A program made the position numbers and the translations under genes. Below are positions 1 to 48,723 of a DNA stretch of 48,723 bases, one piece after another. Where the stretch lies: positions 183,901 to 232,623 of the forward strand of contig NZ_GL883078.1 in assembly GCF_000204015.1 (NCBI RefSeq). The letters run 5' to 3'. Under the pieces are notes generated by a model. It saw only the letters and a program-made list of their open reading frames with translations, ran no database searches and was not told where the DNA came from. Position 1 is the stretch's first letter. Every line of letters starts with the position of its first letter. Source of the stretch: Asticcacaulis biprosthecium C19 (lineage in GTDB: Bacteria > Pseudomonadota > Alphaproteobacteria > Caulobacterales > Caulobacteraceae).

Positions 1-52
1 GATTGTGCACTGACGCCGATCAGGCCCCTCAGGCTAGCCGCCCCGCGCCTAA

Positions 53-74
53 CCTCTCCCGTAAACGGGAGAGG
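53..74. repeat. Short GC-rich intergenic palindrome
   Basis: Perfect inverted repeat with 10-base arms (53-62 and 65-74) around a 2-base centre, just upstream of the alpha-glucosidase ribosome binding site. Its CTCTCCC/GGGAGAG core resembles the hairpins near 41.6 kb and 44.5 kb, so it is probably a member of the same REP-like intergenic family. No U-tract follows, so an intrinsic terminator is unlikely. Confidence 0.6.
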
Positions 75-96
75 GGTTTAAGGAAGGAATCTCTCC

Positions 97-1710
97 GTGA
101 ACGGCTACGCACGCGCCTGGTGGAAGGAAGCCGTTTTCTATCAGATCTATCCGCGCTCCTTCTGCGACAGCAATGGCGACGGCATCGGCGACATCAACGG
201 CATCCGTCAAAAACTCAGCTACATCAAAGGACTCGGTGTTGACTGCATCTGGTTGGGGCCGCATTTCGACAGCCCTAATGCCGACAATGGCTACGATATC
301 CGCGATTACCGCAAAGTCATGGCCGAGTTCGGTACCATGGCCGAGTTCGATGCGTTGCTGGCCGAGGTCAAGGCCGCAGGGATGCGCCTTATCCTCGATC
401 TGGTGGTCAACCATACCAGCGACGAGCACGCCTGGTTTGTCGAAAGCCGCAAGTCCAGCGATAATCCTTATCGCGACTACTATATCTGGCAGAAGACGCC
501 GCCCAACGCCTGGACCTCGATCTTCCGCGGCCCGGCCTGGCAAAAGGATGACGCCACTGGCGACTATTACCTGCACCTCTTCCACGTCAAACAGCCGGAC
601 CTGAATTGGGACAATCCGAAGGTCCGCCACGAGGTCTACGACGTGATGCGATTCTGGCTGGATAAGGGCGTCGACGGCTTTCGCATGGATGTCATCCCGT
701 TCGTGTCGAAAGATCCAGCCTGGCCGGAACTAAGCGGGCGGCCGCAAGACACCTACGCCAACGGCCCCAACCGCGACGCCTATCTGCAGGAAATGCGGCG
801 CGAGGTTTTGGAACCCTACCAGGCCGTTTCGGTCGGCGAGGCCTTCGGCGTGGCGCTGGCGGAAACACCAAAGCTGATCGACGAGCGGCGCGGCGAACTC
901 GACATGGCTTTTCAGTTCGACACGGTCGATATCGATCGCGGACCTGATGGGTGGCGCCCATGGACCCTGCCCGAACTGAAGGCGATCTTCACCCGCCACG
1001 ATGCCGCTTTCGACCGTCACTGCTGGCCGACGGTCTTCTTTTCCAACCACGACAATCCGCGCATCGTCTCGCGCTATGGCGACGATCACCCCGACTGGCG
1101 GGTGCGCTCGGCGCAGGTCATGGCGACCTTGCTTCTGACCCTGAGGGGCACACCCTTCATCTATCAGGGCGACGAACTGGGCATGACCAATGTCACCTTC
1201 CGCGATATCGCCCAGTTCGACGATATCTGGACGAAGAACGCCTGGCGTGAAGAAGTCGAAGGCGGCCGCACCACGCCGGAAGCCTTTATCGCCAACCAGA
1301 ACAAGGTCAGCCGCGACCATGCCCGCACGCCGATGCCGTGGACTGCGGACGGTGGGTTCACCACGGGTACGCCATGGTTCGCGCTCAATCCCAACTACAC
1401 CGACATCAATGCCGAGGCCGCTCTGGCCGACCCGAACTCGGTCTATCATGCATATGCACGGCTCATCGCCCTGCGTAACGCCCATCCCGCTTTGGTATAC
1501 GGTGATTACCGCGACGCCCTGCCCCACGACGACAAGCTGTTCGTATATGAACGCAGCCTTGACGGCGACGTCTGGATGATCGCGCTCAACTTTTCCTGTG
1601 ATGCGTCGGTCTTCCTGGCCCCCACCGGTTTCGACCTGGTTCTGAGCAATTACGGCACCGCCGACCGGCATCTGCGCGGCTGGGAAGCCCGCATCTACCG
1701 GAAGTTATAG
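97..1710 (+). CDS. Alpha-glucosidase, GH13 family (oligo-1,6-glucosidase type)
   Basis: A cytoplasmic glycoside hydrolase of 537 residues that should release glucose from the non-reducing ends of short alpha-glucosides such as maltose, isomaltose or sucrose-like substrates. The start is GTG with a good AAGGAAGGA ribosome site about 8 bases upstream. The N-terminus (WWKEAVFYQIYPRSF) is typical of the family. Visible GH13 landmarks are region I (VVNH, Asn105-His106), the nucleophile Asp198 in GFRMDV, the acid/base Glu248 in VGEAFG, and Asp319 in NHDNPR. No signal peptide is present. Length matches the family (about 530-560). It leads a co-directional set with the rsmC-like and rsuA-like genes, though a hairpin separates them. 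Exact substrate cannot be read from the sequence. Confidence 0.93.
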   Translation: MNGYARAWWKEAVFYQIYPRSFCDSNGDGIGDINGIRQKLSYIKGLGVDCIWLGPHFDSPNADNGYDIRDYRKVMAEFGTMAEFDALLAEVKAAGMRLILDLVVNHTSDEHAWFVESRKSSDNPYRDYYIWQKTPPNAWTSIFRGPAWQKDDATGDYYLHLFHVKQPDLNWDNPKVRHEVYDVMRFWLDKGVDGFRMDVIPFVSKDPAWPELSGRPQDTYANGPNRDAYLQEMRREVLEPYQAVSVGEAFGVALAETPKLIDERRGELDMAFQFDTVDIDRGPDGWRPWTLPELKAIFTRHDAAFDRHCWPTVFFSNHDNPRIVSRYGDDHPDWRVRSAQVMATLLLTLRGTPFIYQGDELGMTNVTFRDIAQFDDIWTKNAWREEVEGGRTTPEAFIANQNKVSRDHARTPMPWTADGGFTTGTPWFALNPNYTDINAEAALADPNSVYHAYARLIALRNAHPALVYGDYRDALPHDDKLFVYERSLDGDVWMIALNFSCDASVFLAPTGFDLVLSNYGTADRHLRGWEARIYRKL

Positions 1711-1719
1711 CATCCTGAC

Positions 1720-1740
1720 GCGGCCTGTGGCATAGGCCGC
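1720..1740 (+). other. Hairpin directly before the rsmC-like start codon
   Basis: Inverted repeat with 7-base arms (GCGGCCT at 1720-1726 and AGGCCGC at 1734-1740) occupies almost the whole gap between the alpha-glucosidase stop and the ATG at 1744. There is no U-run, so it is not an obvious intrinsic terminator. No Shine-Dalgarno sequence is visible upstream of 1744 and the right arm ends only 3 bases before the ATG. It could limit translation of the next gene. Confidence 0.5.
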
Positions 1741-1743
1741 GCC

Positions 1744-2784
1744 ATGGCTTTTGATCCCGTTTTAGAAACCCTGTGCCTCGCCCTGAGCGAGGACGTTCCT
1801 GCGCCGGCCGACGGCCCCGCCCTGTTCCTGCGCGCCCGCTACAACCCGGCGCTTGACGTCCTGCCGCGCGAGGCGTGGCTGTGCGACCAGAGCTTCAAAC
1901 CCGACTATGACGTTCTGGTCCGTCAGGGTTTTGCTCTGCGCGAAGCCCCGCCTTTTCGCGAAGATGGGGACGGTACGCAATACGGCCTGGTCTGCGTGCT
2001 GCCGCCGCGCCAGCGCGAGGAATACCGCGCCCTGCTGGCCCGCGCCGTCACCGAGACCAGGCCGGGCGGCATCGTCCTGGCCTCCGTCAGCAATCTGGAA
2101 GGCGCCAAGACGGTCGAGAACGACCTCAAGGCCCTGTGCGGAAATGTCACCAGCCTGTCGAAGAACAAGTGCCGCGCCTTCTGGGCGCATGTCGGTGACG
2201 GCATAGACCGCGACCTGGTGGCGGCTTGGTCGCAGCTGGATGCGCCGCGTGAGGTCGAAGGCGGTCTGATCGGTCGCCCGGGTCTGTTCGCCTGGGACCG
2301 CATCGACGCTGGATCACGTTTGCTGGCCGAAAACCTGCCCAAGTTGTCGGGCAAGGGCGCGGATCTCGGCGCCGGCGCCGGCTATCTCAGCCGCGAGGTG
2401 TTGCAGCGCTGTCCCGCCGTCACGCACCTGACGCTGTTCGAGGCCGAGTCGCGCGCCCTGCCCCTGGCGCGGCAAAACCTGGCATCATTCGCGGACCGCT
2501 GTGACTTTCACTGGCACGACGTCACCAAGGGCGTGCCAATAAGCGTCTCTGGTCCGTTCGACTTTATCGTCATGAACCCGCCGTTCCACACCGGCCGCGC
2601 CGATCGCAACGACCTGGGCCACGGCTTTATCCGCGCGGCGGCCGGCGCGCTCGAAAAGGGCAGCGCCCTGTGGATGGTGGCGAACCGCCACCTGCCCTAC
2701 GAGGAGGTTCTGAAGGCCGCCTTCAAAACCGTGATCACGGTGGCCGACGCCCCGCGCTACAAGGTTTTCAAGGCGGTCAAATGA
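1744..2784 (+). CDS. rsmC: Class I SAM-dependent methyltransferase, RsmC-like (16S rRNA guanine-N2)
   Basis: Probable ribosomal RNA small-subunit methyltransferase (346 residues), by analogy with RsmC, which makes m2G1207 in 16S rRNA from SAM. The protein has two halves, as in RsmC/RlmG: a degenerate N-terminal methyltransferase-like half (about 1-165) and a catalytic C-terminal half. The C-terminal half shows the SAM-binding glycine motif (ADLGAGAGYLS, near residue 200) and the NPPFH motif beginning at Asn278, characteristic of exocyclic-amine methyltransferases. The stop overlaps the start of the rsuA-like gene (ATGA), so the two rRNA modification genes are translationally coupled. The start at 1744 lacks an obvious ribosome site. 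RlmG-type specificity is the main alternative. Confidence 0.85.
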   Translation: MAFDPVLETLCLALSEDVPAPADGPALFLRARYNPALDVLPREAWLCDQSFKPDYDVLVRQGFALREAPPFREDGDGTQYGLVCVLPPRQREEYRALLARAVTETRPGGIVLASVSNLEGAKTVENDLKALCGNVTSLSKNKCRAFWAHVGDGIDRDLVAAWSQLDAPREVEGGLIGRPGLFAWDRIDAGSRLLAENLPKLSGKGADLGAGAGYLSREVLQRCPAVTHLTLFEAESRALPLARQNLASFADRCDFHWHDVTKGVPISVSGPFDFIVMNPPFHTGRADRNDLGHGFIRAAAGALEKGSALWMVANRHLPYEEVLKAAFKTVITVADAPRYKVFKAVK

Positions 2785-3482
2785 AGCTGATCAAACTGTT
2801 GGCCAATCTCGGCTATGGCAGCCGCAAGGAGATGCAGCAGTTGATCCGCCGCGGCACCATTACCGATGCCGCCGGACAGCCCCTCGACGACGATTCTGCC
2901 ATCGCCCATGACGATATCCGTTTGCGCGGCAAGCCCCTGGACCCGGCCCAGGGCATGATCCTGCTGTTGCATAAGCCGACCGGCTTTGTGTGTTCGACCA
3001 AGGACCGCGGCCGTCTGGTCTATGAACTCTTGCCCGAGCGCTTTTCCCTGCGCAAGCCGGTGATATCGACGGTGGGGCGGCTCGATTCGGACACGTCAGG
3101 CCTGTTGCTGATGACGGATGACGGCGATTTCCTGCACAAGGTCATCTCGCCGAGGAACCATGTCGCCAAGATCTATGAGGTCACCACCGCGCGCCCGATT
3201 TCACCGACCTATGTGCCGGTGTTTGCCTCGGGCGAACTCATGCTGGAGAGCGAAAAAGAACCGCTGAAGCCGGCCCAAATGGAGATTACCGGCGAGACGA
3301 CCGCCCGGCTGACCCTGTATGAGGGGCGTTACCATCAGGTGCGGCGGATGTTCGCCGCTGTCGGCAATCACGTCGAAGCCCTGCACCGCGCGCAGATGGG
3401 CGAGTTGACCTTGGACGATCTCGCGCCGGGTAAGTGGCGCCTGATGACGCCGGATGACATTGCCATGGTGCTGAAGGTTTAG
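2781..3482 (+). CDS. rsuA: RsuA-family 16S rRNA pseudouridine synthase
   Basis: Converts a uridine in structured rRNA to pseudouridine; in E. coli RsuA acts on U516 of 16S rRNA. The 233-residue protein begins with a small S4-like RNA-binding region (about 1-60: KLLANLGYGSRKEMQQLI), followed by the catalytic core with the family signature GRLDSDTSGLLL, where Asp102 is the catalytic aspartate, and the late motif EGRYHQVRRM. I chose the ATG at 2781 because it overlaps the upstream stop in an ATGA junction; a longer in-frame ORF reading back to 2670 lies inside the rsmC-like gene and is rejected. Its last 4 bases overlap the convergent lipoprotein gene. Confidence 0.9.
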   Translation: MKLIKLLANLGYGSRKEMQQLIRRGTITDAAGQPLDDDSAIAHDDIRLRGKPLDPAQGMILLLHKPTGFVCSTKDRGRLVYELLPERFSLRKPVISTVGRLDSDTSGLLLMTDDGDFLHKVISPRNHVAKIYEVTTARPISPTYVPVFASGELMLESEKEPLKPAQMEITGETTARLTLYEGRYHQVRRMFAAVGNHVEALHRAQMGELTLDDLAPGKWRLMTPDDIAMVLKV

Positions 3483-3940
3483 GAAATCCAGGTCGTGTCG
3501 CGTTTGACGATCTTCCAGCCACCATCTTGCAGACGCACCGTCACCTCTTCACCGTGACCGCACAGAGCGCGGCACACAAAGTCCAGGACAATCACGGCTT
3601 CGGCGTCGTCGGTGAAGCGCGGCTCATGAAACACCCAGCCGCGGTCCTGAACCGAGATCTGGACATTCGGCGCGTTCATCCGGCTGGCTGGGAAGATGGC
3701 CAGACCGGCGGCCTTGAGTTGCTCGCTGCAGTCGATGCCGCGGCTCCCCTCGCGCTTGATATCGGCATCGAATGGCCCTTCTCCGACCTGCTTTGCCACC
3801 TGCACGATCAGGTCGCAGGTTTCGGCTTCGGTCAGCGGCCGGCGGCGCGCGCCATCGGAGGCGGACGCTTGCGGTGCTGGCGCTGAAGCACAGGCGGCCA
3901 GTCCCAGCAACACGGCAGTCGTCAGGATACGAGCGGTCAT
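3479..3940 (-). CDS. Small predicted lipoprotein of unknown function
   Basis: A 153-residue protein with a type II signal peptide: MTARILTTAVLLGLAAC, where Cys17 follows a LAAC lipobox, so it should be lipidated and anchored to a periplasmic membrane face. A second Ala/Pro/Ser-rich stretch follows, then a globular part with several cysteines (ETCDLI, GIDCSEQL, DFVCRALCGHG) and a C-terminal region predicted by eye to be beta-rich (VTVRLQDGGWKIVKRD). I use the ATG at 3940 because AAGGAGA sits 6 bases upstream; a TTG at 3946 is a weaker alternative. No family is recognised. It lies downstream of aguB on the same strand, with a 46-base gap. Confidence 0.75.
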   Translation of the reverse strand: MTARILTTAVLLGLAACASAPAPQASASDGARRRPLTEAETCDLIVQVAKQVGEGPFDADIKREGSRGIDCSEQLKAAGLAIFPASRMNAPNVQISVQDRGWVFHEPRFTDDAEAVIVLDFVCRALCGHGEEVTVRLQDGGWKIVKRDTTWIS

Positions 3941-3986
3941 GAGCAATCTCCTTTTACACCAAGTCTAGGCTCGCATTGCGGCGAAA

Positions 3987-4868
3987 TCACACCGGACGTG
4001 GCGAGGCCAGGGCTGTGTACAGATCAGGCCGCCGGTCGCGGAAGAAGCCCCAGGCGGCGCGGTGGGTGTTGAGGTAATCAAGATCGAACTCGGCGACCAG
4101 CACGCCTTCTTCCGTCGCGCCGAACGACCGGACCAGATCGCCGCGGTTATTGGCGATAAAGCTGTGGCCATAGAAGGTCTGGCCGGCACCGTTCTGCGGC
4201 GAGATCAGGCTCTCAGTGCCGATACGGTTCGACGCGACGACCGGAATGACGTTGGCCACCGCATGGCCCTGCATCACCCTCTGCCACGGGGCGGCGGTAT
4301 CGAGCGAGTCATCATGCGGCTCCGAGCCGATCGCGGTCGGATAGAACAGGACCTCGGCGCCCAGCAGCGCCATGCCGCGGGCGGCTTCCGGATACCACTG
4401 GTCCCAGCAGATGCCGACACCGATGCGGGCGAACTTGGTGTCCCACACCTTGAAGCCGGTATCGCCCGGCCGGAAATAGTATTTTTCCTGATAGCCCGGG
4501 CCATCGGGGATGTGCGACTTGCGATAGAGGCCCAGAAGGTCGCCGCCGGCATCAATGACGACCAGCGAATTGTAATAGTGCGGGCCTTCCTTCTCGTAGA
4601 TCGAGGTCGGGATGACGACGTTCAGTTCGGCGGCCAGTTTTTGCATCGCAAGAACGGCCGGATGGGTGCGCCAGGGATAGGCGGTGGCGAACCAGCGCTC
4701 TTCCTGGGTGACGCAGAAATATTCACCCTGGAACAGTTCCGACGGCAGAATGATCTGCGCACCCTGCGCCGCCGCGTCGCGCACCAGCGCCGCGGTCCTG
4801 ACGATATTGGCGGCCATGTCGGCGCCGTAGGCCGTCTGGAGGGCGGCCACCTTCACGGTACGGGGCAT
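3987..4868 (-). CDS. aguB: N-carbamoylputrescine amidase
   Basis: Carbon-nitrogen hydrolase of the nitrilase superfamily that splits N-carbamoylputrescine into putrescine, CO2 and ammonia, the last step of agmatine use. The 293-residue length is normal. The catalytic triad is visible as Glu44 (LPSELFQGEYF), Lys117 (YRKSHIPDGPGY) and Cys154 (GICWDQWYPEAAR). The motifs match plant and bacterial N-carbamoylputrescine amidases rather than generic nitrilases. It lies 10 bases after aguA on the same strand, so the two act as an operon from agmatine to putrescine. There is no arginine decarboxylase in the window, so the source of agmatine (uptake or synthesis elsewhere) is not shown. Confidence 0.95.
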   Translation of the reverse strand: MPRTVKVAALQTAYGADMAANIVRTAALVRDAAAQGAQIILPSELFQGEYFCVTQEERWFATAYPWRTHPAVLAMQKLAAELNVVIPTSIYEKEGPHYYNSLVVIDAGGDLLGLYRKSHIPDGPGYQEKYYFRPGDTGFKVWDTKFARIGVGICWDQWYPEAARGMALLGAEVLFYPTAIGSEPHDDSLDTAAPWQRVMQGHAVANVIPVVASNRIGTESLISPQNGAGQTFYGHSFIANNRGDLVRSFGATEEGVLVAEFDLDYLNTHRAAWGFFRDRRPDLYTALASPRPV

Positions 4869-4878
4869 ATCGGTTACC

Positions 4879-5910
4879 TCAGGCTTTGATAAGGGGCACT
4901 TGCTGGCTGATGCAATGGAAGCTGCCGCCGCCGGTCAGGATGGCGCGCGACGACAAGCCCAGGACCTGGCGTTCGGGGAAGAGGCTTTGCAGCGCCTCCA
5001 CCGCCAGTTCACCCGGACGATCTTCGTAGATCGGCACCACCACGCAGTCGTTGGCGATCAGGAAGTTCATATGGGAGGCCGGGATGATTTCGCCATCCTC
5101 GTCGGTGACTTTTCCCGGCGACGGGATGCGCACCACCTGGATCGGACGACCGCGGGCATCGGTCTGAGCCGATAGCAGCTTCGCCGTCGCGTCATAGACG
5201 TCGGCATTGGGATCGTCGCGGCCGAAAGCCACGGGACAGGCGACCACGCCCGGCGCGACGAAACGCGCCAGATTGTCGACATGGCCGTCGGTGTGGTCGT
5301 TGAGCATGCCGTCATCCAGCCAGATGACCTTACGCACGCCCAGGGACTGGAACAGAGCCTGTTCGGCCAGGGATTGGGTCCAGCCAGGATTGCGGTTGGG
5401 ATTAAGCAGGCACTGGCGCGTTGTCAGAACCGTGCCGCGACCGTCATGGTCCAACGCTCCGCCTTCCAGAATGAAGTCCTCGGTCGTGCTGGCGAAACCG
5501 TCGGCCTCGCTGATCTGACGCGCGACCTCATCGTCAAACTTCAGGTGATACTTGCCGCCCCAACCGTTGTTCTGGAATCCCACCGGCAGAGCCTGGTGGA
5601 GGTCGTCCTCATCGGCATCGTCGGCAACATAGATCGGGCCAGTGTCGCGGAACCAAATATCGCCGAAGCGGCCATCGACGATCTCGACCTTTTTGACATC
5701 ACCCAGCAGCGTTTCCGCCGCAGCCCGGGCTTCGTCGCCCATGACCATCAGCTTGACGTGCTCGTCGCCCATTTCGGCCAGGACGCGCGCCAGGGCCGCG
5801 ACCTCGGCCTGGGCCGGGATCAGGTCCTCCTGCCACAGATTGCCGTGGCTGGGGAAACCCAGCCAGATCGCCTTATGCGCTTCCCATTCCGCCGGAACGA
5901 TTCGAGTCAT
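4879..5910 (-). CDS. aguA: Agmatine deiminase
   Basis: Guanidine-modifying enzyme that hydrolyses agmatine to N-carbamoylputrescine and ammonia. From the ATG at 5910 the protein is 343 residues and begins MTRIVPAEWEAHKAIWLGFP, typical of peptidyl-arginine-deiminase-type agmatine deiminases. Active-site landmarks include FRDTGP, LDDGMLNDHTDGHVDN (containing the catalytic His region) and the C-terminal nucleophile Cys333 in GGGSFHC. An in-frame upstream ATG at 5973 would add 21 residues rich in basic amino acids with no family similarity, so I prefer 5910. The Shine-Dalgarno sequence is weak. It precedes aguB by 10 bases. Confidence 0.95.
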   Translation of the reverse strand: MTRIVPAEWEAHKAIWLGFPSHGNLWQEDLIPAQAEVAALARVLAEMGDEHVKLMVMGDEARAAAETLLGDVKKVEIVDGRFGDIWFRDTGPIYVADDADEDDLHQALPVGFQNNGWGGKYHLKFDDEVARQISEADGFASTTEDFILEGGALDHDGRGTVLTTRQCLLNPNRNPGWTQSLAEQALFQSLGVRKVIWLDDGMLNDHTDGHVDNLARFVAPGVVACPVAFGRDDPNADVYDATAKLLSAQTDARGRPIQVVRIPSPGKVTDEDGEIIPASHMNFLIANDCVVVPIYEDRPGELAVEALQSLFPERQVLGLSSRAILTGGGSFHCISQQVPLIKA

Positions 5911-5980
5911 GCCTGAGCCCACAATTGATAAGCGCCGCCTCTTAGCACCGCCATGCATACATTGCCACGACAATCAGGCG

Positions 5981-6014
5981 TAAAAAAGCGGCCCCGGACA
6001 AACCGGAGCCGCTT
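5981..6014 (-). terminator. Intrinsic terminator after the TonB-dependent receptor gene
   Basis: GC-rich stem-loop (arms around AAGCGGC...GCCGCTT, 5986-6014) lies 26 bases past the receptor stop codon. Read on the minus strand, it is followed by a run of six Ts (the A-run at 5982-5987 of the plus strand). It should end receptor transcripts before aguA. Confidence 0.85.
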
Positions 6015-6040
6015 CATTTTTAGTCGTCGTCAGACGAAGC

Positions 6041-8521
6041 TTAGAACTTCGTCTTCAGGGTCAGCATAGCGGTGCGCGGCGCGCCAACGGAGTGGGTCGG
6101 CTGGCTGGCCGACTTGGAAACTACAGGCGTGCCCGGATCGACGTCGTTGATGACAACGGTGTTGTTGGTCGAACCCAGCGAACCCAGATAGGTTTCATCA
6201 AACACGTTGATCACGTTGATCTGAAGTTGCGTGCCTTCAAGACCGAACGGAACGATGTCCCAATTCAGGTCCAGGTCGAAGGTGGTGTAGGCATCCGACT
6301 TGGCGTCGTTCACGTCGGAGATGAAGCGTTCATCGACGTACTTGCCTTGCAGACCGACGCGGAAATCCGGATTGACATCCCATTGCATCCGCGTGGCGTA
6401 GGTCCATTCCGGTGTTTCGACCAAAGTCTTGCCCTTGGTCGGCAGGTAAGTCGAAGCGGTCAGTTGCAGGTCACTCAACAGTTCGCTGTGATTGTAAGAG
6501 GCCGAGGCGTAGAGCGACAGATGCTCAGTGGCCTGCCAGCCAATCTGACCGTCCCAGCCGTACATATCCACGTCGCCGACATTGCGGTCGACCGACAGCA
6601 GGGTGTCCGGATCGTACGTGGTCACGATGCGGTTGTGGAACTTGGTCGACCACAGGGCCGTCGAGGCCAGGATCGAACCGCTCTGGTAACGGTAGCCCAG
6701 GTCGAACGACTGAGTAGTTTCCGGATCGGCGATCGAGGTGACGAGCGGCGAATTAGCGGCAGCCGCGCGGCTGTACTTGTACAGGTTGTCCGTGCGCGGC
6801 GCTGAGATCTGCTCAGCGTAGCTGGCATAGATCATCTGGCTGTCGCCGATCGCGTAGGACACGCCAACGTTCGGAAGGGTCTTGGAATATTCCTTGACGA
6901 AGCTGATCGGCGCAATATGCGGCGTGGAACCGGTCGACGGGAAGAAGACGTTGCCCGAAGCGGTCGGCGTGCCGGAGGTCGCTTCGCTGGTGCAGCGCGG
7001 GAAGTCGCCGCCGGAGGGCTGGTAGCAATAGTTGTTCAGTTCGCGGGTAAGCTTCGGCGCGCGGACACCGAGGTTCACGACCAGCTTGTCGTCCAGGAAC
7101 TGGCCACGATAGTCGAGCGAGAACTGTTCCAGCTTGGCGATCGAGAAACGGTTGCGGTTTTGCAGCACATTGCCGGTAAGTGACGTAACGGCATTGTCCG
7201 GATTGTCACGACCACCGAATACGTCAACCGGATCGCCATTGGCCTGCAGGTAGCCGAAGGCGCCGGTCTGGCGGTGACGGCCGTAGTCGAGGGTGTAGGC
7301 GCCGCGGATGCGATGGTTGTCGTCAAGGTCCCAGATCAACGAGCTATTGACGGTATAGCGGTGGGTGTTCGTCGTCGACGGACGCCACAGAGTGACGACG
7401 TCCATGACATCGCCGTCGCCGTTCAGGTCCTTACCGACGCCGGCGGTATCCGTACCGTCGTTGTCCAGCCGCGAGTTCTTTTCGTTGACGTTTTCGGTCT
7501 GGGTGCCGCCGTTGGCCAGGACGTATTGGACGGTTGGGTCAAACGTAAAAATCAGGTTGTCGGTCAGGTGATACTTGAACTTACCGCGCAGGCTGCCTGT
7601 GTCGGAGGGGTTGACGCGCTGTCCGAAATAATTGCCGCAGTTGGATGCAGCCTGAGCCGTACCGCCGACAGCCTTCGGGATCGTGCAGGTCGCGTCGTAG
7701 TCTAGCTGCGGATTGGTCTTGAAATCCGCAAGCGTTATGTTGCGGTAAGAATTGTTGCGGTTTTCGTTCCAGTTAACAGCCAGGCTGACATAGTCGCCGA
7801 CATCGCCGAAGCCCTTGAAGATCATGCCGTTGTACTGCGTCTTGTCGATGACGCCCGGGCCTTTGAACTTGTCGTACTTGGTCTTGGAAACGGTCACATA
7901 GGACTTGAAGCCGGCGATCTCGCCCGTGTTGACCATCAGGAAGGCGCGTTTGTAGGCGAACGATCCGATGCCGAGGTTAAAGTTGACGCCGAAATCGTCG
8001 GTCGGACGGACCGTGGTGTAACCAACGGTGCCGCCAGCGGCCGAAGCGGTCGGGCTGTCGACATCAGTCGTACCCTGATTTACCGTGGCGCGCTCGATCA
8101 GTTCCGGATCCAGCTGTTGGTTGGAGTAGATGGCATAGTTGCCGGTGTCGTTCAGCGGCACGCCGTCGAAGGTCAGCGAGATGCGGTTGCCGTCAAACCC
8201 GCGGATGCGGATGTTGCCACCGGACGAACCATAAGGATCGTTGTTGGTGAAGTTAACACCCGGAACCAGGTTGATGCTGTTCAGGATGGTCTGGCCGGAC
8301 GGCTGAGTCGCAATGAATTCCTGCGTGACCGTCGAGCGAGACTTGGTGATGTTTTCCTTGGTCAGGGCGCCGTCGATGGAGCGCGGGCTACGGCTGCCAG
8401 TGATGACGACCGCAGTCGATTCTGTGGCTTCCGTGCCGGTCGACTGGGCATAGGCGCCCGAAACGCTGACCAGCGACGCCAGCGCGGTGCCGGCCAGGAT
8501 GATGGACTTGTTGAGTTTCAT
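6041..8521 (-). CDS. TonB-dependent outer-membrane receptor
   Basis: An 826-residue ligand-gated outer-membrane channel powered by TonB-ExbBD. It starts with a Sec signal peptide (about residues 1-25, ending SGAYAQ), then a TonB-box-like segment with TAVVITGSR, a plug domain (about 45-170, with LVPGVNF, IRIRGFDGNR and the plug end GGTVGY), and a long 22-strand barrel ending in an aromatic residue (LTLKTKF). The substrate cannot be told: no siderophore, cobalamin or sugar gene is adjacent and no cobalamin riboswitch is visible upstream. It is monocistronic, with its own terminator. A CRP/FNR-like palindrome sits about 180 bases upstream of the start codon. Start ATG 8521 has a GGAGG-like site (TCGGAGGATC on the plus strand shows the complementary region just upstream). 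Confidence 0.93.
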   Translation of the reverse strand: MKLNKSIILAGTALASLVSVSGAYAQSTGTEATESTAVVITGSRSPRSIDGALTKENITKSRSTVTQEFIATQPSGQTILNSINLVPGVNFTNNDPYGSSGGNIRIRGFDGNRISLTFDGVPLNDTGNYAIYSNQQLDPELIERATVNQGTTDVDSPTASAAGGTVGYTTVRPTDDFGVNFNLGIGSFAYKRAFLMVNTGEIAGFKSYVTVSKTKYDKFKGPGVIDKTQYNGMIFKGFGDVGDYVSLAVNWNENRNNSYRNITLADFKTNPQLDYDATCTIPKAVGGTAQAASNCGNYFGQRVNPSDTGSLRGKFKYHLTDNLIFTFDPTVQYVLANGGTQTENVNEKNSRLDNDGTDTAGVGKDLNGDGDVMDVVTLWRPSTTNTHRYTVNSSLIWDLDDNHRIRGAYTLDYGRHRQTGAFGYLQANGDPVDVFGGRDNPDNAVTSLTGNVLQNRNRFSIAKLEQFSLDYRGQFLDDKLVVNLGVRAPKLTRELNNYCYQPSGGDFPRCTSEATSGTPTASGNVFFPSTGSTPHIAPISFVKEYSKTLPNVGVSYAIGDSQMIYASYAEQISAPRTDNLYKYSRAAAANSPLVTSIADPETTQSFDLGYRYQSGSILASTALWSTKFHNRIVTTYDPDTLLSVDRNVGDVDMYGWDGQIGWQATEHLSLYASASYNHSELLSDLQLTASTYLPTKGKTLVETPEWTYATRMQWDVNPDFRVGLQGKYVDERFISDVNDAKSDAYTTFDLDLNWDIVPFGLEGTQLQINVINVFDETYLGSLGSTNNTVVINDVDPGTPVVSKSASQPTHSVGAPRTAMLTLKTKF

Positions 8522-8699
8522 TCGGAGGATCCCCTCTCCAGTGGGTTACACGCAAAAAAGCAAAACATACCGGGCATCCGGGACAACAAATGAGCAGCCT
8601 GAGCTAGCCCAGGTTGGCCCCGTGAGACGCCGCAAGAATTGTGCTGTTAATTCTTTAGTAGGTTTCTCGCCGCTTTTTGAGCGAAAAGTGCAAACCTTT

Positions 8700-8715
8700 T
8701 GTGACGCTTGTCACA
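8700..8715. promoter_or_regulatory. CRP/FNR-family-like operator upstream of the TonB-dependent receptor
   Basis: The sequence TGTGACGCTTGTCACA is a perfect 6-base-arm inverted repeat of the form TGTGA-N6-TCACA, which is the classic CRP-family consensus. It lies about 180 bases upstream of the receptor start codon. Binding by a CRP/FNR-type regulator is inferred, not shown. Confidence 0.5.
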
Positions 8716-9000
8716 TACGCAACGGGTTGCAGCCTTATTGTCACAGTTTGCTGCTGTGCAGCAGGCACGATTTTGCCGCATTTCGCGCGATTCCCTGGGG
8801 GTGCCGCAAGGGAAACCCACCATATATAGGCGCTCAAACCCAAGCCCTACCTAGATGTGCCGAGTCGTGACCGAACCATCACGATCTCGCGGGAAAAATT
8901 TCACACCATTGCATTTTCGTGAAGACGTGCGGAAAGACCCTGTGTCTTTTGCGACGCAGCATACATGTTGCGGATATCACGATGCCCTTTTCGGACAAGC

Positions 9001-9030
9001 AAAAACCCGGCCTGAAGACAGGCCGGGTTT
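9001..9030 (-). terminator. Intrinsic terminator after the OmpA-family gene
   Basis: Strong stem-loop with 11-base arms (AAACCCGGCCT / AGGCCGGGTTT, 9003-9030) about 40 bases past the ompA-like stop. On the minus strand the stem is followed by TTTTT, giving a standard intrinsic terminator. The plus-strand side also has a short T-run, so it may act both ways. Confidence 0.88.
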
Positions 9031-9070
9031 CCGCATTTTCGCTTGTAACGTACGAATCGAGTTCTAAATC

Positions 9071-10336
9071 TTAGAACGCGATGTCGATCGTCGAACGACG
9101 GTTCAGGGGTTCCTTCACGCCGTCGCCGGTGGCGACTGCGGGTTGAGATTCACCCTTCCAGTCAACAGCCAGCTTGGAGCCGTCAACACCGAGACCAGCA
9201 AGGGCATCGGCCACGGTCTTGGCGCGGCGTTCCGACAGGCGGATGTTGTAAGCGGCCGAACCGGAGGTGTCGGCGTGACCGACGACCACGACGCGAGCAG
9301 CACCACCGGTCTTGGCGTAGTCAGCAGCGGCCGAAACCACAGCCTGAGCGTCCGCCGTCAGGTCCGACTTGTCGAACTCGAAGTACACGATGAACGTGCG
9401 GTCTTCGTACTTCTGCACCGGAGGCGCAGGCGGCGGCGGCGGCGGGGGAGCCGGCGGGGTCATCGGCGGAGCGGGCGGCGGCGGGGGAGGCGCAGCCACG
9501 ACAGCCGGAGCACCGAAGGCCCAACGCAGGCCGACCGAGACCGTCTGGTCATTGAACTTGCCGGAGAATTCACCCGGCTGTTCCCAGCCAGCTCCGTTCG
9601 CGCCACCGCCGGCCATGTTGGCCGCGCTCAGAGGTGCAACGATGCCGTCGAAGGTGGCTTCACCAGCCGCCAGGTAGCGGTAGGTGACGTCCAGGCTCAG
9701 GCGGTCGGACAGGGCCCAGGCGATACCGGCCAGGAACTGTGCGGCCGGAACCGTGTCGGAACCCGTGATGCTGAGATCGGAAACACCACCAGCCGGGCTG
9801 GTCGACATTTGACCGATCAGCTTAGCCTTGACGTGGTCGACACCGACGCCGACGCCGACAAACGGGTGCAGCGAGGATTCCGGCAGGATGTCATAGTACA
9901 GGTTGACCATGAAGGTCGTCTGGTCGAACGAACCGCGCGGACCGCCGCAGGGATCGGCCGCACCACGGATGACGCCGACGGTGCACAGCGCGGTGTCAAC
10001 GGTCGTGTTGCCCGGAATGGTCGGGTAGTCACGAGCAAACGGAGCAGTCGCGCTGGTCACGTCGCCGGGGCGATAGCCGCCTTCGAATTCAACGCGCCAG
10101 TTGGGGTTGTAGCGATAACCGAGACGGGCAAAGCCGGCCCAGTCTTCGTCGGTTGCGACGTCGTACATGTACGCGCCACCATCCGCCATCTTGCCGGTGG
10201 AAACGGCTTCATAGTCGCCCTTGGAATTGTAGCCAAGGTCGACACCGCCGTACCAGCCCGGGTATTGTTCGGCAGAAGCGCCTGTCGCTGCTACCATCGC
10301 AGCGAGAGCGACGCCCGCTAGCAAACTGAGTTTCAT
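9071..10336 (-). CDS. OmpA-family outer-membrane protein with N-terminal beta-barrel
   Basis: A 421-residue structural outer-membrane protein. A Sec signal peptide (MKLSLLAGVALAAMVAATGASA) precedes an 8-stranded barrel-like domain (about 23-280, starting with EQYPGWYGGVDLGYN), a proline/alanine hinge made of several PPPPPPAPP runs (about 283-312), and a C-terminal OmpA domain that binds peptidoglycan (FIVYFEFDKSDLT, then GHADTSGSAAYNIRLSERRA). I chose ATG 10336 because it gives a clean signal peptide and has GAGAGGG upstream; the longer reading frame to 10378 would spoil the signal. It tethers the outer membrane to the wall. The gene is monocistronic with a strong terminator. A perfect 16-base palindrome lies about 100 bases upstream. 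Confidence 0.92.
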   Translation of the reverse strand: MKLSLLAGVALAAMVAATGASAEQYPGWYGGVDLGYNSKGDYEAVSTGKMADGGAYMYDVATDEDWAGFARLGYRYNPNWRVEFEGGYRPGDVTSATAPFARDYPTIPGNTTVDTALCTVGVIRGAADPCGGPRGSFDQTTFMVNLYYDILPESSLHPFVGVGVGVDHVKAKLIGQMSTSPAGGVSDLSITGSDTVPAAQFLAGIAWALSDRLSLDVTYRYLAAGEATFDGIVAPLSAANMAGGGANGAGWEQPGEFSGKFNDQTVSVGLRWAFGAPAVVAAPPPPPPAPPMTPPAPPPPPPPAPPVQKYEDRTFIVYFEFDKSDLTADAQAVVSAAADYAKTGGAARVVVVGHADTSGSAAYNIRLSERRAKTVADALAGLGVDGSKLAVDWKGESQPAVATGDGVKEPLNRRSTIDIAF

Positions 10337-10754
10337 AATAATTGCCCTCTCTTGGCCATCGAACGAACAGCCGATCATCTCGACTGAAACTTCTAGTACG
10401 TGACTTCAATAACTTTCCGAAGTCGTTTTGCATAGCACCCAAATACGTATTTGGTTAAGAATCTGCACTTTTGGCTCCGCTTTGACGCGAACTGACACCA
10501 GAAAGACACGCTTATGGGAATGCAACCGTACAGGCGGTCATAATGACCGAACGCTACCGTAAAAAATCTATAGGCCCACCAAGGGGGCACATAAAAATAT
10601 CATAAGGAAAAGAAAAAGGCTTGCGATTTCTTCGGCCTTTGCGTAGAGACACGCCCTCTGATCGACCCCCAGGCGCCCCGGCGCCGACGGACCGGGCCCG
10701 AACACCCTTTTACTGGTTTGTAAAATCAGGTGTTTTCTTCGGTCTCCCTCTGAC
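10337..10754. other. Intergenic region between the OmpA-family gene and tRNA-Ser
   Basis: No gene is supported in these 418 bases. The left part carries the OmpA-family gene's promoter region on the minus strand, including a perfect palindrome at 10439-10454; the right part must hold the tRNA promoter on the plus strand. The sequence is visibly more AT-rich than the surrounding genes. Short reading frames here overlap each other and show no family features. Confidence 0.6.
10439..10454. promoter_or_regulatory. Perfect 16-base palindrome upstream of the OmpA-family gene
   Basis: CCAAATACGTATTTGG reads identically on both strands and lies 103 bases upstream of the ompA-like start codon. A symmetric site at this distance suggests a dimeric regulator. 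No particular regulator is recognised from the motif. Confidence 0.4.
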
Positions 10755-10844
10755 GGAGAGGTGGCTGAGTGGTCGAAAGCACCGCACTCGAAATGCGGCA
10801 TAGGGGCAACTCTATCGTGGGTTCGAATCCCACCCTCTCCGCCA
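10755..10844 (+). tRNA. tRNA-Ser (anticodon CGA)
   Basis: A 90-base class II tRNA. The acceptor arms GGAGAGG (10755-10761) and CCTCTCC (10834-10840) pair fully, followed by discriminator G and an encoded CCA end (10842-10844). The anticodon stem CCGCA/TGCGG encloses the 7-base loop CTCGAAA with anticodon CGA at 10789-10791, reading UCG serine codons. A long variable arm and the T-arm loop GGTTCGAATCC-type sequence are present, as expected of serine tRNAs. An intrinsic terminator follows within 15 bases. Confidence 0.97.
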
Positions 10845-10858
10845 TATCACCTCTAAGA

Positions 10859-10884
10859 AGCACCCCCGCAAGGGGGCTTTTTTA
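10859..10884 (+). terminator. Intrinsic terminator of tRNA-Ser
   Basis: Stem-loop AGCACCCCCGCAAGGGGGCT followed by a run of Ts (TTTTTTAT), starting 15 bases after the tRNA CCA end. The GCAA tetraloop and U-tract make it a textbook intrinsic terminator. Confidence 0.9.
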
Positions 10885-11006
10885 TGCCTTCATAACGCCG
10901 CAAAGTCTTAACGCCCGCTGGCCGGACCGCCCCGAAAAAACAGCGAATTTACCGCTTTTCCGCCGCAGTTATCGCAGCGCCGCATGGGCAATCGCGAGTC
11001 AGTAAC

Positions 11007-12290
11007 CTACAAATGGATTTTCAGAGCGACCTGGACCTGGGTCTGGCTCTGGCGCGGATCCAGCCCCTGGGCGACGCGCGCCGGGCGAAAACTTTGCACG
11101 TGCACAACCTCAGCGGCCATGTCGAGGTGCTCCGTCAAAGGCCGCATCCAGGCCAGGGTCGCGGCGTGGCCCTTTTCGGTATTGTCATCCCTTTTGCGCC
11201 ACGAAAGGTCCTTGACGGCGAACGCGTCGAATCGGCCGGAAAGGCGCGAACCGTCTTCGAAGCGGCGCGTCGCGAGCAGATAGATTGAGTCATATCTGAT
11301 TTCGAAGGCACGTGCACCTTTGTCGACCGTGCCCCCCATGGCCGTTGCGCCGGTCATGTACTGAGAAAGTATCTCCCAATCGGACGCTGGCTGATACAGA
11401 ATGCCCAGGTTGTAAAAACGTGTAGCCCAGCCATACTGGCCGTTGCGAACGATTTCAGGATTGCCTTGATTGTCGTAGAACTCCAAGTCAACCCTAATCG
11501 GCACCGGCGGTCGCCAATCAATTCGGGCGTAGTAACCCAAGCGCCCATCCACTTCGGCCAGCGGCTTGGATATCATCGCCTGCGACCGCGGAAGCCCAGG
11601 CAGGTCCGAAGGTAATGGCAGCGCAGTGCTTTCCGCCGCCGTGACGTCGTGCAGCGCCCAGCCGCGCCAGGTCAGGATGGTCGCCGATGTGTCGTTTTTC
11701 GTGAACCCGGCCAGGGTCAGCCCCAGTCCATGATCGCCCATCTGGGCCTGAACGTTGCCTTCCAGGCCCTGGACGAGGACCTCCTCACCGATCCAGCTGT
11801 TGATCGCCGACGGTGTCAGGGTCCGCGTCGTCGTCCAGCCGGCGCCGTCATGCTCCAGCGATACTGGCGGAAAAAACTGGCCGGCGCGCAGGCTGTAGCG
11901 AATCGCCGAGGTCGGCACCGGCTTCCACTTTACGAAAGCTTCTTCGATGCCGAAGGCCTCATTTGCGTCAGAACTGGGTGAGTCAGATCTGGGCGAATCA
12001 GGCACGTACTGCGCGATGATATGGGCCGTCACTGTGTCGGCGAGGCGCGGCTGCCATACCACGGCGGCCTGGGCCAGGTGGGCGCCCACGTCGTCGCCGC
12101 CATAACGCGTCTTGCCGAAGCCGCCGTCCCGCCAGCCGCGTTCGCCGTCGGATAAACTCAGCCGAACATCCGCCCACGCCTTGACGTTTTCCGGCTGGAA
12201 CAACTGAACCTCAGCCAGGCATGGCAAGGCCGCCAGCCCCGTCAGGGCAGCAGCGGAAACGGCGAGGCAGAGACGGCGGGTTGGGGTCAT
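11007..12290 (-). CDS. Predicted outer-membrane beta-barrel protein of unknown function
   Basis: A 427-residue protein with a Sec signal peptide (MTPTRRLCLAVSAAALTGLA...CLA, cleavage near residue 26) followed by alternating short amphipathic strands rich in Trp, Tyr, Gly and Arg (for example YARIDWRPPVPIRVDLEFYDN and RFDAFAVKDLSWRKRDDN). The end, QTQVQVALKIHL, fits a last beta strand. This suggests a porin-like barrel, but I do not recognise the family. The ATG at 12290 overlaps the stop of the upstream EAL gene by one base (TGATG), so it is translationally coupled. It is the last gene of a three-gene set with a cupredoxin-like protein and a c-di-GMP phosphodiesterase. Confidence 0.8.
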   Translation of the reverse strand: MTPTRRLCLAVSAAALTGLAALPCLAEVQLFQPENVKAWADVRLSLSDGERGWRDGGFGKTRYGGDDVGAHLAQAAVVWQPRLADTVTAHIIAQYVPDSPRSDSPSSDANEAFGIEEAFVKWKPVPTSAIRYSLRAGQFFPPVSLEHDGAGWTTTRTLTPSAINSWIGEEVLVQGLEGNVQAQMGDHGLGLTLAGFTKNDTSATILTWRGWALHDVTAAESTALPLPSDLPGLPRSQAMISKPLAEVDGRLGYYARIDWRPPVPIRVDLEFYDNQGNPEIVRNGQYGWATRFYNLGILYQPASDWEILSQYMTGATAMGGTVDKGARAFEIRYDSIYLLATRRFEDGSRLSGRFDAFAVKDLSWRKRDDNTEKGHAATLAWMRPLTEHLDMAAEVVHVQSFRPARVAQGLDPRQSQTQVQVALKIHL

Positions 12291-14656
12291 CAAAGCGCCT
12301 TGCGGGGTCGGAATTCGGGCATGCGGGCGCGGGCGTCGCCGACCTGGCGGAAGTCCTCCAGGAAGGGAATCAGGGCGTCGTATGGCATGGGTTTGGCGAT
12401 GCCGTAGCCCTGGGCGATATCGCAGCCCATGGCCTGCAGCAAGGTAAAGGAGGTGGCGGTTTCGACACCTTCAGCCGTAACCTTCATGCCGAGACCGTGG
12501 GCCAGGTCGATGGTCGACCGTACCAGCAGAGCGTCGCGCTGGCCCTGTTCGATCTCCATGATGAAGGCGCGGTCGATCTTCAGCTCATGCGCCGGGATCT
12601 GCTTCAGATAGGACAGCGACGACAGGCCGGTGCCGAAATCGTCCAGCGATATCTCAACGCCGTGTTCAACAAAGGTATTGATGGCGGCCAGGCCGATCTT
12701 GGGGTCTTCGATGACCGCCGTTTCGGTGATTTCCAGGCAGATATGCCCCACGGCCGTATCGACCATGCTGACCGTCCTGGCATTGAACGCTTCGTCCGAG
12801 AGCAGACGGCCGGAGTAGTTCACGCTGATGTCCAGATCAAAGCCGGCGTCTTTCAGGCGACGCTGATCTTCCAGGACGGTGTCGAAAACGTGCAGGGTCA
12901 GGTCACGGATGGCGCCGGTTTCCTCGGCGATGGCGACGAAGCGCTGGGGCGAGACATACCCGCGCTCGGGATGGTTCCAGCGCACCAGGGCCTCGACGCC
13001 GGTGATACGGCCCTCGCGATAGCTGAACTTGGGCTGATACCAAACGGTCAGCGCCTTGGACTGCAAGGCGGCAAACAGCTGGTCGGTCAGAAGCAGGGTG
13101 TCGGCCAGCTCGGAATAGATGCGCGGATCGAACAGGGCGATACCGGTCTTGGCGGCGCGCGCCTGGTCCAGCGCAATCAGGGCGCGTTCCACCATTTCAT
13201 CCGCCGTCGGGCGGACATGGCTGACGTGGTAGACGCCCTGGGAGACATTGACGTCCAGGCTCTGATCGTCGGTGACCTTGATGCGCTTGACCAGACGCGC
13301 GGCGATCGCGCGGGCCAGCGGAATGGCCTGCTCGGCGTCGCACGGCGCCAGGCACAGCCCCAGGGTATCGGCCGAAAGACGGGCAATAAAGGCCTTGTCG
13401 AACAGGCGGGCCAGGATGGTCTGCAAACGCGACACCAGGGTGTGGGCATAGGCGCCCCCCCAGACGGCGCGGATATGGGCATAACGCTCGATGCCGATGG
13501 CCACGACCACGATCCCCGCTTCGGACTGGTCTTCCAACTCGGCGATGTGATCTTCGAAGGACGAGCGGTTCGGCATGCTGGTGGCCATGTCGGTCTTGGC
13601 CAGCCGGGTGATATCGCGCTCACGGTCCTCGATCGAAATGGCCATGTCGTTGAAGGCATGGGCCAGGTCGGCCATTTCATCCGTAGTCGAGATGTTCACC
13701 TGGCTGGAGCGGCCATCGCGCAAGGCGCTTGCCGCCTCCTTCAGCGCCAGGATCGGCCGGGTCAGTGAACGCGCCAAATAAAGGCTGGCCAGGATGACGA
13801 AGACAAGGCCCAGGGCGCCGATGCCGAACAGGACGGTCAGAAGCGGCTGATAGGCTTTCAGCGCTGCGCTCAGCGGATAGCTGAGCAGCAGCACGCTGCG
13901 CTGGTCACTTTCCAGGTTGGGCAGCGAGGTGGCCACGGCGATGACAGTCCCCTGGTTGCTCTCGACCATGCTGGCGGCCTTGGTTTCCAGGCTCTGGTCA
14001 ATGAAGAAGCTTAAGGAACTAGGCTTGTAGGTCGTGCTTTGCTCGGCCGGCCCCTGCCACAGGCCGCCGCGGGTCTGGGTCAGGATCGAGGCCTTGATCG
14101 GGATCGAGGATAGCCCCTGCAGGTTCTGCATCTCGGCATCATCAAGGCGCGAGGCGAAAACGACCCAGCCCAGGCGGTCGGGTGCCATGACCGGGGCGGC
14201 CACGGCCTGGTAAGGATGGCTGTCGACCGAGATAATGCCGATCCGGGAGTCCACCTCATCGCTGGCTCCCAAGGCATGGGCCAGGTTGTGACCCAGCGCC
14301 GAGGTGTCGCCGGCGATTGGACGGCCATCACGGCCGATCACCAGGCCGGCATCGGTCTTCAGGCGGCTTTGCAGGTTCATGAACGCCGAATCGACGGTTG
14401 CCGTGTCTTCGGTCGCGAGCGCCTGACGGAAGCCGAAGTCGCGCGACAGCACCATGGCATTGGTTTGCAGGGCGTCGGATTTCAGCGACCAGATGCGGTT
14501 GAACACGCTGGCCGAGGCCTGCAGTTCCTTCTGGACGGAATCGCGGGCATAGGACAGCACGGCCATGTAGCAGGCAAGGGCTATCAGCAGCAGGGCCAGG
14601 GAAAACAACCCGCCATACATGACCGTCAGTTTGGTGCTGAGACGCTTGAATACCAT
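12290..14656 (-). CDS. Transmembrane c-di-GMP phosphodiesterase: sensor, HAMP, degenerate GGDEF, active-type EAL
   Basis: A 788-residue inner-membrane signalling protein. Transmembrane helix 1 is about residues 13-34, an extracytoplasmic sensor region follows (about 35-268), helix 2 is about 271-294, then a HAMP linker (295-350), a GGDEF domain (352-510) and an EAL domain (525-775). The GGDEF signature is replaced by RLSADTLGL (426-434), so cyclase activity should be absent. The EAL domain keeps its catalytic set: Glu555 (EAL), Asn613, Glu642, Asp672-Asp673 (DDFGTG), Lys693, Glu729 and Gln749. It should therefore hydrolyse c-di-GMP in response to a periplasmic signal. It lies between a periplasmic copper-protein-like gene and an outer-membrane gene on the same strand. 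The dead GGDEF may serve as a GTP-sensing regulatory domain, which is known in other such proteins but is inference here. Confidence 0.93.
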   Translation of the reverse strand: MVFKRLSTKLTVMYGGLFSLALLLIALACYMAVLSYARDSVQKELQASASVFNRIWSLKSDALQTNAMVLSRDFGFRQALATEDTATVDSAFMNLQSRLKTDAGLVIGRDGRPIAGDTSALGHNLAHALGASDEVDSRIGIISVDSHPYQAVAAPVMAPDRLGWVVFASRLDDAEMQNLQGLSSIPIKASILTQTRGGLWQGPAEQSTTYKPSSLSFFIDQSLETKAASMVESNQGTVIAVATSLPNLESDQRSVLLLSYPLSAALKAYQPLLTVLFGIGALGLVFVILASLYLARSLTRPILALKEAASALRDGRSSQVNISTTDEMADLAHAFNDMAISIEDRERDITRLAKTDMATSMPNRSSFEDHIAELEDQSEAGIVVVAIGIERYAHIRAVWGGAYAHTLVSRLQTILARLFDKAFIARLSADTLGLCLAPCDAEQAIPLARAIAARLVKRIKVTDDQSLDVNVSQGVYHVSHVRPTADEMVERALIALDQARAAKTGIALFDPRIYSELADTLLLTDQLFAALQSKALTVWYQPKFSYREGRITGVEALVRWNHPERGYVSPQRFVAIAEETGAIRDLTLHVFDTVLEDQRRLKDAGFDLDISVNYSGRLLSDEAFNARTVSMVDTAVGHICLEITETAVIEDPKIGLAAINTFVEHGVEISLDDFGTGLSSLSYLKQIPAHELKIDRAFIMEIEQGQRDALLVRSTIDLAHGLGMKVTAEGVETATSFTLLQAMGCDIAQGYGIAKPMPYDALIPFLEDFRQVGDARARMPEFRPRKAL

Positions 14657-14758
14657 GGACTATCCTAGTTTGTCGCAAAATAACGAGTTCATGTTCTCGG
14701 TCCTGATGGCAAATCGCTTGAAGTTGGTGAGAGCCGATTTCGTTATTTTTCAACGGGC

Positions 14759-15385
14759 CTAATAAGACCCGTTCGGGGTCAGTCGTGCGCGCACCTTGAC
14801 CGCAAAGGTCTGGGGCGCGTTCGTCTTGCCGGCCGTCAGGGCCTTGGCGACTTCATGGTCGGGCGCATCCATCAGCGGATGCCAGACCTTCAGCGCCCCA
14901 GCCCCTTCCGGTACGCCCTTCAGCACGATCTTGCCGTCGGCGCCCGTGGTGGCGAAGTAAGGCGTATTGACGATGTGGATATAGGCCGACATCGAGTCGT
15001 GAATGTTGCAGCCCAGGGCATCCGTGCCGGCCTTGGTGAAGGTGACAGTGCGCGTCTGCCCCTTGCCGTAGAGCGGCAGCTGGAACGGCATGGCGGGCGA
15101 GAATGAATACACGTGGTGGTTGACGCGATCCTGGTTGGGAAAGCTCACCGTGGCACCGACCGGAACGGCCAGGACGAAGGGTGCGAACTGCACATTCTTC
15201 TGAGTCATGACGTACTGGGCCGACTTGACCGCAGCCGGAATCGCCGCGCCCGCCTTCGGAGTCCAGGTCACCACGGCAAACGACACGGGCTTTCCGCCGG
15301 CGTCATTGACGGTCACGCTCAGGTCCGCGGCCTGCACTGCAGGGGCGGCCAGAAGGACAATCAGGCTCGGGAAAACAGCTTTCAT
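14759..15385 (-). CDS. Periplasmic cupredoxin-like protein (methylamine-utilisation-protein-like)
   Basis: A 208-residue exported protein with a Sec signal peptide ending AVQAA (about residue 20). The mature part is a plastocyanin/azurin-like fold: VPVGATVSFPNQDRVNHHVYSF supplies His91 (or His90), and GCNIHDSM supplies Cys126, His129 and Met132, the usual ligands of a type 1 copper site. A C-terminal extension with a carboxypeptidase-regulatory-like segment (GADGKIVLKGVPEGAGALKVW) follows. Proteins of this type are often named methylamine utilisation proteins, but no methylamine dehydrogenase genes are present. It is the first gene of the set with the EAL phosphodiesterase, 102 bases downstream. 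It may bind copper or carry electrons near the EAL sensor domain; this is inference. Confidence 0.82.
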   Translation of the reverse strand: MKAVFPSLIVLLAAPAVQAADLSVTVNDAGGKPVSFAVVTWTPKAGAAIPAAVKSAQYVMTQKNVQFAPFVLAVPVGATVSFPNQDRVNHHVYSFSPAMPFQLPLYGKGQTRTVTFTKAGTDALGCNIHDSMSAYIHIVNTPYFATTGADGKIVLKGVPEGAGALKVWHPLMDAPDHEVAKALTAGKTNAPQTFAVKVRARLTPNGSY

Positions 15386-15530
15386 GCCATCGGGATATCA
15401 CAACAGACTGAAAACCCGGTTAATTGCCTGAGAGAACACGGCTTTTCCACGAGGACCATCATAAAAGGCGTCACGATTGCTTTCGCAGAGCGGCTGCGCC
15501 ATAGACGAAACCTCAATTTCCGAGGATTCC

Positions 15531-16547
15531 ATGGCCAGTTTTGCCAGCGATAATACAGCGCCCGTCCACCCCAAAGTCCTGGCCGCACTGGCCACAGCGA
15601 ATAACGGGGCCGCGCCCGCCTACGGTAACGACCGGGTAACGGCGCGTCTGCGTGAAACCGTGGCCGAGGTTTTCCACTGCCCTGACGTCAGCGTCTTTCC
15701 AGTGTTCAACGGTTCGGCCTGCAACGGCCTGGCCCTGGCACGGATGATTAGACCCTACGAGTCGATCCTGTGCCATCGTCAGGCCCATATCAATAATGAC
15801 GAGTGCGGCTTGCCGGAATTTTTTACCGGCGGCAAAATCGTACCGATCGATGGCTTTGGCGCCAAGCTGACCGTAGCCGCCATCGGCGACACCATCGCCC
15901 ATGCTCTGGAGCACGCGCCGCATACCTCGCGCCCTAGGGCGATCAGCCTGACCCAAAGCACAGAACTGGGCACGGTTTACAGTATGGATGAACTTGCCAC
16001 CCTGACCGCCTTCGCGCGGACGCACGGTCTCTATGTCCATATGGACGGCGCACGCATCGCCAATGCCGTGGCGTCATTGGGCTGCGCGCCGCATGAGGTG
16101 GTGAAGGGCGTCGATATCCTGTCCTTCGGCGGCACCAAGAACGGCGCGATGCTGGCCGAAGCCGCGGTCATTTTTAATCCGGTGTTGGCCGAGGACTTTG
16201 CCTATATCCATAAGCGTGCCGGCCAGCTTCCGTCCAAAGCGCGGTTTGTCTCGGCCCAGCTTCAGGCCCTGCTGGAGGACGGCCTGTGGCTGGAACTCGG
16301 CGGCCACGCCAATGCCATGGCACGGTTGCTGGCGGAGGGTTTGCAAACGGTGGCAGGTGTCGCCCTGCTCTATCCGGTCGAGGCCAACGAACTGTTCGTC
16401 ACCCTGCCGCGTCCTGTGGCGCAGAAGCTGTTCGCCAAGGGCCATCAGTTCTATCCCTGGCCGGCCGAAGGTCCGGAGGCCTATCGCCTAGTGACCAGCT
16501 TCGCCACAACCAAAGCCGAGGTCGACGGTTTTCTGGGCGAGCTATAA
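15531..16547 (+). CDS. ltaE: Low-specificity L-threonine aldolase
   Basis: PLP-dependent enzyme that splits L-threonine and L-allo-threonine into glycine and acetaldehyde, and may act on other beta-hydroxy amino acids. From ATG 15531 (CGAGGA ribosome site 5 bases upstream) the protein has 338 residues and starts MASFASDN, the usual SDN start of the family. The PLP lysine is Lys203 in SFGGTKNGAM; the VHMDGARIANA segment holds the cofactor-binding aspartate. A longer frame from 15477 adds residues without similarity. The gene is divergent from the cupredoxin-like gene and overlaps the convergent panE-like gene by 6 bases. Together with tdh/kbl further on, the genome has two routes from threonine to glycine. 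Confidence 0.93.
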   Translation: MASFASDNTAPVHPKVLAALATANNGAAPAYGNDRVTARLRETVAEVFHCPDVSVFPVFNGSACNGLALARMIRPYESILCHRQAHINNDECGLPEFFTGGKIVPIDGFGAKLTVAAIGDTIAHALEHAPHTSRPRAISLTQSTELGTVYSMDELATLTAFARTHGLYVHMDGARIANAVASLGCAPHEVVKGVDILSFGGTKNGAMLAEAAVIFNPVLAEDFAYIHKRAGQLPSKARFVSAQLQALLEDGLWLELGGHANAMARLLAEGLQTVAGVALLYPVEANELFVTLPRPVAQKLFAKGHQFYPWPAEGPEAYRLVTSFATTKAEVDGFLGEL

Positions 16548-17399
16548 AGCCGCCAGCAACGGCACCAGGGCATGGCTGACCGGGGTGTGGACTCCAAACT
16601 GACGGCCTTTGCGGATCAGCACGCCGTTGCGCGCGTCCCACTCGCAGGCGCGGCCGGCACGGATGTCTTCCAGCATCGAGTTGGTTTCCTCCGGCGTGCA
16701 CGACATCCACGTCGCCATCTGCTCTTCCATTACCGAGTCCGGCAGATCCGCCCCAGCGGCACGGCCCACCGCAATCGTCTCGGCCAGGATCGCCCGCGCC
16801 AGATCGGCGATGCCCGGCTTGTGAAACACGCCCATCGGCTGGCGGGTCAGGGCCAGGACTGCGCCTGACGCAGCATTGACGCAGAGCTTGCGCCACATCC
16901 GCGTCGTCAAATCGGCAACCGCTAAGGGGGTGGCGAAACTGCCGGCGAACAGGTCGACAAAGGCACGGCCATCGTCATTGTCCTGAACCAGCAGGCCGGC
17001 GCGGCCGTGCCAGAAGACCTCGCCCGGCGCCCGGCGTGTCGCCGGCACATCGACCACCACCGGCACCATAGCCACGTCACCGGCAAACGGGGCTACCCTG
17101 TCCTGATGCTCCACGCCATTTTGCAGAACCGCGATTCGCGTTCCCGGTCTGACACCTGCGCGAATGGCGTCGCCGGCCGAGGCCGTCTGATGCGCCTTGG
17201 TGCAGACGAAAACCCAGTCGGACGGCGCGGCGGGCCCAATCTTCGCCGGATGACGGCGGAACGGACCGTCGGCCGTGTCGACCGCCACTTCGGGAAACGG
17301 TTGGCGTGAGACGAAGGTGACGTCATGGCCGGCATCGATCAGCGCGGCGCCGACGGTCAGGCCAACCGCTCCGGGTCCGATAAGGGTAATGGACGACAT
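16542..17399 (-). CDS. panE: 2-dehydropantoate 2-reductase family (PanE/ApbA)
   Basis: NADPH-dependent reductase family that makes pantoate from 2-dehydropantoate for coenzyme A synthesis. The 285-residue protein starts with a Rossmann dinucleotide site (ITLIGPGAVGLTVGAALIDAGHDV) and shows the family's mid-protein MWRKLCVNA segment containing the catalytic lysine, and the late EDIRAGRACEWDARNG motif. Length is normal to slightly short. The ATG at 17399 has AAGGAGC upstream. It is divergent from ybaK (48 bases between start codons). Many bacteria have several PanE paralogues, some acting on other 2-oxo acids, so the precise substrate is less certain than the family. Confidence 0.85.
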   Translation of the reverse strand: MSSITLIGPGAVGLTVGAALIDAGHDVTFVSRQPFPEVAVDTADGPFRRHPAKIGPAAPSDWVFVCTKAHQTASAGDAIRAGVRPGTRIAVLQNGVEHQDRVAPFAGDVAMVPVVVDVPATRRAPGEVFWHGRAGLLVQDNDDGRAFVDLFAGSFATPLAVADLTTRMWRKLCVNAASGAVLALTRQPMGVFHKPGIADLARAILAETIAVGRAAGADLPDSVMEEQMATWMSCTPEETNSMLEDIRAGRACEWDARNGVLIRKGRQFGVHTPVSHALVPLLAAL

Positions 17400-17446
17400 G
17401 GCGGCTCCTTGTTTTTCGCTTTCGTCGGCCTTATCACAGGCCCGCC

Positions 17447-17920
17447 ATGTCCAAAACCACCCCTGCTACGCTTTTTCTGACCAAGGCCGGTGTCGCCTTT
17501 GACCTGCACCCGTATGATTATGATCCGGATGCGCCGCGGGTCGGGCTGCAGGCGGCAGAAGCGCTGGGGGTCGATCCCGACCAGACCTTCAAGACCCTGA
17601 TGGCCGAGGCCGATGGGAAACCGGTCTGCGTCGTTGTACCCTCGCCCCAGGAGGTCAGCATGAAGAAGCTGGCCGCCCACTTCGGCGCCAAGTCGGCCCA
17701 CATGATGAAAGTACCCGACGCCGAACGGCTGACCGGTTTCAAGGTCGGCGGAATCTCGCCGTTTGGTCCGCGCAAGATGGTGCCGACCGCGATCGATGAG
17801 ACGGCGCAACTGTTCGACACCGTCTATATCAATGCCGGCCAGCGCGGGCTGTTGCTCAGCATCGCCCCAGACGACGCCGCGCGGGTTCTGTCGGCGGGCT
17901 ATGTCGATCTGATGGCCTGA
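17447..17920 (+). CDS. ybaK: Cys-tRNA(Pro)/Cys-tRNA(Cys) deacylase, YbaK/EbsC family
   Basis: Trans-editing enzyme that removes cysteine mis-attached to tRNA-Pro. The 157-residue length and the sequence motifs fit YbaK: an early ATLFLTKAGVAFDLHPYDYD, the central PSPQEVSMKKLAAHFGAKSAHM segment with the lysine of the active site, and GGISPFGPRKM, the conserved glycine-rich loop. It stands alone, 48 bases upstream of the photolyase-like gene's start, on the same strand, and may share a transcript with it. Confidence 0.93.
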   Translation: MSKTTPATLFLTKAGVAFDLHPYDYDPDAPRVGLQAAEALGVDPDQTFKTLMAEADGKPVCVVVPSPQEVSMKKLAAHFGAKSAHMMKVPDAERLTGFKVGGISPFGPRKMVPTAIDETAQLFDTVYINAGQRGLLLSIAPDDAARVLSAGYVDLMA

Positions 17921-17968
17921 TCCGGTTGTCCTTGCGCGACGTACAGGCTGTTTCGCCGGAGACACGTC

Positions 17969-19519
17969 GTGACGCATCCCTTCCCGACCCTTCGTGTTGT
18001 GCTGGGCGACCAGTTGTCGACACGACTGGCTGTGATCACCGAGGCCGACCGGGACAAAGATGTGATCCTGATGGCCGAAGTGATGCGCGAAGCCACCTAT
18101 GTGCGCCATCACGTCAAGAAGATCGCCTTCCTGTTTTCGGCCATGCGGCACTTCGCCCAGGCCCTGCGCGAGGCCGGGTTCAACGTCCGCTATGTCCGGC
18201 TCGACGATGATGACAACAGCCAAAGCCTGGAAGGCGAGATTCTGCGCGCGGTCAAGGCCCTGAGCCCCGATCGTGTTGTCGTCACCGAACCGGGGGAATG
18301 GCGCCTGCGCGAAAGCTTCGAGGCTCTGCGCCTGGCCCTCCCCGTCCTGTTCGAAATCCTGCCCGACACCCGCTTTCTATGCAGCCATTCCGAGTTTAAC
18401 GCCTGGGCCGAAGGCCGCACCACCCTGCGTCTGGAGCACTTCTACCGCGATATGCGAAGGCGCACCGGCCTGCTGCTCGAACTCGATGGCAAGCCCAGCG
18501 GTGGACAGTGGAATTTCGACAAGGACAACCGCAAGCCCGCGCCGGCCGATCTGACGATTCCGCCGCGGATCAGCTTTCGCAAGGACGCCATCACTCAGGA
18601 GGTCCTGGACCTGGTCCGGACGCGGTTTCCCGACGGCTTCGGACGCCTTGAGCCCTTTCATTTCGCCGTCACCCGCCGTCAGGCCCTGCGTGAGTTGGAC
18701 CATTTCATAGACTATATCCTGCCGCACTTTGGCGACCACCAGGACGCCATGGTCGAGGGTGAGCCCTATCTCTATCACTCGCTGCTTTCGACCTATATCA
18801 ATGCGGGCCTGCTCTATCCGCTTGAGGTCTGCCAGCGCGCGGAGGCCGCCTGGCACGACGGCAAGGCCCCGATCAACGCCGTCGAGGGCTTTATCCGCCA
18901 GATCCTCGGCTGGCGCGAATATATCCGCGGCATCTACTGGCGCTTCATGCCGGACTATCTCGACCGCAACGCTCTGAACGCCAACCGCCCCCTGCCGTGG
19001 TTTTACTGGAGCGGCGAGACCCGCATGGCCTGCGTGGCCGAGGTGGTCGGCCACACGATCGACCATGCCTATTCCCACCATATCCAGCGCCTGATGGTGA
19101 CCGGCAACTTCGCCCTCCTGGCCGGGTTGGATCCTGTGGCCGTGCACGAATGGTACCTGGCCGTCTATGCCGATGCCTATGAATGGGTCGAGTTGCCCAA
19201 TACGCTGGGCATGGCGCTGCATGCCGATGGCGGCCTGCTGGCCTCCAAGCCCTATGCCGCCAGCGGCAACTATATCAACCGCATGAGCAATTACTGTTCC
19301 GGCTGCGTCTACGATTCGAAGGTGACGACGGGCGATCGGGCCTGTCCGTTCAATGCGCTGTACTGGGATTTTCTGGATCGCCATCGCGACCGCTTCGCCG
19401 GCAATCCCCGCATGCCCTATGTCTATAGCACCTGGGACCGGATGGGGCCGGAACGCCGGGCCGCCATCCGCACCCAGGCGGCGTTACATCTGGAGGCCAT
19501 GGCGCAGAACCGGCTGTGA
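17969..19519 (+). CDS. phrB: Iron-sulfur bacterial cryptochrome/(6-4) photolyase, PhrB/CryB type
   Basis: Light-driven DNA repair or photosensory flavoprotein of 516 residues. Four cysteines, Cys355, Cys443, Cys446 and Cys459, match the spacing of the [4Fe-4S] ligands of Agrobacterium PhrB (all shifted by the same five residues from memory of 350, 438, 441 and 454), in MACVAEVVGHT and NYCSGCVYDS...RACPF. The N-terminal alpha/beta domain begins LRVVLGDQLS, where members bind a lumazine-type antenna; FAD lies in the helical domain. The start is GTG at 17969 with GGAGA 6 bases upstream. It is followed by tspO and an SDR gene, so the three may form a light- or oxidative-stress unit. Confidence 0.93.
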   Translation: MTHPFPTLRVVLGDQLSTRLAVITEADRDKDVILMAEVMREATYVRHHVKKIAFLFSAMRHFAQALREAGFNVRYVRLDDDDNSQSLEGEILRAVKALSPDRVVVTEPGEWRLRESFEALRLALPVLFEILPDTRFLCSHSEFNAWAEGRTTLRLEHFYRDMRRRTGLLLELDGKPSGGQWNFDKDNRKPAPADLTIPPRISFRKDAITQEVLDLVRTRFPDGFGRLEPFHFAVTRRQALRELDHFIDYILPHFGDHQDAMVEGEPYLYHSLLSTYINAGLLYPLEVCQRAEAAWHDGKAPINAVEGFIRQILGWREYIRGIYWRFMPDYLDRNALNANRPLPWFYWSGETRMACVAEVVGHTIDHAYSHHIQRLMVTGNFALLAGLDPVAVHEWYLAVYADAYEWVELPNTLGMALHADGGLLASKPYAASGNYINRMSNYCSGCVYDSKVTTGDRACPFNALYWDFLDRHRDRFAGNPRMPYVYSTWDRMGPERRAAIRTQAALHLEAMAQNRL

Positions 19520-19568
19520 ACCAATGGTCGGACGCCATCGTATATGTCGCAAAGTAACAGAGGTTTTT

Positions 19569-20078
19569 ATGACCGCCACAGCAACCCGTAAGGCCCCCGC
19601 CGGGCTAAACTCTATATTGGCTCTGATAGTCGCAGCCGTCGTCGTCCTGTCGGCCGCCGTGATTGGCAATCTTGCCACGTTCAGTGGGCTCGTTCCCTGG
19701 TATGCCAGCCTGAACAAACCGGCCTTCACGCCGCCGAACTGGCTGTTTGGTCCGGTATGGTCGTTGCTCTACCTGACCATGATCTTTGCCTTCTGGCGCA
19801 TCCTGACCCGGCCGCGCGCGACCGAGGGACGCGGTGCCGCCATCGCCTGGTTCGTGGTTCAGATGGTGCTGAACGGCGCCTGGTCGGTGGCTTTCTTCGG
19901 GCTTCAGTCGCCCTTGTTGGGCCTGATTACGATTGCCGCTCTGGTCGTCGCCCTGGTAGCCACCATCCTCACTTCCCTAAAGGTCGACCGCATCGCCGGT
20001 CTGATGCTCCTGCCCTATCTGGCCTGGGTCAGTTTCGCGTCTCTTCTGAATGGCGCCGTCTGGTGGTTGAACCGCTGA
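19569..20078 (+). CDS. tspO: TspO/MBR family tryptophan-rich membrane protein
   Basis: A 169-residue integral membrane protein with five helices that binds porphyrins and related ligands; in alphaproteobacteria TspO is linked to tetrapyrrole and oxidative-stress control. Family motifs are clear: WYASLNKPAFTPPNWLFGPVW in the first loop, VLNGAWSVAFFG in helix 3, and the end WVSFASLLNGAVWWLN. It carries a slightly long N-terminus (MTATATRKAPAGLNS). The ATG at 19569 has AGAGG 5 bases upstream; the longer frame from 19353 lies inside the photolyase gene. It ends in a TGATG junction with the SDR gene, so the two are translationally coupled. The photolyase neighbour fits a photo-oxidative stress role. 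Confidence 0.93.
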   Translation: MTATATRKAPAGLNSILALIVAAVVVLSAAVIGNLATFSGLVPWYASLNKPAFTPPNWLFGPVWSLLYLTMIFAFWRILTRPRATEGRGAAIAWFVVQMVLNGAWSVAFFGLQSPLLGLITIAALVVALVATILTSLKVDRIAGLMLLPYLAWVSFASLLNGAVWWLNR

Positions 20079-20776
20079 TGGCACGCTTTCTCATTATCGC
20101 AGGCGCTAGCGCCATCGGACAGGCCACAGCGCAGCAATTGCGCGACGAAGGCCATCAGGTCATGACGACCGCGCGCGACGCCTCGCGTATCTCCCCTGAC
20201 TTTGTGCTGGACGCCAGCGATTTCGACGCGGTCGACCAGACCCTTCGCGACGCCGGACCGCTGGATGGCATCGTCAACTGCTCCGGATCGCTGATGCTGC
20301 GCGCGGCCCACCTGACCACGCGCGCCCAGTATGACGAAACGATCAAGGCGTCCCTGACCACCGCCTTCGCCACTGTCCGCGCCGCCGGGCGTCACATGAC
20401 CCAGGGCGGCTCGGTCGTTCTGGTGTCATCCGCCGCCGCGCGCACCGGTCTTGCCAACCACGAAGCCATCGCCGCCGCCAAGGCCGGTATCATCGGCCTG
20501 ACCTTGTCCGCGGCCGCGACCTATGCCGGCACCGGCCTGAGGGTCAATGCGATCGCGCCCGGCCTCGTCGAATCGCCGCTGACCGCAGCTCTGACAAATT
20601 CGGAGACCTCCCGCCGCGTCTCCGAGGCCATGCACGCCCTGGGCCGTATCGGCAGGCCGGAGGACGCTGCCCGCGCGATCGTCTTCCTGCTCGATCCGGC
20701 CAATGACTGGATTACCGGCCAGGTATTGGGGGTTGACGGCGGGTTGGGCAGCGTGCGGCCAAAGATGAAGATGTAA
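20078..20776 (+). CDS. Atypical short-chain dehydrogenase/reductase lacking the catalytic tyrosine
   Basis: A 232-residue Rossmann protein of the SDR superfamily, starting at the ATG that overlaps the tspO stop (TGATG). The N-terminal cofactor site is the divergent GASAIGQA, an NxG-like segment is VNCSGS, the serine of the active site is Ser118 (VLVSSAAA), and Lys135 is kept in AIAAAKAG. However, the position of the essential tyrosine (YxxxK) is Ile131. The C-terminal motif VDGGLGSV and the RIGRPEDAARAIVFLL segment are normal. Either it uses another residue or it has become a binding protein. Its coupling to tspO and the photolyase suggests a shared stress function, which is inference. Confidence 0.88.
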   Translation: MARFLIIAGASAIGQATAQQLRDEGHQVMTTARDASRISPDFVLDASDFDAVDQTLRDAGPLDGIVNCSGSLMLRAAHLTTRAQYDETIKASLTTAFATVRAAGRHMTQGGSVVLVSSAAARTGLANHEAIAAAKAGIIGLTLSAAATYAGTGLRVNAIAPGLVESPLTAALTNSETSRRVSEAMHALGRIGRPEDAARAIVFLLDPANDWITGQVLGVDGGLGSVRPKMKM

Positions 20777-20865
20777 GGTCACACCCTTGTGAGCGGTTTG
20801 CGCCTTCTCCCCACCGTCTGCCTTCGCTATCTTTAGCAGCGAGGCGGGCCGACAGGAGACCTTCG

Positions 20866-21519
20866 ATGTTGAAACTGCACGGCTACTGGCGCTCCAGCGC
20901 CGCCTATAGAGTCCGCATTGCGCTCAATCTTAAAAATCTGCCGTACGAGCAGGTGTCGCATGACCTGCGCACCGGCGAACAGCATTCGGCGGCCTACAAG
21001 GCGTTGAACCCGCAAGGCCTGGTTCCGGCGCTGGAACATGACGGTGAGGTGATCACCCAGAGCCAGGCGATCCTGGAGTGGCTGGACGAGCGCTTTCCAG
21101 AGCCCGCGCTCCTGCCGGCGACGCCCGAAGCCCGGGCCGCCGTGCGCGCCATGTGCGGCCTAGTCGCCTGCGACATTCATCCACTGAATAACCTGCGGGT
21201 GCTCAAGGCGCTGAAGACCGATCTCATGGCGGATGAGAACGCCATCAAGCGCTGGACCAAGGGCTGGATCGGCGAAGGTTTTGCCGCCCTGGACCAACTC
21301 ATCGCCCATCATGGCCACGGCTATTGCTTCGGTAATGCCCCAACCCTGGCCGACTGCCTGCTGATCCCGCAGATCTTTTCCGCCCAGCGCTTCGAGGTCG
21401 ACCTCAAGCCCTACCCCAATATCCGTGCCGTCGGCGAACACTGCGCCGACCATCCGGCGTTCAACCGCGCCCATCCGCGGCACCAGCCCGACGCCGATAC
21501 GGTAGACGCCCAGGTCTAA
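20866..21519 (+). CDS. maiA: Maleylacetoacetate isomerase (zeta-class glutathione transferase)
   Basis: Glutathione-dependent isomerase of tyrosine/homogentisate breakdown that turns maleylacetoacetate into fumarylacetoacetate. The 217-residue protein shows the zeta-class active-site motif SSAAYRVRIAL near the N-terminus (Ser10-Ser11), the NPQGLVPAL glutathione-binding loop and the C-terminal APTLADCLLIPQIF segment. The start ATG 20866 has a strong AGGAG site. The other homogentisate genes (hmgA, fahA) are not in the window; instead a Rieske protein gene follows after 2 bases. Confidence 0.93.
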   Translation: MLKLHGYWRSSAAYRVRIALNLKNLPYEQVSHDLRTGEQHSAAYKALNPQGLVPALEHDGEVITQSQAILEWLDERFPEPALLPATPEARAAVRAMCGLVACDIHPLNNLRVLKALKTDLMADENAIKRWTKGWIGEGFAALDQLIAHHGHGYCFGNAPTLADCLLIPQIFSAQRFEVDLKPYPNIRAVGEHCADHPAFNRAHPRHQPDADTVDAQV

Positions 21520-21521
21520 AC

Positions 21522-21881
21522 GTGAGTCATTTACGCGTCTATTCTACCCCGGCCGGCGTCAGCCTGGGGCTTCTCGATCAGATCGCGCCGGGTAAGGCGC
21601 GCAACTTCGTGCTCGAAATCGGCGAGGCGCACTTCCATGGATTTGTCGTGCGCCAGGATGACCGGGTTTATGGCTATGTCGATCGCTGTCCCCATGCCGG
21701 CATGCCGCTGGCGCAGGAACTGGACGATTATTTGACGCCGCGAGGCGATCTGATCGTCTGCTCCTGGCACGGCGCGTTGTTCCGGATTTCCAGCGGTCTG
21801 TGCATCGGCGGCCCTTGTGGCGGTCAGTCGCTGACACCGTGGCCGGTAACGCTGCGCGACGGTCAGATCGTCACATCCTGA
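21522..21881 (+). CDS. Small Rieske [2Fe-2S] protein
   Basis: A 119-residue soluble protein with one Rieske domain. The two cluster-binding boxes are CPHAGMPL (Cys56, His58) and CSWHGALF (Cys80, His83). It could act as a ferredoxin-like electron carrier or as a detached Rieske subunit. It starts with GTG at 21522, 2 bases after the maiA stop, so it is almost certainly co-transcribed with maiA. No oxygenase partner is present nearby. Homologues often lie beside aromatic or maleylacetoacetate genes, but a defined function is not known to me. Confidence 0.88.
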   Translation: MSHLRVYSTPAGVSLGLLDQIAPGKARNFVLEIGEAHFHGFVVRQDDRVYGYVDRCPHAGMPLAQELDDYLTPRGDLIVCSWHGALFRISSGLCIGGPCGGQSLTPWPVTLRDGQIVTS

Positions 21882-21887
21882 CAGCCG

Positions 21888-22322
21888 TTATATTCCCGCA
21901 ATCAGAAGGTACGGATACTGGGCCACGACCGTTCGCACCCGGATTTCAAACTGGTCGAGAAAAGCCAGTGTGGCGCGGCGATGGAGCCTTGCGGCTAAAG
22001 GAATAAAGGCGCGCGCCAGGATGAGCTTCGGGTGCACGCCGGCGCGAATATCAAATCGCAGGCCATCTAGGGCTGACAAGATCGCGTACCAGTTCTCTGC
22101 TGATAACCTGGTGATACCATAGTAGTGCCACCCGGCCTTCCAGGCCGGAAACTCAGCACTTATGGCAGATTGCAGAAACCGAAATGCCAGTTCGGACATG
22201 TTGAATACATCGGGCCCGTGCCGGTCATACTCATACCGGCTATCAAGGGCGCGATGGCTGGGAATGAACTCGAACGTCAGGCCACCGCTGGGTCCGTTTC
22301 GGATGTCGAGATCGATACGCAT
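21888..22322 (-). CDS. Conserved-looking hypothetical protein
   Basis: A 144-residue protein without signal peptide or membrane helix. The sequence is rich in aromatic and charged residues (SRYEYDRHGPDVFNMSELAF, WHYYGITRLSAENWYAIL), looks soluble and may be alpha/beta. I recognise no domain. The ATG at 22322 has only a weak ribosome site; it follows the alpha/beta hydrolase gene by 44 bases on the same strand and is probably its operon partner. Codon choice is less GC-biased at third positions than in flanking genes, which may indicate recent acquisition or weak expression. Confidence 0.6.
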   Translation of the reverse strand: MRIDLDIRNGPSGGLTFEFIPSHRALDSRYEYDRHGPDVFNMSELAFRFLQSAISAEFPAWKAGWHYYGITRLSAENWYAILSALDGLRFDIRAGVHPKLILARAFIPLAARLHRRATLAFLDQFEIRVRTVVAQYPYLLIAGI

Positions 22323-22366
22323 GGAAAGCTGGTCGGGCAGCGCCGTGAATTGTTAATACGAAAGCC

Positions 22367-23227
22367 TTAGCCCGGCCCAGCAACGCTAGCAAGCGCCGGC
22401 GACAGAAACGCCTCAACCTCCGCAACGAACCTTTCCGGTGCCTCCCACTGGGGATAATGGCCGCACTTATCGATCCGCACCACCCGCGCATCCGGAAGCA
22501 ATCGCCCCGCGACCTCTACCTGCTTGACCGGGAAGACACGGTCCTGCTCGCCCCACAACACCAGGACCGGGCGATGCAAGCCTTCAGCCGCACGGGCGAA
22601 ACTCTCTGTTCCTTTGACGCCGAATGGCCCGAGACCCGACACCACCGTGCGAACGAAGGCGGCGTGGCTACCCGGACGGCGGGCGAAGCCAGCCGCCAAA
22701 TCGATCAGCTCCCGCGTGGCGAAATGCCTGTCCGCCATCGACAGGTTCAGCGCATAGGCATTGGACAGCCAGGTCGGTCGCCCCAGAGCATAGCCAACCC
22801 ATGGCAGGGTCGGCGCGCGCAACGACAGGTCACATTCGCGCCCGAACCCGCCCGGCGCCATGACCACAGCGCGGTCGATACGCGCCTGGTGATTTTGTGA
22901 CAGGCGCACCACCGTGCTGCCGCCTAAGGAACTGCCGACCAAATGCGACCGGGCCAGGCTCAGGTGATCCATCACCGCCACGACCTGAGCGACGAAGAAG
23001 GCGGAATCATAGGTCGCGTCCGGCCGATCTGCCTCGCCGAAGCCCGGAAAGTCGAAGGCGATCACCCTGAACCGACCCGCCAATTTCGGGATGATCTTGC
23101 CCCAGATCTCGATCGACAGGGCCAGGCCATGCAGCAGTATGACCGGGTCGCCCGGACCACCCGAATCGAACAGCCGGGTGGCGTGCCCGGTCCCAAGACG
23201 GATTCGCGAAACAGGAAGATCGAGCAT
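22367..23227 (-). CDS. Alpha/beta hydrolase
   Basis: A 286-residue serine hydrolase of the alpha/beta fold. The oxyanion-hole motif is LLHGLALS, the nucleophile elbow is GSSLGG with Ser100, the acid lies in WGEQDRVFP, and the histidine in CGHYPQWE. The pattern resembles meta-cleavage-product hydrolases and haloperoxidase-like esterases, but no specific substrate can be assigned. There is no signal peptide, so it is cytoplasmic. It is followed on the same strand by an unknown 144-residue protein. A palindromic repeat element lies just upstream of its start. Confidence 0.88.
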   Translation of the reverse strand: MLDLPVSRIRLGTGHATRLFDSGGPGDPVILLHGLALSIEIWGKIIPKLAGRFRVIAFDFPGFGEADRPDATYDSAFFVAQVVAVMDHLSLARSHLVGSSLGGSTVVRLSQNHQARIDRAVVMAPGGFGRECDLSLRAPTLPWVGYALGRPTWLSNAYALNLSMADRHFATRELIDLAAGFARRPGSHAAFVRTVVSGLGPFGVKGTESFARAAEGLHRPVLVLWGEQDRVFPVKQVEVAGRLLPDARVVRIDKCGHYPQWEAPERFVAEVEAFLSPALASVAGPG

Positions 23228-23295
23228 ACAGCCCCCGGAAATGATCGCCTCAGATTAGAAGCCTATTCATAAACAACTGTTACAGCAGGGGTAGA

Positions 23296-23402
23296 TTTAG
23301 AGCGCGTATCGATCCTGAAGAATCGGATCGGCGCTCTAAACCTTTTTGTTTTGACGCGCATCTTATCCGAAAAGTGCGTCACACCTTTCGGATAAGATGC
23401 GC
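23296..23402. repeat. Double palindromic intergenic element (RIME-like)
   Basis: Two adjoining hairpins. The first has 10-base arms (TTTAGAGCGC 23296-23305, GCGCTCTAAA 23331-23340) with an inner CGATCC/GGATCG stem. The second has perfect 17-base arms (23356-23372 and 23386-23402) around a 13-base loop, with the core ATCTTATCCGAAA. The look and composition resemble the mobile intergenic palindromes common in Rhizobiales. It separates the alpha/beta hydrolase from the five-gene cluster and overlaps one possible start codon (ATG 23397) of the next gene. Confidence 0.8.
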
Positions 23403-23429
23403 TCTACAGGAATCGCGCGGGGACGGCCT

Positions 23430-24377
23430 TTGATACTCTGGAACCTGCTGATCTCCGAACAGCTGGACCTGCGCTTTTCGCCGTCGCGCGGACTGACGGT
23501 GCGCATCGTCGAACGGCCGGGCCAGTGGATGGCGCCGGACGAACTCACGACCCTGATCGATGAATGCCGCGACGTCGCCACGGCCTGCCTGGAGGGCGAA
23601 ACCCTCGACTACGGCATACTGGTGCCCGGTTCCGACGCCGCCCGTCGGACTATCATCACTATGATCTATGACAACGAAGGCCGGCCCATCGCCTTCAACG
23701 CCCTGCCGCTGATCCCGGCGACGCTCGGCGGCGAGCGCCTGGAGGTGCTGCATCTTGGCCTGGTCATGGTCCATCCGTCGGCGCGCAGTTCCGGCCTGTC
23801 GTGGATCCTGTATGGCCTCACCTGTTTCCTGCTCTTCGTCCGCCGCCAACTGCGTCCCCTGTGGATCAGCAGCGTCACCCAGGTTCCCGCCGTGGTCGGC
23901 ATGGTCTGCGAATCTTTCGACGGCGTCTGGCCCGGCGCGCCCGACGCCCGCGCCACCTTCGCTCACCACTATCTCGGCCGCCACATCGCCCTGAACCACC
24001 GCATCGTCTTCGGGGTCGGCCCCGATGCCGGCTTCGACGACACCCGCAGCGTCTTCACCAATGCCTATACCGGCGGCTCCGACAACCTCAAAAAAACCTT
24101 CGATGTCGCGACGAAGCACCGCAACGAAGCGTACAACGCCTGGTGCGCCCGCGAGCTGGACTATGGCCGCGGCGACGATGTCCTGCAACTGGGCCAGCTC
24201 AACCTGGCCTCGGCGCGCGGCTTCCTGCTCAAATCGACCCCGCGCCACGCCCTGCCGCAGCTGGCTGTCCAGGTCCTGCTGCTGGGCGTGCAATCCGTCG
24301 TCGCTCCCCTGGCCCAATGGCTGGCCGGCAACCGCAGCCTCGGGCGCCTGCGCCCCTTCCGACAGGCCAAACCATGA
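23430..24377 (+). CDS. GNAT-like protein, first gene of the five-gene ThiF/nitroreductase cluster
   Basis: A protein of 315 residues (TTG start at 23430) or 326 (ATG at 23397). I prefer 23430: GGGGA lies 6 bases upstream, while the ATG at 23397 sits inside the repeat hairpin and would add repeat-derived residues. The central part resembles an N-acetyltransferase fold, with LHLGLVMVHPSARSSGLSWIL as the acyl-CoA-binding strand-loop-helix (near residue 110 counting from 23430). A cysteine-containing LWISSVTQVPAVVGMVCESF follows. The C-terminal 90 residues are helical and end in a hydrophobic stretch (LPQLAVQVLLLGVQSVVAPLAQWLAG) that may touch the membrane. The stop overlaps the ThiF-like gene (ATGA). 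No precise family is recognised; the substrate is unknown. Confidence 0.72.
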   Translation: MILWNLLISEQLDLRFSPSRGLTVRIVERPGQWMAPDELTTLIDECRDVATACLEGETLDYGILVPGSDAARRTIITMIYDNEGRPIAFNALPLIPATLGGERLEVLHLGLVMVHPSARSSGLSWILYGLTCFLLFVRRQLRPLWISSVTQVPAVVGMVCESFDGVWPGAPDARATFAHHYLGRHIALNHRIVFGVGPDAGFDDTRSVFTNAYTGGSDNLKKTFDVATKHRNEAYNAWCARELDYGRGDDVLQLGQLNLASARGFLLKSTPRHALPQLAVQVLLLGVQSVVAPLAQWLAGNRSLGRLRPFRQAKP

Positions 24378-25252
24378 CAGAAGCCTTTTCCTACGACCAG
24401 ATGACCACACGCAATGCCGGCTTCGTCACAGCCGCCGAACAGGCCCGGCTGCGTGAGGCCTCGGCCTTCATCCCGGGCACCGGCGGCATGGGCGGCGCGG
24501 CCTTCATGGCGCTGGTACGCGCCGGCATCGGCCGCTTCACCATCGCCGACCTCGACAGGTTCGAGGTGTCGAACCTGAACCGCCAGCTGTTCGCCAATCT
24601 CGACACGGTCGGCCAGCTCAAGGCCGAGGCCGCCGCGCAAGCCGCCCGCAAAATCAACCCCGGCATCGACATCACCGTCATGGGCGCCGAATGGGTCGAC
24701 GACCTCGACGTCATCGCCGTCAACCACGACATCCTGGTCAACGGCATGGACGACGCCGGCGCCGGCGTTCACCTCTACCGCCAGGCGAAGCAACATGGCC
24801 GCACGGTCATCGACGCCTACGCCTCGCCCCTGCCGTCGGTCATCGTCGTCCGCCCCGGCGACCCGCGGCCGGAAGAACGCCTGGGCTACCCCACCGTCGG
24901 TACCGCCTGGCGCGAGGTTACCCCCGATATGCGCGTCCAGTGCCTGATGGCCGAGATCGAGTACGTCCTGGTCCATTCCTCTTCGCACCTCTATGTCGAT
25001 CTCGAGATCGCCGCCGAGGTCGCCGCCGGCCGCCGTTCGCGCTTTTCCTTCTCGACCATGGTGACCATGGCCGGCACCCTGATGGCCGAAGAAGCCATCC
25101 GCCACATCCTGGGCCGCAAGGGCGGCGCCGACTGCCGCGGCTACTTCTTCAACCCGCACGCCGTGCGCATCGAACGTCCCCTAAACCCGCTGCTGGCCTG
25201 GCCCAAACGCCAGCTTGTTCGCCGCTTCATGCAGAAGATGATGGGGTCATGA
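24374..25252 (+). CDS. ThiF/MoeB/E1-like adenylyltransferase
   Basis: A 292-residue enzyme of the ThiF superfamily, which activates a C-terminal carboxylate (of ThiS/MoaD-like proteins, ubiquitin-like proteins or peptides) with ATP. The nucleotide site is GTGGMGG (35-41), then Asp59, the DRFEVSNLNRQ motif with Arg70-Gln71, Lys83 and Asp126 (NGMDD). The two CxxC zinc motifs of MoeB/ThiF are missing, and the only plausible catalytic cysteine is Cys190 (TPDMRVQC). It starts at ATG 24374 in an ATGA overlap; a longer frame from 23801 is a shadow of the previous gene. No ThiS/MoaD-like carrier protein is nearby, so the substrate may be a small molecule or a peptide encoded elsewhere. Confidence 0.88.
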   Translation: MTEAFSYDQMTTRNAGFVTAAEQARLREASAFIPGTGGMGGAAFMALVRAGIGRFTIADLDRFEVSNLNRQLFANLDTVGQLKAEAAAQAARKINPGIDITVMGAEWVDDLDVIAVNHDILVNGMDDAGAGVHLYRQAKQHGRTVIDAYASPLPSVIVVRPGDPRPEERLGYPTVGTAWREVTPDMRVQCLMAEIEYVLVHSSSHLYVDLEIAAEVAAGRRSRFSFSTMVTMAGTLMAEEAIRHILGRKGGADCRGYFFNPHAVRIERPLNPLLAWPKRQLVRRFMQKMMGS

Positions 25253-26430
25253 GCCTGGCCCCCATGCCGCCCGCCGACGCCGCCATGAACGCCATCGCCC
25301 TGGCAGGGCTGGCCTTCGCCCTGGTGGCCGTGCCGCGCGGACCACGCGCCGGACCGCTGGACCGGCGCCTGGGCGGCCTCTATACCGGCCTGCTCGTCTT
25401 CCTGGCCCTGCGCCAGATCTTCTGGGCCATGGGACAGGCGTGGATCGTGCCCCTCATCATGGCTGCGGCCGCCTGGTTGCCGCTGCTGATCCTGCTGCTG
25501 GCCGAAGAAGTCCTGCGCCGCCACGCCGCCCGCACCGTCAAATGGTTCGTCCTGGCCGGCGGCGTCGCCTCGACCCTGGCTGCCCTGACCCTGGGCGCCA
25601 ACTGGCCGCCCCTGGCGCTGCGCGGCTTTGCCGCCTTCCAGGTCCTGACCCTAGCCCTAGTCATCGGCTTTATCCTCAAGAACCGCCGCTACGAACTCAG
25701 CCCCGCAGAAACCCGCATGGCCGACAGCGTCGCCCTGGCCCTGGTCGTCTGCCTTCCCCTGACCCTCAGCGAGTTCCGTGGTCTGTTTCCAGGGCTTCCG
25801 GTTACGCTCGCAGCACTCGGCGTCCTGTTGTTCGCCGTCATGAGTTCGGCCCTGGCCGCCGGGGTCGGATCGCCGGCGCGCTTCGGACTTGACCTGTCCG
25901 CCCTGGCCGCTACGGCCGCGGTCGTCACGACCGCCATGGCCTGGCTGGTCCCCGCCCTTGGCACCGGCGACCTGGTCCGCCTGGGCGTGGCGATCGCCTC
26001 GGTCAATGCCGCCGCCCTGATCATCGCCCGTCTCAACCAAGCGCGCAGGCTGGGCCACCGTCGCTCCTCCATCGCCGCGACCCTGGCTGCTCTGCCCGAT
26101 CCGGCCACGCCCGACATGATGATCGGCGCGCACCCGACCACGGCGGCGGGCCGGATCATCGCCGGCGACGGCCTGGCCCTCTATGGCGCCGACATCGTGA
26201 CGGCGATCGGTGGCCACCGCGTCCTCAACCGCGCCACCACCACCGAGCCCGAGATCGCCGACGCCATCCGCAACCTGCTGGACGAACACGGCGCCACCCA
26301 CTTGCTCCGGCTGTCGCCCCAGCCCCTGCGCCTGCTGGCCATCGCCTCGGGCAGCCTGGGCGGCAGCGACGCCATCGAAACCGACCTGGCCCTACTGTCG
26401 CGCCTGGTCGAAGGACAGGCCGCATGCTGA
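25249..26430 (+). CDS. Polytopic membrane protein with soluble C-terminal domain
   Basis: A 393-residue inner-membrane protein with about eight to nine hydrophobic helices (roughly 11-29, 42-60, 67-88, 98-117, 125-144, 159-176, 183-204, 216-237, 244-262), then a soluble C-terminal part of about 130 residues (GAHPTTAAGRIIAGDGLALYGADIV...). The tail resembles a small sensory alpha/beta domain, but no kinase, cyclase or transporter motif is seen. The ATG at 25249 overlaps the ThiF-like stop (ATGA); the longer frame from 24691 lies inside that gene. It could be a sensor, a scaffold or an exporter of the cluster's product. Family not recognised. Confidence 0.75.
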   Translation: MSLAPMPPADAAMNAIALAGLAFALVAVPRGPRAGPLDRRLGGLYTGLLVFLALRQIFWAMGQAWIVPLIMAAAAWLPLLILLLAEEVLRRHAARTVKWFVLAGGVASTLAALTLGANWPPLALRGFAAFQVLTLALVIGFILKNRRYELSPAETRMADSVALALVVCLPLTLSEFRGLFPGLPVTLAALGVLLFAVMSSALAAGVGSPARFGLDLSALAATAAVVTTAMAWLVPALGTGDLVRLGVAIASVNAAALIIARLNQARRLGHRRSSIAATLAALPDPATPDMMIGAHPTTAAGRIIAGDGLALYGADIVTAIGGHRVLNRATTTEPEIADAIRNLLDEHGATHLLRLSPQPLRLLAIASGSLGGSDAIETDLALLSRLVEGQAAC

Positions 26431-27521
26431 CACTGGTCTCCGGCAATCGCGACGCCTTTTTCGAAGCGCCGTTCCATGCCTATCCGGCCGACGGCCCCTA
26501 TGTCTCGCCCATGCGCAGCGACATCCTGCGCATGCTGGACCCGACCGACAACCCGCTGCTCAACGCCGGCAATCCTTACGCCTTCTGGACGGCGCACCGC
26601 GACGGCCGGCCCATCGGCCGCATCATCGCCCTGGTCCATCAGCAATCCAATGCCCGCCACGGCACCCGTCGCGCCCAGTTCGGCTTTTTCGACTGTGCCG
26701 ACGATCCCGAGGCCGCCGCCCTGTTGCTGGACGCCGCCAAGGACTTTGCCCGCCGCCACGACCTGACCGAACTGGCCGGCAACTTCAACCTGACCGCCAT
26801 GCAGCAGGCCGGCGTGGTCACCGAAGGCTTCGACGCCCGCGCCTATACCGACATGGTGGTCAACCCGGCGCACATCCCGACCCTGCTGGAACGTAACGGC
26901 TTCGAAGCCTTTTTCCCGATGTCGACCTTCACCCTCGATCTCGCCACGGCCACCCCGCCGCAACCGGACTGGGACGTGCTGGCTGCGGCCGGTTACCGTT
27001 TCGCCCCCATCGCCCGCAGCGACTTCAAGGCCCGCATGGAGGAAGCCCGCATCGTCCTCAATGACGGCTTCAGCGACAATCCGATGTTCGTGCCCCTGAC
27101 CGCCGACGAGTTCGACTTCCAGGCGCGCGAGATGATGACCATCCTCGATCCGCGCCTGTCGGCCATGCTGCACCACGACGGCCGCCCGGTCGGCACCATA
27201 ATCTGCATTCCCGACCTCAACGGCTTCATGAAGGCCAGCCGCTCGCGCTATGGCCTGAGCGCGCCCTGGCACTTCCTGCGCTACCGCCTCAACCGCCGGC
27301 GCGCCGTGATCATCTTCTATTCGGTGGCCCGCGACCACCACGGCCTGGGGCTGAACTCGGCCATGCTGGCTCGGGTGATCAATGCCCTGAAAACCAGCGG
27401 CTATGACGAACTGGGCATTACCTGGATCGCCGACCAGAACGCGGCCAGCCTGCGCCAGATGGAGAAGATCGGCGCCCAGCGGTTGCAGCGCCTGCACCTG
27501 TTCCGCAAGGCGATCGCATGA
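26424..27521 (+). CDS. Second GNAT-like protein of the cluster
   Basis: A 365-residue cytoplasmic protein. The N-terminal region (FHAYPADGPYVSPMRSDIL, GRPIGRIIALVHQQSN, FGFFDCADDPEAAALLLDAA) looks like a GNAT domain, and the C-terminal half contains an acyl-CoA-binding-like strand and loop (FYSVARDHHGLGLNSAMLARVINAL) followed by ELGITWIADQNAASLRQMEKIGA, the typical end of a GNAT fold. So it may be a tandem GNAT. The start overlaps the previous gene by 7 bases and its stop overlaps the nitroreductase start (ATGA). The acyl donor and acceptor are unknown. Confidence 0.8.
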   Translation: MLTLVSGNRDAFFEAPFHAYPADGPYVSPMRSDILRMLDPTDNPLLNAGNPYAFWTAHRDGRPIGRIIALVHQQSNARHGTRRAQFGFFDCADDPEAAALLLDAAKDFARRHDLTELAGNFNLTAMQQAGVVTEGFDARAYTDMVVNPAHIPTLLERNGFEAFFPMSTFTLDLATATPPQPDWDVLAAAGYRFAPIARSDFKARMEEARIVLNDGFSDNPMFVPLTADEFDFQAREMMTILDPRLSAMLHHDGRPVGTIICIPDLNGFMKASRSRYGLSAPWHFLRYRLNRRRAVIIFYSVARDHHGLGLNSAMLARVINALKTSGYDELGITWIADQNAASLRQMEKIGAQRLQRLHLFRKAIA

Positions 27522-28501
27522 GCCTGTCCTCCGATCAGATCCACACCGTCGTGGCCGAAGCCGCCTTCGCCCCCAATGTTCACAACATCCAGCCGGCGCG
27601 CTGGCGGTTCACCGGCCAGGACGTCATCCTCTATGAAGACACCTGCCGCCGTCTGCCAGCCGGCGATCCGACGGGTCGCGACAGCGCTATCAGCCTCGGG
27701 GCCGCCGCCGAAGGCCTGGCCATCGCGCTTTCCGCCCAGGGTTGGGGGCTGGAAGACAATCCAGATCCCCAGCCTGACGAGGCACCGATGCGTTTCGTCC
27801 ACCGTTTCCGGCTGGTGAAGCGCGACAGCGAGGATATCCTCTATCGCGTGTTGCAGCGACGGTATTCCCACCGCGGTGCCTTCCTCCCGCTCAAGCCCCT
27901 CGATCGTCAGGCGGCGCAGGGCATGACCGGCGACAGCCTGGCGGTGATCACCGAGCCCGAGGCCCTGGCTCAGGTCGCCCGCGCCTATGATGCAGCCAGT
28001 CTGAGATTTTTTCGCGATGCGGCGTTCCGCGCCGAGCTGGTTTCGTGGATGCGGTTGTCACGGACACATCCGCGCTGGGCGCTGGACGGTCTGAACGCCG
28101 AGGCCATGGCTCTGTCGCCGGTCGAGGCTATGGGGGCCGGCTTCGTACTGAAACCGCGCGTATTTTCGGTGTTGGATACCATCGGACTCGCCGGACCTTT
28201 GACGGGAGAAGCTTCGCGGGTCACCGACAGCGCCGCCGTGGTCGTCTTTCACCGGCCGGTGGGCGAAGATCCGTTCATGTCCGGCCGTGAATTTCATCGC
28301 AACTGGTTGAGGATGGTCGCCGCAAGCTTTCAGGGCGCGGTCATGGCCGCCCTGGCCGATGACGTGGTTGCCAGCGCCACCGTGGCCCGATTGACAGGCT
28401 TGGACGCTTCGAAGAGGATTATCTCCACCTGGCGGATCGGCCGCGTGACGGGTTTGCCGCCTGCCCGCGCCCGCCTGCCGGTCGACGAAATTCTGGTCTA
28501 A
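27518..28501 (+). CDS. Nitroreductase-family flavoprotein (Acg-like)
   Basis: A 327-residue protein of the FMN-dependent nitroreductase fold, longer than classical 210-residue nitroreductases and closest in layout to the Acg/Rv2032-type double-domain proteins. Visible features are APNVHNIQPARWRF near the N-terminus (FMN phosphate-binding region), RRYSHRGAFLPL mid-protein, and a C-terminal SFQGAVMAALADD segment. It could oxidise or reduce the product made by the acyl- and adenylyl-transferases of the same operon. The ATG start overlaps the upstream stop (ATGA), and the gene end overlaps the convergent cytochrome gene by 4 bases. Confidence 0.85.
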   Translation: MSLSSDQIHTVVAEAAFAPNVHNIQPARWRFTGQDVILYEDTCRRLPAGDPTGRDSAISLGAAAEGLAIALSAQGWGLEDNPDPQPDEAPMRFVHRFRLVKRDSEDILYRVLQRRYSHRGAFLPLKPLDRQAAQGMTGDSLAVITEPEALAQVARAYDAASLRFFRDAAFRAELVSWMRLSRTHPRWALDGLNAEAMALSPVEAMGAGFVLKPRVFSVLDTIGLAGPLTGEASRVTDSAAVVVFHRPVGEDPFMSGREFHRNWLRMVAASFQGAVMAALADDVVASATVARLTGLDASKRIISTWRIGRVTGLPPARARLPVDEILV

Positions 28502-30138
28502 AGCTTCTTAAGGTAGGCGATCAGGTCGCGCTTCTGGGCCGGCTTCAACTCCGCCCCAAAATCATGCCCGCCACTGCCATAACCGGGCGCGGAGGTCTCC
28601 AGAACCCACGGCTGCGACCACGGCACATACCCCGCCGGGTACGATCCGTTTGCGGTCAGGTCGATCCCCACCGTATCGAAATTCAGGCGATGCCCTCCCA
28701 CCATGAAGCGCCCAGGCCGCGGCGCCAATCCCAGAAGCGCCGCCAAGCTAGGCACGGAGCCATTGTGCAGGTAGGGCGCCGTCGCCCACAGCCCTGACAG
28801 GGGTGGCGCGGCGTAGAGGCCGGTCGCCGACGCCGTCATCGGCTTTCCGTACGCGGTCGCATTAACGGCGCGCGACAACTCCGGACTGAAGGCCCTGGCA
28901 CGCGCTGGGTCGGTGCCGACATCGCCCGCCCAGTTGGGGAAGCTAACCAGGCGCGGTGTGGCACCGCTGTCGTCATAGCTGCCGTGACAAGCGGCGCAAG
29001 CCTGGCGGTAGACCTCGCTGCCCCGCGCCGCAGCCCGTTCATCCGCTGTCCCCGGAAACGGCTGCGGCCGATAGCTGCCCAGAAAGGCGTAGATGTCGTC
29101 CGCCTTACGGATGTTTCCGGAAGCCCGTTTGGGACTGATCCCCATACTCGGAACCGAAAAGAAGGTGGTGATCGTGGCCAGGGATTTCACATGCTGCGGC
29201 GTGATATCACGGGTGCCCATCATCCTGGCCTTGGTCCCCGCCGGCGCGTAGGCCCCGTCATACAGCAGGCTTGTCCGGAAAGTACGCAGACCCAGGTCAG
29301 GAATCGAGGTCACGCCGTATTCACTTTTCCCACCACCGTCCATCGGCACATCCAGCGCCAGTTTCAACGCCGCCACACCATTGGTGGCGCCGGGACTGCC
29401 GTTCGGGAACGGCAGGGCGCGTCCCTCCGCTTTCAGATCTTTCAACCGGTCGCGCACCCGCGGCAGAACCAGATTCCGCAGCGCCCACCGTTCGCGCACC
29501 GACATCTCCGGAAACAGGATCCGAACGGCCGCCATCAGGGCATCCGGATCATCGACCGAGGCGACGTAGGCGTCATAAACCGCCGAGGTATACAGTTCGA
29601 GATTGAGTGACGTATTGGGCGCTCCCAGCCAAGCCGTCTGCGGGACCGGTCGCCCCCTCTTATCATAGGTTGCGCCGGCATGGCACGAAGCACAGCCCAG
29701 GTTTGACACCGTCACCGGCACGCCAGGCAGGATCTGCACTTCGCCATACGTCATGCCCAGCGGCAAGGCCGAGGCGACCAGCGCCTTCCTTCCTGGCCAG
29801 TTGCCAAGGCTTTGCGGGTGCAAAAATCCGAATCGAGCCAGTTCATCATCCAGTGTCGCCCGCGACAGGGGCAAATCGGGCTGTCGCCGGCGCGCCTCAA
29901 CGACCAGGGCAGCGGCGCTGAGCCGCCACGGCAGGGCGTGAGTTTCCAGGCTGTGCGCGCTTAGGCCACCGAAATCCTCGGCATAAAAATAGACCGCCCC
30001 GCGTTCGGCGGCATCATCGGGAAGTCTGGCCGGCAGCAGGACTGACGAGGTCGCTGCGAGACTCGACCACAGGACAAGACCCGCTACGGCCGCGGTGGCG
30101 ACAGCTGCCGCTGTCCATGCGTGCTTTCCGAATGTCAC
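28498..30138 (-). CDS. Di-haem c-type cytochrome (cytochrome c peroxidase/RoxA-like superfamily)
   Basis: A 546-residue exported protein. An N-terminal hydrophobic helix (about 9-30) is a signal peptide or anchor. Two haem c attachment motifs are present: CASCH (Cys149, Cys152, His153) and CAACH (Cys381, Cys384, His385). The C-terminal APPLSGLWATAPYLHNGSVPSLAALL segment is the hallmark of the di-haem peroxidase-like domain, with NGS near the distal haem region. The architecture is reminiscent of RoxA-type and MauG-type proteins, which oxidise substrates at one haem. The actual substrate is unknown. It is convergent with the nitroreductase gene and lies upstream (in its own direction) of nothing on the same strand within 4 bases. 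Confidence 0.85.
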   Translation of the reverse strand: MTFGKHAWTAAAVATAAVAGLVLWSSLAATSSVLLPARLPDDAAERGAVYFYAEDFGGLSAHSLETHALPWRLSAAALVVEARRRQPDLPLSRATLDDELARFGFLHPQSLGNWPGRKALVASALPLGMTYGEVQILPGVPVTVSNLGCASCHAGATYDKRGRPVPQTAWLGAPNTSLNLELYTSAVYDAYVASVDDPDALMAAVRILFPEMSVRERWALRNLVLPRVRDRLKDLKAEGRALPFPNGSPGATNGVAALKLALDVPMDGGGKSEYGVTSIPDLGLRTFRTSLLYDGAYAPAGTKARMMGTRDITPQHVKSLATITTFFSVPSMGISPKRASGNIRKADDIYAFLGSYRPQPFPGTADERAAARGSEVYRQACAACHGSYDDSGATPRLVSFPNWAGDVGTDPARARAFSPELSRAVNATAYGKPMTASATGLYAAPPLSGLWATAPYLHNGSVPSLAALLGLAPRPGRFMVGGHRLNFDTVGIDLTANGSYPAGYVPWSQPWVLETSAPGYGSGGHDFGAELKPAQKRDLIAYLKKL

Positions 30139-30190
30139 GAACCGCCCCTCCTGGTCGCGCCATCGTACACGTCAGGCCGTTAATCGCTAC

Positions 30191-31069
30191 CTAATCCGCA
30201 GGCACGTCACTGGCTACCACCCGCTTCGACGTCAGACTGCTGCCCGCCGAGGCGACAATCACCAACCCGATGGCCAGCCACTGCATCGCGGTCAGCCATT
30301 CGTGCAGCAGCACCAGGGCCGCCAGGGCGGCAACGGCCGGCTCCAGGCTCATCATCAGGCCGAAGGTCTTGGCCGGAATGTGTTTCAGCGCCAGCATTTC
30401 CAGCGTGTAGGGAATGGCGCCCGACAGAATAGCGACGCCCAGACCCCACAACAGGATTTGCGGATCAAATAACTGCATACCGGCGTGCGCAACGCCGATG
30501 GGCACGGTGAACAGCATCGAAAACGCCATACCGATAGCCACGGCCTTGCCGCCATGGACGCGGTCGCTGACCTTTTGGCCCAGTATAATATAGAGCCCCC
30601 AGCACACCCCGGCGATCGAGGCGTAAAGTACGCCCAGAGGATCCAGCGCCCCGGCCCCGCCATGAAACGGCAACAGAATCGCCAGACCGCCGATCGCAAA
30701 CGCGACCCACACCGCATCCAACCACCGTCGCGAGGCCAGGATGGCCACGGTCAAGGGCCCGGCAAATTCGATGGCGACGGCGATACCCAGCGGCAGACGC
30801 TGAACCGCCATATAGAAGACCAGGTTCATCACCCCGAGAAGCCCGCCATAGAGTGCCACCAGCCCCCAGTCGGCGCGGGTCTTGGGTCCACCCTTCCACG
30901 GCTGGAACAGGGCCACCAGGACGATGGCCGAAAAAGCCTGACGCAGAGCGGTCGTGCCTTCGGCGCCGATCAGGGGGAACAGGTGTTTGGCCAGGGATGC
31001 CCCGATCTGCACCGAAACGATGGCGATCAGGACGGCCGGTACCGGCCAGGTTCTGGATTGTGCGGACAT
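30191..31069 (-). CDS. rhtA: Threonine/homoserine exporter, RhtA-type DMT transporter
   Basis: A 292-residue inner-membrane transporter of the drug/metabolite (EamA) family with ten helices. It matches E. coli RhtA closely by eye along its length: SVQIGASLAKHLFPLIGAEGTTALR at the start, the RLPLGIAVAIEFAGPLTVA segment in the middle, and LSGAIPYTLEMLALKHIPAKTFGLMMSLEPAVAAL in the second EamA repeat. It should export threonine, homoserine or related amino acids by proton exchange. It is divergent from the GH18 gene, with a 167-base spacer holding possible operators. The export function fits with the threonine breakdown genes downstream, but co-regulation is not shown. Confidence 0.92.
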   Translation of the reverse strand: MSAQSRTWPVPAVLIAIVSVQIGASLAKHLFPLIGAEGTTALRQAFSAIVLVALFQPWKGGPKTRADWGLVALYGGLLGVMNLVFYMAVQRLPLGIAVAIEFAGPLTVAILASRRWLDAVWVAFAIGGLAILLPFHGGAGALDPLGVLYASIAGVCWGLYIILGQKVSDRVHGGKAVAIGMAFSMLFTVPIGVAHAGMQLFDPQILLWGLGVAILSGAIPYTLEMLALKHIPAKTFGLMMSLEPAVAALAALVLLHEWLTAMQWLAIGLVIVASAGSSLTSKRVVASDVPAD

Positions 31070-31176
31070 GGCAGGTCTCCGGCGTCGTCTTGTCTTGACC
31101 GGCTACGACGTCCGGAGATGATCTGCCAGATCAATAACCAATCGCCGTCAGCATCTCAAGGATCAGCAAAATAAAA

Positions 31177-31199
31177 TTGGTCTTATTGATTATGACCAA
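31177..31199. promoter_or_regulatory. Inverted repeat between rhtA and the GH18 gene
   Basis: TTGGTC (31177-31182) and GACCAA (31194-31199) form a symmetric pair separated by 11 bases, about 40 bases upstream of the GH18 start. The TGGTC/GACCA half-sites recall those of GntR-type aminosugar regulators, but the spacing is wider. It may control the GH18 gene, rhtA or both. Confidence 0.35.
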
Positions 31200-31236
31200 A
31201 GGCGGTGACACTCTCTATGAAAAAGAGGGAAACGTC

Positions 31237-32292
31237 ATGATCAGAACATGTGTTGCCGCCGTACTGGCGCTTACCATCGCGGCGCCAGCCTTGGCCGCGG
31301 CGAAACCGGTGAAGTCGAACGCGACCCCGGCCGTGGTGATTGGCTATATTCCGACCTTCAAGGACTATCGTCCGACGCTGGACGTCATCGATATGTCCAA
31401 GCTGACACATATCAACATCTCCTTCGTCAATCCGGATGCCCAGGGCCGGTTCGTCAATGGCGACCTGCTGGCCTGTTCCGATGGTTATGCCCCCGGCGGC
31501 GGCATGCTGCCGGCGGAGGATATCCGCAACATCGTCGCCAAGGCGCACAAGCACGGCGTTAAGGTGCTGGTGTCCCTGGGGGGCGGGATACTGCCGAAAT
31601 GCACAGGCGATTGGCTGGACCTGTTATCGGATGAGAAGCGCGCCACCACCGTCGCCAGCCTGGTCAAGTTCGCCGAGGACTTCGACCTGGACGGCATCGA
31701 TGTCGACCTCGAATGGGAGACCCTGACCGCCATCGACAAGGCCGGGCGCTATGTCCCGTTCACCGAGGAACTGAGCAAGGCGCTGGATAAGCGCGGGCTG
31801 CTGCTGACCTGCGCCACGGCTTCGAACCCGGGCGGGATGATCCCGATCGGCTCAATCCCGCATTTCGACTACATTAATATCATGTCCTATGACGGCGTCG
31901 GAGCCACCTGGGGGCCGCCGGGCGGTGAGAACGCGTCGATGGACATGGCGCGCAAGGACATTGCGACCTGGCTGGCCCGCGGCGCGCCGAAGGAAAAAAT
32001 TGTCCTGGGCGTACCCTTCTACGGCCGCGGCTTCGGTACCTATGCCGGGCAATACAACGATTACCGCAGCATCCTGGAGCGCCACGGCGAACAGGCTGCC
32101 TATGGCGACGTCATCGGCGAGCGCTGCGCCGGCTGTTCATACATCACCTATAGCGGCCGCCCGACGACCCGCGCGAAGGCAAGGCTGGCGCGGGAGCAGA
32201 CGGCAGGGGTGATGATCTGGGAACTGACCGAGGACGTCCAAGGGCCGAACAGTCTGCTCGATGCGCTGTATGACTCGCTGAATAAGGAATAG
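31237..32292 (+). CDS. Secreted GH18 family glycoside hydrolase (chitinase-like)
   Basis: A 351-residue enzyme with a Sec signal peptide (MIRTCVAAVLALTIAAPALA, cleavage near residue 21), so it works in the periplasm or outside. The GH18 catalytic signature DGIDVDLEWE is intact, with Asp152, Asp155, Asp157 and the acid Glu159. The YxN-like and barrel-end motifs (INIMSYDGVG, GVPFYGRGF, GVMIWELTEDV) are also typical of the family. It has a single catalytic domain without chitin-binding modules. Start ATG 31237 has AGAGGGA upstream; the earlier in-frame ATG at 31177 would break the signal peptide. Substrate may be chitin, chito-oligosaccharides or peptidoglycan-like glycans. Confidence 0.92.
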   Translation: MIRTCVAAVLALTIAAPALAAAKPVKSNATPAVVIGYIPTFKDYRPTLDVIDMSKLTHINISFVNPDAQGRFVNGDLLACSDGYAPGGGMLPAEDIRNIVAKAHKHGVKVLVSLGGGILPKCTGDWLDLLSDEKRATTVASLVKFAEDFDLDGIDVDLEWETLTAIDKAGRYVPFTEELSKALDKRGLLLTCATASNPGGMIPIGSIPHFDYINIMSYDGVGATWGPPGGENASMDMARKDIATWLARGAPKEKIVLGVPFYGRGFGTYAGQYNDYRSILERHGEQAAYGDVIGERCAGCSYITYSGRPTTRAKARLAREQTAGVMIWELTEDVQGPNSLLDALYDSLNKE

Positions 32293-32310
32293 GTAGAAAA
32301 GCGCCTGATT

Positions 32311-32353
32311 TATCCTCCCCCGGCCTCGCCGGCAGGCAAAGCGGCGGAGGATA
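32311..32353. repeat. Inverted repeat after the GH18 gene
   Basis: TATCCTCC (32311-32318) and GGAGGATA (32346-32353) are 8-base arms around a GC-rich centre, starting 19 bases past the GH18 stop. There is no U-run, so it looks like a REP-type palindrome rather than an intrinsic terminator, although it may protect the transcript end. Confidence 0.45.
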
Positions 32354-32460
32354 GGCACGCACGATCCGTAACCTTAACCCGCACAATAACTGCAGCATAA
32401 TATACGATTTATATGACAGCCCGTTCGGAAAATTTCGCAAATTTATACGCCTTCCGCAAA

Positions 32461-32480
32461 ATTTGACATAAATGTCAAAT
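32461..32480. promoter_or_regulatory. Perfect 9-base-arm palindrome upstream of paaC-kbl-tdh
   Basis: ATTTGACAT-AA-ATGTCAAAT has two perfect 9-base half-sites. The left half includes TTGACA, a -35 hexamer, so a bound dimer could block or position RNA polymerase. It lies about 200 bases upstream of the paaC start and 64 bases before the possible leader ORF. The regulator is not identified. Confidence 0.55.
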
Positions 32481-32543
32481 TCCGGTTTGACCGCTCCGGC
32501 GTTTTTTTGTATCAACAAAATCAATAACAAGAGAAACGCCACA

Positions 32544-32654
32544 ATGTACGCCTCGTATACTGAGACAATCGGCACGCCGAAAATGCTGCAAGACTCGCTT
32601 GCAGCAAAAAGGGTTAAGACCGGGTCTAGCGTTCCGCAAATTCCACAACAATAA
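32544..32654 (+). CDS. Possible 36-residue leader ORF
   Basis: A short frame (MYASYTETIGTPKMLQ...) beginning with ATG at 32544, preceded by AAGAGA, and ending with TAA 24 bases before the paaC ATG. It encodes a small basic peptide with no recognised family. It contains a CTGCAAG/CTTGCAG hairpin within its coding region. It may be a real small protein, a leader peptide, or a chance frame in the untranslated leader. Confidence 0.3.
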   Translation: MYASYTETIGTPKMLQDSLAAKRVKTGSSVPQIPQQ

Positions 32655-32678
32655 AGCACACACGGGAAGGCTACGGCC

Positions 32679-33428
32679 ATGCGCGATCACCTGTTCGACT
32701 ACACCCTTCGCCTGGGTGACGACGCCTTTATCCTGGGCCAGAAGCTCAGCACCTGGTGCGGCCACGCGCCCTGCCTGGAGGTCGATCTCGGCCTGTCCAG
32801 CCTCGCGCTTGACCTGGTTGGCCAGGGTACGGACTGGCTGGAGCTGGCAGCACGCATCGAAGGCGCCGGCCGTGATGCCGATGCCCTGGCCTTCAAGCGC
32901 AGTAGCGATCAGTTGCAAAACTGCCTGCTGGTCGAACAGGCCAATGGCGACTTCGCCCAGACCCTGGCGCGGCAATTCTTGTTCTCCAACTGGCAGTATC
33001 TGATGCTGGAGGCCCTGAGCGGCTCCTCCGACACGTCCGTCGCCGCCATCGCAGAACGCAGTGTCCGCGACGTCGCTTACCATGTCGACTTCAGCCGTGA
33101 CTGGATGATCCGCCTGGGCGACGGTGCCTGCCTGAGCCATCACCGCCTGGTTAAGAGCCTGGAAATGATGTCGCGTTATGTCGACGAACTGTTCGTCATG
33201 GATGACTGCGACGAAATCCTGCTGGATCGCGGCGTCGCCGTCGACAAAGCCCTCCTGCGACCTGAGTTTGACGCCCGAATCGAAGCCGTCTTGCAGGACG
33301 CCGGCCTGGTCGCGCCACGCCCGCTGGCGCCCGTCATTGGCGGCCGTAAAGTCCACGGCGACGACGTGCGGCAGTTGGAAGAGATGCAGTTCAACCTGCG
33401 CAACAACGACGTCCGTTGGGGCTTTTGA
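32679..33428 (+). CDS. paaC: Orphan PaaC-like protein (phenylacetyl-CoA epoxidase structural subunit family)
   Basis: A 249-residue ferritin-like helical protein that aligns by eye with E. coli PaaC over its whole length: YTLRLGDDAFILGQKLSTWCGHAP at the start, SDQLQNCLLVEQANGDFAQTLARQFLF in the middle, and EARYH/DVAYHVDFSRDWMIRLGDG later. PaaC is the structural partner of the catalytic PaaA in the ring epoxidase PaaABCE. None of paaA, B, D, E, G or K is in the window. The gene has a good ribosome site and lies 75 bases upstream of kbl on the same strand, so it may be transcribed with kbl and tdh. Its role without PaaA is unclear. Confidence 0.88.
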   Translation: MRDHLFDYTLRLGDDAFILGQKLSTWCGHAPCLEVDLGLSSLALDLVGQGTDWLELAARIEGAGRDADALAFKRSSDQLQNCLLVEQANGDFAQTLARQFLFSNWQYLMLEALSGSSDTSVAAIAERSVRDVAYHVDFSRDWMIRLGDGACLSHHRLVKSLEMMSRYVDELFVMDDCDEILLDRGVAVDKALLRPEFDARIEAVLQDAGLVAPRPLAPVIGGRKVHGDDVRQLEEMQFNLRNNDVRWGF

Positions 33429-33503
33429 CAGCATCAGGTTAATTTCATTTGAAACCACATTGGCGGGGGTGTAGAGACCGGGGCAAAACGCATTGGAGGT
33501 ACC

Positions 33504-34700
33504 ATGCGCACCGCCTTTTACGACCGGGTCGACACCACCCTCGCTGATATGGCCGCCCGCGGCCTGACCAAGCCCGAACACGTCATCGCCTCAAAGCAAC
33601 GACCGGCCCTGACCCTGGCGGACGGCCGTCAGGTCGTCAACTTCTGCGCCAACAACTATCTCGGCCTGGCCGACCACCCCGACATCATCGAGGCCGGCCG
33701 CGAAGCGTTGCTCAGCCACGGCTCCGGCATGGCCAGCGTCCGTTTTATCTGTGGCACCCAGGACCTGCACAAGCAACTGGAGGCGCGCATCGCAGCCTAT
33801 GTCGGCAAGGACGACGCCATCCTCTACGCCGCCTGTTTCGACGCCAATGGCGGGGTGTTCGAACCGCTGCTGGGTGAAGAGGACGCCATCGTCTCGGACT
33901 CCCTGAATCACGCCTCGATCATCGACGGCGTTCGCCTGACCAAGGCGAAGAAATACCGCTTCAAAAACGCCGACCTCAACGACCTGGAAGACCAGCTCAA
34001 GGCGGCTCGCGCCGCTGGCGCCCGCACAGTCCTGATCGCTACGGATGGTGTCTTTTCGATGGACGGCTATTTCGCGCCGCTGGACGGCATTGCCGAACTG
34101 GCCGACCGCTACGACGCCTTGATCATGGTCGACGACTGTCACGCCACCGGCTTTGTCGGCCCCAAGGGCGCCGGCACGCCGCACCGCCTCAAGGTCGCCG
34201 ACCGGGTCGATATCCTGACAGGCACCTTCGGCAAGGCGCTCGGCGGCGCCATGGGCGGCTACGTCGCCGCGCGCAGGTCCGTCATCGATTTGCTGCGGCA
34301 AAGGTCGCGGCCGTATCTCTTCTCCAATGCCCTGGCCCCCGCCGTCACGGCCGCCTCGCTCAAGGCCATCGACCTGGCCGAGGCCGGTGACGCGTTGCGC
34401 GATCGTTTGTCCGCCAATGCCGCCCGTTTCCGTGCCGGGCTCAGCAAGGCCGGGTTCAAACTCCTGCCGGGCTCGCACCCGATCATTCCAGTGATGCTGG
34501 GCGACGCCAAACTGGCGCAAAGCATGGCGGCTAAGCTGCTCGACCACGGCATCTATGTCATCGGCTTCTCCTTCCCGGTCGTCCCGGACGGCCAGGCGCG
34601 CATCCGTACCCAGATGTCAGCCGCTCACAGCTTCGAGCAGATCGATGCCGCCATCGCCGGATTTACCGCCGTCGGCCGGGACTTGGGGGTGGCGGCATGA
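33504..34700 (+). CDS. kbl: Glycine C-acetyltransferase (2-amino-3-ketobutyrate CoA ligase)
   Basis: PLP enzyme of the alpha-oxoamine synthase family that splits 2-amino-3-oxobutyrate with CoA into glycine and acetyl-CoA, the second step of threonine breakdown. The 398-residue protein has the PLP lysine at Lys244 (GTFGKALGG), the same number as in E. coli Kbl, with [13 protein letters not shown] near the N-terminus and [17 protein letters not shown] carrying the cofactor aspartate. The start has GGAGG 7 bases upstream. It overlaps tdh by 4 bases (ATGA), coupling the two steps and preventing loss of the unstable intermediate. Confidence 0.96.
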
Positions 34701-35788
34701 GCGACGACGTGAAGCCCCTGACCGTGGCCCGGACGCGGCCAGCGACAATGCCAAAAACAATGTCTGCCCTCGCCAAGCTCAAGGCCGAGCCGGGTATGTG
34801 GCAGACCAACGTGCCGGTCCCCGTCTGCGGTCCGGACGAGGTGTTGATCCGCATCACCCATACGGCCATCTGCGGCACCGATATCCACATCTATAACTGG
34901 GATGACTGGGCGGCGAAGACCATTCCCGTCCCCATGGTGACCGGCCACGAATTCGCTGGCGAGATCGTCGAGATCGGTTCGCGCGTCACCCGCAATCTGT
35001 GGCTGGGCCAGCGCGTCTCCGGCGAAGGCCATGTCATCAGTCTGGACAGCGAAGCCGCCCGCATGGGTCGGTTCCACCTCGACCCCGACACAAAAGGCAT
35101 CGGCGTCAACCGGCCGGGTGCTTTTGCGCAATATCTCGCCCTACCCGCCTTTAATGTCGTCCCCCTGCCCGACCGCGTCTCTAACGAGGTCGGCGCTGTG
35201 CTGGATCCGTTCGGCAATGCCATCCACACCCTACAACAGACCGATGTGGTCGGCGCCGATGTGCTGGTCACCGGAGCTGGGCCGATCGGCATCATGGCCG
35301 CGGCGACGGCGCGCTTTATCGGCGCGCGCAGCGTCACCATCACTGACATCAATCCCTACCGTTTGGAGCTGGCCGGACGAATGTCCGATGTCCGCACGGT
35401 CGATGTGTCGAAGGTGGACCTTCACGACGTCCGCCGCGAGTTGGGCATCGCGAATGGCTACGACGTGGCGCTGGAAATGTCGGGCGCCAAACCGGCCATC
35501 CCCCAGGCACTGGAGCACCTGCGCATGGGTGGGGCCCTCACCTTGCTGGGCATCCCGTCGAGCGAGTCGACGGTGAACTGGTCTGACGTCATCATGAAGG
35601 CAATCACGATCCGCGGCGTCTATGGCCGCGAGATGTTCGAGACCTGGCGCAAGATGCTGGGCTTGATCGAGGCCGGCTTCCCGATCGAGCGCATCATCAC
35701 GCATCGTTTGCCGGCATCGCAGTTCCAGGCGGGTTTTGACGCGATGCGCTCGGGCCAGTCCGGCAAGGTCGTCCTGGCGTGGGATTAA
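34697..35788 (+). CDS. tdh: L-threonine 3-dehydrogenase lacking the structural zinc cysteines
   Basis: Zinc-dependent NAD dehydrogenase that oxidises threonine to 2-amino-3-oxobutyrate. Catalytic zinc ligands are kept: Cys59 (AICGTD), His84 and Glu85 (GHEF); the NAD site is [12 protein letters not shown]. The C-terminus ([14 protein letters not shown]) matches E. coli Tdh. In contrast, the loop that carries four cysteines for structural zinc in E. coli (93, 96, 99, 107) has the same length here but reads Ser115, Ser118, Ala121 and Asp129. A 21-residue N-terminal extension precedes the usual start ([11 protein letters not shown]22, ATG 34760); I keep ATG 34697 because it forms an ATGA overlap with kbl and has a GGGGGTGG site. 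The family is certain; the loss of structural zinc is the unusual point. Confidence 0.95.
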
Positions 35789-35834
35789 GATTTGGGGCAG
35801 CCTTGCCTTCGCCGCGTAGCCGCCCTCATGAGTA

Positions 35835-35942
35835 AAGTGGGTCCACAGATTTCACAGATTGAGAGGGATTTTTTCGAGCGTTGCCGGTGCCCCGGAGCCA
35901 TTCACCTCAATCCTTCTAATCCCTCTAATCTGTGGACCACTT
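35835..35942. repeat. Long hairpin repeat after tdh
   Basis: Inverted repeat with arms of roughly 25-33 bases: left AAGTGGGTCCACAGATT...GAGAGGGATT (35835-35870) and right AATCCCTCTAATCTGTGGACCACTT (to 35942). The left arm has an 8-base insertion (TCACAGAT) relative to the right. It lies between convergent tdh and the CPBP gene. No transposase or target duplication is visible. It may be a small mobile palindrome (MITE-like) that also works as a bidirectional transcription barrier. Confidence 0.75.
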
Positions 35943-35956
35943 AACGTAGAATGCCG

Positions 35957-36811
35957 CTACGCGGCGGTATCAGGGCTGACCCGGCCACGCATGGCGCCGA
36001 ACACGAGACCCAGCCCGATCACAGCCCAGATAGCGACCACCGGCAACTGCTCGAACGCAAGGGATTTGTCGCCGACGGCGATGTCGTAGAACAGCCAACC
36101 GATGGCGCCGGCGTTCATCCCCTGGTGCACCAGCATGGCAATCAGCACGCTGCCGCGCGCCTTCGACAGCAGCCAGGCGACGAAGATCGACTGCCCGACC
36201 AGGAACAGCCAATAGCAGGCCAGGCCGATGGCGGTGAAGTCGCCGCCCGACAGGCTGGAGCCGTCCTTGGCCAGCCACAGCGGCGCATGCCAGTAGGTCC
36301 AGATTGTCCCGACAATGGCGCCGGTGACGAAGATGCCATAACGGTTGAACAGCACCGGCTGCGCGAAACCACGCCAGCCGGTTTCTTCCAGCAGCGGCCC
36401 GAGGAACAGCGCCACGCCATAGAAGGCGGCAATGATCCACCAATGGTCCCAACGGATCGCGCCGACATCATGGCCCAGCGCGGCGTAGATTCCGACACCG
36501 CCCAGGATGACCACCGGCGCAAACAGCACCGCCAGCAGGTACCACACCGCCCCGACCTTCCAACGCACCAGCCGCGACAACAAAGCGCCGGCCTCACGCG
36601 GACCGCCTGTCAGCAGCGACAGGAGGATCGCTGCGGCCGAGGGCCCGAACCCGCCGGCGAGCATCCGCATGATGGCGATGGGGTCCATACTCAGCAGGTT
36701 GGGTTTGATGTCATCGAGGATCGGCCACCAGCAGAACCACGACCAACCATAGGCCAGGGCGGTAAAAATCAGGACGAGTAACAGGGGACGTTCGGTTTTC
36801 CAGTTTTGCAT
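35957..36811 (-). CDS. CPBP-family intramembrane metalloprotease (CAAX protease-like)
   Basis: A 284-residue membrane protein with about eight helices. The Abi/CPBP motifs are present: EETGWRGF (the Glu-Glu pair), WHAPLWL (His) and HQGMNA (His), which build the intramembrane zinc site. Members cleave peptides or prenylated proteins, or act in self-immunity to bacteriocins. The ATG at 36811 is chosen because CGGAGGC precedes it by 6 bases; the longer frame to 36907 adds a hydrophilic Arg-rich stretch. It is divergent from the membrane AraC regulator gene, which may control it. Substrate unknown. Confidence 0.88.
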   Translation of the reverse strand: MQNWKTERPLLLVLIFTALAYGWSWFCWWPILDDIKPNLLSMDPIAIMRMLAGGFGPSAAAILLSLLTGGPREAGALLSRLVRWKVGAVWYLLAVLFAPVVILGGVGIYAALGHDVGAIRWDHWWIIAAFYGVALFLGPLLEETGWRGFAQPVLFNRYGIFVTGAIVGTIWTYWHAPLWLAKDGSSLSGGDFTAIGLACYWLFLVGQSIFVAWLLSKARGSVLIAMLVHQGMNAGAIGWLFYDIAVGDKSLAFEQLPVVAIWAVIGLGLVFGAMRGRVSPDTAA

Positions 36812-36936
36812 GTGAGCCTCCGTTGAGGCATCCCGGATATCGCGGTCCTTTCGGGTGTGTCGTCCCATGCGACAGGCCGGGACGTCCCGGCGTGACGGAT
36901 GCGACACGGCCTGCTAGATAGCCCGTGGGAGGCGAG

Positions 36937-38043
36937 ATGGTGGACACAACCTTACTTCTGGTTCTGGCGGCGGCAACCTGGGCGCAGGCGGCCTTTTGCA
37001 TCTGCGTCCTGGCGCGCAAGACGTGGGATACCCCGGCCTATGCACCTTTGGCCGCGCTGTTCGCCATCCTGTGTTTTGCCAGCGGGGGGCCGGTCGTCGC
37101 GGCCTTCGCCCCGCAGGCCGAGAAGGCGTTTTACGAATTGACGGTGCCCGCCTATCTCCTCGTCACGCCCGTATTGTGGACCGCCTTTGAAGGCTTCACC
37201 TCCGAAACGCGATGGCGGTTCGAAGCGCGCCACCTGCCCTATCTGGCGCCGCCGGCCACGGCACTGGTCCTGGTTCTGCTAGATATCTTCGTTGCGGAGG
37301 CGCCGGTGGGTTATGTGGTGGTAGTAGCCGTGCTGTGGGCGGGGACACTGGGTTTATGGTTGTGGCAGACGGGGCGGATGGTATTCACGGTCATGACGCG
37401 GCTGCCTGTCTATCGCCAACGGCTCAAGGCACTGTTTTCCGAAGGCCAGGGCGAACTCAACGGCGCCGAAGCTATTGCCATGGCCATACTGACCCTTTGG
37501 CTTATCGTGCTGATCGCTGTTGTCCTGCGCAATATGACAGGAGCTTCGTTCCTGCCCGACTGGACGGTGGCCGTCCTGTTCCTGGCACTGACCTGGTCGC
37601 TGGGCGGATGGGCATTGCATCAAAAGCCGGGTTTCGAAGGCCGTTACGTGACGGCGGACTCCTCCGAGTCGGAGAAGTACCAGAAATCCGCCCTGGCCGA
37701 CGCCCAGGGCCAGCGCATCGCCGACCGGCTCAAGGCCGCGATGGAAACAGACAAGCTGTATCTCGACCCGACCCTGTCGCTACCGAAGCTGGCGCGGCAC
37801 CTGCATGTGTCGGGCAATCACATTTCGCAGACACTGAACGGTGTGATCGGCCTGTCCTTTTTCGATTACGTCACCCGCTGGCGGGTCGAAGCCGCCAAGC
37901 CGGAGGTGCTGGCCGGGGCGAAAGGCATATTGGAGATCGCCTACGACAATGGCTTCAACGCGCGTTCGTCGTTCTACAGAGCCTTCAAGCGTGAGACAGG
38001 AATGACCCCGACCGAATATCGCGATCGCGGCGGGGTTACCTGA
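36937..38043 (+). CDS. Membrane-bound AraC-family transcriptional regulator
   Basis: A 368-residue regulator with an N-terminal membrane sensor (about seven helices, residues 4-230) and a C-terminal AraC DNA-binding domain (about 270-365). The DNA-binding part has both helix-turn-helix units: LSLPKLARHLHVSGNHISQTLN and GILEIAYDNGFNARSSFYRAFKRETGMTP. The segment after the membrane part (ESEKYQKSALADAQGQRIADRLKAAM) matches the linker of this subgroup. ATG 36937 has GGAGG 4 bases upstream; GTG 36925 is a weaker alternative. It is divergent from the CPBP protease gene and its end overlaps the convergent ornithine-cyclodeaminase-family gene by 8 bases. The signal sensed is unknown. Confidence 0.92.
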   Translation: MVDTTLLLVLAAATWAQAAFCICVLARKTWDTPAYAPLAALFAILCFASGGPVVAAFAPQAEKAFYELTVPAYLLVTPVLWTAFEGFTSETRWRFEARHLPYLAPPATALVLVLLDIFVAEAPVGYVVVVAVLWAGTLGLWLWQTGRMVFTVMTRLPVYRQRLKALFSEGQGELNGAEAIAMAILTLWLIVLIAVVLRNMTGASFLPDWTVAVLFLALTWSLGGWALHQKPGFEGRYVTADSSESEKYQKSALADAQGQRIADRLKAAMETDKLYLDPTLSLPKLARHLHVSGNHISQTLNGVIGLSFFDYVTRWRVEAAKPEVLAGAKGILEIAYDNGFNARSSFYRAFKRETGMTPTEYRDRGGVT

Positions 38044-38956
38044 GGGCAATCGCTGCCGCGGCCAGATCCTGGGAGGCTTCACCGACGCTCTTAAACAGGG
38101 TAATAACGTCCTCGCGGCGTTCGACCCGGGCCTCGCGGCAAAGGTCCGGCAAGGTGCCACGGATGTCCTCAAAGCGGATAATGCCGTGCGACAACGGCCC
38201 GGCCAGGTCGCCGGCCTCGCTCAGAGCGGCATGGCTGTCGACCCAGATGCTGGCCCGCGCCATGGCGGCATCATCGGCTTCGCGCATGTCGAGGGTATAG
38301 CCGCCGATCAGCGCCACATGTTGCCCCTGCGCCAGCCACTCGCCCTTGACGAGGGGCGTGTGGCTCAGGGTGGCGCAGGCGACAATATCGGCGCGTTGAA
38401 CCGCATAGGCCAGGTCCTCGGTCGCCGTTGCCGCGAAACCGTGGTCGCGCAGGCGGTGGGCCAGTTTTTCAGCATTGGCGTGGGTCGGGCTGTAGACCTC
38501 GACCGTGCGGATATCGCGGACGGCGCGGTAGGCGAAGGCGAGTTCGCTGGCGATACGGCCGGATCCGACCAACAGCAGGCGATGAGCGTGGCCGAGCGCC
38601 AGCCGGTCGGCGGCAATGGCGGCGACAGCGGCCGTGCGACGGGCGGTCAGTTCGCCGCCATCCAGCAGAGCACGGTGTTCGCCGGTGACGGCATCGAACA
38701 GCAGGTAGCTGGCGGTCACGGCGGGCAGGCTGCGAGCCGCGTTGCCGGGGGTGACGTTGACGATCTTGACGCCGCCGAAGCCTTCGGTCCAGGCCGGCAT
38801 CATCAGCAGGGTAGCGTCGGGTTCGCCGGCCTGGTGGACGGTATGAACATGACGCTGGGGGCTATCGGTTTTGCGTAACAAAAGCGCGGGTAAGTCGCGC
38901 ACCAGAACGTCGTAGGGCAGCCGTTCAATGAGGTCGCGGGCACTGAGAATTTGCAT
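38036..38956 (-). CDS. Ornithine cyclodeaminase / mu-crystallin family protein
   Basis: A 306-residue NAD(P)-binding protein. Family members deaminate ornithine to proline, or reduce cyclic imino acids such as delta1-piperideine-2-carboxylate and delta1-pyrroline-2-carboxylate. The Rossmann segment is LLLVGSGRIASELAFAYRAV and the substrate region GGVKIVNVTPGN carries the lysine conserved in the family. ATG 38956 has GGGAG upstream; the frame to 39034 is not supported. The neighbouring LysR and amaA-like genes suggest the imine-reductase role: making L-pipecolate from delta1-piperideine-2-carboxylate in lysine breakdown. That assignment is inference; ornithine cyclodeaminase is the alternative. 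Confidence 0.85.
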   Translation of the reverse strand: MQILSARDLIERLPYDVLVRDLPALLLRKTDSPQRHVHTVHQAGEPDATLLMMPAWTEGFGGVKIVNVTPGNAARSLPAVTASYLLFDAVTGEHRALLDGGELTARRTAAVAAIAADRLALGHAHRLLLVGSGRIASELAFAYRAVRDIRTVEVYSPTHANAEKLAHRLRDHGFAATATEDLAYAVQRADIVACATLSHTPLVKGEWLAQGQHVALIGGYTLDMREADDAAMARASIWVDSHAALSEAGDLAGPLSHGIIRFEDIRGTLPDLCREARVERREDVITLFKSVGEASQDLAAAAIALR

Positions 38957-39017
38957 GGTGTGGCTCCCTTTTTGCGCAGTGTTAGACCTGAGTTGACAGT
39001 CTTGCAAGGAAGGAAGA

Positions 39018-39207
39018 GGGAACACGGAAAACACCGAAGGCCGCTGCGCGGCAACACTGAAGACACGGAATTCCGGATGAACAATCTCCCGCGCGAAGCG
39101 CCGTGCGACAATGTAAAAATGGAGGGCGCTTCGCGCGGTTCAGCACTGACTTCCGTGTGTTCAGTGTCCGCCGCCAAAGGCGGCGCTTCAGTGTTTTCCG
39201 TGTTCCC
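39018..39207. repeat. 190-base nested palindrome between the LysR and cyclodeaminase-family genes
   Basis: A multi-part inverted repeat. Outer arms: GGGAACACGGAAAACAC... (39018-39042) with 39183-39207. Middle arms: CACTGAAGACACGGAA (from about 39054) with TTCCGTGTGTTCAGTG (about 39150-39165). Inner arms: CCGCGCGAAGCGCC (39089-39102) with GGCGCTTCGCGCGG (39125-39138), which are perfect. The whole could fold into one long hairpin. It ends 3 bases before the lysR stop codon. No protein is encoded in it with support. It is probably a mobile palindromic repeat. Confidence 0.82.
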
Positions 39208-39209
39208 GC

Positions 39210-40130
39210 TTACCTTGCCCCGGACAAATCGCTGGCCATCTCCGCTAATATCCACTCACGGAAGGCTCGCAGCGGCGGATGCTCTGCGCGTTCCGCCGGC
39301 CAGGCCAGGTAATAGGCTTCGGCGTTCTTCATCTCACCGCCATCCGGCAGATCCAGCGCCCGCACCAACTGCCCGGCCTTCAGTTCCTCCTCGATCAGAA
39401 ACGTCGGCAGCAAGGCCACCCCTAGCCCCGCCCGCGCCACCTGAGCCACCGTGGCGAACTGGTCGAACAACATGCCCTGGACGTGTTCCGCCGGCGCATT
39501 ATGCACCCTCAGCCAGCGCTCCCAGGCGTCCGGCCGCGTCGTCAAATGCAGCAGGGGCGCTGCGCGCAAATCCGACGCCGTGGCAAAGCCGTGCTGCGCC
39601 TTTAAGGCCGGGCTGCAGGCCGGCACGACGTATTCTTCGCGCAGCAGAACCGTCTCCGCTCCGGGCCACCGCCCCAGGCCATGATGGATGGCGGCATCCA
39701 GAGGTTCCAGGGCAAAGTCGAACACGGTCAGCCGCGTCATCAGGTTCAGGGTAATGCCTGGATTGGCGTTCAGAAACGACGGCAGGCGCGGCGCCAGCCA
39801 CCGCGTTCCGAACGTCGGCAGGATGGCCAGGTTCAGGGTCCCACCCAGTGGGTTGGCGCGCAGGTTCAGCGACGCCGTACCGATCTTTTTCAGGGCGTCA
39901 CGGATGTCGCGGGCATAGGCCTCACCACCTGGCGTCAGCCGGATGGTCTGGCGCTCACGGTGGAACAGTTCGACCTCCAACTGCTCTTCCAAAGCCTTGA
40001 TCTGGCGGCTGACCGCGCTCTGGGTCAGGTTCAGCTCGCGCGCCGCCAGGGTAACGCTGCCGGTACGTGCGGCGGCCTCGAAAGCCTGCAGATGCGACAG
40101 GGACGGTAAGAAGCGGCGGGGAGCTATCAT
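39210..40130 (-). CDS. LysR-family transcriptional regulator (GcvA/GcdR-like)
   Basis: A 306-residue activator-type regulator. An N-terminal winged helix-turn-helix (LSHLQAFEAAARTGSVTLAARELNLTQSAVSRQIKALEE, residues about 11-50; quoted in parts: SHLQAFEAAARTGS, LTQSAVSRQIK) is followed by a periplasmic-binding-protein-like effector domain (about 90-300). The pattern is that of the GcvA subgroup. It is divergent from the amaA-like oxidase gene, with a 140-base spacer rich in inverted repeats, so it most likely regulates the pipecolate/glutarate genes, as GcdR does for glutarate in Pseudomonas. The effector is not shown by the sequence. Confidence 0.92.
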   Translation of the reverse strand: MIAPRRFLPSLSHLQAFEAAARTGSVTLAARELNLTQSAVSRQIKALEEQLEVELFHRERQTIRLTPGGEAYARDIRDALKKIGTASLNLRANPLGGTLNLAILPTFGTRWLAPRLPSFLNANPGITLNLMTRLTVFDFALEPLDAAIHHGLGRWPGAETVLLREEYVVPACSPALKAQHGFATASDLRAAPLLHLTTRPDAWERWLRVHNAPAEHVQGMLFDQFATVAQVARAGLGVALLPTFLIEEELKAGQLVRALDLPDGGEMKNAEAYYLAWPAERAEHPPLRAFREWILAEMASDLSGAR

Positions 40131-40170
40131 ATTCTCAAATGGCCAAACATTCTGAAATGGAATGATCTGT

Positions 40171-40219
40171 TGCGCAAATATCGGTATATCGCGCTATATA
40201 TTGCGCGTAAACATACCGA
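40171..40219. promoter_or_regulatory. Nested inverted repeats in the lysR-amaA divergent promoter
   Basis: TCGGTAT (40181-40187) and ATACCGA (40213-40219) form a perfect 7-base pair, and TGCGCAAATAT / ATATATTGCGCG form a second, overlapping symmetric pair (about 40171-40207). The region is AT-rich and lies midway between the divergent genes, where a LysR tetramer would bind. The exact LysR box is not defined. Confidence 0.5.
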
Positions 40220-40270
40220 AAAAGAATAACATCACCTTTGCGAGTCCACTTTACAGGTCAGCGCCTTCCC

Positions 40271-41554
40271 ATGTCCGTACGCCCCACAACTCATGGACTT
40301 TGGGAGACCACAGCCCCGCCCGCGCCCGTCACCGCGGCGTTGGCGGGGGATGTTTCCTGCGATGTCGCCATTGTTGGCGGCGGCTATACCGGCCTGTCGT
40401 GCGCGCTGCACCTGGCCAAGCGCGGCCTGAAAGCCGTGGTCCTCGAAGCGAAATCGATCGGGTTCGGCGGCGCCGGCCGCAATGTCGGCCTGGTCAATGC
40501 CGGCATGTGGGTCATGCCCGACGAACTGCCGCGCGTCCTGGGCGACGTCCATGGCGACCGCCTGCTGAACCTGCTCGGCAATGCGCCGGCCGCCGTGTTC
40601 GACATCGTCGAGACCTACGGCATTGCCTGCGAACTGCAAAAGCAGGGTACCCTGCATTGCGCTCTCGGCGACGACGGCCTTAACGAACTCAAGCAGCGCG
40701 CGGCACAATGGCGTGCCCGCCAGGCGCCAGTCTACCTGCTGTCAGCCGAAGAAACCGCCCAGCGCATCGGCACCAAGGCCTATGCCGGATCTCTGTTGGA
40801 CCTGCGCGCCGGCACCATTCAGCCCATGGCCTATGTCCGCGGCCTGGCCTATGCCGCGGTCAAGGAAGGCGCTACGATCCATACCGACAGCCCGGTCACC
40901 GACGTCACGGCCACCGGCGACCGTTGGACCGCGCGCACGGCCGGCGGATCGGTCACCGCCAACTGGGTGGTCATGGCAACCGACGCCTACACCCAGGGGC
41001 CGTGGGAGATCATCCGCAAGGAACAGGTCCACCTGCCCTATTTCAACCTGGCCACGCAACCCCTGCCTGAGGACGTCCGTGCTTCGATCCTGCCGGGTCA
41101 GGAAGGCTGCTGGGACACCGAAGAAGTCCTGTCGTCCTTCCGAATGGATGCGCGCGGCCGGCTGGTCTTCGGTAGCGTTGGTGCGCTGCGCGGTACCGGC
41201 GAAGCCATTCATCGCGGCTGGGCGTTACGAGCTCTGCACAAGTTATTTCCGCAGATCGGGCCGGTGGAGTTCGAGGCCGAATGGTTCGGCTGGATCGGCA
41301 TGACCGACGACAACCTACCGCGCTTTCACAAATTTGCCGACCGCGTCGTCGGGATCAGCGGCTATAATGGCCGCGGAATCGCCCCCGGTACCGTCATGGG
41401 CCGCGCCCTGGCGGAACTCATCTCCGGCGAAAAGGCCGAAGAGGATTTGCCGCTGCCGCTGACGACGCCCGAGGCGGCGAAGATGCGGGCCTTGAAAGAA
41501 GTTTTTTACGAAGCCGGCGCTCAGGCCGTTCATCTGACTGGAGCCCGGTTTTAA
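40271..41554 (+). CDS. amaA: FAD-dependent amine/imino-acid oxidoreductase (AmaA-like, L-pipecolate oxidase candidate)
   Basis: A 427-residue DAO-family flavoprotein. The FAD-binding motif is DVAIVGGGYTGLS (Gly36, Gly38, Gly41), then SIGFGGAGRNVGLVNAGMW, a segment close to that of Pseudomonas AmaA, which oxidises L-pipecolate to delta1-piperideine-6-carboxylate. The C-terminal GISGYNGRGIAPGTVMGRALAELI completes the cofactor site. Start ATG 40271 is preferred; a TTG at 40238 is a less likely alternative. It is the first gene of the set leading to AmaB, GcdH and GcdG, which strongly supports a lysine/pipecolate role. Other DAO oxidases (for gamma-glutamylputrescine, sarcosine or similar amines) cannot be ruled out from sequence alone. 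Confidence 0.83.
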   Translation: MSVRPTTHGLWETTAPPAPVTAALAGDVSCDVAIVGGGYTGLSCALHLAKRGLKAVVLEAKSIGFGGAGRNVGLVNAGMWVMPDELPRVLGDVHGDRLLNLLGNAPAAVFDIVETYGIACELQKQGTLHCALGDDGLNELKQRAAQWRARQAPVYLLSAEETAQRIGTKAYAGSLLDLRAGTIQPMAYVRGLAYAAVKEGATIHTDSPVTDVTATGDRWTARTAGGSVTANWVVMATDAYTQGPWEIIRKEQVHLPYFNLATQPLPEDVRASILPGQEGCWDTEEVLSSFRMDARGRLVFGSVGALRGTGEAIHRGWALRALHKLFPQIGPVEFEAEWFGWIGMTDDNLPRFHKFADRVVGISGYNGRGIAPGTVMGRALAELISGEKAEEDLPLPLTTPEAAKMRALKEVFYEAGAQAVHLTGARF

Positions 41555-41587
41555 CCCCCAACGTTTTTGAGAAGCTGATGAAGTAGA

Positions 41588-41694
41588 CCCCTCCACCGCT
41601 TCGCGGTCCCCCTCCCCACCTTCGGTAGGGAGGAGAAGAACAAACCTCTCCTCCCCATGATAATGGGGAGGGGGACCGCGAAGCGGTGGAGGGG
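41588..41694. repeat. Large GC-rich palindrome upstream of amaB
   Basis: Perfect 31-base inverted repeat arms at 41588-41618 and 41664-41694 (core CTCCACCGCTTCGCGG), with a 45-base centre that holds a further CTCCCCAT/ATGGGGAG hairpin. It lies in the 170-base gap between amaA and amaB. The CTCCCC and GCTTCGCGG words recur at 44.5 kb, so this is a repeat family. It could attenuate or stabilise the operon transcript. Confidence 0.85.
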
Positions 41695-41724
41695 TACTTC
41701 CCCGAACCCGACAGGACCACCACC

Positions 41725-43260
41725 ATGATCACCGAAAAGACCCGTACCGGCGAAGAGGTCGCCAATCTGCTGAAGACGCTCGGCGTCGACGCCGCCACCT
41801 ATAACGGCGGCAGCCTGACCGTCACCTCGCCCGTCACCGGCGATGAGATCGCGCAGACCGTCGAAACCCCGGCCGCCGACGCCGCCAAGGCCATCGACGC
41901 GGCGCACCAGGCCTTCCTCGACTGGCGCACCGTCCCGGCGCCCAAGCGCGGCGAACTGGTCCGTCTGTTCGGTGAAGAACTGCGCACACACAAGAATGAG
42001 CTCGGCAAGCTGGTCTCGCTCGAAGTCGGCAAGGTGACCTCCGAAGGCTTGGGCGAAGTCCAGGAAATGATCGACATCTGCGACTTCGCCGTCGGCCTGT
42101 CACGTCAGCTCTACGGCCTGACCATCGCCACCGAACGCAGCCAGCACCGCATGATGGAAACCTGGCACCCGCTGGGCGTGGTCGGCATCATCTCCGCCTT
42201 CAATTTCCCGGTCGCCGTCTGGGCGTGGAACGCGGCCCTGGCCCTGGTCTGCGGCAATGCCATCGTGTGGAAGCCGTCGGAAAAGTCGCCTTTGACGGCG
42301 CTCGCCACCCACGCCATTTTCGAGCGCGCCCTGAAGCGCTATATCGACGAAGGCTATGACGCCCCGGTTGGCCTGTCGGCTTTGATCATCGGCGGCCGCG
42401 AGCTCGGCGAAGCCATGGTCGACCACCATAAGGTCGCCCTGGTCTCGGCCACCGGCTCGACCGCCATGGGCCGCGCCGTCGGCCCGAAGCTGGCCGCGCG
42501 CTTTGCCCGCTCGATCCTGGAACTGGGCGGCAACAACGCCGCCATCATCGCCCCGACCGCCGACCTGGACCTGGCCCTGCGCGGCATCGCCTTCTCGGCC
42601 ATGGGCACGGCCGGCCAGCGCTGCACCACCCTGCGCCGCCTGTTTGTCCACGACAGCGTCTACGACACCCTGATCCCGCGCCTGAAGAAGGCCTATGCCT
42701 CGGTCAAGATCGGCAATCCGATGGAGGACGGCGTCCTGGTCGGTCCGCTGATCGACAAGGCGGCTTTCGACGGCTTCGAAAAGGCCATGGCCGACGCGAA
42801 GGCCACCGGCGCCACCATCACCGGCGGCGAACGCGCTTCGGTCGGCGGCGACAATGCCTACTATGTTCGGCCGGCCATCGTCGAAATGACCAGGCACGAA
42901 GGCCCGATGCTGCGCGAAACCTTCGCCCCCATCCTCTATGTCATGCGCTACAGCGACATCAAGGACGCGGTGGCCATGCAGAACGACGTCGGCGCCGGCC
43001 TGTCCTCGTCAATCTTCACCAACGACATGCGCGAAGCCGAGCTGTTCATGTCGGCGGCCGGTTCGGACTGCGGCATCGCCAATGTCAATATCGGCACGTC
43101 GGGCGCCGAAATCGGCGGCGCCTTTGGTGGCGAAAAGGAAACCGGCGGCGGCCGTGAATCCGGGTCGGATTCCTGGCGCGCCTATATGCGCCGCGCCACC
43201 AACACCATCAACTACGGCAGTTCCCTGCCGCTGGCCCAGGGCGTGAAGTTCGATGTCTGA
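41725..43260 (+). CDS. amaB: L-piperidine-6-carboxylate / 2-aminoadipate-semialdehyde dehydrogenase (ALDH7, antiquitin family)
   Basis: NAD-dependent aldehyde dehydrogenase of 511 residues that oxidises 2-aminoadipate semialdehyde (in equilibrium with delta1-piperideine-6-carboxylate) to L-2-aminoadipate. The antiquitin signature is clear: [13 protein letters not shown] with the general base Glu266, [15 protein letters not shown] with the nucleophile Cys300, and the C-terminal [17 protein letters not shown] with [16 protein letters not shown] 41725 has AGGA upstream; an earlier ATG at 41686 lies in the repeat. It overlaps gcdH by 8 bases. Being between an AmaA-like oxidase and GcdH, it fits the pipecolate branch of lysine degradation. 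Confidence 0.95.
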
Positions 43261-44485
43261 TACCGCACATCCCGCACAAGAAATGGCCGCAAAAGAAATG
43301 GCCCCCAAAGCCGGTTTCGACTGGGCCGATCCGTTCCTGCTGCATGAGCAGTTGACGGACGACGAACGCATGATCATGGACGCCGCCCGCGCCTATTGTC
43401 AGGACAACCTGATGCCGCGCGTGCTGAAGGCCTATGGCGAGGAATATACCGACCGCCATATCTTCAACGAGATGGGCGAACTGGGCCTCCTGGGCGCTAC
43501 CCTGCCGGAGCAATATGGTGGCGCTGGCGCCTCCTACGTTGCCTATGGCCTGGTGGCGCGCGAGGTCGAACGTGTCGATTCCGGCTACCGCTCGATGATG
43601 AGCGTGCAATCGTCGCTGGTCATGTACCCGATCTATGCCTACGGCACGCAAGAGCAGCGCATGAAGTACCTGCCCAAGCTGGCGCGCGGCGAATGGGTCG
43701 GCTGTTTCGGCCTGACTGAGCCCGATGCCGGTTCCGATCCCGGCGCTATGCGCAGCAAGGCCGAAAAGATTGACGGCGGCTACCGCCTGACCGGCACAAA
43801 GATGTGGATTTCCAACTCACCCATCGCCGACGTCTTCGTCGTTTGGGCCAAGTCGGACGCCCATAACGGCGAGATCAAGGGCTTTGTCCTCGAAAAGGGG
43901 ATGAAGGGCCTGACCGCACCAAAGATCCATGGCAAGCTGTCGTTGCGGGCCTCCATCACCGGCGAGATCGTCATGGACGGCGTCGAGGTGTCGGAAGACG
44001 CCCTGCTGCCCAACGTCTCCGGTCTGAAGGGGCCTTTCGGCTGCCTCAACCGCGCGCGTTACGGCATTGCCTGGGGCGTCATGGGTGCGGCCGAAGACTG
44101 CTGGCATCGCGCCCGTCAATACGGACTGGACCGCAAGCAATTCGGCAAGCCCCTGGCCCAGATGCAGCTGTTCCAGAAGAAGCTCGCCGACATGCAGACC
44201 GAGATTACCCTAGGCTTGCAGGCGGCTTTACGGGTGGGGCAGTTGTTCGACGCCGGCAAGGTTGCGCCGGAAATGATCTCGCTGATCAAGCGCAACAACT
44301 GCGGCAAGGCCTTGGACATCGCTCGCGTCGCACGCGACATGCATGGGGGCAACGGCATCCACGAAGAGTACCACGTCATGCGCCATGCGCAGAACCTGGA
44401 GACGGTCAACACTTACGAAGGCACCCACGACGTCCACGCCCTGATCCTGGGGCGGGCTCAGACGGGTTTGCAGGCGTTTTTCTAA
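43253..44485 (+). CDS. gcdH: Glutaryl-CoA dehydrogenase
   Basis: FAD enzyme of the acyl-CoA dehydrogenase family that oxidises and decarboxylates glutaryl-CoA to crotonyl-CoA. The 410-residue protein has the motif [14 protein letters not shown], in which Arg113 is the residue that binds the substrate's distal carboxylate in human GCDH, and the catalytic base Glu389 in [15 protein letters not shown]. These set it apart from ordinary acyl-CoA dehydrogenases. A 20-residue Ala/Lys-rich N-terminal extension is present. Its start overlaps amaB by 8 bases, so both are translated from one transcript. Confidence 0.95.
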
Positions 44486-44508
44486 ACAGCGCAGATCACT
44501 GGCTATCT

Positions 44509-44638
44509 CCTTCTCCCCGCCTGAGGGGAGAAGGTGGTCGTGGCGAAGCGGAGACCGGATGAGGGGTTGTTTCCGGAAGCTCTTCCGATCGTGGTTATAC
44601 CCCTCACCCCTACCCTCTCCCCTTCAAAGGGGAGAGGG
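44509..44638. repeat. GC-rich palindromic mosaic between gcdH and gcdG
   Basis: Two hairpins flank a spacer. The first has perfect arms CCTTCTCCCC / GGGGAGAAGG (44509-44518 and 44525-44534). The second has perfect 12-base arms CCCTCTCCCCTT / AAGGGGAGAGGG (44613-44624 and 44627-44638). Between them GATGAGGGGTT and ACCCCTCACC also pair. This is a composite repeat resembling the element near 41.6 kb. It interrupts the operon between gcdH and gcdG. Confidence 0.82.
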
Positions 44639-44675
44639 AGTATGACAGCGCTCATCCTTGCGTATCGGCTTTGAT

Positions 44676-45812
44676 ATGAAACCTCTTTCCGGCCTCAAAG
44701 TTCTCGAACTGGCGCGTATCCTGGCAGGACCGTGGTGCGGCCAGCTTCTCGCCGACCTGGGCGCCGAGGTCATCAAGATCGAACGCCCCGAAACCGGCGA
44801 CGACACCCGCACCTGGGGGCCGCCGTTTGTCACTGACTCCGAGGGCAATGTCTGGGGCGCCGCCTATTTTCATAGCTGCAACCGCGGCAAGTCCTCCGTT
44901 GCCGTCGCCTTCGAAACACCCGAAGGCCAGGCCATCATCCGTACCCTGGCTGCGGAAGCCGACATCGTCATCGAGAATTTCAAGGTCGGCGGCCTGAAGA
45001 AATACGGCCTCGACTATGACAGCCTGAAGGCCGTCAACCAGCGCCTGATCTATGCCTCGATCACCGGCTTTGGCCAGACCGGCCCCTATGCCGCCCGCGC
45101 CGGCTACGACTACATCATCCAGGGTATGAGCGGGCTGATGGACATCACCGGCGAGCCCGAGCGCGAACCGCAAAAGGTCGGCGTCGCCATCGTCGACATC
45201 TTCACCGGCGTCTATACCGCCACCGCTATCCTGGCCGCCCTGAACGGCCGCCACACGACGGGTCAGGGCTGCCATATCGATATGTCGCTCTACGACACTG
45301 CAACCGCCGTACTGGCCAACCAGGCATCGAACTATCTGGTTTCGGGTAAATCGCCGTCACGTCTGGGCAATGCTCATCCCAATATCGCACCGTACCAGGT
45401 GTTTCAGGTCGCCGACGGCCACGTCATCATCGCGGTCGGCAATGACGGTCAGTTTTACAAGCTGTGCGCTGCACTGTGCGCGCCCGAGATCGCCGCCAAT
45501 CCGGCCTATGCCACCAATGCCTTGCGCGTCGCTACCCGCACGGATTTGCAATCCATTTTGCAGCCGTTTTTGCTGCAACATACGCGCGCGGAGCTGCTTG
45601 ACCTGCTGGAACGCCACGGCGTCCCGGCCGGGCCGATCAACCGTATCGAGGACGTGTTCAGCGACCCGCAGATCATCCACCGCGGCCTGAAGCTGGAGCT
45701 TGACGGCGTGCCCTCGGTCGCCTCCCCCATCGTTATCGACGGCCAACGCATGGCCGCCGATACCCCATCCCCCAAGCTTGGCTCCGGGCAGCCGCAATGG
45801 AAAGACTCATGA
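44676..45812 (+). CDS. gcdG: CaiB/BaiF class III CoA-transferase (GcdG-like, succinyl-CoA:glutarate)
   Basis: A 378-residue CoA-transferase that should make glutaryl-CoA from glutarate and succinyl-CoA. The N-terminal signature KVLELARILAGPWCGQLLADLGAEVIKIE is typical of the class (cited in parts: LELARILAGPW, LADLGAEVIKIE). Asp174 in VGVAIVDIFTG aligns with the catalytic aspartate of formyl-CoA transferase. The adjacent gcdH supports the glutarate substrate, as in Pseudomonas gcdHG. ATG 44676 has a weak ribosome site; TTG 44658 is an alternative. The stop overlaps the ThDP enzyme start (ATGA). Confidence 0.9.
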   Translation: MKPLSGLKVLELARILAGPWCGQLLADLGAEVIKIERPETGDDTRTWGPPFVTDSEGNVWGAAYFHSCNRGKSSVAVAFETPEGQAIIRTLAAEADIVIENFKVGGLKKYGLDYDSLKAVNQRLIYASITGFGQTGPYAARAGYDYIIQGMSGLMDITGEPEREPQKVGVAIVDIFTGVYTATAILAALNGRHTTGQGCHIDMSLYDTATAVLANQASNYLVSGKSPSRLGNAHPNIAPYQVFQVADGHVIIAVGNDGQFYKLCAALCAPEIAANPAYATNALRVATRTDLQSILQPFLLQHTRAELLDLLERHGVPAGPINRIEDVFSDPQIIHRGLKLELDGVPSVASPIVIDGQRMAADTPSPKLGSGQPQWKDS

Positions 45813-47458
45813 GAACCGGCGGACAGATCCTTGTCGACCAACTGAAGATCCAGGGCGTCGAGCGCCTGACCTGCGTGCCGGGCGAAAGCTACCTGGCCGC
45901 GCTGGACGCCATGTACGGCAACGGCATGGACGTACTGATCTGCCGCCACGAAGGCGGTGCCGCTATCATGGCCGAAGCCTATGGCAAGCTGACCGGCAAG
46001 CCCGGCATTTGTTTCGTGACGCGCGGGCCCGGCGCGATGAATGCCGCCCACGGTGTGCACATCGCTCAGCACGATTCCACGCCGATGATCCTGTTTATCG
46101 GTCAGGTCGAACGCGCCATGTTGGGCCGCGGCGCCTTCCAGGAGATGGACTACGAGCAGGTCTTCGCCAGCGTCGCCAAGTGGGTGGTCGAAATTCACGA
46201 CCCGAAGCGTATTCCCGAAATCATCGCCCGCGCCTTCCGGATCGCCACCCAGGGCCGCCCCGGTCCGGTGGTGATTTCGCTGCCTGAAGACATCCTGACC
46301 GAAATGGCCGAGGCAACCGACGCGGCCGTCATCGTGCCCGCCCGCGCCGAACCGTCGATCGCCCACATGCAGCAGGTCGAACAGATGCTTGCGAGCGCGA
46401 AAAAGCCCCTGATCATCCTGGGCGGATCGTGCTGGAGCGACGATGGCTGCGCAGCCATCGCTGAGCTTGCGCAAAAGTGGTCGCTGCCTGTGGCGACCGA
46501 ATTCCGCCGCACGGCGCTGTTTCCTGCTAACCATCCGTCCTATGCCGGCGATCTCGGTTTCGGCCAGAATCCCAAGCTGTCGCAGCGGGTCAAGGACGCC
46601 GACCTCCTGATTCTCCTGGGCGCGCGCATGGCCGAGGTGCCATCCAATGCCTACACCCTGATTGACATTCCGCAGGCGAAGCAAAAGCTGATCCACGTCT
46701 TCCCGGATGCCGCCGAGATCGGCCGGGTTTATCAGGCGGATTTGAGCATTGTCTGTGCCCCCGACAACTTCGCGCAAGCCCTGGCGGTTGTGACCCCGCC
46801 GGTCGCCAGGCCTTGGGCGCGCGAAACCGAAAACGCCCATATGGACTTCCTGATGTGGACGACCAAGCCGGCCAATCTGCCCGGAGATTTTCAATATGGC
46901 GAGGTCATGGTGTGGCTGCGCGATACCCTGCCGGCGGACACCATTGTCTGCAACGGCGCCGGCAACTATGCCATCTGGCTACACCGTCACTGGCGCCACA
47001 CTCAGCCACGCACCCAGGCGGCGCCGACCTGCGGCAGTGTCGGCTATTCCGTCCCGGCCGGTGTCATGGCCAAGCGGCAATATCCCGACCGCACCGTGGT
47101 GGTGTTCGCCGGCGACGGCTGTTTCCTGATGAACGGCAATGAGTTCGCCACCGCCATCCAGTACGATATCCCCGTCATCGTGATCGTGGTCGATAACGGC
47201 ATGTACGGCACCATCCGCATGCACCAGGAGCGCGACTACCCTCACCGGATGATCGGCACCGACCTGAAAAACCCCGACTTCGCGGCCTTCAGCCGGGCGT
47301 TTGGCTGCCATGGCGAGACGGTACGCACGACGGAAGACTTCTATCCGGCGTTCGAGCGCGCCCGCGCCAGCGGCAAGCCGGCCATCATCCATTGCTACAT
47401 CGACCCGCAGGCCATCACCCCGGCCAAGACCTTGAACCAGATCGCAGCGGGCGGGTGA
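45809..47458 (+). CDS. ThDP-dependent decarboxylase/synthase-like enzyme (2-oxoadipate decarboxylase candidate)
   Basis: A 549-residue enzyme of the acetolactate synthase/benzoylformate decarboxylase superfamily. The three usual domains are visible: the pyrimidine-binding domain with the activating glutamate Glu48 (CRHEGGAAIMAEAYG), the central domain (about 185-335), and the pyrophosphate domain with GDG (435-437) and Asn463, about 26 residues apart (GDGCFLMNGNEF...VVDNGMYGT). It is translationally coupled to gcdG (ATGA), so I use ATG 45809 rather than 45797. No small acetolactate synthase subunit is nearby, arguing against branched-chain synthesis. Within a lysine/glutarate operon, the natural guess is decarboxylation of 2-oxoadipate to glutarate semialdehyde. 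That is inference. Confidence 0.85.
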   Translation: MRTGGQILVDQLKIQGVERLTCVPGESYLAALDAMYGNGMDVLICRHEGGAAIMAEAYGKLTGKPGICFVTRGPGAMNAAHGVHIAQHDSTPMILFIGQVERAMLGRGAFQEMDYEQVFASVAKWVVEIHDPKRIPEIIARAFRIATQGRPGPVVISLPEDILTEMAEATDAAVIVPARAEPSIAHMQQVEQMLASAKKPLIILGGSCWSDDGCAAIAELAQKWSLPVATEFRRTALFPANHPSYAGDLGFGQNPKLSQRVKDADLLILLGARMAEVPSNAYTLIDIPQAKQKLIHVFPDAAEIGRVYQADLSIVCAPDNFAQALAVVTPPVARPWARETENAHMDFLMWTTKPANLPGDFQYGEVMVWLRDTLPADTIVCNGAGNYAIWLHRHWRHTQPRTQAAPTCGSVGYSVPAGVMAKRQYPDRTVVVFAGDGCFLMNGNEFATAIQYDIPVIVIVVDNGMYGTIRMHQERDYPHRMIGTDLKNPDFAAFSRAFGCHGETVRTTEDFYPAFERARASGKPAIIHCYIDPQAITPAKTLNQIAAGG

Positions 47459-47459
47459 G

Positions 47460-48086
47460 GTGGAGGATAACTTTGGCCCCTTCAGCGATCTTTTCCAAAC
47501 GCTGCCAGAAAGGAAAGTTCCAGGTTACCTCGAACTGCTCAATCTCCACGATGGGCATTCGGCAGTGCAAAGCCTTCGTAAGGCTTGCGCCGCTGACCCG
47601 CACCTAGTGTCATCCCATGTTCATGCTATGCTAGGCCACGCCAACTGGCGCGTTCAACTCGTGGCAGCTGCCGCGATGATCATCGGAGATAGTGTTGATT
47701 GCCAGGACGCCCTTTGGGCAGCCTTAGACCGGCCCTGCTGGACATCACCACAATTGGCCGTCGCCGCTGCACTGGTCGACGTCGATTTCCTCAACAAGGC
47801 CCGGATGCGGCTGGAGCGGCGCTGTACGGTCTCTTCTGAACCGGCCGCCACTCTGTCGGCGATCGAGCGCCACGTCGCCATGGGTCCGGCCTCGAGCGGC
47901 GGGCACTCCGTCAAGTTGTTCAGCGCGCTTCTTGCTTTGTGTCAGGAGATGGGAGCGCCCTGGGTGGCCAGCCTGGAGGCTGAGCAAGATGTAGAGGCGC
48001 TTCTGGCTGCCGACGTCGACGATGGCGGCGAAAACGCTTTGGATTGGAAGCAAGAGATCAGCGCGTTGAAAGAGCGAATCTCCTGA
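47460..48086 (+). CDS. Hypothetical protein, possibly alpha-helical repeat
   Basis: A 208-residue soluble protein starting with GTG one base after the ThDP enzyme stop. The composition and pattern of alternating short helices (SAVQSLRKACAADPHLVSSHV, NWRVQLVAAAAMIIG, SPQLAVAAALVDVDFL) suggest a HEAT-like helical repeat, but no domain is certain. Third codon positions are less GC-rich than in neighbouring genes, which hints at foreign origin. Although placed close behind the lysine operon, it has no visible functional link to it. Confidence 0.6.
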   Translation: MEDNFGPFSDLFQTLPERKVPGYLELLNLHDGHSAVQSLRKACAADPHLVSSHVHAMLGHANWRVQLVAAAAMIIGDSVDCQDALWAALDRPCWTSPQLAVAAALVDVDFLNKARMRLERRCTVSSEPAATLSAIERHVAMGPASSGGHSVKLFSALLALCQEMGAPWVASLEAEQDVEALLAADVDDGGENALDWKQEISALKERIS

Positions 48087-48135
48087 CTCGTCGGATAAAT
48101 CTGGAAGCCTTTTCCATTTCTGCTAAACTCGCCGA

Positions 48136-48723
48136 ATGGAACCCGTTCGCCGCCCGCGTGGCCGACCACGCGAAGACAAGACCGACCCCAAGGCCAACCA
48201 GTCGCTCGAAAAGGCGCTCGGCCTTCTGAAGGTTCTGTCGGCCCATGACGGCCTGACCCTGACCGCCCTGTCTGACGCCGCCGCCCAACCGCCGTCGACC
48301 GTACACCGCCTGCTCGGGACCTTATCCGCCCACGATTTCGTCGCCTTCGACGAAGCCACCCAGACCTGGGCCATCGGGATCGAATCCCTGCGCATCGGCA
48401 TGGCCTTCCAGCGCCGCAACAAGCTCCTGTTGGCCGGCCGCCCGATCATGACCGCCCTGATGGAAGCCACGGGCGAAACCGTTAACATGGCCATGCTCGA
48501 CCGCTTCCAGGTCGTCTTCGTCTCGCAGATCGAATGCGAAGCCCCCATCCGCGCCTTCTTCCGCATAGGCGAACGCCGCGCCGCCTATGCCTCGGGCATC
48601 GGCAAGGCTCTGCTGGCACATCTGCCGACCACACGCCTTGACCAGTTGCTCAAAACCGAACACCTGACCGCCCTCACCCCCGCTACGCTCTCCGACCCAA
48701 ACGCCCTGCGCGCCGACTTGGAT
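48136..48723 (+). CDS. IclR-family transcriptional regulator, cut off by the window end
   Basis: At least 196 residues are encoded, open to the last base of the window. A basic N-terminus (MEPVRRPRGRPREDK) precedes a winged helix-turn-helix (SLEKALGLLKVLSAHDGLTLTALSDAAAQPPSTVHRLLGTL, given in parts: SLEKALGLLKVLS, LTALSDAA, PPSTVHRLLGTL), then the IclR effector domain (GETVNMAMLDRFQVVFV, RAAYASGIGKALLAHLP). The RGRPR start and general pattern recall BhcR/glyoxylate-type IclR regulators, but this is a weak impression. The regulated genes lie outside the window. Upstream spacing to the previous gene is 49 bases. Confidence 0.85.
   Translation, partial: MEPVRRPRGRPREDKTDPKANQSLEKALGLLKVLSAHDGLTLTALSDAAAQPPSTVHRLLGTLSAHDFVAFDEATQTWAIGIESLRIGMAFQRRNKLLLAGRPIMTALMEATGETVNMAMLDRFQVVFVSQIECEAPIRAFFRIGERRAAYASGIGKALLAHLPTTRLDQLLKTEHLTALTPATLSDPNALRADLD

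Follow-up and report, generated by a model that had tools for sequence, protein, structure and literature searches.

A conserved five-gene operon of Asticcacaulis biprosthecium C19 as a possible variant of acyl-amino-acid/oxazolone pathways

Introduction

In a window of 48,723 nucleotides from Asticcacaulis biprosthecium C19 (contig NZ_GL883078.1, positions 183,901 to 232,623), five overlapping genes, here named P1 to P5, raise the question whether they form one system and, if so, which compound they could make (Table 1). Gene groups of an acyltransferase, a ThiF-type protein and a flavin oxidoreductase stand for oxazolone biosynthesis in TyzABC, TrzAS and OxzAB, and the succession of acyltransferase, ThiF cyclase and FDO desaturase was shown biochemically for TyzABC and TrzAS (PMC10404671, PMC12856293). 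Rv1355c, now named TrzS, makes tryptazolone together with TrzA (PMC12856293), and clusters with an acyltransferase, a ThiF protein and a nitroreductase have been proposed for N-acyl-dehydrotyrosines (PMC12479983). Such clusters are already described, and the suggestion of the original prediction, made from the sequence of the window, that the operon may be an undescribed kind of system is not supported. Only in the last few years have genes been assigned to acyl-oxazolones, whose physiological role has been called a major unresolved question; acid or alcohol makes oxazolones hydrolyse or react (PMC12856293).

Table 1. Features of the operon and its surroundings (positions in the window).
Feature	Position	Strand	Length	Description
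ABH	22367-23227	-		alpha/beta hydrolase, divergent from P1; PF00561, 1.9e-35
Palindrome	23357-23401		45 bp	nearly perfect palindrome in the gap from ABH to P1; possible operator or terminator
P1	23430 (TTG start)-24377	+	315 aa	divergent GNAT-fold acyltransferase
P2	24374-25252	+	292 aa	ThiF-type adenylating enzyme, predicted cyclase
P3	25249-26430	+		membrane protein, nine long helices and C-terminal alpha/beta domain
P4	26424-27521	+	365 aa	second GNAT acyltransferase (PF00583)
P5	27518-28501	+	327 aa	FMN-dependent oxidoreductase, nitroreductase superfamily, predicted desaturase
CYT	28498-30138	-		di-heme c-type cytochrome, RoxA-like motif, hydrophobic N-terminus

Results and discussion

Conservation of the operon

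The coordinates confirm five genes on the same strand with overlaps of 4, 4, 7 and 4 bases. Our survey was anchored on P1 by a contig search, of which the best 80 of 261 P1 relatives were kept. P1 to P5 are complete in 49/80 of these loci, with identical gene order in 48 of the 49, and five further loci are complete but for P4; P3 follows P1 in 79/80, the exception (L091) being a contig end. Exact 4-base overlaps in the frame of the downstream gene, counted over 51 five-gene loci independently of start-codon choice, occur in 46/51, 39/51, 34/50 and 40/51 loci at the four junctions, as opposed to 8/51 at the P5 stop, the control, where any frame was allowed. The orthologues in these 51 loci score at least 281 bits (P2) and at least 277 bits (P4), separated by a wide gap from matches outside the operon (at most 109 and 170 bits, respectively); the profiles of P2 and P4 derive from three loci that they subsequently recovered, and the count of "three of 398" leans on this.

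P1 to P5 are a real, conserved operon, present in Alpha-, Beta- and Gammaproteobacteria as well as in MAGs labelled Gemmatimonadota and Acidobacteriota. As all five genes travel together across distant genomes, a check asked for beforehand, the idea of one dedicated system gains support. The presence of a P2 orthologue in only 1/60 near relatives could speak for five unrelated genes that became adjacent by chance, but recurrence over these groups, nearly constant order and recurring exact 4-base overlaps refute this explanation, whose probability we regard as practically nil. Among the titles and abstract openings listed from an open-access collection, none describes the five-gene form, and in one annotated record, that of Rhizobium sp. 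WL3, P1, P3 and P5 are labelled hypothetical proteins.

P2 and its relatives among the ThiF-type enzymes

P2 matches the ThiF family (PF00899) at 7.3e-36 and reaches 116 bits with PRK08223, under its cut-off of 266; matches to MoeB, ThiF and PADLOC E1-E2 profiles are likewise below cut-off. Invariant residues, which we take to be the MoeB/ThiF adenylation site, are kept in an alignment of 56 P2 sequences. No cysteine column of this alignment exceeds 30/56, and therefore conservation is lacking both for a zinc CxxC pair and for the catalytic cysteine of E1-type enzymes, so that the lack of zinc CxxC motifs, first read from the window, holds across the family. On the ThiF tree, where L207 and L135 form very long branches, a branch with 100/99 support places 15 P2 proteins, 11 acyltransferase-associated ThiFs, L207 and one ThiF-hydrolase fusion on one side and 36 other ThiF-fold paralogues on the opposite side. 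Ten of the latter were typed; all are MoeB-like, and six exceed the PRK05690 cut-off. P2 lies on the side of the acyltransferase-associated ThiFs, apart from the MoeB-like ones; the best tree does not unite the two sets in a single clade, and forcing them together was not rejected (p 0.29).

The ThiF fold and the sub-cut-off matches of P2 would also suit a ThiS/MoaD- or ubiquitin-like conjugation, or the maturation of a RiPP by an E1-like enzyme, which we nevertheless consider highly improbable. The missing conserved cysteine and the tree position apart from MoeB-like proteins led us to reject a ThiS/MoaD- or ubiquitin-like pathway, and the same two features, with regard to the zinc CxxC pair and the MoeB-like grouping, set P2 apart from sulfur-carrier activation by MoeB/ThiF. 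The pairing with ThiS/MoaD that the original prediction had named as a counter-case was not seen, given the split from the 36 paralogues. Furthermore, the five genes leave no space between them for a carrier or precursor gene, and no conserved precursor peptide emerged among 877 small ORFs from 51 loci (800 bases upstream, 500 downstream). The ten most widely shared ones all lie downstream, where many loci code for CYT, with which they probably overlap, and none upstream. A RiPP precursor was rejected on this basis, in line with the earlier remark that no carrier or precursor is visible.

Twelve of 20 listed ThiF loci outside the operon were inspected (the 11 best and G682). An acyltransferase gene of the TIGR03694 or FeeM-like type lies within about 4 kb in 11/12 of them, while a nitroreductase is adjacent or fused in 3/12. 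The three acyltransferase queries were drawn from three of the 12 loci, and eight of the other nine are therefore independent finds; as a control, the same queries gave 0/9 for loci of P4 relatives. At one of these ThiF loci (L199), the FeeM-like protein shows similarity (1e-10) to the N-terminal portion of PRK14852, a family in which ThiF and NTR parts come later. The operon also resembles the PEP-CTERM/exosortase-associated acyltransferase (TIGR03694) near a PRK08223 ThiF, in that both have an acyltransferase gene close to a ThiF and these ThiFs share one side of the tree; it differs in its acyltransferase family, and a nitroreductase accompanied only 3 of the 12 loci inspected.

Acyltransferases P1 and P4

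A profile search with P1 gave no Pfam or NCBIfam match. Its AlphaFold model (pLDDT 82.7) matched GNAT structures (Foldseek best 1.1e-5), and 15/52 family members weakly touch PF00583 (best 0.0038); judged by the model, P1 is a GNAT-fold family without a family match of its own. An upstream in-frame ATG at 23397 is a second possible start, and the homologue in a relative (G042) begins at the position matching the TTG. Kinship with TIGR03694-type or FeeM-like acyltransferases was rejected for lack of profile similarity (hhalign probability 0.4% and 0.7%, respectively). Among the 50 fold matches listed for P1 there was no AHL-synthase or FeeM structure, and the queries used for the outside ThiF loci found TIGR03694/FeeM-like genes in 0/88 P1 loci. 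Kinship of P1 with P4 was also compared and rejected.

P4 carries a C-terminal GNAT domain (PF00583, 3.4e-9), and together with the fold of P1 this bears out the view that the operon encodes two acyltransferase-like proteins. Nine of 40 outside matches of P4 were inspected, and LptF/LptG lie within about 2.5 kb in 7/9 (Pfam-confirmed in three), surroundings that have been reported for the bacterial ceramide synthase gene CC_1154 (CerS). This likeness concerns the surroundings of the nearest outside relatives of P4, and P4 itself differs in that LptF/LptG occur in 0/88 P1 loci and its orthologues are set off from those relatives by the bit scores given above.

Such surroundings could indicate a membrane lipo-amino-acid pathway, in which P1 and P4 would be lipid acyltransferases, P3 a membrane scaffold or flippase, and the carboxylate activated by P2 would be passed on to an amine or an alcohol, giving an amide or ester without ring closure. 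An acyl-ACP--phospholipid O-acyltransferase gene found in 15/88 loci (one copy typed, PRK06814) fits as well, but all 15 loci belong to rhizobia, at least by their labels, and may simply share surroundings. As ThiF and FDO stand for cyclisation and desaturation in the characterised cases (PMC10404671, PMC12856293), we regard both the lipid roles and the activation without ring closure as rather unlikely.

The flavin oxidoreductase P5

P5 has a match at 1.8e-40 to NF047509, the model of Acg-family FMN oxidoreductases (139 bits, under the cut-off of 199), and one at 2.4e-11 to PDB 2ymv (Acg). With this Acg/Rv3131 model, six orthologues of P5 reach 111-159 bits, and with the Rv1355c model 42-61; L134 and L129 score 302 and 293 with NF047509. 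In a P5 tree of 20 rows, for which the program flags long branches, P5 groups with four proteins scoring best with the Acg/Rv3131 model (support 100/100), and a position within the ThiF-associated NTR branch (L199, L202, L204) was rejected. By these scores P5 is nearer to the Rv3131/Acg than to the Rv1355c model, and its earlier designation as an Acg-like nitroreductase stands, though below the cut-off. Actinobacterial plasmid loci, considered as oxazolone references, yielded Acg-like enzymes and not TrzS.

A proposed acyl-amino-acid/oxazolone pathway

With moderate confidence, we read the operon as a variant acyl-amino-acid/oxazolone pathway, in which a fatty-acylated amino acid would be activated, ring-closed and desaturated. 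P1 would use an acyl thioester to N-acylate the amino acid, P2 would adenylate the carboxylate with ATP, whereupon the amide oxygen would close the ring, and P5, using FMN and O2, would carry out the alpha-beta desaturation. P4, missing in some loci, might add a second acyl group or share the acylation, and P3 could handle the lipid product in the membrane by binding, export or sensing; loci with P1 and P3 alone would stop at the acyl product, and CYT and ABH may act later on the product. The predicted product is most likely an oxazolone-type (azlactone) or dehydro-N-acyl-amino-acid compound.

This reading draws on the conserved operon with its recurring overlaps, the presumed adenylation-site residues of P2, its side of the 100/99 branch, the acyltransferase genes at the outside ThiF loci and the PRK14852 match at L199. 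It draws, moreover, on the chemistry of TyzABC and TrzAS, as the acylated, adenylate-activated and flavin-oxidised small molecule of the original prediction corresponds to the chemistry established by experiment for similarly composed sets of three genes (PMC10404671, PMC12856293). Against it stand the separation of P5 from the ThiF-associated NTRs, the lack of TIGR03694/FeeM kinship in P1, the score of P2 under the PRK08223 cut-off and the failure of P2 and the associated ThiFs to form one clade in the best tree.

Like TyzABC, TrzAS and OxzAB, whose products are N-acyl oxazolones, the operon encodes an acyltransferase, a ThiF cyclase and an FMN desaturase together. It differs by P5, which falls outside the FDO-A-type desaturases, FDO-A and not FDO-B being tied to oxazolones (PMC10404671), by P1, which lacks profile kinship with the TIGR03694-type and FeeM-like sets compared, by the additional P3 and P4, and by a P1-P3 pair that also occurs alone. 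P2 is likened to TyzB, OxzB and TrzS via the acyltransferase-associated ThiFs and published descriptions, and it may belong to the ThiF subclusters described in PMC12856293. The clusters for thalassotalic acid, kyonggic acid and stieleriacine (NAS, ThiF and nitroreductase) are a similar operon-like group, whose genes overlap or almost overlap in two producers (PMC12479983); the present operon is distinguished from them by the absence of TIGR03694/FeeM-like genes from its 88 loci and by the extra P3 and P4. It looks like a counterpart of acyl-oxazolone genes in soil and water bacteria that are easy to grow, with Sphingomonas, Bradyrhizobium, Rhizobium, Ensifer, Brevundimonas and others among its carriers.

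P3 and the P1-P3 pair

With the operon come a new acyltransferase family, that of P1, and a membrane protein tied to it. The AlphaFold model of P3 (pLDDT 93) has nine long helices within residues 1-271, followed by an alpha/beta tail of about 100 residues, as anticipated by the description of an 8-9-helix protein with a soluble tail, and R55, P78, E86, R91, H92 and K98 are invariant across 58 members. PDB sequence searches with P1 and P3 gave nothing credible, and a fold search with P3 found no PDB structure at E 0.001 or better.

Both genes occur alone, as a pair, in 23/80 loci (best 80 of 261 P1 relatives; one of the pair loci, L123, stops within P3, so that P4 and P5 cannot be read there). 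The 4-base P1/P3 overlap was found in 22/26 pair loci examined, with start codons picked for the smallest gap, and the 23 pair genomes hold no P2 orthologue elsewhere (best match 1.3e-27). Synthase-receptor signalling would be consistent with this, P1 making an acyl signal that a 7TM-like P3 senses and P2, P4 and P5 being tailoring add-ons, and 7TMR-DISM_7TM (PF07695) weakly matches 6/58 P3 members at E up to 1, the best at 4.9e-7. Yet a matching member examined more closely reaches 19.4 bits against a cut-off of 29, the P3 of the window gave no match to this family, and 7/10 members scanned had no family match at E 0.1. P3 is also without a known output domain and its GPCR-like fold matches are not significant (best E 0.036), which makes signalling as the main function improbable. 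A combined view, which we hold to be quite unlikely, would see in P1 the synthase of an N-acyl-amino-acid signal and in P3 its receptor or exporter, a pair kept alone by some bacteria and extended by others with a ThiF cyclase, a flavin desaturase and an acyltransferase resembling ceramide synthase, so that an acyl-oxazolone results. If true, this would amount to AHL-like signalling through a membrane receptor. For the acyl-amino-acid/oxazolone reading as well, the purpose of the compound is most likely to be learnt from the constant pairing of P1 with P3.

Neighbouring genes and elements

CYT matches PF21419 (1.1e-16) and, under cut-off, NF040606 (6.2e-35), and holds two CxxCH motifs. Among the best 80 of 261 P1 relatives it lies within the stretch examined in 33 and is directly convergent with P5 in 31, while ABH exceeds 60 bits in 5/80; the latter is placed identically in G042, and near CYT instead in G683 and a few others. 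A promoter and terminator scan gave no more signals than shuffled sequences. The exact 18-base arm of the palindrome upstream of P1 has a single occurrence in the genome.

Results

The original prediction that five overlapping genes occupy this stretch held, with overlaps of 4, 4, 7 and 4 bases in the window. Family searches likewise confirmed P2 as a ThiF-fold protein, P4 as a GNAT and P5 as an Acg-like flavin oxidoreductase, the last scoring below the cut-off of the Acg model. P1, anticipated to be acyltransferase-like, adopts a GNAT fold in its AlphaFold model without any family match, and the model of the membrane protein P3, for which eight to nine helices had been expected, shows nine long helices plus a soluble tail. 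The operon is flanked on its upstream side by a divergent alpha/beta hydrolase gene and on its downstream side by a convergent gene for a di-heme cytochrome. Between the hydrolase gene and P1 lies a 45-bp near-perfect palindrome, a possible operator or terminator, whose 18-base arm has no second exact copy anywhere in the genome.

Coordinates of the operon and of features discussed in the text
Feature	Record	Position	Strand
Operon P1–P5	window	23430–28501	+
Alpha/beta hydrolase	window	22367–23227	-
Palindrome	window	23357–23401	
Di-heme cytochrome, RoxA-like motif	window	28498–30138	-
P4-like and P5-like genes	L131	4724–6900	
Oxidoreductase and transporter genes	L132	2656–5978	
PRK06814-like gene	L066–L069, L071, L077, L078, L081–L083, L086, L087, L090, L096, L098		

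Distribution of P1 is patchy (8/398 phylum genomes, including one fragment). Profiles built from the window's own genome (G000) and two other operon-bearing phylum genomes (G042, G683) scored these three at 594–560 bits vs. 109 for the rest of the 398 genomes (P2) and at 748–716 vs. 170 bits (P4), which, owing to this seeding, shows a score gap and not an independent count. Among 61 near genomes, own included, P2 orthologues were found in G000 and G042 only. A P1 profile scan of genome_contigs returned 261 relatives, of which the best 80 were kept: 49 of these loci hold all five genes, five lack P4 alone, 23 have P1 and P3 only and three are odd or cut (L068, L086, L091). The order P1-P2-P3-P4-P5 on one strand is shared by 48 of the 49 five-gene loci, a gemmatimonad MAG (L101) showing the permuted order P4-P5-P1-P2-P3. 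Junctions were examined in 51 loci that passed a stricter score, namely 48 of the 80 plus those of the window, G042 and G683. Going by their titles, most are Alphaproteobacteria; a Lysobacter, a Cupriavidus, two MAGs labelled Gemmatimonadota and one labelled Acidobacteriota are also present, and four carry no taxonomy. At successive junctions, adjacent genes overlapped by exactly 4 bases in the frame of the downstream gene in 46/51, 39/51, 34/50 and 40/51 loci; as a control, the same base pattern occurred at the P5 stop, in any frame, in 8/51.

The 23 genomes with only the pair yielded no P2 orthologue; their best match (1.3e-27) was a ThiF-hydrolase fusion. One gene of a Bradyrhizobium genome (L135) encodes a PRK08223-type ThiF joined to an alpha/beta hydrolase, echoing the hydrolase gene next to the operon in the window.

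The cytochrome gene occurs in 33 of the 80 loci, 31 with all five genes and two lacking P4; it converges directly on P5 in 31 and lies elsewhere in L107 and L114. Another 18 five-gene loci lack it; in 13 of them the sequence continues for >5 kb past P5, so over that distance the gene is truly absent. At its place, L125 encodes a MauG-like protein. In 15 loci, none carrying the cytochrome, a gene resembling acyl-ACP--phospholipid O-acyltransferase (PRK06814, a type assigned from L068 only) lies downstream on the other strand.

In P2, G35, G37, G38, M39, G40, G41, D59, D61, N67, N69, R70, Q71, K83, D126 and D127 are at least 97% conserved over 56 sequences, and by analogy with MoeB/ThiF we take them to form the ATP and adenylation site; a conserved cysteine was not found, with at most 30/56 sequences sharing one at any column. 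P1 has a conserved stretch around residues 107–130 that resembles the GNAT CoA loop, and no profile kinship to the tested acyltransferases was found. In P3, six residues are invariant over 58 sequences and 6/58 members match 7TMR-DISM_7TM.

Outside matches of P2 were listed for 20 genomes, and 12 loci were read (the 11 best and G682, selected because of its long frame). In 11 of the 12, a gene matching one of three acyltransferase queries lies within about 4 kb, L207 having none; the same queries matched 0/88 P1 loci and 0/9 loci of P4 relatives. The acyltransferases of L198 and L202 pass the TIGR03694 cut-off, and a nitroreductase adjoins the ThiF gene in L199 and L204 and is fused to it in L202. 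The PRK08223 cut-off is passed by the ThiF parts of L196, L198 and L202 and by the L135 fusion; the window's P2 falls below it (116 vs. 266 bits). The ThiF tree of 64 rows is split by a 100/99 branch into 28 rows (15 P2, 11 acyltransferase-associated, L207 and L135) and 36 other paralogues; MoeB models were the two best matches of all ten paralogues typed, six exceeding the PRK05690 cut-off. P2 and the 11 associated rows form no single clade in the best tree, and forcing them together was not rejected (p 0.29). In L196–L206, PRK08223-kind ThiF genes near acyltransferase genes, some by eye apparently in exosortase surroundings, possibly represent unrecognised N-acyl-amino-acid pathways.

Discussion

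The P1–P5 genes form a genuine and broadly distributed operon with new components, its chemistry being of a recently identified type. The analysis demonstrates their co-inheritance, tight organization, conserved residues and family assignments. TyzA N-acylates Tyr/Phe, TyzC desaturates and TyzB cyclises (PMC10404671), TrzS (Rv1355c) cyclises N-acyl-Trp and then desaturates (PMC12856293), and for N-acyl dehydrotyrosines an N-acyl-amino-acid synthase, a ThiF protein and a nitroreductase are proposed, with no oxazolone seen there (PMC12479983). The P1–P5 operon most likely functions in the manner of these pathways; its individual reactions, their order, the product and what P3, P4, the cytochrome and the hydrolase do are all inferred. 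In contrast to known oxazolone pathways, however, P1–P5 differ in two tested features, the acyltransferase group and the flavin oxidoreductase group; since, in addition, the ThiF group is unsettled, we call the operon a variant rather than a member of these pathways. P1 would be the first acyltransferase, in preference to P4, because in five loci P1, P2, P3 and P5 are retained but leave no space for P4.

A tree of P1 with 87 rows requires 8 changes for the five-gene label and 7 for the pair label, which implies repeated loss or regain of P2, P4 and P5; the five-gene form would be older than the P1 and P3 pair. The window's P1 groups with that of G042, another family of the same order (support 96/81), inside a 23-row set (100/99) largely labelled Sphingomonadales, and P1 of G683, from the window's own family, stands apart from this set. 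Together with the operon's GC content (0.675 vs. 0.619 and 0.630 in the flanks) and the restriction of P2 orthologues among near genomes, this placement fits horizontal gain.

P5 groups with four proteins whose top-scoring model is Rv3131/Acg, two of which exceed the cut-off of that model, while three ThiF-associated nitroreductases fall outside this group (100/100; 20-row tree with a long-branch warning by the program). On a Streptomyces plasmid (L132), an Acg-like oxidoreductase gene and an MMPL transporter gene overlap by 4 bases. Outside P4 matches came from 40 genomes, and in seven of the nine loci read LptF/LptG genes lie within about 2.5 kb, as judged with a profile seeded from two of these loci and confirmed by Pfam in three. 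Such genes surround the Caulobacter ceramide synthase gene CC_1154, as described in PMC11324152; P4 itself shows this setting in 0/88 loci. In a Nonomuraea record (L131), a P5-like gene comes immediately after a P4-like GNAT gene, and a gene upstream resembles, by eye, that of a PaaK-type adenylate-forming enzyme.
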